A stretch of DNA of 29,590 bases from Candidatus Zixiibacteriota bacterium. GTDB taxonomy: Bacteria; Zixibacteria; MSB-5A5; SM23-73-2. This document shows, piece by piece, positions 1 through 29,590 of the stretch. The translations under genes were made by a program, and so were the position numbers. The notes below the pieces were generated by a model. The model worked only from the letters and a program-made list of their open reading frames with translations. It had not been told where the DNA came from and did no database searches. Where the stretch lies: assembly GCA_030615745.1 (NCBI GenBank), contig JAUWYR010000029.1:1-29590 (forward strand), written 5' to 3'. How positions within the stretch are numbered: the first letter of the stretch is position 1; each line of letters begins with the position of its first letter.

Positions 1-426
1 TTTAATTTTCAGAACTGCTAAATTATATTGCTCATCCGTTCCCACCAGACTTCCTTTAACTTTTTTCCCATCAGCTAAAGTTACCTTAAAAATGTCTGTG
101 CCACCAGCCACGCTGGTTGTGGTTAAAATATAGCCATCCGGCCTATAGACCAAACCAGAGCCCACGAAAGTTGCGGAGACGGTGCGACCCTTCTTACCGG
201 TCTTGAAATAATAAAGCTGATTTAAAACATCCTCCTTTTCACCCTGAATAGTTACCAGTGATGGTTTAGTCTTCTCCACCAAGGAGGCGATACTTTTTTC
301 TAAAGATTCCAATACTTTCTCCTGAGCTAAGCCTGTGTTTAGCGAAAAGCTGAAGAAAAAGGATATGAATATCAAAAGAATCAAACTGACAAATCTCTTG
401 ATGCATACGCAAAATTTTATCTTCAT
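1..426 (-). CDS. HtrA/DegP-like S1C protease homologue, partial, apparently inactive
   Basis: Translated by hand from the minus strand. It runs 142 codons from ATG at 426 to the window edge, so the C-terminus is missing. AGGAGG stands 6 bases before the ATG. Residues 11-34 form a hydrophobic export signal. Residues 88-142 match the first half of a DegP-type trypsin fold: GSGLVYRPDGYILTTTSVAGG, then VTLADGKKVKGSLVGTD, then NLAVLKIK. In the family the Ser of TTTSV is the catalytic His and the Asn of NLAVL is the catalytic Asp. Here S105 and N135 stand there, so the fold looks intact while two of three triad residues are changed; the Ser and PDZ regions are not visible. It starts 12 bases after the anti-sigma stop, so it is probably the third gene of a sigma/anti-sigma/HtrA operon, as mucD follows algU-mucA in Pseudomonas. 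Family assignment is firm; loss of activity is inferred. Confidence 0.85.
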   Translation of the reverse strand, partial: MKIKFCVCIKRFVSLILLIFISFFFSFSLNTGLAQEKVLESLEKSIASLVEKTKPSLVTIQGEKEDVLNQLYYFKTGKKGRTVSATFVGSGLVYRPDGYILTTTSVAGGTDIFKVTLADGKKVKGSLVGTDEQYNLAVLKIK

Positions 427-438
427 CTCAAACCTCCT

Positions 439-1047
439 TTAAAATTCTTTTCTCTTCTCTATTATCTCAGAGGATACCACTGGAATGACATAATAATTTT
501 TATGCCTTGTCAGCTCAAATTGCGGATTTTTCCTCTCAATTACGAATTGAGAAAGATACATATCTTTTGCTGTCATATCACCCCTGTGAGAAAAATCACT
601 TAATCTTAGATTATCCATAACAAAGGTGGTGGGTTTTTTTTGATAATACCTTTCTTGCGAAATTTTGCTATCTTTTTTGACCGAAAGATTTTTTTCAGAT
701 TTAAATAGATGAAGGGGTTTAAAAAAGATTATACTCAAAAGTAAAAGAGTTGCTGCTGAGGCTGCTATTGCCCATCTTTTTGGAAAAAGAGTCTGAGGTT
801 TTAGCTCTTTAATCTCTTTTGGATAAGGGAATTTTTCTGCCTCAGCCAAAAGATTTTTATTGAAATCTTTGGATGGCTCCAAAACTCGAATTTTTTTTAC
901 CACCTCGAAAAGCTCAGAATACTCAAAAGCCTCCTTAGCGCATCTTTTGCATCCTTTTAGATGCATCTCTATCTCTTTTTTTATATCCTCAGATAAATCT
1001 TTTTCATAAAAGCTCAACAGGTATTGTTGAACCTTTCGACAATTCAT
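439..1047 (-). CDS. Anti-sigma factor, zinc-finger (zf-HC2/ZAS) type, single-pass membrane protein
   Basis: A 202-residue protein with the anti-sigma zinc-finger pattern at its N-terminus: C3, then H29-x3-C33-x2-C36. One hydrophobic segment (about 92-109) would place residues 1-91 in the cytoplasm and the rest in the periplasm. Family knowledge: such proteins hold an ECF sigma factor at the membrane until a signal releases it. Its start (ATG at 1047, GGAGGG upstream) lies inside the 3' end of the sigma gene with a 44-base overlap, so the pair is translationally coupled. The periplasmic part (110-202) is basic and has no domain I recognise. The signal sensed is unknown. The next gene, an HtrA-like protein 12 bases on, suggests envelope stress. 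Confidence 0.88.
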   Translation of the reverse strand: MNCRKVQQYLLSFYEKDLSEDIKKEIEMHLKGCKRCAKEAFEYSELFEVVKKIRVLEPSKDFNKNLLAEAEKFPYPKEIKELKPQTLFPKRWAIAASAATLLLLSIIFFKPLHLFKSEKNLSVKKDSKISQERYYQKKPTTFVMDNLRLSDFSHRGDMTAKDMYLSQFVIERKNPQFELTRHKNYYVIPVVSSEIIEKRKEF

Positions 1048-1609
1048 ATGCTCCCTCCATTTTGGGCTTAAGCTTTTTTCTTAAAATTTTTCGTGCCCGG
1101 TTAACCCGCGATTTAACTGTGCCTAATGGAATTTCTAAAACATTTGAAATCTCCTCATATGAAAGTTGATTTATATCCCTTAGCAAAAAGACTTTTTTAT
1201 ACTTATCTGGCAGAGACCTTATTGCTTTCTCCAAAAGATATGAAAGTTCCCATTTTCGGTTTTCAAAATCTTCTGAAATTTGATTTTGACCAGGATTTTT
1301 CAAAAGCAACTCTCTTCCAAAGAACTTGAACCTTTTTTTTCTTTTAAGCTCGTTTTTGGTCAGATTCAATGCGATGGTGTAAATCCAGGTGGAGAACTGA
1401 TAACCGAAATTGAAGGATTTTCTTTCTCTATAAACTCTCAAAAATGTCTCCTGCAAAATATCCTCCGCCTCCTCTTTTGTTCCTATCATTCTGTAAATCA
1501 GATTGAAAAGCTTAATCTTATACCTGTTAACCAGAATCTCAAAAGCAAGTTTGTCCTCATCTAAGACTCTTTTGAAAAGCTCTTTGTCCGGGACAGGTGC
1601 ATCGTCCAT
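1004..1609 (-). CDS. rpoE: ECF (RpoE-type) RNA polymerase sigma factor
   Basis: Sigma-70 family protein of the extracytoplasmic-function class. Region 2 includes FNLIYRMIGTKEEAEDILQE followed by the WIYTIALNL stretch; region 4 has the helix-turn-helix YEEISNVLEIPLGTVKSRVN near the C-terminus. The frame can be read from a TTG at 1702 that overlaps the upstream DUF401 gene. I prefer ATG at 1609: it has AAAGGGA 8 bases upstream and gives 201 residues, normal for this class. An ATG at 1645 is also possible, with AAGGA about 12 bases away. The 3' end overlaps the anti-sigma gene. It presumably directs polymerase to an envelope-stress regulon; which promoters cannot be told from this sequence. The symbol denotes the class, not proven orthology with E. 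coli rpoE. Confidence 0.9.
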   Translation of the reverse strand: MDDAPVPDKELFKRVLDEDKLAFEILVNRYKIKLFNLIYRMIGTKEEAEDILQETFLRVYRERKSFNFGYQFSTWIYTIALNLTKNELKRKKRFKFFGRELLLKNPGQNQISEDFENRKWELSYLLEKAIRSLPDKYKKVFLLRDINQLSYEEISNVLEIPLGTVKSRVNRARKILRKKLKPKMEGAYELSKGSTIPVELL

Positions 1610-1694
1610 CCGATTTCCCTTTACTGTGCCCTCTTTTCTTTCCATTTTTTTATACAATCCTTTATTTTTTTTGTTCCAGTTTTTGGATATAACT

Positions 1695-2927
1695 TTAGCC
1701 AATTTTGCCCCAGGGAAAACCCAAAAGCGCCAGGGCTGTTGCCCAGAGAATAAGGAAAAGGGAAGCTGGCAGAATCATCGCATAGATTTTATCGAAACTT
1801 ACTTTAAAATAATTTTTGGTTACTATCAAGCATAGATGAAGCGGTGAAAGCATCACTCCAGCAAATCCCGCACCATAAGCAAGCATAACGTAACCATAAT
1901 TTACCCCATCGGGTGAGAGAAAGGAAAAAAGTACCGGGTAAGAAATCCCCACAAAAGCGGCGGTCATTCCAGTCAATATCCCAACGGTGAAAGGAATTAT
2001 CAAAATTGCAAAAATCGGAGAAATTCCAAAATCTGCTATGGACTTTGGTATCGTTTCGATCGCCCCTGAAACGGTTATAACTTTTTTAAAGATCATCACT
2101 GCTAAGATTAAAATGACTATTTCTAAAGTAATCGCCCTTCTGATCATTTCCAAAAATCTTTTAATCTCGACCTTACTGACCAAACCCAAGAACACAATCG
2201 TTATACCCAAAGCTAAGGCTAAGTCCATTCTGAGTGTCAAATTCAATCCGACTACTAAAAGAACTGGCCAAATTCCCTTAAAAGCTTTTCCAATATTTTC
2301 AAAAAATCCACCTTTAGTCTGAAAAGAATCTTTCTCTACCTTTATTTTGCTTGCGCAGAATAAAACTCCTCCTAAAGTCATAGCTAAGCTCAAAGGTAGC
2401 TGAGCTAAGATAACCTCTTTGTAATTTATTCCCAACAAAGATGCGGTTAATACTACTCCTAAATATAAGGGCCAGATAAACTCGAGAATGTGACGAAACC
2501 AGTAGTTAACCACCATCTTGACCTCCGGGGAGATGTTTCTTTTAACTCCAAGCTCCTCCACCATAGGAGCAGACATCATCGCTCCTGCAGGCATAGGTAA
2601 AAGCCCGACAGTAGCCGGCAAAAACATCAAAAGGAGTTTTGTGTTTCTGAATAAATTCTCCAAGCCCAAAGTTAAGCTCTCCAGGCTTTTAAGGTATTTC
2701 AAAAGCTCACCGAAAACTAAGATTAGAAGGACAATTATAAGAAGGTGTAAAGTGGGCCACTCTAAGGTGGCAACTCCCATATATTTAACTAAATCGAAAA
2801 GAGAAAGCCTAAAAAGAAGGCCCAGAAAGATTGCACCTAAAAGAATGGTCAAGCCCACCTCTATTTTCTTCTTAATCAAAAAGATGATGAGAAGAAAAAC
2901 TAAGAGTAATTTTAATAGCTCAAACAT
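1695..2927 (-). CDS. DUF401 family integral membrane protein
   Basis: A 410-residue, very hydrophobic protein with about ten predicted membrane segments. It matches the DUF401 family, with a conserved loop LPATVGLLPMPAGAMMSAPM near residue 105 and the C-terminal AFVGISYPVLFSFLSP / GVMLSPLHLCLIVT region. The family resembles ion or organic-acid permeases such as GntP/CitMHS but has no proven substrate that I know of. The gene starts just after the terminator at 2996-3022, with a possible promoter at 2951-2978. No clear ribosome-binding site precedes the ATG. Its stop at 1695 lies about 86 bases before the preferred sigma-factor start, so both may share a transcript. The link to envelope stress is only positional. 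Confidence 0.8.
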   Translation of the reverse strand: MFELLKLLLVFLLIIFLIKKKIEVGLTILLGAIFLGLLFRLSLFDLVKYMGVATLEWPTLHLLIIVLLILVFGELLKYLKSLESLTLGLENLFRNTKLLLMFLPATVGLLPMPAGAMMSAPMVEELGVKRNISPEVKMVVNYWFRHILEFIWPLYLGVVLTASLLGINYKEVILAQLPLSLAMTLGGVLFCASKIKVEKDSFQTKGGFFENIGKAFKGIWPVLLVVGLNLTLRMDLALALGITIVFLGLVSKVEIKRFLEMIRRAITLEIVILILAVMIFKKVITVSGAIETIPKSIADFGISPIFAILIIPFTVGILTGMTAAFVGISYPVLFSFLSPDGVNYGYVMLAYGAGFAGVMLSPLHLCLIVTKNYFKVSFDKIYAMILPASLFLILWATALALLGFPWGKIG

Positions 2928-2950
2928 AGCTGATTTATTGCTAACTTTTT

Positions 2951-2978
2951 ACTTTAACAAATTCTTTGGGAAAATCAA
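2951..2978 (-). promoter_or_regulatory. Candidate promoter of the DUF401 gene
   Basis: On the minus strand TTGATT (2973-2978) is followed after 16 bases by TAAAGT (2951-2956), 4 of 6 matches each to the sigma-70 boxes. It sits between the upstream terminator and the DUF401 start, where a promoter is expected. Based on matches by eye only. Confidence 0.35.
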
Positions 2979-2995
2979 TCGATTTCTTTTGAAAA

Positions 2996-3022
2996 CAAAA
3001 AAGCCGACCAGAATGGACGGCT
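2996..3022 (-). terminator. Rho-independent terminator after the FadL-like gene
   Basis: Read on the minus strand: AGCCGTCC, loop ATTCT, GGTCGGCT, then six T. The 8-position stem has one T-T mismatch. It lies 27 bases beyond the stop of the barrel gene at 3050 and ends the lipoprotein-barrel transcript. Confidence 0.85.
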
Positions 3023-3049
3023 ATTCCAATTATTATCGAACTTAAGAGA

Positions 3050-4348
3050 TTATAATCTATAGGCTGTAGTTATAAATATTTTGTTAGTGGTATATTTCTC
3101 CTTAACGTCAAGTTCAGGATATTCGAAATCATAATACCCACGGTTCCAGGCGATGTCTAAAGTCATTACTTTATCAATTAGAAATCCCAGGCCTAAAGTG
3201 AGAAATCTCCGGTCTGATTTCAGATGATTTGATTTAAAAGGCAAGGGGTCCTCAAAAAATCCAGCCCTCAGTTTCCCGCTTATCTGAGGAATCAGAAACT
3301 CAGCCCCAATATGCCATTTGAAGACATCCCTATAATATTCTTTTACATCGATATTTTTCAATCCGGCCCTGTAACCCTCCCTGTATTCTAATTGACTCCA
3401 GTCAGTATAATTAATATCACCGGCTAAAAGAAGGTTTTTAAAGTTAAATGCCCCGCCAAAAGTGAAAGAGAAAGGATGGGTTAATTTCCATCTGGGATAA
3501 CCAGTTTCTTCTATGTAATAGATGTAATCGTCATAAGAGTGGGTGGAATCGGTGTTTAAAGAATATTCTTCATCTATGGTGAGCCATACCGGCGAACTTA
3601 TAACTCCGCCAAAAGAAAAGTTTTTATTAGGCTGGATCATAATCCCGAATTTAAGATTAAATCCTGAGTAATCATCCTTGAACTCCCAGTCATCATTTAT
3701 CTCGTAAAAAGTATCAGCTACAAAGAAAGCTAAAGAATCTATATAAGTATAATTGTCCTTCCCGTTCCAGAAGTTTAAAGACAAACCTAAAGAGGTATTA
3801 GGGGAGATGTCAATTGCCCCACCCACAGACCAAACATAAATACCTCCTGATTCGGATATAAGCTCCATAGCTTCAGGTCGAGCAGTTGGACTAAAAGAAT
3901 AGATGTACTTAAAAGTGTGGTCAAAGCTTGAAACCCTGTTTACCCCAAAACCGAAAACCAGGCTTCCCCGGTAAGTCGGAATTGGAAGAACCAAACCAAC
4001 TGAACCAAGACGGGTATTGGATTGGAGCCGATCAACATTCTGGTAATAGGGATAGGAGCCCAAATTGAGGTACCCTGTCTGGTTTTTCAATCTCTGGTGG
4101 GTCATCCCCAAGGTAAACTCAATCCTTTTCACCTTTGCTAAACCCGCTGGGTTATAAACCAGAGCTTGTGCATCATTGCAAAACGCAACCCCTGTCCCTC
4201 CCATCCCCATGTACCTTGCACCCACACCGAAGAAGTTCCCTGCAGATGGCTCCTCAATAGGTTGCCAAGGCTCAAACATCTGGGAAAACGAGATTTGGGT
4301 AGTTAAGAATAAAACAACTATTATTAAAAAAACTAATCTTTTTAGCAT
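3050..4348 (-). CDS. FadL/PorV-like outer-membrane beta-barrel protein
   Basis: An exported barrel of 432 residues. After a signal peptide (residues 1-22, ending about FSQ) comes the hallmark GARYMGMGGTGVAFCNDAQA followed by YNPAGLA, typical of the OmpP1/FadL and PorV/UPF0164 group. Alternating aromatic strands fill the remainder. FadL proteins import hydrophobic compounds; PorV-type ones serve type IX secretion. I cannot choose between them. The frame extends to a GTG at 4357, but that codon lies inside the ribosome-binding site GAGGTGAG; ATG at 4348 is the better start. It follows the Tyr-rich lipoprotein by 20 bases, and a strong terminator lies downstream, so the two form a short operon. 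One free Cys sits in the N-terminal motif (AFCND). Confidence 0.8.
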   Translation of the reverse strand: MLKRLVFLIIVVLFLTTQISFSQMFEPWQPIEEPSAGNFFGVGARYMGMGGTGVAFCNDAQALVYNPAGLAKVKRIEFTLGMTHQRLKNQTGYLNLGSYPYYQNVDRLQSNTRLGSVGLVLPIPTYRGSLVFGFGVNRVSSFDHTFKYIYSFSPTARPEAMELISESGGIYVWSVGGAIDISPNTSLGLSLNFWNGKDNYTYIDSLAFFVADTFYEINDDWEFKDDYSGFNLKFGIMIQPNKNFSFGGVISSPVWLTIDEEYSLNTDSTHSYDDYIYYIEETGYPRWKLTHPFSFTFGGAFNFKNLLLAGDINYTDWSQLEYREGYRAGLKNIDVKEYYRDVFKWHIGAEFLIPQISGKLRAGFFEDPLPFKSNHLKSDRRFLTLGLGFLIDKVMTLDIAWNRGYYDFEYPELDVKEKYTTNKIFITTAYRL

Positions 4349-4368
4349 AGATCTCACCTCAAAAATTT

Positions 4369-4911
4369 TTATCTTCTCCTTCTTTTAGGAGGTTTGCTCT
4401 CTTTCTTTTTCTCCTCCTTTTTGGTCTCTTTCCCTTCTTCTGTTGCTTTCTTACTCTCCTTAAGCACTTTCTTTATTACCCTTTCAAATTTTTTTGACTT
4501 AGGCTCTATGATCACAGGTGGTGTTCCTCCCATCCCGCCCGAATAAGGAGGTGCTAAGGTCTCTTTTCTTCTCCTTCTTTCCCCCTTTTCCACATCTTCT
4601 CGAATATAACCATCATCGTCATACCAGAAATAATCCCACCTATACCAGTCCCACCACCAGGGATAATTATAATAATGTCCCCAGCGAGGAGAGCTCCAAT
4701 AATAATCAGGATAATAGCCATAGTAATATCCATAAGGATAACGATGATAATCGTAATGACAGTCCGTGCAATTCTCCCTGTAGTACCTGCCAGAATATAC
4801 CTCTTCCTCCTCACCCTCAACCCTCGGATGGGTTAAAATCGTATAACATCCGAATAAAAATATCCCAGTTATAATCAAGGATAATACCGTAAAAACTAAT
4901 CTTTTTTTCAT
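4369..4911 (-). CDS. Tyr/Trp-rich lipoprotein with a CxxCH motif and basic tail
   Basis: A 180-residue protein I cannot name. It has a signal peptide with lipobox LFGC (lipidated C22), an acidic linker, and then C48-T-D-C51-H52, the pattern of covalent haem c attachment. Residues 53-103 are dominated by Tyr and Trp (for example YYYGYYPDYYW and YPWWWDWYRW). The C-terminus (about 135-180) is rich in Lys, Arg and Glu and ends in four Arg, probably coiled or disordered. A GGAGGTG ribosome-binding site precedes the ATG. The FadL-like barrel follows 20 bases on, so it may act at the outer membrane with that barrel. A single CxxCH could also bind metal or form a disulfide. Low-complexity aromatic lipoproteins are found in other bacteria, but I know of no function. 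Confidence 0.8.
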   Translation of the reverse strand: MKKRLVFTVLSLIITGIFLFGCYTILTHPRVEGEEEEVYSGRYYRENCTDCHYDYHRYPYGYYYGYYPDYYWSSPRWGHYYNYPWWWDWYRWDYFWYDDDGYIREDVEKGERRRRKETLAPPYSGGMGGTPPVIIEPKSKKFERVIKKVLKESKKATEEGKETKKEEKKKESKPPKRRRR

Positions 4912-5048
4912 CTAAAAAACACCTCCAGCAAAGCTTTTTTTGTCTTCATAATCTGATACTCAAAAACACAATTGTTTCTTTGCACCTACTCCGAACACCT
5001 TTTTTGAGAACTTGTGTAAAAATGGAAAATACTTTTTATTTCCATCTT
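4912..5048. other. Short intergenic stretch between two outer-membrane genes
   Basis: 137 bases with no gene. It holds the ribosome-binding site of the Tyr-rich lipoprotein and the candidate terminator at 5017-5045. I see no convincing promoter. Confidence 0.6.
5017..5045 (-). terminator. Candidate AT-rich terminator after the 5049-5837 gene
   Basis: Minus strand: ATGGAAA (complement of 5039-5045), a loop of about 10 bases, TTTCCAT, then TTTT. A 7-bp AU-rich stem, just past the stop codon. The stem is weak. Confidence 0.4.
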
Positions 5049-5837
5049 TTAGAAAAACTCGAAATACAAAACCCTGAATTCCCTTCCTAAGGTTGATACA
5101 TCCTTTCTGTTTTTAAAAACATTTTTCAGGTCGAATTCCAAAAGAAGCTTCTTAGAAAAAAACCACTGGATCCCAAAATTAAGATAACCCCATCCCTGAC
5201 CATAAATGTTGTCCTCATAATCGTCATTGGTCGCCAAATCATATTCTAAAACAAAGCCCAACTCCTCATTCACTCTGATATCACATCCGATGAATATGGG
5301 TAAATTTTTGTCATCTTTGTCTTCAAGGCTATAATTCATCCCGCCATGAAGCCCTACTGGCACATCACCAACAAGGTAGCTTTTGCTTATCACTGCATAG
5401 AAACCTTTTGATTTATAGGTATATCTCTTTAGAGAGTCATCGTAAGCTCCATATCCCTGCCCATCATATCCCATAACAAAAGCTGGCAGAAAAAATGATT
5501 CGTGGAGAAATCTGTATTTGACAGCAAATTCCATATCCGAATTCCAGTTAGGTCTTCCCTCACCTATCACGTTCTCTCCTCCAAATGATATAGCTATCAT
5601 CAGCCGATGGGTAATCCCAATCTCCAAAGCTGTGATTACCCCTCCCTCAGGATAAATCCGTATATCAAAATCAAATGAACCTCTTGGCAGAAGACCAGCA
5701 GTTGGGCAATCGATCAGCTTTCTTGGCTGTAAAAATGGAAAATCTTCCATCTTCAAATCAACCTCTTCCTGTGCTGAAACCAAAGAATATAAAATCAAAA
5801 ATATAAATACAGTAAACTTCCCTGTGGATTTAAACAT
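5049..5837 (-). CDS. Predicted outer-membrane beta-barrel protein, function unknown
   Basis: A 262-residue protein with an N-terminal signal (hydrophobic stretch 9-21, cleavage about VSA-QE). The mature part consists of alternating amphipathic strands with aromatic girdles and ends in a C-terminal Phe (YFEFF), the usual signature recognised by the BAM machinery. The opening LQPRKLIDCPTAGLLPRGSF resembles small 12- to 14-strand barrels of the YjbH-like or 'transporter' type seen in candidate phyla; I cannot assign a substrate. GGAGGGG stands 5 bases before the ATG. It appears to be monocistronic, with a candidate terminator downstream and a large repeat region upstream. Confidence 0.65.
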   Translation of the reverse strand: MFKSTGKFTVFIFLILYSLVSAQEEVDLKMEDFPFLQPRKLIDCPTAGLLPRGSFDFDIRIYPEGGVITALEIGITHRLMIAISFGGENVIGEGRPNWNSDMEFAVKYRFLHESFFLPAFVMGYDGQGYGAYDDSLKRYTYKSKGFYAVISKSYLVGDVPVGLHGGMNYSLEDKDDKNLPIFIGCDIRVNEELGFVLEYDLATNDDYEDNIYGQGWGYLNFGIQWFFSKKLLLEFDLKNVFKNRKDVSTLGREFRVLYFEFF

Positions 5838-6134
5838 TTTTCCCCTCCATCTTTAATTTTCGGAGAATTTAACAATTTTCAACTCCTTAGTCAAACATTT
5901 TTTACCTCACAGAGAAATTAAAGTTTCATAAAAGATTAAAAAGCAATCAATATGCCAATTGATTTTATAAAACAGAAATGTTTATAATTGACCCAAGTCT
6001 TTTTATTACAGGGAGTTAACTTAAAGAGGAAAAACGTTATTTATAACTTTAGAAAAGCATTTGCACAATAATTGTTCGGTGGAAAAAATTTTTGTGCAAA
6101 AACAGGAGTATAAAAAAGAGAGCTTCTTTCCGTT

Positions 6135-6384
6135 GGTATCGGACACCCTGTCCGATACCTTCTTGACGTCACGGACAAGGTGTCCGTGACGAACTTGAAC
6201 TTGATCCCTAGTTGGTGCGGGAATTGGATTTCCCGCACCCTGTGATATTCGGGAATTCCAATTCCCGAATGAACAACGCCGGGTCCCCTGACCTTGCGAG
6301 GAAATCCTGTCTGGTCAGGGGACCAGACAGGCACAAGATAGTATTGTAATGCCGCCTCCGTTAGTAAAGGACAATTTGTCCGTT
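6135..6384. repeat. Array of six hairpins with unrelated stems and common geometry
   Basis: Perfect or near-perfect inverted repeats: 6135-6159 (GGTATCGGACA, loop CCC), 6167-6191 (CGTCACGGACA, loop AGG), 6214-6239 (GGTGCGGGAA, loop of 6), 6247-6270 (ATTCGGGAATT, loop CC), 6306-6331 (CCTGTCTGGTC, loop AGGG; its 3' half can alternatively pair with 6282-6293), and an imperfect one at about 6355-6382 (TAGTAAAGGACAA). Arms are 10-13 bases and loops 2-6. Several are followed by GAAC-type tails. No coding potential. Related hairpins lie at 19878-19998 and 20913-21048. Confidence 0.85.
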
Positions 6385-6513
6385 ACTATTGTAAGATTTC
6401 ATCCACTCACAAGGTGTCAGTTACGTATTTGAGATCGTTAGTTCCAAAAGATTTTTGTGTGAAAACTAAAATGCAAAGCTTTAGCTTTGCTATGTTAAAT
6501 AACAATTAATTCA

Positions 6514-6551
6514 GTAAACCTGCCTGTCCGGGCAGGAAAGGTTTACACTCC
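6514..6551 (+). repeat. Hairpin with ACTCC tag, nested loop
   Basis: GTAAACCT (6514-6521) pairs with AGGTTTAC (6539-6546), followed directly by ACTCC. The loop contains a smaller CCTG/CAGG stem. One of seven hairpins in the window followed by the same ACTCC. Confidence 0.7.
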
Positions 6552-6616
6552 AGATTTTGTGTGTAGGCACGCTTTATTCGTGCTTCTTGCACAGATAGAA
6601 TCTGTCTCTACAAATC
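6541..6616 (+). repeat. 76-base repeat, left copy (flanks the four-gene cassette)
   Basis: Matches 11431-11506 at 70 of 76 positions by my count, in the same orientation. It can fold as a three-way junction: TGTAG (6562-6566) with CTACA (6608-6612), enclosing GCACG/CGTGC and ACAGAT/ATCTGT hairpins. Confidence 0.85.
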
Positions 6617-6741
6617 TTTTTCCCACCCTACTTTTTTAGTGAAATTGCAAATCACTTATTGTAGAACGTACAAAGTGCCCCGAAAGGGATTTTGGCTGAA
6701 GTGAAGCCAAGTTGATATATCATTTTATATGGGTGATGGCA

Positions 6742-7881
6742 TTAATCCCAACCTCTTTCCTTCAGTGCTTCTTGAGCAAATTTCTTATCCAATAAAACTA
6801 CGCCTTTTTCTAATCCGGCATCTAGTATTTGGCCACATCTTACTATAATTGCTCTCGGCTCGCCATTGGTCTTATCATACAGAAACGACACAAAGTCTTT
6901 TGTAAATGGAATTAATGGTTTGTCCTCATATCTTCCATTAACTCTGTTGAATCTTAACCTTTTTTCTATCAGTTCTCTTGTTTGGTGTTTATCAAATGCA
7001 GTAAGCAACGTCTCAGCATCAACACGATCAAGCAGTGGTTGTATTGGCCCACCACTGGAAATTTCTTTTTTCTCCATCTCTTCCAAATTACGCCACCCAT
7101 CTTCTGAGATAGCAATAAAAAGAGCAATGTTTGCAATATCCCCTGCCTCTTTACGCTCAGGTAAAAAGTCATATAGCCCTCTTAGTAGGGCAAGATAAAT
7201 ACTTTGCTGCGCCTTTGGAACTAAGCTAAATAAATACTCAAATTCATCTATAGCCAATAGTATTGTAGAAAATCCTAACCTCTTTATAAATCCTAAAATG
7301 CCCGCAAGATATTCCTTAGCGATATCAATATCTTCTATTTTTCTAATTACTTCTAACTTCTTTAATTGAGATTGAGTAGGTTTGATCTCTCCTCTAATGA
7401 AATATAAGGCTAACTTTTTTTCTTCAATCTTCCCACTACAAATCTTTCTTAGAATAGTTTTCACTTCGTCTAAATCAGCAGGTAAATCTTTAATTGATTT
7501 GTCCAATTGCCCTTGGCTTCTATTTCCTTTTATTTCTTCAAAATTTATGTTCTTAAAAATTCTAAATATGAAATCTAATCCCGGATTTTTGGGCTTTTGT
7601 TCCCCTTTGAAAGATAAATACTTCGGTAATATTGCATCATACTTTCTTGCTTCATCAATTATTTTTAATAGAGAAAGCGTTTTACCTCGCCCATAGCTGC
7701 CGATAACAAATACTATATAATTTTTGGTCGAAGAAACACCACATGAGATGATTCTTTTCCATTCTTTCAATTGTTCTTCTCTATTAACCCACGTATCTAG
7801 CCATATCTCTCTTGCTATCTTATCCAAAAACGGATTTCCACTTAATCCATATTTTTTCTCCATAAATTTATTGGGCTTCAT
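6742..7881 (-). CDS. AAA+ ATPase, Orc1/Cdc6-like (BrxC/BrxD-like group possible)
   Basis: A 379-residue ATPase. Walker A is GSYGRGKT (61-68), Walker B LLAIDEFEYLF (208-218, D212 E213), a sensor-1-like strand ALFIAISE (253-260), and a sensor-2 motif NGEPRAI with R343. The N-terminal GNPF...WVNREEQL resembles Orc1/Cdc6 and the P-loop proteins of BREX systems. Family knowledge: such ATPases load or remodel proteins on DNA. It is the last gene of the MTase/Cas4/unknown/ATPase operon, 8 bases after its neighbour; AGGTGA just before the ATG fixes the start at 7881. No helicase motifs are seen, so in a restriction-type system it might be the DNA-translocation or sensing unit. Exact subfamily is uncertain because this group diverges quickly. 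Confidence 0.75.
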   Translation of the reverse strand: MKPNKFMEKKYGLSGNPFLDKIAREIWLDTWVNREEQLKEWKRIISCGVSSTKNYIVFVIGSYGRGKTLSLLKIIDEARKYDAILPKYLSFKGEQKPKNPGLDFIFRIFKNINFEEIKGNRSQGQLDKSIKDLPADLDEVKTILRKICSGKIEEKKLALYFIRGEIKPTQSQLKKLEVIRKIEDIDIAKEYLAGILGFIKRLGFSTILLAIDEFEYLFSLVPKAQQSIYLALLRGLYDFLPERKEAGDIANIALFIAISEDGWRNLEEMEKKEISSGGPIQPLLDRVDAETLLTAFDKHQTRELIEKRLRFNRVNGRYEDKPLIPFTKDFVSFLYDKTNGEPRAIIVRCGQILDAGLEKGVVLLDKKFAQEALKERGWD

Positions 7882-7889
7882 TTTGTCAC

Positions 7890-8735
7890 CTACTTTTTAA
7901 ATATTTTTATAGACAAGGTCCGAAAGTAATTACCTTTGTATTCGAATAATTTTTCCTCAGCCCCCATCGGTCTCCCAAAAGAAATTAGATAATCATTAGT
8001 TGCAAAAGGTATTGATCTCAACATTTTATCGAATTGCTTTTCAGTTAATATCTTCTTATCATTTATCAACATTTTTACAGCCACCTTTTCTCTAAGATTT
8101 GCGATATCCACAACACCCGCCGTGTCTTTGCTAAGCTCAAAATAAGTATCGAATAAATATTTTTTAAATTTTCCAGGATTTTTAAGGGCAATATCTATAT
8201 CCGATAAAGTCTGTTTATATTGATGTGCAATAATGCTCAGATTTCTTTTGTCATCGTAATTTGTTAATCCTACCTGTTCGAGGATAGAAAACCAATGCAA
8301 TGTTCTTTCTTTTTTTTGTTTTTCATTTCGCCCATTAACTATTGAATTCACAAAAGTTAAGAAATCTTGCTTTAAAAATGAGGCTTTTTTAACAAGAATT
8401 CCCAAAAAACCAAATTTTCTTTCATCTATTTCATACACTACCGCTCTTAAAACACGTTGGTGTAGTTCATCATTCAAAGATTTACTCTTAATTATAATTT
8501 TGCCATTGGCACTTAACCTAATAAAACCTCCGTAACCAATTATGAGGCCCAAATGCCGCAAAGATGAGATAATCATTCCTCTGAATACGCTTTTCTCAAC
8601 CTTTCCAGGGTATAGAACTAAGATACACTCTTTTTGTTTATCTCTATTAAACGGATAATGATCTATACATTCTAAACAGGCTTTCAATTTATCTATTCGG
8701 TATTCCTTAATCAGGGGCATCTCTTTGGGTTTCAT
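7890..8735 (-). CDS. Unknown protein with winged-helix-like region, third gene of the cassette
   Basis: I do not recognise this 281-residue protein. Residues about 50-82 (RGMIISSLRHLGLIIGYGGF then IRLSANGKIII) look like a winged helix: recognition helix, two strands with a turn, and the usual leucine-Gly pattern. A second helical section (about 130-185) contains LHWFSILEQVGL, and the C-terminal third is mixed alpha/beta with GRPMGAEEKLFEYKGNYFRT. No nuclease or ATPase motif is visible. The frame extends to a TTG at 8765, but ATG at 8735 overlaps the Cas4-like stop by four bases (ATGA) and has GGAG upstream, which points to translational coupling. It may be the DNA-binding specificity or adaptor subunit of the system; that is inference from context. 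Confidence 0.7.
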   Translation of the reverse strand: MKPKEMPLIKEYRIDKLKACLECIDHYPFNRDKQKECILVLYPGKVEKSVFRGMIISSLRHLGLIIGYGGFIRLSANGKIIIKSKSLNDELHQRVLRAVVYEIDERKFGFLGILVKKASFLKQDFLTFVNSIVNGRNEKQKKERTLHWFSILEQVGLTNYDDKRNLSIIAHQYKQTLSDIDIALKNPGKFKKYLFDTYFELSKDTAGVVDIANLREKVAVKMLINDKKILTEKQFDKMLRSIPFATNDYLISFGRPMGAEEKLFEYKGNYFRTLSIKIFKK

Positions 8736-9742
8736 ACCCTCAACTCCAATCCTTGGTCTATACAATACTCCTTAAATCTACAATAGTAGCAATGACTTCT
8801 CTGCTCTTCAGGTGGAAATGAAGGAGCATGAGGTTTAGATATTATGTTATATGCTTCATCTCTAGAATCTATGAACCATCTTCTTAGATTATCATCAATA
8901 GGAAAAATATAAATTTGAGCGAAGGTAAGGGGCTTAACGTAGGCACTTGGATTGCGAGTAGGGAAGAAATAGATTATTCCCCAATTGATATCATCGCTTT
9001 GTCCAAATCGGTTTTCGTAAGCAAGCGCATAGCCCGCACAGCTAAGTTGATGAAATGGTTTGAATTCAATACCTGTCTTTATATCACCTACTACACCAAA
9101 ATCGCTTATTATGAAGTCTGGAGTTGCCGGAGAATTTATTCCTATTCGTTCAGGTTCTGTTCGGATCTCGGTTTTTATCTTTATATGTTTGAGATCTACA
9201 GAATCATTTTCTTTGATTAATAAATTCAAAACCTTCAAACCTAATTCAGCTCTTCCATTATTGTTCAACAGAGTCAAAAGCCAATCTGTATCACCTTCTT
9301 TTGCCCCAGTCGTGATTTCTTCAAGATTCCTTAATTTTTCTATTTTTTGACTATGAGAAGTATTAAAACTATTATACAACCTCGCCCCCTTTTTTGCTAA
9401 TCCCGAATATGTTCTTGTGATTCGTCCGTTTCCTTCTCGTGAGACTGTTTGAATGTAATTTTCAACAATGTTTCCAGCCTTTTGTCCCCACGTATTTTGT
9501 TTTGCACTTCTTTTTGGGCGATTTAAACCCTTCATGAAATATATGTCCCTACGAGTAGAACAATATTTGTCTGCTATATTGCTTACAGATAAAGGGCGAA
9601 TGGCATTTTCTGTTAATTTTGTTGCAAATTCTCCCGTTAAAAAAGCGTCTGAATTATAACCTCTTAGTTTTATATCTTGCACGCTATCTGCCATTTCTTG
9701 ATCAGGTCTAGCTAAATTCCACATTGTGATGATATGGAACAT
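8732..9742 (-). CDS. Cas4/RecB-like PD-(D/E)XK nuclease with four-cysteine Fe-S site, not CRISPR-linked
   Basis: A 336-residue Cas4-type nuclease. Visible motifs in order: C61 in LSVSNIADKYCSTRRDIYF; GQKAGNIVENYI (86-97) at the place of the RecB GxxxH motif; catalytic D209 (TPDFIISD), D220-I-K222 (a D-x-K version of E-x-K), HQLSCAGYALAYE with Q232 and Y238; and C318-x2-C321-x5-C327 near the C-terminus. C61 plus the last three would ligate a 4Fe-4S cluster, as in Cas4 and AddB. Cas4 proteins are 5'-3' exonucleases or endonucleases that trim DNA ends. It is longer than most Cas4 (about 200) because of an insert between 100 and 190. It starts 2 bases after the MTase stop. No cas gene or CRISPR array is nearby, so it is a stand-alone Cas4-like enzyme, probably the effector of the operon. 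Confidence 0.82.
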   Translation of the reverse strand: MFHIITMWNLARPDQEMADSVQDIKLRGYNSDAFLTGEFATKLTENAIRPLSVSNIADKYCSTRRDIYFMKGLNRPKRSAKQNTWGQKAGNIVENYIQTVSREGNGRITRTYSGLAKKGARLYNSFNTSHSQKIEKLRNLEEITTGAKEGDTDWLLTLLNNNGRAELGLKVLNLLIKENDSVDLKHIKIKTEIRTEPERIGINSPATPDFIISDFGVVGDIKTGIEFKPFHQLSCAGYALAYENRFGQSDDINWGIIYFFPTRNPSAYVKPLTFAQIYIFPIDDNLRRWFIDSRDEAYNIISKPHAPSFPPEEQRSHCYYCRFKEYCIDQGLELRV

Positions 9743-9744
9743 TT

Positions 9745-11160
9745 TTAAACCCTTTTTTTGAGTATCACAATATACTCATTTTTTATCAACCCACCTGTAC
9801 TATTTCGTTTGGTCATCATACTTCTGCTTCGAATTGTATCCTTTAATGTAACTATTTCTATAAATCCTATTTGGGCTGCAGCATCTGCTAATAATCTGTA
9901 AGTGTTGACTTTTTTGCCTAAAACTCTATTATCACCAACTACTAAGATGAGGTAACCTTCTCTATTAAGTAGATGATACATTTCTTTTAATGATTGTATC
10001 ATGTCCATAAAATATTTATAAACCATAAGTGCTCTTTCAAATGAGATGGATAAAGCATAATCTACTGTTGAATCAATAGATACTATACTTAAAGGAGAGA
10101 TTTCAGAATCTTTTTGAACTCTTTCTGTCCCAATTGATGCTTTTTCAAAATCATTGACTTCCTTTTCGGTGTATCCTAACCAAAACAACTCAAGTTTATT
10201 TGTTCTTATATATTTCTGAGCAGTTATGTAAGGTGGAGAAGTCAATATTATGTCAACACTATTGCTTGGTAGGTCCGTTATAGAATTTTTATCTATTCTT
10301 CCACACTCCCCCATGTAAGCTTTCTTTATACGTCGTGCGTCATCCCAAATAATTTCTGCTCCCACTATACCCTCTTTTGCTTCATTAAATTTATTTAACA
10401 AATCTAATTTCTTTTTATTATTATCCACGGCTTCTTTGAACAGTCCTAATACATTGGGATTCTCTGCATTTTTTAGATGTTGTTTCAAATATTGACACTT
10501 ATTGGGATTATTTTTGTATTTTTCGGGTTTAAGAACAACAGGTGGTGGAATATATGGATCTGCCTTAGCAACTTTTCGAATAGTGCTAGAAAAACATACC
10601 CAGAAAAAATCTTTATAATTAGTATCAACTTCTAGAGTATCAATTGCATACTTTAATCTGCCAAGTTTCTTAAGACCATTATTGGAGAACCAAATTTTTC
10701 TGTTTCTGAATTCTGGGATGTAGTTACTTACATCTTTTTTATCTTTATTTAAAGTAATGATTTCATCTGCATATTGTGAAATCTTTTCAGTATTGAAAGG
10801 CGTGGTTTTGACTTTAGAGATAAGCCTTGCTAATGGATTAATTTCTACACCTAAGGAATTTCTTTTGAGAACGGGATTCGTAATAGCCTCTAATAATATT
10901 GTGCCAGTTCCTGCAAACGGATCTAATAAATATCCATCTAGATGCATAAAATCTCTTATTGATAAAAGACAAAAAGGAATATATGGGAAAATCCTTCCCG
11001 GGTAATAATGGATATAATGAATGTGTTGATTATAGTTTCTATCTCCTTCCAATAAATTGCTTGATGCAGATTTAAAATCAAAAACTATTGGTTTCTTCCC
11101 CCTTTTATTGTATTCTTTATTGAGTTGCTCTAGCCTAAATTTTATTGTTTTCCCGCTCAT
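9745..11160 (-). CDS. DNA amino-methyltransferase (TSPPY type, probably N4-cytosine)
   Basis: A 471-residue DNA methyltransferase, first gene of the cassette. The SAM-binding motif I is LLDPFAGTGTILLEA (D80-P-F-A-G-T-G-T) with acidic GVEINP (E106). Catalytic motif IV is ILTSPPY (S308-P-P-Y). A Ser at this position is commonest in N4-cytosine enzymes, while Asp or Asn is commonest in N6-adenine enzymes. Motif I precedes motif IV by about 225 residues, so a recognition domain could lie between them, as in the alpha order. The N-terminal HYIHYYPGRIFPYIP is typical of the family. No ribosome-binding site is evident before ATG 11160; a possible promoter at 11196-11224 would leave a leader of about 30 bases. 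In the operon it would protect self DNA while the Cas4-like nuclease and ATPase attack unmodified DNA (inference). The target sequence cannot be predicted. Confidence 0.85.
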   Translation of the reverse strand: MSGKTIKFRLEQLNKEYNKRGKKPIVFDFKSASSNLLEGDRNYNQHIHYIHYYPGRIFPYIPFCLLSIRDFMHLDGYLLDPFAGTGTILLEAITNPVLKRNSLGVEINPLARLISKVKTTPFNTEKISQYADEIITLNKDKKDVSNYIPEFRNRKIWFSNNGLKKLGRLKYAIDTLEVDTNYKDFFWVCFSSTIRKVAKADPYIPPPVVLKPEKYKNNPNKCQYLKQHLKNAENPNVLGLFKEAVDNNKKKLDLLNKFNEAKEGIVGAEIIWDDARRIKKAYMGECGRIDKNSITDLPSNSVDIILTSPPYITAQKYIRTNKLELFWLGYTEKEVNDFEKASIGTERVQKDSEISPLSIVSIDSTVDYALSISFERALMVYKYFMDMIQSLKEMYHLLNREGYLILVVGDNRVLGKKVNTYRLLADAAAQIGFIEIVTLKDTIRSRSMMTKRNSTGGLIKNEYIVILKKRV

Positions 11161-11195
11161 ACAAACGGCTTCGTACCGCTATTTCACATAACTGT

Positions 11196-11224
11196 TTTAT
11201 ACCCGACCCTCGGACATATAACCA
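11196..11224 (-). promoter_or_regulatory. Candidate promoter of the four-gene cassette
   Basis: Minus strand: TGGTTA (11219-11224), 17-base spacer, TATAAA (11196-11201). The -10 box matches 5 of 6 positions, the -35 only 3 of 6. It would start transcription near 11189. Confidence 0.35.
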
Positions 11225-11354
11225 TTTCGGGCATATATGCGAACTGTCTTTTTAACCAATACAGAAATGAATATACATTCTTTTTGTTATAATGTAAAGT
11301 TTTTTTCACAAATAAATGTGTGTTCAGAATTTTTGCTTGACTCCTATCATATCA

Positions 11355-11441
11355 GTAAACCTGAAGGTTTACACTCCAGAGCTATTTGGAGTATAAAGCT
11401 TCAGCTTTATCTTATTTGTAAATCTAAAAAGTTTACACTCC
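11355..11441. repeat. Three ACTCC-tagged hairpins in a row, mixed orientation
   Basis: GTAAACCT-GA-AGGTTTAC then ACTCC (11355-11377); the reverse arrangement GGAGT then ATAAAGCT-TC-AGCTTTAT (11388-11410); and an imperfect GTAAA...AGTTTAC then ACTCC (11418-11441). Stems differ while the five-base tag is constant. Confidence 0.75.
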
Positions 11442-11506
11442 AGATTTTGTGTGGAGGCTCGCATTACTCGTGCTTCTTGCACAGATAGAATCTGTGCCTA
11501 CAAATC
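11431..11506 (+). repeat. 76-base repeat, right copy (flanks the four-gene cassette)
   Basis: Direct-orientation partner of 6541-6616, with six differences. Its second stem is lengthened to GCACAGAT/ATCTGTGC (11479-11486 with 11490-11497). On the minus strand it lies just after the stop of the TPL-like gene. Confidence 0.85.
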
Positions 11507-11525
11507 AATAGAAGTCTATACCAGT

Positions 11526-12971
11526 TTAAAAGTTCGCTCCAAATTCTTTTTTAAAAACCTCACCTAACTTTCTCCCCCAGTCATCTATCGGTTCTAATTT
11601 TCCAAAGAAAAATCTCAAAACCGGTGGCTCCTCAATAAACCTTAATCCCTTGATCAAATCCCGGTGCTTAAAAAGCCAACTTATCCTGTCAACCACATAT
11701 TCGATCTGAGAAACTGTATAAACCCTTCGCGGGATTGCAAGCCTTGCTAATTCTAAATCCGAAAACACCTCGTTCCCATCTGGGTCCCTATCCATTGAAA
11801 TAGTTCCCCGCTCCATACTCCTTACTCCAGATACTATGTAAATTGCTGCAGCTAAAGCTCCGGCTGGATATTGGGATTGAGGAACATGAGGTAAAAAGAT
11901 CGTAGCATCGACATGGCATGCTAATCCCCCAGGGGGAGTAACCACAGAAACTCCGTTTTCTATAAACCTTTCAGCAAAATATTTTACAAATTCAGCTGCA
12001 CTGCCGGCAACATTCAGGTCAGTCATTTCCCTGATTCCTACAGCCATAGCCTCGATCTCTTTAGTTGACATTCCACCATAAGTTAAAAAGCCTTCATAAA
12101 CCGGAAGCCAGGGTTTTATCTTTTCATAGAATTCTTTGTTGTTAGTAGCAATAAAACCACCTCTTACACAACTACATTTTCTCCCGGAAAGATAGAACAG
12201 ATCAACAAAACTCATCATCTCCTTGATTATCTCTTCAATAGTTTTATTTTCGTATCCTTTTTCTCTCAGTTTAACAAAATAAGCATTCTCGGAGATCAAG
12301 CTTCCATCATACACCAGGGGAATCTTATGTTCTAAAGCGATTTGCTTCACCTGTTTTAAGTTTTCAATTGAAAAGGGTTGTCCACCTAAAAGATTTGTGG
12401 TTGCCTCCATCCTGACAAAAGGGATTTTGTCCACTCCATATTTTTTTATGGTCTCTTTGAGTTTTTCTATATCTATATTTCCTTTAAAAGGGTGCTTGCT
12501 CTGTGTATTTAAGGCTTCATCTGCATAAATTTCTAAAACCTGTGCGCCTGCCAGTTCAAAATGCGCCTTTGTGGTGGTAAAATGGTAGTTCATTGGGATC
12601 ACGTCACCAGGTTTTACGAAGACTTTAGCTATAAGATGCTCTGCTCCCCTTCCTTGGTGAACGGGCAAAACATATTTGAAGCCCAGAACATCTTCTATAG
12701 CCTGGGCTAATTTGTAAAAACTTTCGCTTCCCGCATAGGCATCATCGGAAACCATCATAGCTGCCAGCTGATTATCGCTCATAGCATTGGTTCCTGAATC
12801 GGTCAGCATATCGAGGAATATATCTTTGGTTCTGAGCGCAAAAGTGTTATAACCACCCTCCTGGATGGCTTTGAGCCTTTCTTCAATCGGCACCAACCTG
12901 GTCTTTTGCACAATCCTTACCTTGTGCACCTCCATAGGTAGTTCTCTTCCGTTAGATAATTTGATGAGCAT
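11526..12971 (-). CDS. PLP-dependent beta-eliminating lyase, tyrosine phenol-lyase-like
   Basis: A 481-residue member of the tryptophanase/tyrosine phenol-lyase family (PLP; amino acid to pyruvate, ammonia and phenol or indole). The PLP lysine is K265 in LSGRKCSCVRGGF, and the cofactor Asp is D222. Two positions that separate the activities follow TPL: FTTT (T132; tryptophanase has FDTT) and RSMERG (M386, R388; tryptophanase has RAVEIG). HQGRGAEHL and IPRRVYT are also conserved. One position is odd: the family's DATR or DAAR Arg near the cofactor reads DGSL here (L225), so substrate or chemistry may differ. GGAGG lies before ATG 12971. It follows the nitroreductase by 47 bases, perhaps in one transcript. 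The pyruvate formed could feed the Por complex encoded further right. Family certain; substrate moderately likely tyrosine. Confidence 0.85.
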   Translation of the reverse strand: MLIKLSNGRELPMEVHKVRIVQKTRLVPIEERLKAIQEGGYNTFALRTKDIFLDMLTDSGTNAMSDNQLAAMMVSDDAYAGSESFYKLAQAIEDVLGFKYVLPVHQGRGAEHLIAKVFVKPGDVIPMNYHFTTTKAHFELAGAQVLEIYADEALNTQSKHPFKGNIDIEKLKETIKKYGVDKIPFVRMEATTNLLGGQPFSIENLKQVKQIALEHKIPLVYDGSLISENAYFVKLREKGYENKTIEEIIKEMMSFVDLFYLSGRKCSCVRGGFIATNNKEFYEKIKPWLPVYEGFLTYGGMSTKEIEAMAVGIREMTDLNVAGSAAEFVKYFAERFIENGVSVVTPPGGLACHVDATIFLPHVPQSQYPAGALAAAIYIVSGVRSMERGTISMDRDPDGNEVFSDLELARLAIPRRVYTVSQIEYVVDRISWLFKHRDLIKGLRFIEEPPVLRFFFGKLEPIDDWGRKLGEVFKKEFGANF

Positions 12972-13018
12972 TTATACCTCCAGTTTAAATTTTTGGGGAA
13001 AAGCTATTTTCTTAAACT

Positions 13019-13531
13019 TCATTTCCATACATCATAAAAGACAATATCTTCAATTTTTTTCCTCTGGGTCGGCTCAGGAACATAAGCTGGATAACCTAAA
13101 GCCATAAGCTCAACCACCCTAACTTTATCCGGGATATTCAAAATCTTTTTTACTTCATCCTCCCTAAAAGCTCCGATCCAGCAAGTTCCCAAACCTTCCT
13201 CAACTGCCTGAAGAGATATCTGGGCCATAGCTATGGCGACATCAATTGTATAAGCATATTGACCACAGGTCATAATCTTATCACACTCTGTTCCACACCC
13301 AACAATTATCGCACCAGATTGGGCAATAAAGTTCTGCCTGTTTGCAGAAACTGCAATTTTTTTCTTCAAAAACCTATCCTTAACAACGATAAATTTCCAC
13401 TCCTGCCTGTTCCCAGCTGAAGGAGCAAGCCTTCCAGCTTCTAAAACTCTTTTTAGCTTCTCTTCTTCGATCGGTTTATCCTCATAGCTTCTTACAGACC
13501 TTCTTTTTCTTATCGCCTCAAAAACATCCAT
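13019..13531 (-). CDS. Nitroreductase-family flavoprotein
   Basis: A 170-residue FMN-dependent oxidoreductase of the nitroreductase family. The FMN-binding start EAIRKRRSVRSYEDKPIEE, then LAPSAGNRQEWKFIVV, the mid-section IDVAIAMAQISLQAVEEGLG followed by TCWIGAF, and the C-terminal LMALGYPA are all typical. These enzymes act as homodimers on quinones, nitro compounds, flavins or thioether substrates; the physiological substrate here is not predictable. AAAGGAG precedes the ATG. It lies 110 bases after the creatininase-like gene, in a gap that holds a repeat hairpin, and 47 bases before the TPL-like gene. Length is normal for the short, single-domain members. Confidence 0.88.
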   Translation of the reverse strand: MDVFEAIRKRRSVRSYEDKPIEEEKLKRVLEAGRLAPSAGNRQEWKFIVVKDRFLKKKIAVSANRQNFIAQSGAIIVGCGTECDKIMTCGQYAYTIDVAIAMAQISLQAVEEGLGTCWIGAFREDEVKKILNIPDKVRVVELMALGYPAYVPEPTQRKKIEDIVFYDVWK

Positions 13532-13580
13532 AATTTCTCCTTTGGCTTTGTCAATTTTTCTAAAATCGATTTTTAAAGTT

Positions 13581-13600
13581 GTCGGATTTGGAAATCCGAC
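13581..13600. repeat. Hairpin GTCGGATTT-GG-AAATCCGAC
   Basis: Perfect 9-bp inverted repeat with a 2-base loop between nitroreductase and creatininase genes, followed by CTACT. A tract of seven-base period (TCTCAAA-like, about 13625-13652) follows and runs into the 3' end of the creatininase-like gene. Confidence 0.7.
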
Positions 13601-13641
13601 CTACTACTGTTTACTGTTTTCTCTTTCTCAAATCTCATATC

Positions 13642-14376
13642 TCAAATCTCCATCTCCTCCCACCTTTGAAATATCTCCAAGACCACCCCTTTTATCTTCT
13701 TGACACACTTTTCAAAAAATATTTTAGCTTTCCTTTCATCAAAAACAGGATAACCTTCACCTTCTTTGGACAAAAATATTGTGGCAGGACCTGGATATGC
13801 GGAAATCCCCTTTTGAAAAGGATACGCCATCTGTTTTTTATATCTTTTTTTCTGAACCAACTTTTTATCTAAGGCTAAAATTGCACAGGTCTCATCCACC
13901 CCGGCGTGCCCACCAGGTTTTTCGAAAACCTCCTTAGCAATATCCTCGCATAAAATCCACCAGTGGACAACAACCACCTTAGCCTTTTTTTTCTGATTAA
14001 CTTTTAAACCGGCTGAACTTAATTCATCAATATGTCCGCCATGACCATTTATCACCACTATCCTTTGAAATCCCTTGTCAACTAAGGAGCCCAAAATTTC
14101 AGTAATATAATTTCTAAATGTCTCAGACCTCACTGTCAAAGAGCCAGGATAAGAATAAAGTGTCCTGGTCACCCCATACCAAATAGGAGGAGCTAAGATA
14201 GAATTTAAATCGTCCGCGATACGTTCTGAGATGCCAATTGCAATCTGCACATCAGTTCCCAAGCTTATTACACCGTGAGCCTCAATAGTTCCTATGGGTA
14301 GAATCACTGTTTTAAACTTTTTTGGAACAAGCTCACCGAACTCCTGCCAGTTCAGATCCTCTAACTTTTTAGGCAT
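13642..14376 (-). CDS. Creatininase-family amidohydrolase
   Basis: A 244-residue member of the creatininase family, metal-dependent amidohydrolases that include creatininase, the ArfB formamide hydrolase and the mycofactocin peptidase MftE. Metal and catalytic motifs: LPIGTIEAHGVISLGTD (E32, H34, D42), INGHGGH (109-115), and GGHAGVDET (155-163, E162). Substrate is not obvious: no creatine-pathway, riboflavin or mycofactocin genes are nearby. AGGAG precedes the ATG. It lies 59 bases after the metallo-beta-lactamase-fold gene and may belong to the same transcript as the deacetylase. The C-terminal coding end overlaps a low-complexity heptamer tract, so the last few residues may be recent additions. 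Confidence 0.85.
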   Translation of the reverse strand: MPKKLEDLNWQEFGELVPKKFKTVILPIGTIEAHGVISLGTDVQIAIGISERIADDLNSILAPPIWYGVTRTLYSYPGSLTVRSETFRNYITEILGSLVDKGFQRIVVINGHGGHIDELSSAGLKVNQKKKAKVVVVHWWILCEDIAKEVFEKPGGHAGVDETCAILALDKKLVQKKRYKKQMAYPFQKGISAYPGPATIFLSKEGEGYPVFDERKAKIFFEKCVKKIKGVVLEIFQRWEEMEI

Positions 14377-14435
14377 ATTTACTCCTAATTTCTTTCCGTA
14401 TTAAAAAACAGAGCTTTTAAATTTAATCTCAAAAG

Positions 14436-15092
14436 CTATTTGTAATCTAAGACATAAATTGTGGTCTTTTCAGGCAAGGTCTCTTTAGTTAAGGTTATAG
14501 TATTTTTACCAACTTTTTCCACATTCTCCTTACCTTTGAGAAAAACATCAACTCCGGATATGGGAAAGTCAGGTCCCATAATCTCTGTTTTATAGTGCAT
14601 AGGGATGACAACTTTAGGATTTAAAGCTGAAACTATTTTGGAAGCAACATCTGCATCAATGGTGAAATATCCTCCAACCGGAATAAATAAAACATCGATT
14701 AGTCCCATCTTTTTAATCTGGTCATCATCCAGCATAACCCCCAGATCACCCAAGTGAGCAAATTTTATCCCGGATAATTCCCAGGTAAATATAGTATTTT
14801 TGCCCCTAACAGTTCCGTCCTTATCATCATGAACTGAGCCAATTCCATTAAATTTAAAACCTTTAGATGATTTTTCACCTATCCCTTCAACAACCTCCGG
14901 TTTTCCCTTAACTCCATCCACATTATCATGGTCAAAGTGCCGGTGAGATACCAAAACTAAATCTGCTGACACATCTGGAATTTCATACCCTACTGAAGAA
15001 TCAAAAGGGTCGGTTATAATCTTTGTGTTATCATCTGAGACCAAAAACATAGAATGTCCAAACCATCTGATGCTAATCTGATTTTGTGACAT
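14436..15092 (-). CDS. Metallo-beta-lactamase-fold hydrolase (UlaG/UPF0173-like)
   Basis: A 218-residue metallo-hydrolase. It opens with ISIRWFGHSMFLV and TDPF, then the metal motif SHRHFDHDN (H50-x-H52-x-D54-H55), a second metal site AHLGDLG, and PMHYKTE with the third His. This arrangement matches the UlaG-like/UPF0173 branch, whose members act on lactones or phosphodiesters, though most have no known substrate. No signal peptide, so cytoplasmic. The start is supported by AAGGTG before ATG 15092. It sits 129 bases after the HDAC-like gene and 59 before the creatininase-like gene, all three being metal-dependent hydrolases of amide or ester bonds; a shared pathway is possible but unproven. 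Confidence 0.85.
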   Translation of the reverse strand: MSQNQISIRWFGHSMFLVSDDNTKIITDPFDSSVGYEIPDVSADLVLVSHRHFDHDNVDGVKGKPEVVEGIGEKSSKGFKFNGIGSVHDDKDGTVRGKNTIFTWELSGIKFAHLGDLGVMLDDDQIKKMGLIDVLFIPVGGYFTIDADVASKIVSALNPKVVIPMHYKTEIMGPDFPISGVDVFLKGKENVEKVGKNTITLTKETLPEKTTIYVLDYK

Positions 15093-15221
15093 TTTTTCAC
15101 CTTCCTTTTTTGAATTTTTGATTTAACTGGACTCTTTACTTTCAGTTTAAATTATCGATATCTTAGAAGTTTTACAAAAAGACTGAATCTTGTTTTTTCA
15201 AAAAGCGTTTCAAATAAAAAG

Positions 15222-16178
15222 CTATTCTTTTTTTTCATATCCCTCGACAAAAGCAGAAAGATGAGAGACTACTGATTCTGAGAGTGCTTTAAGGTTATAC
15301 CCGCCTTCTAAAACCGAGACCACCCTCCCTTCACAGCACTCCTCAGCCAGCTTCACCACCACCTCAGTCAACCTTCTAAATCCATTTGAGGTGAGATTTA
15401 AATTAGACAGAGGGTCATCTTTATGACCATCAAATCCAGCTGAGATTAAGATTAAATCAGGACAGAATTTTTTTGCAGAAGGATAGAGGATGTTCTCAAA
15501 AACCTCTATATATTCCAAATCACCACTCCCTGCACACATGGGCATATTCATAGTAAACCCTTCACCCTCACCATTTCCTTCCTCTTTATCCTCTCCTGTT
15601 CCAGGATAATGAGGAAATTGATGCACACTGAAATAGAAAACTGTAGGGTCATCATAAAAGATATTTTGGATTCCGTTGCCATGATGAGCATCCCAATCCA
15701 CAATCAAAACCTTTTTCAGCTTATGTCTTTTCTGAGCATATCTTGCTCCAATTGCTATGTTATTGAAAATACAGAATCCCATAGCTTTCTCAGTGTCAGC
15801 ATGATGTCCTGGAGGTCTAATAGCGCAGAAAGCATTTTTAACTTTTTTTGTAGCCACCTCATCCAATGCAGATAAAACACCTCCAACTGCTAAAACCGCC
15901 ACCTTATAAGAATCCGGACTTATTATGGTATCAGCATCCAACATCCACAAACCATCTTTACAAGCTTTTTCTATTGAGCTAATGTAATCTTTTGTGTGAA
16001 TTTTCTCTATCCATTTGATGGATGGATTACAAGGTTTTATTAACTTTAAATGGTTCCACGAAAAATCCTTTTTTAGACAATCTAAAAGTGCTAAAAGCCT
16101 CTGTGCGTTCTCTGGATGATTCTGTCCGGTGTTATGTTTGAGATAGTCTTGATGATAAACCAAGCCAGTTTTTTTCAT
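15222..16178 (-). CDS. HDAC-family deacetylase (AcuC/acetylpolyamine amidohydrolase-like)
   Basis: A 318-residue zinc deacetylase of the histone deacetylase superfamily. Motifs: RPPGHHA (121-127), VDWDAHHGNG with zinc ligands D163 and H165, SAGFDGHKDDPL with D250, and C-terminal EGGYN with the transition-state Tyr. In bacteria such proteins deacetylate acetyl-CoA synthetase (AcuC), polyamines or other amides. No acs or acetyltransferase gene is nearby, so the target is unknown. A perfect TTGACA at 16258-16263 suggests its own promoter, and it may lead an operon with the two hydrolase genes that follow. Length and domain are complete. Confidence 0.88.
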   Translation of the reverse strand: MKKTGLVYHQDYLKHNTGQNHPENAQRLLALLDCLKKDFSWNHLKLIKPCNPSIKWIEKIHTKDYISSIEKACKDGLWMLDADTIISPDSYKVAVLAVGGVLSALDEVATKKVKNAFCAIRPPGHHADTEKAMGFCIFNNIAIGARYAQKRHKLKKVLIVDWDAHHGNGIQNIFYDDPTVFYFSVHQFPHYPGTGEDKEEGNGEGEGFTMNMPMCAGSGDLEYIEVFENILYPSAKKFCPDLILISAGFDGHKDDPLSNLNLTSNGFRRLTEVVVKLAEECCEGRVVSVLEGGYNLKALSESVVSHLSAFVEGYEKKE

Positions 16179-16235
16179 CTTTAAAAACCTTTTATCTTAA
16201 GACCTAATTAGTTTTCAAGCCTCTTTTTTTCTTTT

Positions 16236-16263
16236 AATTAAGGGATTTTTCAACCTCTGTCAA
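16236..16263 (-). promoter_or_regulatory. Candidate promoter of the HDAC-like gene
   Basis: Minus strand: TTGACA (16258-16263, 6 of 6), 16 bases, TTAATT (16236-16241, 3 of 6). It lies about 60-85 bases before ATG 16178 and downstream of the MATE gene. Confidence 0.4.
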
Positions 16264-16362
16264 GCCATTTAGAAAAAAAATTTATGCCACAGATGATATG
16301 CGGTTAATATATAGACACAAACTTTTTCATGCATTTTTCCCACTTAAAGGGTTGGAAAAAAA

Positions 16363-17715
16363 TCAGATTTTTTTCTTTTTCCATCCTCCTTTTTTAAACC
16401 ACAAAGCCAAGGCAGTGCCTTTGACAATTGAAGTAAGAGTAATAGACCACCAAACTCCATTTACCCCTGCTCCTAAGGGAAATGCAAGCAAATAGGCTAA
16501 GGGAATTCGAATAACAGACCCAGGCACTGAAACAATCATAGGAGGAACAGTATTTCCAGCTCCTGCAAATGAACCCTCTAAAACAATCTCCAATCCCATG
16601 AAAACTTGCGATAAAGCTAAAATTCTCAAATAGCCGATAGCCATATTTATAACCTCAGGATCTGAGATAAAAAAGGATGAAATATATTTGGGAAAAGCTA
16701 AAAACATAAGGGAAATAAAACCTGTTATCAATACCACAATCCGCACCGTGGTCCAGGCAGACTTCTCTGCTCTTTGTGGCTTTTTTGCTCCTAAGTTCTG
16801 ACCAACTAAAGTGGATGAAGCAATTGAGAATCCAAAGCAGGTTAAATAGGAGACAGATTCCACCCTGTTGCCAATACCTAAAGCAGCGATCGCCTCTGTC
16901 CCGAACGAAGCGGTGATCTTGTTGATAAAAAGATAAACTACAGAAAATAAAATCCCTGATACTGAAGTGGGAATCCCTATTTTAATCAAGCGAAAAATCA
17001 TTGAGAAATCTAACTTCGGCTTCAGCCTAAGTTCAAACTTCAAAGATTTTCTTTTTAACAAAACAAAAAAGATGAAGGTTCCAATTCCTTGAGAGATGAA
17101 AGTGGCTAAAGCTGCTCCGGTTGTCCCGAGCTCAGGAAAACCAAGCCAGCCAAAGATCAATATCGGGTCTAAGATTATGTTAAGACCCACTGTGAATAAA
17201 GCTACTCTTAAAGGGGTTTTTGTATCTCCTGAGGCTCTGAACACTGCTCCAAAAGTATCGATAAGAAAGAAAAAAATTGTTCCAGCATAAGTTATTCGTA
17301 AATAGATTACACCTAAATTTGTAACCTCAGGCTCTGTTCCCATCAAAAGGAAGACCTGTTTAGCAGTCAAGATACCAACAGAACTCAAAGCTAAAGCTGA
17401 CAGGACAGAAAAAAAGATGGCTTGTTCTGAAACATATGAGGCGGAGGCTTCATCTTTAGCCCCAACAAATCTTGAGACCATAGCCACCACTCCAGTTGAA
17501 ATCACAGAGGATAAAGAGTAGATAATCCATATCATAAATGCGCTGGAGATAACCGCAGCCAGAGAGACCGCACCAAGCTTCCCCACCCAGAAAGCATCGG
17601 CAATTGCAAAAGTGGTCTGCAGAAACATCGTTGCTACAACAGGCCAGGCTAAAAAGAAGATACTTCTGGTTATTTTTTCTGTGGTTAAATCTATTTGTTT
17701 TTTCTGTCTTACCAT
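16363..17715 (-). CDS. MATE-family multidrug/sodium antiporter
   Basis: A 450-residue inner-membrane transporter with about twelve membrane segments in two homologous halves. The N-terminal half has WPVVATMFLQTTFAIADAFW and WVGKLGAVSLAAV, the usual MATE opening, and the second half repeats it as GIPTSVSGILFSVVYLFINK. MATE proteins export cationic drugs, metabolites or siderophores using Na+ or H+. Substrate is not predictable. The start at 17715 has only a weak ribosome-binding site (AAGAG). It is separated from lipA by a hairpin terminator (17746-17766), so it may be weakly linked to that gene. The C-terminus ends in a run of lysines. Confidence 0.9.
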   Translation of the reverse strand: MVRQKKQIDLTTEKITRSIFFLAWPVVATMFLQTTFAIADAFWVGKLGAVSLAAVISSAFMIWIIYSLSSVISTGVVAMVSRFVGAKDEASASYVSEQAIFFSVLSALALSSVGILTAKQVFLLMGTEPEVTNLGVIYLRITYAGTIFFFLIDTFGAVFRASGDTKTPLRVALFTVGLNIILDPILIFGWLGFPELGTTGAALATFISQGIGTFIFFVLLKRKSLKFELRLKPKLDFSMIFRLIKIGIPTSVSGILFSVVYLFINKITASFGTEAIAALGIGNRVESVSYLTCFGFSIASSTLVGQNLGAKKPQRAEKSAWTTVRIVVLITGFISLMFLAFPKYISSFFISDPEVINMAIGYLRILALSQVFMGLEIVLEGSFAGAGNTVPPMIVSVPGSVIRIPLAYLLAFPLGAGVNGVWWSITLTSIVKGTALALWFKKGGWKKKKI

Positions 17716-17745
17716 CTCTTAACCAGTGTGAAGCATTCATACGAA

Positions 17746-17766
17746 AATCCCGCTCTAAGCGGGATT
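17746..17766. terminator. Hairpin terminator between lipA and the MATE gene
   Basis: AATCCCGCT (17746-17754), loop CTA, AGCGGGATT (17758-17766): perfect 9-bp stem. The minus-strand side has only a short T run (TTTT); the plus strand has eight T at 17771-17778. It most likely ends the lipA transcript and may work both ways. Confidence 0.6.
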
Positions 17767-17792
17767 AAAGTTTTTTTTATTTAATTTTTCAT

Positions 17793-18659
17793 CTATTTTA
17801 AAGAATCCTCGAACTGCGACTTAGCCCTATAAGAGCTCCGTCCCAAAGGATTTGATTCAACCGCAAGAAATCCAATTTTTTTGCTAAGTTTTTTTAATTT
17901 CAAAAACTCAAAAGGATGATAATATCTTCTCACCTCATAGGATGAGCTTTTTGGTCTCAGGTATTGACCTATGATCAAAATATCACAAAAAGCATCTTTT
18001 AGGTCTTTCATAGTCTTTGTTATCTCTTCCCATTTTTCTCCGAGACCCAGCATAAGCCCTGATTTTGTTAAAATCCCGGGGTAATTCTTTTTTGTTTTCC
18101 TCAAGATTCCAAGTGAAAAATCGTAACAAGCTTCAGGTCTTACCACAGGATAAAGCCTTTTAACTGTTTCTAAGTTGTGATTTAAAACATCTGGTTTTGC
18201 TTCCAAAACGATTTTCAGAGAATCAAAAGAGCCTGAAAAGTCTGGAATCAAAACCTCAACTTTTGATTTTGGACTTAACTTTCTTATATACTCTATTGAT
18301 TGAGCAAAAATGGGTGCACCACCAAAAGGAAGGTCATCTCTTGTAACTGAGGTTATAATTATGTATTCAAGCCCTAACTTTTTAACTGTTTCAGCTAACC
18401 TTCCGGGTTCTTCTAAATCGAGTGGTTTGGGCTTTCCTTTTTTAATATCGCAGAATTTACAATTTCTGGTGCAGATATTTCCCAAGATTAAAAACGTAGC
18501 AGTCTTCTGTTCAAAGCATTCACATATATTAGGACAGCCAGCCTCCTCACATACTGTATGTAGTTGTGATTCAGCAAGAATGGATTTCATCTTTCTATAA
18601 TTTTCTCCAAATGACTTTTTAACTTTTAGCCACTCAGGCTTTCTTATTTCAGATTCCAT
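17793..18659 (-). CDS. lipA: Lipoyl synthase
   Basis: A 288-residue radical SAM enzyme that inserts two sulfurs into protein-bound octanoyl groups to make lipoate. Both Fe-S sites are visible: the auxiliary-cluster cysteines C37, C42 and C48 (CEEAGCPNICEC) and the radical SAM triad C63-x3-C67-x2-C70 (CTRNCKFC). The C-terminal RSSY (274-277) ligates the auxiliary cluster by Ser. KPEWLKVK near the N-terminus is typical. No lipB or lplA is nearby. The start at 18659 matches the family's N-terminus, although the upstream AGGTG is very close to the ATG. It is transcribed divergently from trxB; the 230-base gap between them holds two hairpin repeats. Confidence 0.95.
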   Translation of the reverse strand: MESEIRKPEWLKVKKSFGENYRKMKSILAESQLHTVCEEAGCPNICECFEQKTATFLILGNICTRNCKFCDIKKGKPKPLDLEEPGRLAETVKKLGLEYIIITSVTRDDLPFGGAPIFAQSIEYIRKLSPKSKVEVLIPDFSGSFDSLKIVLEAKPDVLNHNLETVKRLYPVVRPEACYDFSLGILRKTKKNYPGILTKSGLMLGLGEKWEEITKTMKDLKDAFCDILIIGQYLRPKSSSYEVRRYYHPFEFLKLKKLSKKIGFLAVESNPLGRSSYRAKSQFEDSLK

Positions 18660-18681
18660 AGCACCTAATGATAATTGGAAT

Positions 18682-18787
18682 GTAAACCTTTAGGTTTACT
18701 ACGAAAATCTTTTATCCCACTAAGTTCATCTCAAGAAAATAAATAAAAGTCAAGCTGAAGTCGAAGACCTTGACGGCTTGACACTCC
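18682..18787. repeat. Two hairpin repeats between lipA and trxB
   Basis: GTAAACCT-TT-AGGTTTAC (18682-18699), with GGAAT just before it (one mismatch from the reverse tag GGAGT), and GTCAAGC (18749-18755) pairing with GCTTGAC (18776-18782), followed by ACTCC (18783-18787). Both belong to the ACTCC-tagged hairpin family. Confidence 0.65.
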
Positions 18788-18806
18788 ATTTCCACTGAGA
18801 AAAAAG

Positions 18807-18835
18807 TTGACATAAAGCATTGATACAGCTAAATT
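18807..18835 (+). promoter_or_regulatory. Promoter of trxB
   Basis: TTGACA (18807-18812), 17-base spacer, TAAATT (18830-18835): 6 of 6 and 4 of 6 sigma-70 matches. Transcription would start near 18842, giving a leader of about 50 bases with AAAGGA before the ATG at 18893. Confidence 0.6.
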
Positions 18836-18892
18836 GTTAGAAATAAATTTAACAATAAAAATTTAAAAATCAAGATAACAAAGGAAATTAAA

Positions 18893-19828
18893 ATGGTTGA
18901 AAAAAAAGATTGTGATCTGATAATAATCGGAGGAGGTCCTGCTGGGCTAACTGCTGGAATATATGCCACAAGAGCAAGATTGGAAACTCTTTTAATCGGG
19001 AAATTGGTTCCTGGTGGACATGCAGCATCAACTGAATGGGTTGAAAACTATCCTGGTTTTCCAGATGGCATTGGAGGTTTCGAGCTTTTAGAAAAGATGG
19101 AAAAACAAGCTAAAAAATTCGGCTTACAAACATTAATAGATGAGGTGATTTCAGTTGAATTCGAAGATGAAAAAAAGATGATCAAAACAACTAAAGAAAA
19201 ATTCATTTCAAAAACTTTAATCATCGCCACAGGAACAGAGCCGAAAAAACTTAACATCCCTGGTGAAGATAAATTCAAGGGAAGAGGAGTATCTTATTGT
19301 GCCACCTGCGATGGACCATTTTTTAAGGATAAAGATATTGCAGTTATAGGATGTGGGAACTCAGGTTTGCAGGAGGGTCTTTTTTTGCTCAAGTTTGTGA
19401 AATCTATCAGTTTTATTGAATTCTTACCCAAGATGACTGCTGAGAAGATATTGCAGGAAAGGATTCGGAAAAAGCCCAATACCAAATTCTTTTTAAATCA
19501 TACGGCAACTTCTATTAATGGAGAAAGAAGTGTTGAATCAATAACTGTGAAAAACAGGGAGACTGATAAAGAAAAGAAAATTCCTGTTCAGGGTATATTT
19601 ATCTATGTGGGTTTGATTCCCAATACAAAGTTTTTAGAGGAAAAATTAGAATTGGATAAATATGGCTATATTGTAATCAACGAAAATACCGAGACGAAAG
19701 TCCCCGGAGTTTATGCCGCAGGGGATGTCAGGCAAAAAATCTTACAGCAGATAACCACAGCAACCTCAGATGGTGCAATTTCAGCTTTTATGGCGGAGAA
19801 GTATATAGAAAAGTTACAGCAAAAGTAG
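18893..19828 (+). CDS. trxB: Thioredoxin reductase-like flavoprotein with atypical NAD(P) site
   Basis: A 311-residue low-molecular-weight thioredoxin reductase. FAD site IIGGGPAGLTAGIYATRAR (about 11-29), redox disulfide C136-A-T-C139-D, and C-terminal GVYAAGDVR (FAD). The pyridine-nucleotide domain is unusual: the GxGxxG motif reads GCGNSG (153-158), and where NADPH-dependent enzymes have HRRxxxRA the sequence is EFLPKMTA (175-182 region), so the arginines that bind the 2'-phosphate are gone. It may use NADH or another donor such as ferredoxin, as discussed for atypical archaeal members. It normally reduces thioredoxin to keep cytoplasmic thiols reduced. It is the only plus-strand gene of the window, with its own promoter, and is followed by a strong hairpin. 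The symbol is by family. Confidence 0.88.
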   Translation: MVEKKDCDLIIIGGGPAGLTAGIYATRARLETLLIGKLVPGGHAASTEWVENYPGFPDGIGGFELLEKMEKQAKKFGLQTLIDEVISVEFEDEKKMIKTTKEKFISKTLIIATGTEPKKLNIPGEDKFKGRGVSYCATCDGPFFKDKDIAVIGCGNSGLQEGLFLLKFVKSISFIEFLPKMTAEKILQERIRKKPNTKFFLNHTATSINGERSVESITVKNRETDKEKKIPVQGIFIYVGLIPNTKFLEEKLELDKYGYIVINENTETKVPGVYAAGDVRQKILQQITTATSDGAISAFMAEKYIEKLQQK

Positions 19829-19829
19829 G

Positions 19830-19863
19830 TCAAGCATCCCCCGCTTATAGCGGGGGTGCTTGA
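19830..19863 (+). terminator. Strong hairpin after trxB
   Basis: TCAAGCATCCCCCGCT pairs with AGCGGGGGTGCTTGA (15 bp, one bulged T, loop TAT), two bases after the trxB stop. There is no T tract after it, so termination may be poor or the hairpin may mainly protect the mRNA end. Confidence 0.5.
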
Positions 19864-19871
19864 CAAAACAG

Positions 19872-19998
19872 TAAAAAGGTTCGGGGTAAGGTACCCCGAA
19901 CCAACATTCAACAGTAATACACTGGACATACGTTAATGCGTTAGTCAGGGGTGCCCTCACCCCTGACTGATTTGGTTCCGGGTAGGATACCCCGAACG
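19872..19998. repeat. Hairpin array (11-bp arms, 3-4 base loops), copy A
   Basis: 19878-19902 GGTTCGGGGTA, loop AGG, TACCCCGAACC; 19943-19968 AGTCAGGGGTG, loop CCCT, CACCCCTGACT; 19974-19998 GGTTCCGGGTA, loop GGA, TACCCCGAACG (imperfect). 19872-19907 is identical to 20938-20973 (36 bases). Confidence 0.85.
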
Positions 19999-20017
19999 AA
20001 CATGAAAAAATATAACT

Positions 20018-20155
20018 TTAATGAGATCTCTGAAAAAGTATGGTTTTTGTCATTGCGAGTCCGAAGGGCGTGGCAATCCATTAAGATTGCTTCGTCGCTT
20101 TCGCTTCTCGCAATGACATCGCGTTGATAATATGAGTTTTTCAGAGCTCTCTTAA
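20018..20155. mobile_element. MITE-like nested inverted-repeat element
   Basis: Outer arms 20018-20037 and 20137-20155 (TCTGAAAAA/TTTTTCAGA core) enclose a 69-base inner element, 20049-20117, whose 11-base ends GTCATTGCGAG/CTCGCAATGAC are perfect and which contains a further GCAATC/GATTGC stem. Inner elements with such CATTGCGAG ends are frequent short non-coding repeats in diverse bacterial genomes. No transposase here. A partial end (GTCATTGCGGGC) lies at 29497. Confidence 0.65.
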
Positions 20156-20235
20156 TAATTCCTTGACTAAAAAAACTAGAAAAAGCTTGATTTTTTGAAA
20201 CAGAATAGTTATCATAACTTCTCCCCTCTCCATTT

Positions 20236-20309
20236 AATGTAGGGGAGGGCTTGTCCCCTCCCTTTCGGGAAACCACCCTGGCCGGGCAGGCGAGGGTCTC
20301 CCCTACATT
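20236..20309. repeat. Inverted repeat AATGTAGGGGAG / CTCCCCTACATT
   Basis: Perfect 12-base arms at 20236-20247 and 20298-20309 around a GC-rich core (GGACAAGC-like and CCGGGCAGG segments). A shorter, related CCCCTCT/AGAGGGG stem occurs at 21150-21173 in the partner gap. Confidence 0.7.
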
Positions 20310-20479
20310 ATCTTCGATTTTATGGATAGGTAATCTTAGGTAAGCAAAATTAACGGACAAGACACCCGTTACTGACAATTGGCAAAAATAAATTTTTGCA
20401 CTCCAAAACCTATCACCTACTACCTACAACCTTTCTCACAGGCAGGATATCTTTCACCAACAAAAGAAAAATCTCGAAT

Positions 20480-20824
20480 CTAAAGATTCTTCCTTATTTC
20501 CTCAAGATTCTTTTTAGCATCAGGAGCATTATTAAAGAACTTCTCAAGTTTCTCGCAGATGTATTCATCGCAATAAGCGCAATTTTTCACACCCTTCTCA
20601 AACCCACATTTTCTTATCTCGCAAACCTTAGTGTGACTGAAAACGTTTTCACCGGTTACAAGACATCCATCACAGTTAATATCCTCGGGTTTAAGGTCTA
20701 CTTTAAATTCTTTTGACCACGACTCTGCGACTTTTTTCCTTTCCGAATCATCGTTTTTCTGAGTAGCGATGAAAGCAGGACACTCGGTGCAAACAATCCC
20801 ACAAAAAGCAGTCATTTTCTCCAT
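20480..20824 (-). CDS. DUF3795 family cysteine-rich small protein
   Basis: A 114-residue DUF3795 protein with many paired cysteines: FCGIVCTECPAF at the N-terminus, CDGC in the middle, and CEIRKCGFEKGVKNCAYCD near the end, then CEKL. The spacing suggests binding of zinc or an Fe-S cluster. The function of the family is unknown to me; members are common in anaerobic bacteria and archaea. AAAGGAGG precedes ATG 20824. It stands alone: the gaps on both sides (about 650 and 470 bases) contain the same series of repeats in the same order, so this gene may have been part of a duplicated or inserted segment. Confidence 0.85.
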   Translation of the reverse strand: MEKMTAFCGIVCTECPAFIATQKNDDSERKKVAESWSKEFKVDLKPEDINCDGCLVTGENVFSHTKVCEIRKCGFEKGVKNCAYCDEYICEKLEKFFNNAPDAKKNLEEIRKNL

Positions 20825-20912
20825 AATTTTTACCTCCTTTAAAATTTTTTGGCTTTTATAAAATAAACTATTCTGTTAAAGAAGTCAAATGTTTTTATAA
20901 CGTGCACACGTT

Positions 20913-21048
20913 AGTCATAGGCACCCTTACCCCTGACTAAAAAGGTTCGGGGTAAGGTACCCCGAACCAACATAATATACCGGGCACAGGTTAGTCAGGG
21001 GTGCCCTCATCCCTGACCAGAGAGGTTCAGGATAGAATGCCCTGAACG
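20913..21048. repeat. Hairpin array (11-bp arms), copy B
   Basis: 20913-20938 (AGTCATAGGCA with TACCCCTGACT, imperfect), 20944-20968 (GGTTCGGGGTA, AGG, TACCCCGAACC), 20993-21018 (AGTCAGGGGTG, CCCT, CATCCCTGACC, imperfect), 21024-21048 (GGTTCAGGATA, GAA, TGCCCTGAACG, imperfect). Two types alternate, as in copy A, and GAACAT or AACAT follows the second type. Confidence 0.8.
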
Positions 21049-21186
21049 AACATCAAGAATCAAAACTCTAATAGTTCTGTAATCAAAAAGAATAGAAAAA
21101 GCCTGATTTTTTGTAGCTGAATAGTTAAGATAACCTTACCTCCTTATTTCCCCTCTTCATAAATGGAGAGGGGGCTTGGGGGTGAG

Positions 21187-21209
21187 GCAAAAATAAATTT
21201 TTGCACTCC
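21187..21209 (+). repeat. Hairpin with ACTCC tag
   Basis: GCAAAAAT-AA-ATTTTTGC followed by ACTCC. Identical to 20382-20404 over all 23 bases. Confidence 0.8.
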
Positions 21210-21214
21210 AAAAA

Positions 21215-21291
21215 CCTACAACCTATGACCTATCACCTATCACCTACTACCTACAACCTACTACCTACGACCTACTACCTACTACCTAATT
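21215..21291 (+). repeat. Heptamer tandem repeat CCTAYNA
   Basis: Ten consecutive seven-base units (CCTACAA, CCTATGA, CCTATCA twice, CCTACTA, CCTACAA, CCTACTA, CCTACGA, CCTACTA twice) and a partial unit that touches the stop codon of the adenosyltransferase gene. A three-unit relative is at 20409-20429. Confidence 0.9.
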
Positions 21292-21834
21292 TCAGAATTC
21301 AATCCCCTTCTGCGCCAAAACCCCCTTTTTATACGGATGCTTTATCTTCTTCATCTCGGTTACCAAATCCGCTACCTGAATAATTTTTTTGGGAGCGCCT
21401 CTGCCGGTGAGAACTAAATGGAGGTCTTTAGGTTTGGATTTTAAAAGCTTTAAAACATCATCTACTTTTAATAACTTAAGATTCAAAGCGATGTTTATCT
21501 CATCCAGGATTATCATAAAATATTTCTTAGAAAAAATCATCTTTTCAGCGAATTCCAATCCTTTTTTTGCAGCATCAGAGTGAATCTCTTTAGGCTTTTT
21601 GTCCCCTCTTATTCCAACATAGCCCTCTCCAAAAGTTTTAATCTCAATATTCGCTTTAGGAAACTTTTTCACAAATTTAAGCTCCCCATAATTTTTATAA
21701 TTTTTTATAAACTGGATAACCAGAACCTTTTTTCGGTGTCCTGATGCTCTTAAAGCCATTCCCAAAGCAGAAGTGGTCTTACCCTTTCCATCCCCGGTAA
21801 AAACTATGACCAGCCCAAATTTATTTTTTTTCAT
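21292..21834 (-). CDS. cobO: Cob(I)yrinic acid a,c-diamide adenosyltransferase (CobO/BtuR type)
   Basis: A 180-residue ATP:corrinoid adenosyltransferase that makes the adenosyl ligand of coenzyme B12. The P-loop GDGKGKTTSALGMA (residues about 14-27) is the reversed-type loop of the CobA/BtuR family; ILDEINIALNLKLL and LVLTGRGAP are conserved motifs. The frame can begin at a TTG (21837), but the adjacent ATG at 21834 is preferred. AGG lies upstream, a weak ribosome-binding site. It is 19 bases after the malic enzyme stop, so likely cotranscribed with it. Whether it serves de novo synthesis or scavenging cannot be told: no other B12 gene is in the window. Its stop codon abuts a heptamer repeat tract. 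Confidence 0.92.
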   Translation of the reverse strand: MKKNKFGLVIVFTGDGKGKTTSALGMALRASGHRKKVLVIQFIKNYKNYGELKFVKKFPKANIEIKTFGEGYVGIRGDKKPKEIHSDAAKKGLEFAEKMIFSKKYFMIILDEINIALNLKLLKVDDVLKLLKSKPKDLHLVLTGRGAPKKIIQVADLVTEMKKIKHPYKKGVLAQKGIEF

Positions 21835-21853
21835 CAAAAAACCTAAAAGTTTT

Positions 21854-23206
21854 TCAGATATCTTGTGAGTTCAAATCAGGTGGAGGAGAAGGTATTATTC
21901 CCGATTCCATCAGAATGTGAGTATGTTCCCTCGCACGCCTGATCATCTTCTCCACATGCTCCAAAAGCTCCTGTTTAGACGCTTTTATCTTCGCAACTCC
22001 CTGTTCAATAGCTTTTAAAGCAACTGCCACCGCTTCCCTCGGATAGACCTCCCAATCCTCCATAGTAGGTATAAGATACTCCTCATGCAGACCTTTGTCC
22101 ACAGCAGTCTGAGCTAACTCATTCGCAGCTGCTATACACATCTCATCAGTTATGGTATGTGCTCTAACATCTAAAGTCCCTCTAAAAATCCCTGGAAAAC
22201 CCAATGAATTATTAACCTGATTAGGGAAATCTGACCTTCCGGTTGCAACAATTCTTGCCCCAGCTTCTTTTGCCTCCCAGGGCCATATCTCTGGAATAGG
22301 ATTGGCACAGGCAAAAACAACTGCATCTTTTGCCATCTCCCCCACCCATTCTTTTTTTATGGTTCCTGGTCCAGGCTTTGACAAAGCAATCACCACATCC
22401 ATCCCCCTCATCGCCTCAGGGATACCGCCCCTTCTGTTTTCCTTGTTGGTAATCCTGCAGAATTGGTATCTCGGATCATCCTCTGGAAAGTCAGTTCGAT
22501 CCCTGTGAAGGATACCATCCACATCCACCATCACAACTTTAGCTGGATCCACCCCGGCAGACAGCATCACCCGCAAAACCGCAACATTGGCTGCACCTGC
22601 TCCCACCATGGCAATTTTTGCCTCATTTATTTTCTTGCCTACAATTTTCAAAGCATTAAGAAGACCTGCAACAGTAACTGTAGCAGTTCCTTGCTGGTCA
22701 TCGTGCCATACCGGGATTTTCATCTCCCTTTTTAGCCGGTCCAGAATATGAAAGCATTTGGGCTGTGAAATATCTTCTAAGTTAATACCGCCAAAAGAGG
22801 GCTGAAGCATCTTAACTGTGAGAATAAAAAGCTCCTCATCCTTAGTAGCTAAACAGATGGGAAAAGCGTCTACTCCTCCTAAATACTTGAACAAAAGACA
22901 TTTCCCCTCCATCACCGGAAGTCCAGCCTCAGGACCAATGTCTCCTAATCCTAAGACTCTGGTCCCATCCGATATCACCGCAACAGTGTTTCCTTTATTG
23001 GTGTGCTCATAGACCTTATCTATATCCTTGGCAATCTCCTTACATGGTTCTGCCACCCCTGGGGTATACCAGATGGCAAAGTCATTGAAATCTCTGATAA
23101 CGCACTTGGAAGCGGTCTCTATCTTACCTTTATAAAAAGGGTGAAGTTTCAAAGCATCTTTGCCCGGTTTTTTCGCTCTGGCTAAAAGTTCTTTTTCGTC
23201 TAACAT
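21854..23206 (-). CDS. NAD(P)-dependent malic enzyme (oxaloacetate-decarboxylating)
   Basis: A 450-residue short-form malic enzyme, malate to pyruvate and CO2 with NAD(P)H. Motifs: YTPGVAEPC, NTVAVISDGTRVLGLGDIGP, FPICLATKDEEL, VWHDDQQGTATVTVAGL, the dinucleotide fold MVGAGAANVAVLR, and FACANPIPE with GRSDFPNQVNN. It lacks the phosphotransacetylase tail of the 760-residue enzymes. Cofactor preference is not evident. AAAGGAG precedes the ATG. It follows a small lipoprotein gene by 14 bases and precedes cobO. The Por operon lies just upstream, so its pyruvate could be oxidised by that complex. The symbol is left blank because maeA/maeB usage differs among authors. Confidence 0.93.
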   Translation of the reverse strand: MLDEKELLARAKKPGKDALKLHPFYKGKIETASKCVIRDFNDFAIWYTPGVAEPCKEIAKDIDKVYEHTNKGNTVAVISDGTRVLGLGDIGPEAGLPVMEGKCLLFKYLGGVDAFPICLATKDEELFILTVKMLQPSFGGINLEDISQPKCFHILDRLKREMKIPVWHDDQQGTATVTVAGLLNALKIVGKKINEAKIAMVGAGAANVAVLRVMLSAGVDPAKVVMVDVDGILHRDRTDFPEDDPRYQFCRITNKENRRGGIPEAMRGMDVVIALSKPGPGTIKKEWVGEMAKDAVVFACANPIPEIWPWEAKEAGARIVATGRSDFPNQVNNSLGFPGIFRGTLDVRAHTITDEMCIAAANELAQTAVDKGLHEEYLIPTMEDWEVYPREAVAVALKAIEQGVAKIKASKQELLEHVEKMIRRAREHTHILMESGIIPSPPPDLNSQDI

Positions 23207-23220
23207 AATTTTTTACTCCT

Positions 23221-23670
23221 TTACATACCACCTTTTAAAATTCTTATCAGGTCTTTTTTGACCTTTTCATAAGATACAGAGCCATCATATTTTTTTATGA
23301 TCAAATGTGGGTCTTCTGGAGTTTTTTCCTCTAAAATCCACAAAAGAGGTTGGGAAAAGAGAAACTCATCTGTTATTTTTTTATAAGCGAAGATTTTAAA
23401 CTCCTCTAATTCACCATAAATGTTCAAATAAAAATCCCTTTCCCTTTTCCCACCAACGTATACCGGAAAATGATATCTCCGAATAAATCCTTTTGGAAGG
23501 ATAACCGGCTCATACTCCAAAACACCCACCTCATATTTTCCAACAAAAAAATGGTCTATTTTCTTAAACTTGAGCTTAAATTCTTTCTCTTTGACTTGAG
23601 AACCAGCACAACCAAGAATTATTATTATCAAAAAAAGGGAAACTGAAAATATTTCACATTTATCTTTCAT
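23221..23670 (-). CDS. Small predicted lipoprotein, function unknown
   Basis: A 149-residue protein with signal peptide and lipobox IILGC (C21). The rest is a mix of strands with many charged and aromatic residues and no family I know. It lies 94 bases after porB and 14 before the malic enzyme gene. The start is uncertain: no ribosome-binding site is visible, and a terminator-like hairpin ends only a few bases before the ATG at 23670, so translation may be low or controlled by that hairpin. The lipobox supports this frame and start. A metabolic link to the neighbours is unlikely; it probably just shares the transcript. Confidence 0.65.
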   Translation of the reverse strand: MKDKCEIFSVSLFLIIIILGCAGSQVKEKEFKLKFKKIDHFFVGKYEVGVLEYEPVILPKGFIRRYHFPVYVGGKRERDFYLNIYGELEEFKIFAYKKITDEFLFSQPLLWILEEKTPEDPHLIIKKYDGSVSYEKVKKDLIRILKGGM

Positions 23671-23677
23671 CTTTTTT

Positions 23678-23710
23678 AAAGAAAATCTGCACCATATGGA
23701 ATGGAGCAGA
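23678..23710 (-). terminator. Terminator-like hairpin after porB, adjoining the next start codon
   Basis: Minus strand: TCTGC-T-CCAT, loop TCCAT, ATGG-T-GCAGA, then TTTTCTTT. Nine pairs with one T-T mismatch, the same design as the 2996-3022 terminator. It likely ends the por transcript, but it also occupies the place of the lipoprotein ribosome-binding site. Confidence 0.65.
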
Positions 23711-23764
23711 CTTTACTTTAAAATTTTTTCCCCCAATTCTGCAAAAAGGCTTATCAAGAAAGTG

Positions 23765-24658
23765 TTACATAAGTCCATATTTTTTGATATTGTTATCAGC
23801 GATCTGTTGTATTCTTTTGATCTCCTCTTCTCCACCTATTTTTTTAAAAAGATGTCTAAATCGAGCCTGAAGCTTAAGATACTCCTCAACAGGTTGTTTT
23901 TTAGCTATTTTTCTCACTGAGGTGATTTTCTCATTTTCCATCTCGAATATGGGGATAAGTCCGGTCTGCACAGCCATCTTAGCCACTTTTATGGTCAAAG
24001 AAGGGTCATGAGCCCATCCCAAAGGACAGGGGCAATGAACCTGAAGATATTTAGGACCTTTTATCGACAGAGCCTTTTTCACCTTCTTCTCTAAATCTTT
24101 AATGTATCCAACTGTAGCAGTGGCAACATAAGGAATCTTATGAGCAGCTGCGATCTCAGGCATTGGCTTTTTATCTGTCTTATTACCCCAGGAAATCTCA
24201 CCCGATGGACTGGTGGTGGTTGAAGCTTCGAAAGGGGTTAAACCGGATCTTTGAATTCCAGTGTTCATATAGGCTTCGTTATCATAACAAATATATAAAA
24301 CATCGTGACCTCTCTCAAACATACCTGAAAGACAACCCACCCCAATATCAGCAGTAGCTCCATCTCCTCCCTGCGCAATCACCTTAGCCTCATTTTCTCT
24401 GCCTAAAGCCTTTAATGCAACCTCGATACCAGCAGCGACTGCAGATGAATTCTCAAATAATGAATGAATCCAGGGCATCTTCCAAGCAGATTGAGGATAC
24501 AGAGTGGAGAAAACTTCTAAACAGCCAGTAGCAGCTGTAACGATGATGTCAGGTCCTGCAGCATCCATAATAATTCTTGCAGCCAGTGCTTCCCCGCAAC
24601 CAGCACATGCCTTGTGACCTGGAGCAAGTAATGACTCAGTGATCTCTGGCTTTTTCAT
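23765..24658 (-). CDS. porB: Pyruvate:ferredoxin oxidoreductase, beta subunit
   Basis: A 297-residue thiamine-diphosphate subunit. Cysteines in [15 protein letters not shown] bind the proximal 4Fe-4S cluster; the ThDP/Mg motif is [16 protein letters not shown] then [16 protein letters not shown]-terminal [11 protein letters not shown] is typical of PorB. The complex oxidises pyruvate with CoA to acetyl-CoA, CO2 and reduced ferredoxin. It overlaps porA by four bases (ATGA) and is the last gene of porG-porD-porA-porB. A terminator-like hairpin follows. Specificity for pyruvate rests mainly on the alpha and beta motifs; 2-oxoisovalerate or 2-oxoglutarate enzymes are close relatives. Confidence 0.93.
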
Positions 24659-25833
24659 AATAGTTTTCCTCCTATAAGCTCATATTTCAAATCAACAAAC
24701 TCTGCCTCAACCAGCTCTTTTTCAGCTTTCAAAATAGTTTTTCTGACAGAATCCTTTGAAATATCCCTTCCACCTAATCCAACAATAAAACCTGAAATCT
24801 TAGGCTGATTTTCTTTCCCGTAAAAACATCCCTTTATCTCAGTTGATAAAACACCCTCTAATCCAAGTGAGATGCTTTTTTCCATCACAATTATATTTTT
24901 CACATCTTTCAAGGCGGAGTATATCGCCTCCTTGGGAAAAGGTCTTAAAGTTCTTATTTTCAAAACGCCGACATTTTTGCCCTCATCTCTGAAGTTATCC
25001 ACCACATCTTTGATTGTTCCTGTAACTGAGCCCATTGAGATAACTGCTGTTTCTGCGTCATCTAATCTATATTTCTCAACAAGTCCACCTGAATATCTTC
25101 CGAATTTCTTTTTAAATTCAAAAGCCACATCTTCTATCACTTTCTTTGAATCCTCCATAGCTTTTTGCAACCTGTATCTTGTTTCAGTGTAATACTCAGG
25201 GTCAACCAATAGTCCAAAGGTCAAAGGATTTTTTGTGGTCAGATACTGAACCGGCTTGTAAGGGGGTAAAAATTTGTCTGCATCCTTCTGCTCAATAAGT
25301 TCCACAGGTTCAAATGCATGGGTTAAGATAAATCCATCGAAATTAACCATAACCGGCAAAGAGACTTCAGGATTTTCGCCTATCCTGTAGGCTTGCAAAC
25401 ACATATCATAGACCTCCTGGTTGTCCTCAGCCCAGAGCTGAATCCATCCGGTATCACGAGCAGTAACAGCATCCTGATGGTCGCACCAGATATTTATAGG
25501 AGCAGAGACTGCACGATTGGCAACAACTATGACAACCGGAAACCTTAACCCCGCGATATTATATAATACCTCAAGCATCAGAAGCAATCCCTGAGAAGTG
25601 GTGCAGGAGAAAGTGCGTGCTCCGGTAGCTGATGCTCCTAAAACAACAGAGGCAGCCCCGAACTCACTTTCCACATTTACAAACTCAGATTTAAGCTTTC
25701 CATCGGCAACAAACTGGGAAAGGTTTTCTACTATGTGAGTCTGAGGAGTGATAGGATAGGCAGAGATAACGTGGGGTCTACATACCCTGATCGCCTCTGC
25801 CACTGCCATTGAGCCTTCTATTATCTTTTTCAT
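24655..25833 (-). CDS. porA: Pyruvate:ferredoxin oxidoreductase, alpha subunit
   Basis: A 392-residue subunit with domains I and II of the 2-oxoacid oxidoreductases. [13 protein letters not shown] and [20 protein letters not shown] hold the substrate and cofactor contacts, followed by [17 protein letters not shown] and [16 protein letters not shown], which fit the pyruvate-specific group. The C-terminal domain has the LRPFPKEAI motif. GGAGGTGAG precedes ATG 25833, one base after the porD stop. It acts in the cytoplasm with the other three subunits as a heterotetramer. Confidence 0.93.
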
Positions 25834-25834
25834 C

Positions 25835-26092
25835 TTATCTCACCTCCACAACCATTTCTATATCATCAACCGGGCATTCCTCTACACATATTCCACAGCC
25901 CTTGCAATAATCTAAATCTGCATAATATTTCTTATCCGAACCGAAGATAACTCCATCCGGACATACCATAACACATATCCTACAGTCAGTGCATTTATCC
26001 TGTTTGAAAACAGGTTTTTCTGTCCTCCATGAGCCGGTTTTATATTCTTTGCTCGAACCGGGTTTTGCAACCACACCCTCTGGTTTAGCCAT
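25835..26092 (-). CDS. porD: Pyruvate:ferredoxin oxidoreductase, delta (2x 4Fe-4S ferredoxin) subunit
   Basis: An 85-residue ferredoxin-type subunit with two complete cluster motifs: [12 protein letters not shown] and [12 protein letters not shown]. It passes electrons from the ThDP site to external ferredoxin. The N-terminal SWRTEKPVF is typical of PorD. It overlaps porG by eight bases and is followed by porA after one base, so the order gamma-delta-alpha-beta is complete. Confidence 0.95.
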
Positions 26093-26639
26093 TTTCTCCT
26101 CCTTTCATCATATCATAAGCTTTTTGAACAGCTTGAGCATTTTTCTCACCCATCTCTCCCCCAAATCTTTTTTTAACACTTCTTTTTATCGCCTCAACTG
26201 AGATCAATCCAGTTGCACCAGCAAATGCACCCATCAAGGTGGTATTCTGAATAGCCTTTCCCAAGATCTCCAAGGCGATCTTTGTAGCAGGAATGGTGAG
26301 CACCTTAGCTTTGGTGCTAAGTTTTAATTCCGAAGGCTTTTTCTCAGTGTCGACTATCATCATTCCATCGGGTTTTAACCCATAAAGCACATCAATTGCC
26401 CCGATCAGTGTGGAATCCTGAATAATAAGATAATCCGGTTTATCTATCTGGTTTCTTGCCCGGATCCTGTGGTCTGCGATGCGGACAAATGATTGCACCG
26501 GTGCTCCCATCCTTTCCGAGCCAAAGGCGGGGAAAGCTTGAGCATGTTTGCCATCCTCAAATGCCGCCACAGCTAAAAGCTCAGCAGCGGTCACCACCCC
26601 TTGTCCTCCTCGACCATGTATCCTTATCTCTTTTAGCAT
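26085..26639 (-). CDS. porG: Pyruvate:ferredoxin oxidoreductase, gamma subunit
   Basis: A 184-residue gamma subunit: [20 protein letters not shown] at the N-terminus, then [19 protein letters not shown] and QDSTLIG, hallmarks of the 2-oxoacid oxidoreductase gamma/alpha domain III, which helps bind CoA. AAGGAGATG lies before ATG 26639. It follows dcd by 15 bases, so dcd and the por genes probably share a transcript. Confidence 0.93.
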
Positions 26640-26654
26640 AATAACATCTCCTTT

Positions 26655-27209
26655 TCAAATCCTTGGCAAAGTAATATCTTTTTGATGTTGATATTTCCCT
26701 TTCTTATCTTTATACGATGTCTCGCACTCCTGGTCAGCTTCTAAAAAAATTATCTGGGCAATCCCCTCGAAAGCATAAATCTTAGCAGGAAGTGGAGTGG
26801 TGTTTGAGATCTCAAGTGTTGCATAACCTTCCCATTCAGGCTCAAAAGGAGTAACATTGACTATTATCCCACATCTGGCATAGGTCGATTTCCCCAAACA
26901 GATGGTCAATATATTACGGGGAATCTTAAAATACTCAACTGTCTTAGCCAATGCAAAAGAATTTGGAGGAATAATACAACACTTCCCTTTGATTTTGACC
27001 AAAAATCTTTTGTCGAATTTTTTAGGATCAACTATACTCGTGGTCACATTTGAGAAGACTAAAAACTCATCTGATACCCTCATGTCATACCCGTAAGAGG
27101 AAAGACCAAAAGAGATTTTGTTCTTTTTTACCTGGCGTTCTGCAAAGGGGTAAATCATCCTATGCTCTTTCGCCATTTTCCTGATCCACAAATCAGACTT
27201 TATCGGCAT
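26655..27209 (-). CDS. dcd: dCTP deaminase
   Basis: A 184-residue homotrimeric enzyme converting dCTP to dUTP for thymidylate synthesis. Motifs: [36 protein letters not shown], and the catalytic Glu in [17 protein letters not shown]-terminal [11 protein letters not shown] fits too. Some members (Dcd-Dut) also hydrolyse dUTP; I cannot separate the two here. It starts 78 bases after the Rrf2 gene and ends 15 before porG. AGGA stands 7 bases before the ATG. The pairing with por genes looks like shared transcription rather than a functional link. Confidence 0.92.
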
Positions 27210-27287
27210 ATAAAAATCCTAAAATGAAAAATGCTTAGTTTTTTCCTTTCTTACTAATGGAGAAACTGTTGGGAAGATCCAAGAAAT

Positions 27288-27689
27288 TTATTGGGCTGCA
27301 AGATCAGCCAGAGTCTTTCCTTTCAACATCTTAATGATATAATCCTGTCCTTTCACCCACAACTTTCTCAATGGGCAGGTTTTCTTCTTGTCACAGTATT
27401 CTGGATCAACCAAACACTGAGTTAAGAGCATAGGTCCTTGAAGAGTTTCGAGCATCTCCTTGACTGTAATTCTTTCTTTAGGTTTACCTAAAGTGAATCC
27501 ACCCTTGGCTCCACGATAGGATTTCACTAGCCCGGTTTTGGTAAGATTCTGAAATATTTTAGCCAAAAACTTCTCCGGTATCCCTTCGCTTTCACATATC
27601 TCCGAAAGGCGAACAATCTTTCCTTTTGGCTGCCTGGCTAAATAGAGCAAACCCAGATATCCATAATCTCCTGCTCTGGTCAGTTGCAT
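27288..27689 (-). CDS. Rrf2-family transcriptional regulator with three cysteines
   Basis: A 133-residue winged-helix regulator of the Rrf2 family. The N-terminal MQLTRAGDYGYLGLLYLAR and IPEKFLAKIFQNL-KTGLVKSYRGAKGGF are characteristic. C92-x6-C99-x5-C105 could hold an Fe-S cluster, as in IscR or NsrR, although the first spacing is one longer than in IscR. Family knowledge: such proteins sense cluster supply, NO or redox state. AAGGAG precedes the ATG. An inverted repeat at 27741-27769 might be its operator. Since dcd and porGDAB lie immediately downstream on the same strand, regulation of this Fe-S-rich operon is a plausible role. No isc or suf genes are in the window. Confidence 0.88.
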   Translation of the reverse strand: MQLTRAGDYGYLGLLYLARQPKGKIVRLSEICESEGIPEKFLAKIFQNLTKTGLVKSYRGAKGGFTLGKPKERITVKEMLETLQGPMLLTQCLVDPEYCDKKKTCPLRKLWVKGQDYIIKMLKGKTLADLAAQ

Positions 27690-27740
27690 AATTGCTCCTT
27701 TTTTGAAAATCTACTATTTTTGTCTTTAATCAAAAAAAGC

Positions 27741-27769
27741 TAAGTTTTGTTACTTTTTTCACAAACTTA
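27741..27769. promoter_or_regulatory. Candidate operator upstream of the Rrf2 gene
   Basis: Imperfect inverted repeat TAAGTTTTGT (27741-27750) and ACAAACTTA (27761-27769), one extra T in the left arm, about 10 bases apart. It is centred roughly 65 bases before the Rrf2 ATG, a usual place for an autoregulatory site. Confidence 0.35.
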
Positions 27770-27856
27770 ACCTGCAACCATTAAACGAATAAGCTTGTTT
27801 TTTATTTGAAATCATAGCTTATCTATAATCTAAGACGTTAAAGTCTGTGTATATTT

Positions 27857-29365
27857 TTATCTAAAGTTAGAATAATTCCTTAAGAATTGGAGAAGAAGCC
27901 TCACTCCAAAACCAATTGCACCTTTTGGAATATAGGGTTTTCTTTTCTCCTCCAAATCCATTCCAGCAATGTCCAGATGAACCCAGGGATAGTCACCTGC
28001 GAATTTCTGCAAAAGTGCTGCTGCGGTGATTGTTCCCGCAGGTCTTCCACCTGTGTTTTTCATATCAGCTAAATCTGATTTGATCTGCTCGTCGTATTCC
28101 TCCCATAAGGGCAGCTCCCACACTTTCTCTCCGCTCTTTTGTGAAGCGACTCTGATTTTCTCCTTAAGCCTATTGTCATTCCCCAACATTCCACACCCAA
28201 CATGACCCAAGGCGATCACACAGGCTCCGGTAAGGGTTGCAATGTCAATTATTGCACTGGGTTCGAACTTATGAGCATATGATAATGCATCAGCTAAGAT
28301 AAGTCGACCCTCAGCATCAGTGGAGATTATCTCTATGGTCTTTCCGGAATAAGATTTAACTATATCCCCGGGCTTCAAAGCAGTTCCTGAGGGCAGATTC
28401 TCAGTTGCAGGAACAAGCCCTACTAAATGAACAAAAAGATTCAACTTAGCACAGGCAGCCATAACTGCGATAACAGCGGAAGCTCCAGACATATCTGCCT
28501 TCATCTCGCCCATATTCTCAGATGGTTTAAGTGAGATTCCACCAGAATCAAAGGTGATCCCCTTTCCTACCAACACCACTGTCCCAACTCTTTTTGCTTC
28601 AGGCTTATGCTCCATAATGATGAACTTAGGAGGCTGGTCACTTCCTTGAGCTACGCTTAAAAATGCTCCCATCTTCAGCTTTTTGATCTCCGGCAAGGAC
28701 AAGACCTCACATTTAAATCGATATTTACGGGAGAGGTCAATTGCTGTATTTGCTAATCTTGTTGGGGTCATGTAATTGGCTGGATGGTTGATCATATCCC
28801 TGGCTAAATTTGTCGCATCAGCAGATACCTCCCCGGTCTCCGCTCCTTTTTTTATTGCTTTCAAATTAGCTTTTTTCTCATCTACTAAATTTAAAGTCTT
28901 TATACTAAATATCTTTTCTTTTTCTGTGGTCTTATACTGAGCTAACTGATAATTTGAAAGAGAAGTTCCCTCAACTATCGCCTGGGCAAAATCGGAGATG
29001 GAACTGCCTTTTATTCTAATCTCTGGTAAAAAAGCTGAATAACTTTTCACCTTAAGTTCTTTTGCTTTTTTGCATAAAGTTCCAGAGGCTTGTCTCAGTT
29101 TGTCTAAATCGATCTTTTCTTTTTTGCCTAACCCTACAAAAAGTATTCTTTTAGATCTCAATTTTCCCTCAGGATATAAAACCGCTGTTTGATTAAGCTT
29201 TCCAACAAAATCATTTGAGCTAAACAAAAAAGATGAAGCCTTAGAAAGAATAGAATCTAATTTCTTTACTCTTTTTCCCTCAGGTATTTTCCCCTCAGGA
29301 AGAAAAAAACACAACGCCTCATCCTCTACTTCCTCTAAAGCTTTTGTTTTAATCGTTATCTCCAT
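27857..29365 (-). CDS. pepA: Leucyl aminopeptidase, M17 family
   Basis: A 502-residue cytosolic aminopeptidase with an N-terminal domain (1-165) and the M17 catalytic domain. Metal and catalytic residues: K268 and D273 in VGKGITFDSGGISLK, K280, D291, and the signature STDAEGRL with D350, E352 and R354. It removes N-terminal residues from peptides; the hexameric E. coli homologue also binds DNA. AAAGGAG precedes ATG 29365. It appears monocistronic. The downstream 167 bases hold the Rrf2 regulatory region. Confidence 0.95.
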   Translation of the reverse strand: MEITIKTKALEEVEDEALCFFLPEGKIPEGKRVKKLDSILSKASSFLFSSNDFVGKLNQTAVLYPEGKLRSKRILFVGLGKKEKIDLDKLRQASGTLCKKAKELKVKSYSAFLPEIRIKGSSISDFAQAIVEGTSLSNYQLAQYKTTEKEKIFSIKTLNLVDEKKANLKAIKKGAETGEVSADATNLARDMINHPANYMTPTRLANTAIDLSRKYRFKCEVLSLPEIKKLKMGAFLSVAQGSDQPPKFIIMEHKPEAKRVGTVVLVGKGITFDSGGISLKPSENMGEMKADMSGASAVIAVMAACAKLNLFVHLVGLVPATENLPSGTALKPGDIVKSYSGKTIEIISTDAEGRLILADALSYAHKFEPSAIIDIATLTGACVIALGHVGCGMLGNDNRLKEKIRVASQKSGEKVWELPLWEEYDEQIKSDLADMKNTGGRPAGTITAAALLQKFAGDYPWVHLDIAGMDLEEKRKPYIPKGAIGFGVRLLLQFLRNYSNFR

Positions 29366-29590
29366 TGAATTCTCCTTTAGTGGTTAATTAGTTTAAAACT
29401 TAATTAAAAAACTTTTGAATTAAAGTCAACAACTTTCCTTTTTTATTTTCATTTTTCAATCTAGTACATTGTTTCCTAAATAATGTTACAATATTTGTCA
29501 TTGCGGGCTTAAAGGATAAAAAGTGTTGCTGTCGAGTTTTGTAAGTATCTTGTTTTTAAATATATTATGGCTATTTTAGTTATAGTTTGT
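29366..29590. other. Intergenic region upstream of pepA, to the window end
   Basis: 225 bases without a gene. A possible pepA promoter on the minus strand has TTGACT (29424-29429) and TTTAAT (29403-29408), with a short 15-base spacer, so it is doubtful. GTCATTGCGGGC at 29497-29508 resembles one end of the element at 20049-20117. Confidence 0.4.

Follow-up and report, generated by a model that had tools for sequence, protein, structure and literature searches.

Hairpin doublets of probable REPIN type and a 15-nt insertion at hairpin tips in a genome of Candidatus Zixiibacteriota

The hairpin array and its surroundings

The window, the whole 29,590-nt stretch of DNA that was analysed, corresponds to contig 66 of a metagenome-assembled genome of 2.28 Mb, whose estimated completeness is 98.55%. 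Between two of its minus-strand genes lies an array of hairpins, of which five are perfect: 6135-6159 (11 bp, loop 3), 6167-6191 (11 bp, loop 3), 6214-6239 (10 bp, loop 6), 6247-6270 (11 bp, loop 2) and 6306-6331 (11 bp, loop 4). The last has a weak, decayed partner at 6277-6298, and an imperfect hairpin at 6362-6388 (unstranded), with one A-G stem mismatch and a match to the apex GGACA, is a lone half of the type A element described below. Nine perfect inverted repeats of at least 10 bp, with loops up to 8, were found in the window against a mean of 0.4 expected from 10 Markov-1 simulations, and the segment 6040-6600 contains six inverted repeats of at least 8 bp against 0.1 expected. The six neighbouring hairpins with similar arms and tiny loops that a sequence-only reading had picked out are thus real, five being perfect (10-11 bp, loops 2-6) and the others imperfect; its view of the stems as six unrelated words needed correction, as the apex (GGACA/TGTCC, CGGGAA/TTCCCG or GGTC/GACC) assigns the hairpins to families, within which it is mainly the lower stem that differs.

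The hairpins are paired in inverted orientation, each doublet measuring about 60-70 nt and none being assigned to a strand, with short outer feet that read GTT...AAC in types A and B and GTG...CAC in type C. Type A (6132-6194) consists of GTT and the hairpin 6135-6159, a 7-nt spacer, and the inverted hairpin 6167-6191 followed by AAC; type B (6211-6276) of GTT and the hairpin 6214-6239, then the inverted hairpin 6247-6270 followed by GAAC; and type C (6277-6334) of the decayed left hairpin 6277-6298 and the intact right hairpin 6306-6331 with its CAC foot. The type C hairpin carries a constant tip, GGTC-CCCT-GACC, on a variable 7-bp lower stem. Folded as single-stranded DNA the doublets gave z values of -8.9 (A), -6.2 (B) and -4.5 (C).

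A same-genus genome (G001) aligns with the window up to position 6115 and diverges just before the array. A 33-nt direct repeat (76%) at 6071-6103 and 6434-6466 flanks the A-B-C array, its left copy lying within the region conserved in the same-genus genome. Two further repeats follow on the plus strand, a REP designated type D (GTAAACCT..AGGTTTAC, 6513-6554), which holds a 15-nt insert in its loop, and a dispersed repeat designated type E (gcacgctttattcgtgc..cagatagaatctgt, 6563-6620), of which there is a 91% copy at 11427-11506. The adjoining region 6742-11160 has four minus-strand genes that resemble a defence cluster, namely a BrxC/D-like ATPase (PF10923), a protein without assignment, a Cas4/Csa1-like nuclease (PF06023) and an N6/N4 DNA methyltransferase (PF01555).

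Dispersal in the genome and in relatives

The window's own genome (G000) was sampled as stretches amounting to 1.107 Mb of the 2.28 Mb, and the relatives examined belong to Candidatus Zixiibacteriota. When the own genome was searched at the nucleotide level, the array broke up into separate dispersed elements of two hairpins each, with type A matched by query part 125-195, type B by 212-277 and type C by 278-340, and D and E after them. Copies of type A lie elsewhere in the genome (e.g. C14:5503, C22:35138 and C35:45486), type B has many dispersed copies, and A, B and C elements all recur in same-order relatives. The copies were found to be neither few nor unique, as the genome-wide inverted-repeat search proposed in the sequence-only reading yielded 251 perfect hairpins of at least 10 bp in 1.1 Mb of the own genome. 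As many as 228 of the 251 were outside ORFs, although ORFs span 79% of the DNA; neighbouring hairpins less than 50 nt apart numbered 36 in the sampled 1.1 Mb against 2.8 expected, and at least 10 hairpin families share the geometry of the array. Other short words, e.g. GAGATTTGAGAAAG and CGTATGCATCAAGAG, are also dispersed in the sampled 1.1 Mb with many different flanks.

Covariation of the lower stems

Copies of family C were chosen by the tip alone and 27 were aligned; the other five rows of the tip-selected list, two of which pair weakly, were omitted. The tip pairs GGTC/GACC are invariant in the 27 copies, and all seven lower pairs change on both sides. In the lower stem 94.8% of cells are paired (77.3% when shuffled), cells with a double change number 57 (15.2 in shuffles), and the covariation score is 0.504 against 0.144 for shuffles and at most 0.120 for controls in which the partner was slid. 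Without any choice of rows, the seven positions are paired in 20-30 of all 32 tip matches, compared with 9.5-24.6 after shuffling. The signal was weaker in family F10 (GGATG-TTAT-CATCC), where 85.3% of cells were paired against 68.5% and the score was 0.456 against 0.133; pairs changed on both sides were not above shuffles in F10. The proposal that structure rather than sequence is kept therefore holds for the lower stems of C and F10, which covary, and fails for the tips, which are fixed in sequence. Among the lower-stem mismatches G-T was not in excess over A-C (4 vs 10 in C; 9 vs 8 in F10), so that nothing points to RNA, and the pattern fits selection or repair at the level of DNA rather than RNA folding.

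Transposases associated with the hairpins

Of 20 related genomes, 18 have genes for Y1-transposases (PF01797), and many of these genes have matched hairpins at both ends. Type A hairpins bracket the REP-associated tyrosine transposase (RAYT) of G012 (L096), type B hairpins those of G005 (L145) and G004 (L155), and type C hairpins lie 4-13 nt from both ends of a RAYT in G004 (L153). Another family, F4, brackets the RAYT of G007 (L097); in the window it forms a second REPIN cluster with tips GGGGTA/TACCCC, at 19878-19902, 19943-19968 and 20944-20968. The NCBIfam model NF047646 (REP-associated tyrosine transposase) scored above its cut-off for all five RAYTs compared with it (L153, L145, L096, L097 and L106 of the own genome). 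HxH and Y-I-H-x-N-P are conserved, and the profile also picks out the structure of E. coli TnpA-REP (4ER8), whose HxH motif and YI.NP tyrosine align.

Among 47 RAYTs placed in a tree, a single clade (support 100/97) holds twelve, eleven with long-stem hairpins at their flanks and the twelfth (L162) with untyped flanks, and RAYTs flanked by shorter gtag-footed hairpins fall outside it. Of the three RAYTs of the own genome (C17, C25 and C65) only the one at C25 belongs to the long-stem clade, and it is flanked by another hairpin family. The PF01797 search of the own genome (completeness 98.55%, as estimated) revealed no RAYT cognate to A, B or C, and because none was detected the three elements look like orphans there, their RAYT having apparently been lost.

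A 15-nt insertion and its empty sites

The insert in the loop of the type D REP is one of a large set of 15-nt quasi-palindromes. The own genome has 84 exact copies of CCTGCCCGGCCAGGG and 12 of a second form, CCTGTCCGGCCAGGA, 96 in all, and zero copies of the reversed pattern. Elsewhere among 132 genomes of the phylum the word is rare, with 10 copies in G033, 5 in G021, two each in G012 and G018 and single copies in five others. The single copies in G028 and G032 were rejected as insertions; they are codons of an LpxD-like ORF and were put down to chance. Many REP families, unrelated to one another, carry the 15-mer in their tips; it also lies within copies of itself, within genes without breaking the reading frame, and in copies of ORFs that are repeated in the genome and probably derive from IS elements.

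The 15-mer is an exact insertion, filled and empty sites differing by exactly 15 nt. In the window the plus-strand insertion CCTGTCCGGGCAGGA (6523-6537), one base from the CCTGTCCGGCCAGGA form, has its counterpart in an empty type D REP, GTAAACCTgaAGGTTTAC (11355-11372, plus strand), where the join falls at 11363/11364 and the flanks, cagtaaacctg and aaggtttacactccag, are those of the filled site. An exact CCTGCCCGGCCAGGG at 20276-20290 (minus strand) sits in a gtaggGGAGACC..GGTTTCCC hairpin, with an empty paralogous site at L120:2450-2490. When the flanks of an insertion are joined, they align ungapped with empty paralogous sites (e.g. 98.4% over 128 nt). Deletion of the 15-mer restored a hairpin of at least 7 bp (at most 3 mismatches) in 36 of 66 copies, compared with 71 of 4000 random deletions, and G directly precedes it in 61 of 62 distinct contexts in the 1.107 Mb, which are not all independent events. 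A filled REP such as D multiplies together with its insert, so contexts rather than copies have to be counted, and REP replication is a partial confounder of the tip preference.

In mltG the 15-mer adds SWPDR in frame; the same-genus orthologue and seven others are without the insert, and the joined flanks match the same-genus orthologue ungapped over 200 nt at 81%. In 328 kb of the same-genus genome each form of the 15-mer occurs once, in either case in a REP-like tip, and in G033, which belongs to another family, the 15-mer fills the tips of REPs whose empty form is GTAGGGGTTTGATTAATCAAACCCC. Self-nested copies are found at L115:4593 and L139:9603. Three tandem 15-mers, the middle one CCTGCCCGTTCAGGG, lie at L322:17083-17127 within an open frame of 305 codons, and G021 has tandem pairs, one of them in an open frame of 299 codons. 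Possible length variants of the tip insertion are CCTGCCCGTGCTACAGAG (18 nt), in an F10 tip at L112:13304, and CCTGCCCGCCAGGG (14 nt), at 8977 on the minus strand of L324. The 18-mer TGCCTGCCCGGCCAGGGA had one match in viral contigs, an uninformative one.

Identity of the hairpins

It is very probable that the hairpins at 6132-6388 are REPINs of RAYTs and that, separately, the 15-nt quasi-palindrome inserts exactly 3' of G, mostly at hairpin tips. The hairpins can be referred to this known kind because they are dispersed and bracket their own RAYTs in relatives, and because those RAYTs form one clade. Like REPs they are short palindromes of high copy number, mainly extragenic, and like REPINs the A, B and C doublets are two closely spaced REPs in inverted orientation. 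The transposases have the HUH motif, the catalytic tyrosine and a match to NF047646, and are flanked by cognate hairpins in the relatives (L096, L145, L155, L153 and L097); in the own genome no gene so bracketed by A, B or C was found. The feet are GTTG, GTTC, or GTG and then the stem, rather than the canonical 5' GT[AG]G; as degenerate REP tags (GYAG, GYRG and GTGG) are on record (PMC3733652), GTT/GTG is read as a variant foot and is not proof against a REP. The suggestion of a transposable element was thus right in kind, given dispersed hairpins that bracket RAYT genes, and there was no sign of the TIR-dependent element that had been named as an example.

REPINs are pairs of inverted REP hairpins that travel as non-autonomous passengers of RAYT (TnpA-REP) transposases. 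What the RAYT may read is a hairpin in single-stranded form, marked by a GTT/GTG foot and a tip of fixed sequence; after a cut next to this hairpin the enzyme would move or copy the doublet. If the lower stem were read for pairing alone, any paired word would survive, which could account for the covariation.

Hairpins that fold stably and lie between two minus-strand genes could also be transcription terminators or RNA structures under selection on transcripts. Inverted doublets with fixed tips, and dispersed copies that flank transposase genes, are not what such structures would lead one to expect, the mismatches have no G-T excess, and Rfam at its gathering threshold gave no match in the window, all of which makes this explanation very unlikely. 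A replication process such as template switching or quasi-palindrome correction might instead write the palindromes and keep their arms matched, the RAYT having no part in the variation of the stems. The arms do change together, with G-T and A-C intermediates equally rare, as such a process would have it, but fixed tips, fixed feet, doublets and the bracketing of RAYTs are left unexplained, template switching is not needed as a writer of the palindromes, and as the whole account the process is improbable; it could, however, act on top of REPIN mobility.

Comparison with known systems

REPINs were described by Bertels and Rainey (2011, PMC3116915) as inverted REP doublets, intergenic, dispersed and linked to RAYT genes, with compensatory changes reported in the spacer hairpin. 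The Zixibacteria doublets share all of these features, with compensatory changes in a paired region, and since such changes had already been reported covariation as such is not new. In the earlier REPINs, however, it is the central spacer hairpin that varies, between conserved REP ends, whereas family C combines a fixed tip with a variable lower stem in each hairpin, a layout that may be new. The present case also differs in that several families abut and that the genome lacks the RAYTs of A, B and C. Group 3 TnpA-REP has REPs that are perfect palindromes with a short loop, in which certain positions tolerated no mutation (Corneloup 2021, PMC8266576); the likeness here is at the level of the hairpin, perfect and with a short loop, and the foot is GTT/GTG instead of GTAG and the stems are longer (10-14 bp). 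The GTAG- and CGTC-tagged palindromes of Di Nocera (2013, PMC3733652) are short REPs that occur also as dimers, in several families per genome and sometimes in frame within genes, as is the case here; the tags differ, and no 15-nt tip insertion is noted in the text consulted. In the openly licensed literature searched CCTGCCCGGCCAGG was not found in print.

The small dispersed repeats of Nostoc are reportedly very small and mobile and inserted in other repeats and in themselves, and are said to be 21-27 nt long and to occur in cyanobacteria. To our knowledge these are the smallest mobile sequences described. By that description the 15-mer resembles them in being very small and nested in itself and in other repeats, and differs from them in its 15 nt, its Zixibacteria host and its position at hairpin tips. 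The work on them (Elhai 2008) is cited in PMC3116915 and PMC2884548.

Nature of the 15-mer

The 15-mer behaves as an ultra-small mobile insertion, as its exact insertion at sites with matched empty counterparts (paralogous pairs and mltG orthologues) and its nesting in itself and in other repeats are those of a small mobile element. It carries nothing, and the inserting agent must therefore act in trans. A group II intron or retron was considered as the mover and rejected, the reverse-transcriptase domain PF00078 having no match in the carrier genomes G000, G001, G012, G018, G021 and G033. By analogy, exact insertion 3' of a short motif, at tips and with no visible target duplication, resembles single-strand HUH transposition.

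On balance the 15-mer is slightly favoured as a mobile unit that is active and undercuts the 21-27 nt repeats in size. Non-RT machinery acting in trans, perhaps a single-strand HUH transposase that reads DNA hairpins, would insert it 3' of G at tips, into REPs, genes and itself, and it would have expanded to about 100 copies in one Zixibacteria lineage. It could also be the footprint of a larger excised transposon, since its length is exact and uniform and it occurs in copies of the probably IS-derived ORFs. This is unlikely, as the 1.1 Mb revealed no element bounded by halves of the 15-mer, only self-nested copies, and the two forms of the sequence each occur at several sites. The source of the genome, a metagenome assembly, raises the question of an assembly or library artefact, which is scarcely credible in view of mutated copies and two heritable forms, of a filled type D REP that has replicated as a family, of the same word in REP tips of G033, and of the in-frame copy in mltG with its ungapped 200-nt orthologous match.

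Implications

REPIN/RAYT biology is extended by these elements to Zixibacteria, with a clade of RAYTs in whose partner hairpins nothing but the tip and the pairing is kept, so that natural variants allow a recognition rule, tip sequence plus any paired stem, to be read off. Should the 15-mer prove truly mobile, it would lower the minimum size of mobile DNA, and its approximately 100 natural sites, many with empty counterparts, make the target rule and the enzyme directly testable.

Follow-up and report, generated by a model that had tools for sequence, protein, structure and literature searches.

A mobile four-gene cassette of a methyltransferase, a Cas4/Csa1-like nuclease, a winged-helix protein and an Orc/Cdc6-like ATPase as a candidate restriction-modification-like system

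What could a DNA methyltransferase (MTase), a Cas4-like nuclease, a predicted winged-helix protein and an Orc1/Cdc6-like ATPase do together when they are encoded back to back outside any known defence system? We addressed this question for a locus of a Candidatus Zixiibacteriota bacterium (GCA_030615745.1, contig JAUWYR010000029.1), analysing a 29,590-nt stretch referred to below as the window, for which a first-pass annotation made from the letters alone had proposed an undescribed restriction system. Our preferred answer, to which we give a probability of about 0.7, is that the four genes form a horizontally mobile, ATP-dependent defence system resembling restriction-modification (R-M).

Organization of the cassette

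All four open reading frames of the first-pass annotation were found on one strand (Table 1), transcribed in the order MTase, nuclease, gene 3 and ATPase and separated by gaps of +2, -4 and +8 nt. These gaps take the ATG at 8735 as the start of gene 3, which we preferred over the TTG at 8765 (an alternative start, also possible, that opens the longest reading frame) because the starts of relatives lie near the ATG. The MTase, nuclease and Walker A/B motifs named by the same annotation are present in the window and conserved among relatives, and are therefore not chance occurrences. Genes 2 to 4 are under purifying selection, with dN/dS of about 0.09-0.14 (about 0.09 for gene 3 between loci L018 and L019). 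Terminator-like sites were found 6 times in the region versus 2.9 expected, the promoter scan gave no excess (23 versus 22.0 in shuffles), and the Rfam scan of the window gave no match.

Table 1. Positions of the cassette genes and surrounding features in the window.
Feature	Position	Strand	Length or remark
Gene 1, DNA methyltransferase (predicted)	9745..11160	-	471 aa
Gene 2, Cas4a/Csa1-like PD-(D/E)XK nuclease (predicted)	8732..9742	-	336 aa
Gene 3, uncharacterised, several predicted winged-helix domains	7890..8735	-	281 aa
Gene 4, Orc1/Cdc6-like AAA+ ATPase, BrxC/BrxD family (predicted)	6742..7881	-	379 aa
Terminator-like hairpin (weak)	6473..6490	-	about 250 nt past the stop codon of the ATPase gene; 7-pair stem, then T-rich tail
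Left 80-nt direct repeat flanking the cassette	6537..6616	+	91% identical to 11427-11506
Right 80-nt direct repeat flanking the cassette	11427..11506	+	pair of the left copy

Predicted families of the four proteins

The MTase carries motif I (DPFAGTGT, residue 80) followed, about 220 residues further on, by motif IV (TSPPY, residue 307). It scored 39 bits against the Pfam N6_N4_Mtase profile (cut-off 26.7), its best PADLOC matches were to MTase_II (E-value 6.5e-44), and it matched a DNA cytosine-N4 MTase in the PDB (E-value 9.7e-4). It is a predicted amino-group MTase, for which N4-cytosine is a more likely target than N6-adenine. Its identity to the other cassette MTases is 44-60% for four of them and 34% for the fifth, from Dehalococcoidia, where the three partner proteins are 47-54% identical to those of the window; the divergence between these two MTases peaks in the presumed recognition region. 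Because relatives of the MTase also serve other systems, it could be functionally separate from the cassette.

The nuclease matched the Pfam Csa1 profile (PF06023; E-value 6.7e-22, residues 50-327) with 78.7 bits against a cut-off of 27, did not reach the NCBIfam cas_AF1879 cut-off, which is stricter (74.3 versus 103.35), and matched the PADLOC Cas4/Cas4a profiles with an E-value of about 1e-21. Its core motifs are PDFII (residue 208) and GDIK (residue 219), and one N-terminal cysteine (C61) together with three C-terminal ones (C318, C321 and C327) reproduces the pattern of Fe-S Cas4 proteins; catalytic motifs and cysteines are kept in the cassette relatives. Profile, PD-(D/E)XK core and the four cysteines together place the predicted nuclease in the Cas4a/Csa1 family.

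Gene 3 had no family match in Pfam, NCBIfam, PADLOC or PHROGs. In its AlphaFold model (pLDDT 76, pTM 0.75), model comparison showed that residues 85-200 resemble an ArsR-like winged helix (Z up to 10.5) and residues 181-281 an ORC/cullin winged helix (Z about 8, a value that is common for winged-helix folds). A Foldseek search with the model returned nothing at an E-value of 0.001 or below, and because its best matches were weak (MukE/MukF-type winged-helix proteins and the BpuJI recognition domain), we limited the assignment to "winged helix". The model predicts several such domains.

The ATPase matched Pfam BrxC_BrxD (PF10923; E-value 5.5e-10) with 39.2 bits against a cut-off of 22.2, and fell far under the NCBIfam BrxD equivalog cut-off (15.9 versus 350). 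The best matches of its model were archaeal Orc2 (Z 14.9) and TnsC (Z 13.8). Walker A (GSYGRGKT, residue 61) and Walker B (IDEFEYLF, residue 211) are both conserved, and no C-terminal winged helix is obvious. GEPR (residue 340) had been read as a sensor 2, which we dropped as a conserved feature: relatives have GLPS, GRPS or GEPS, and the arginine is kept in only 3/7.

Distribution and horizontal spread

We identified six further cassette loci, three in WOR-3 and one each in Dehalococcoidia, in a Thermoplasmata metagenome-assembled genome (a contig for which a binning error is possible) and in a contractile-tailed phage, so that the sample comprises no more than seven loci, most of them found in metagenome-assembled genomes. 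The order MTase, nuclease, winged-helix protein and ATPase is constant in the six complete loci, with gaps of -14 to +8 nt; the seventh (L019, on the Thermoplasmata contig) is cut by the contig end inside the nuclease and keeps the remaining order. Co-occurrence of the genes, which the first-pass annotation had left to be looked for, thus reaches beyond close relatives in the window's own phylum.

Nuclease searches of about 920 genomes from four phyla yielded no strong match without the partner genes. Weak nuclease matches in Chloroflexota were rejected as cassettes, their neighbours looking like CRISPR I-A-type genes. Presence is patchy, at 1/132 genomes in the window's own phylum. The plasmid and phage collections held no match to the nuclease or gene 3; the ATPase matched haloarchaeal plasmids only among plasmids and nothing in the phage collection, and further viral-contig scans gave nothing beyond the one IMG/VR phage. 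Cassette G+C is 31-33% versus 38-54% in the flanks in most hosts, and in a same-genus genome the cassette is absent at the syntenic site. The sequences indicate that the four-gene cassette spreads horizontally between hosts that include distant bacteria, one archaeal genome and one phage.

Comparison with known systems

No single match in Pfam, NCBIfam, PADLOC or PHROGs covers all four genes, in keeping with the earlier view that the system is undescribed, and no description of this gene set was found in the open-access literature, the scope to which its novelty is limited. Judged from sequence, the cassette is none of BREX, BR, DISARM, McrBC, CRISPR or Dpd. The earlier exclusion of DISARM, McrBC and type I R-M stands, as neither PADLOC nor Pfam matched DrmA/B, McrB/C or HsdR/S in any of the four proteins.

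BREX, for which it is established that BrxC/D-type ATPases are paired with MTases in defence (PMC12839542), shares with the cassette an MTase, an Orc/Cdc6-type AAA+ ATPase (Pfam BrxC_BrxD), a winged-helix partner and a modification-based logic. The cassette, however, lacks BrxB and a helicase as well as PglZ and BrxL, its MTase is smaller (471 aa) and type II-like instead of a large BrxX/PglX, and it adds a Cas4/Csa1-like nuclease. The first-pass statement that the locus does not fit BREX is thus right for the system, from which PglZ and BrxL are absent, but not for the ATPase, which is itself BrxC/D-like. PglZ was found neither among the four genes nor in the scanned flanking genes; the sole PglZ of the host genome was rejected as a BREX part, lying on another contig and being by sequence a response-regulator-PglZ (PorX-like) protein.

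BREX-Related (DUF499-centred) and BRC systems are likewise R-M-like units of an Orc/Cdc6 ATPase, an MTase and a nuclease (PMC12839542), whereas the cassette has no DUF499, DUF6079, helicase-nuclease or HerA; for the DUF499 ATPase and the helicase-nuclease, Pfam gave no match in the four proteins at an E-value of 1 or below. Cas4 goes unmentioned in the paper on these systems (PMC12839542). Dpd-like clusters of haloarchaeal plasmids, perhaps of the BRIGADE type (PMC12458937), encode an ATPase that aligns with most of the cassette ATPase at about 20% identity (E-values of 3e-4 to 6e-7 for loci with >80% coverage), preceded in the three loci examined by a gene of about 295 aa, similar in size to gene 3. 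Its product aligns weakly with gene 3 (hhalign E-value 0.0019, probability 14%), and homology between the two is weakly suggested. Modification in these clusters relies on DpdA/TGT 7-deazaguanine enzymes, not on an MTase, and no Csa1-like nuclease was found there; DpdA had no match among the four cassette proteins, and the haloarchaeal TGT profile matched haloarchaeal loci only.

On Moraxella, Rhizobium, Sinorhizobium and Bradyrhizobium plasmids, an MTase about 30% identical to that of the cassette is followed by an operon with an ORC-CDC6-like ATPase, but the effector and sensor genes are different ones, with PRTase-CE and a CARF protein in place of the Csa1-like nuclease and the winged-helix protein; the PRTase-CE and CARF genes are absent from the window cassette. 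Relatives of the MTase also adjoin an MvaI/BcnI-type enzyme in type II R-M systems with MvaI/PspGI-like MTases (Methanobacterium and Sulfolobus viruses), although ordinary type II systems use other nucleases and need no ATPase or winged-helix subunit.

Genomic setting and alternative explanations

A general defence-island setting, raised by the first-pass annotation, did not emerge, as metabolic genes flank the window cassette and those of L018 and L020. Nor did a non-defence role show in the neighbours: no neighbour set suggests a housekeeping function, L021 has the cassette inside a type III R-M locus, L040 has it beside another MTase, and one copy is phage cargo. With the same modification-plus-nuclease chemistry, the cassette might instead be a selfish module, or one for competition between elements, that stabilises or defends mobile elements through post-segregational killing or the exclusion of rival phages more than it protects the cell. 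The phage copy, amid tail genes between those for the neck and the tail sheath, could equally serve phage-phage competition, and the low G+C across varied hosts, the dispersed repeats flanking the window copy and the patchy presence also agree with such a module. We regard it as unlikely, given that most copies lie on chromosomes amid genes of metabolism, that no integrase or replication gene was seen adjacent, and that two copies adjoin ordinary R-M genes.

A lower probability still goes to a DNA repair or recombination unit in which the ORC-like ATPase loads the nuclease and the MTase is accessory. Cas4-family nucleases and Orc-like ATPases can function in repair and replication. For solo-Cas4, defence or repair functions have been suggested (PMC5704561). 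The extreme patchiness and mobility of the cassette, its strict coupling to an MTase of the sequence-specific type and the nearby R-M genes argue against repair.

The TnsC match of the ATPase model, nearly equal to that of Orc, the PD-(D/E)XK type common to the cassette nuclease and TnsA, and the 80-nt repeats around the window copy would also fit a targeting module of the Tn7 kind, made of a TnsA-like nuclease, a TnsC-like ATPase and a winged-helix protein for DNA binding, that has lost its transposase. The repeat belongs to a dispersed family with 14 matches in the host genome, and flanking direct repeats were rejected as a general cassette feature, none of at least 30 nt being found around four other loci. 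Since no transposase gene is apparent, the other loci examined share no flanking repeats, the nuclease is Csa1-like and every complete locus includes an MTase, we consider this module very improbable. Least probable, and already contradicted by the conserved cassette, is the chance landing of a CRISPR adaptation Cas4 beside an orphan MTase: the nuclease shares profile, catalytic motifs and cysteine pattern with Cas4a/Csa1 of CRISPR subtype I-A, and its closest relatives outside the cassette are Csa1 proteins of CRISPR I-A-type loci in Chloroflexota, but the cassette nuclease adjoins no cas gene, no Cas1 was found in the host genome by a search that was positive in 9/14 control genomes, and the same four genes occur in every complete locus.

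Proposed function

For the R-M-like defence system that we favour, the cassette has a gene for each role, an MTase that would protect DNA and a nuclease that would cut unmodified DNA with ATP, and we infer the specificity of methylation, the assembly of a complex, a self/non-self logic and an antiviral activity as follows. In host DNA, the MTase would modify the sequence that it recognises, probably by N4-cytosine methylation. Together, the Orc/Cdc6-like AAA+ ATPase and the winged-helix protein would bind DNA and build an ATP-driven complex on unmethylated invader DNA, much as an origin-recognition complex does, but with the winged-helix part supplied as a subunit of its own. The assembly would load or license the Cas4/Csa1-like Fe-S PD-(D/E)XK nuclease, the predicted effector of the cassette, which would destroy the DNA.

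More tentatively, and at somewhat less than even odds, the cassette may represent a distinct R-M class spread over bacteria, archaea and phages, in which unmethylated DNA is sensed by an Orc/Cdc6-like AAA+ assembly with a separate winged-helix protein, and this assembly loads an Fe-S nuclease of the Cas4/Csa1 type. If this is true, the four genes would be a compact restriction system, assembled from replication-initiator and CRISPR-adaptation parts, that goes unrecognised as a system in PADLOC-DB 2.0.0, and its effector would show a Cas4/Csa1-type nuclease at work in restriction outside CRISPR. The cassette would also be among the smallest settings for asking what role BrxC/BrxD-type ORC-like ATPases play in defence.

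Gene layout and relatives of the cassette

The first-pass annotation had described a four-gene operon and interpreted it as an undescribed restriction-like system. We recovered four ORFs on the minus strand at the positions and in the order it claimed, and, with gene 3 beginning at the ATG at 8735, reproduced its spacing (+2, -4 and +8). This confirms the observation; the interpretation is partly supported by what follows. The named motifs are all present in the window, but GEPR was dropped as a conserved ATPase sensor 2, the same position reading GLPS, GRPS, GEPS or GNPR in relatives.

Scanning genome contigs with the ATPase core yielded four loci, to which a viral-contig scan and a nuclease-profile search added one each. 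All complete loci are identical in carrying the four genes and in their order, and neighbouring genes are spaced by -14 to +8 nt. Nuclease searches run without use of the partner genes on about 920 genomes of four phyla gave no strong match lacking those partners, and CRISPR I-A-type genes adjoined the weak matches. Identities between loci were 33-62%, except for L018 (WOR-3) versus L019 (Thermoplasmata), which were 77-84% identical; for this pair dN/dS was about 0.09 in genes 3 and 4, and 0.14 in the nuclease part. L019 owes its archaeal assignment to a short MAG contig, which may have been binned in error.

Coordinates and origin of the cassette, its relatives and neighboring features
Feature	Source	Positions	Description
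Gene 1	Window	9745-11160	Methyltransferase (MTase)
Gene 2	Window	8732-9742	Cas4a/Csa1-like nuclease
Gene 3	Window	7890-8735	Predicted winged-helix protein
Gene 4	Window	6742-7881	Orc/Cdc6-like ATPase
Direct repeats	Window	6537-6616; 11427-11506	80 nt, 91% identical, bracketing the cassette
Second short repeat family	Window	19872-19907; 19940-20022; 20910-21072	Palindromic units (GTTCGGGGTA...TACCCCGAAC), likely intergenic DNA
L018	WOR-3		ATPase-core scan
L019	Thermoplasmata MAG		ATPase-core scan; cut by contig end inside nuclease
L020	Dehalococcoidia		ATPase-core scan
L021	Bacterium grouping with WOR-3		ATPase-core scan
L021, type III genes		1622-4185; 8506-11136	Mod seemingly split (N-terminal part and 268-aa C-terminal part), Res downstream
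L002/L003	39-kb phage contig		Viral-contig scan
L003 cassette	Contractile-tailed phage (IMG/VR 3300050014_001317)	2643-7137	Between neck and tail-sheath genes
L040	Third WOR-3 genome		Nuclease-profile search
L040, upstream pair		4789-6479	273-aa protein of unknown family, 4-nt overlap with second N6/N4 MTase
L062	Window's host genome (G000:C47)	2706-4280	Response-regulator-PglZ (PorX-like) protein
L004; L005; L006	Haloarchaeal plasmids	3003-10119; 4058-10116; 4040-10107	DpdA-like TGTs, small TGT, ~295-aa unknown, BrxC/D-type ATPase
L012; L014; L015; L017	Moraxella/rhizobial plasmids	6863-12390; 4981-10294; 6875-12374; 5970-12181	MTase, PRTase-CE, ORC-CDC6-like, triple-CARF protein

Predicted functions of the four proteins

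Gene 1 belongs to the N6/N4 amino-MTase family (PF01555, 39 bits in the Pfam scan), and its top PADLOC matches are type II MTases. Because it carries TSPPY, matches a cytosine-N4 MTase in the PDB and has relatives adjoined by an MvaI/BcnI enzyme, these sequence features suggest m4C as the predicted modification. In L020 the MTase is only 34% identical to that of the window, versus 47, 49 and 54% for the nuclease, gene 3 and the ATPase, and in the MTase tree the other five cassette MTases exclude it, with moderate support (82/99). Its identity to the window MTase is 63-70% over the catalytic blocks and 13-23% at residues 211-270, which lie between motifs I and IV. This pattern fits a changed recognition sequence, which seven loci do not distinguish from faster evolution.

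Gene 2 matches Csa1/Cas4a (PF06023, E=6.7e-22), and all six complete loci retain PDF[IL]I, GD[IV]K and the Fe-S Cas4 pattern of one plus three cysteines. Gene 4 scored above the cut-off for Pfam BrxC_BrxD, and its model (pLDDT 74) came nearest to archaeal Orc2, at Z 14.9, and to TnsC, at Z 13.8. Gene 3 had no match in Pfam, NCBIfam, PADLOC or PHROGs; its model (pLDDT 76) predicts winged-helix domains, of which the middle one modestly resembles that of ArsR (Z 10.5) and the C-terminal one, also modestly, those of ORC and cullin proteins (Z about 8). Since the ATPase has no obvious C-terminal winged helix and a winged-helix protein is encoded separately, the two suggest a two-piece Orc/Cdc6.

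Genomic context and mobility

In most hosts the cassette has a G+C content of 31-33%, versus 38 to 54% in the flanks (phage, 33% versus 49-54%; L040, 32% versus 46%); the values are 44.5% versus about 51% in L020, and L019 shows little contrast. Third-position G+C of the window cassette is 24-29% versus a flank mean of 37%. Synteny with a same-genus genome extends to either side of the site, at which that genome has, instead of the cassette, three other genes, including by sequence an FKBP-type isomerase and a GNAT. The repeats flanking the window cassette belong to a dispersed family (14 matches in the host genome, 2 in the same-genus genome) and, being the closest pair among the copies that this query retrieved, may mark an insertion event; four other loci showed no such flanking repeats.

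The phage copy is flanked by a tail-completion/neck gene and the tail sheath, where defence cargo would not be expected. A seemingly split type III Mod and a Res enclose the L021 cassette, and the 273-aa protein and second MTase directly upstream in L040 may form a type II R-M pair whose endonuclease goes unrecognised. A general defence-island setting is unsupported, because the flanks of the window, L018, L020 and the rest of L040 are metabolic or housekeeping.

Comparison with known systems

PADLOC and Pfam scans ruled out DISARM, McrBC and type I, and the Pfam scan a DUF499-centred BR system. CRISPR (no Cas1), Dpd (no DpdA) and BREX (no PglZ in the locus) were also ruled out; L062 holds the host genome's only PglZ match. 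A 2026 BREX survey (PMC12839542) does not mention Cas4, and we found no published description of this gene set in the open-access literature.

The recurrent Dpd-like arrangement of haloarchaeal plasmids includes an ATPase about 20% identical to gene 4, preceded by a gene close to gene 3 in size, of unproven homology to it; this ~295-aa gene had no PADLOC match. Some gene 1 relatives are accompanied by PRTase-CE, ORC-CDC6-like and CARF genes, a set that looks like another coupled defence system and lies near thyX in Sinorhizobium and Bradyrhizobium.

The cassette is most likely an R-M-like system, in which the MTase would mark self DNA and the winged-helix protein and ORC-like ATPase would come together on unmarked DNA in an ATP-dependent, DNA-bound complex that would load the Cas4/Csa1-like nuclease. 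We predict a defence role with moderate-to-good confidence, as a new form of the R-M kind.
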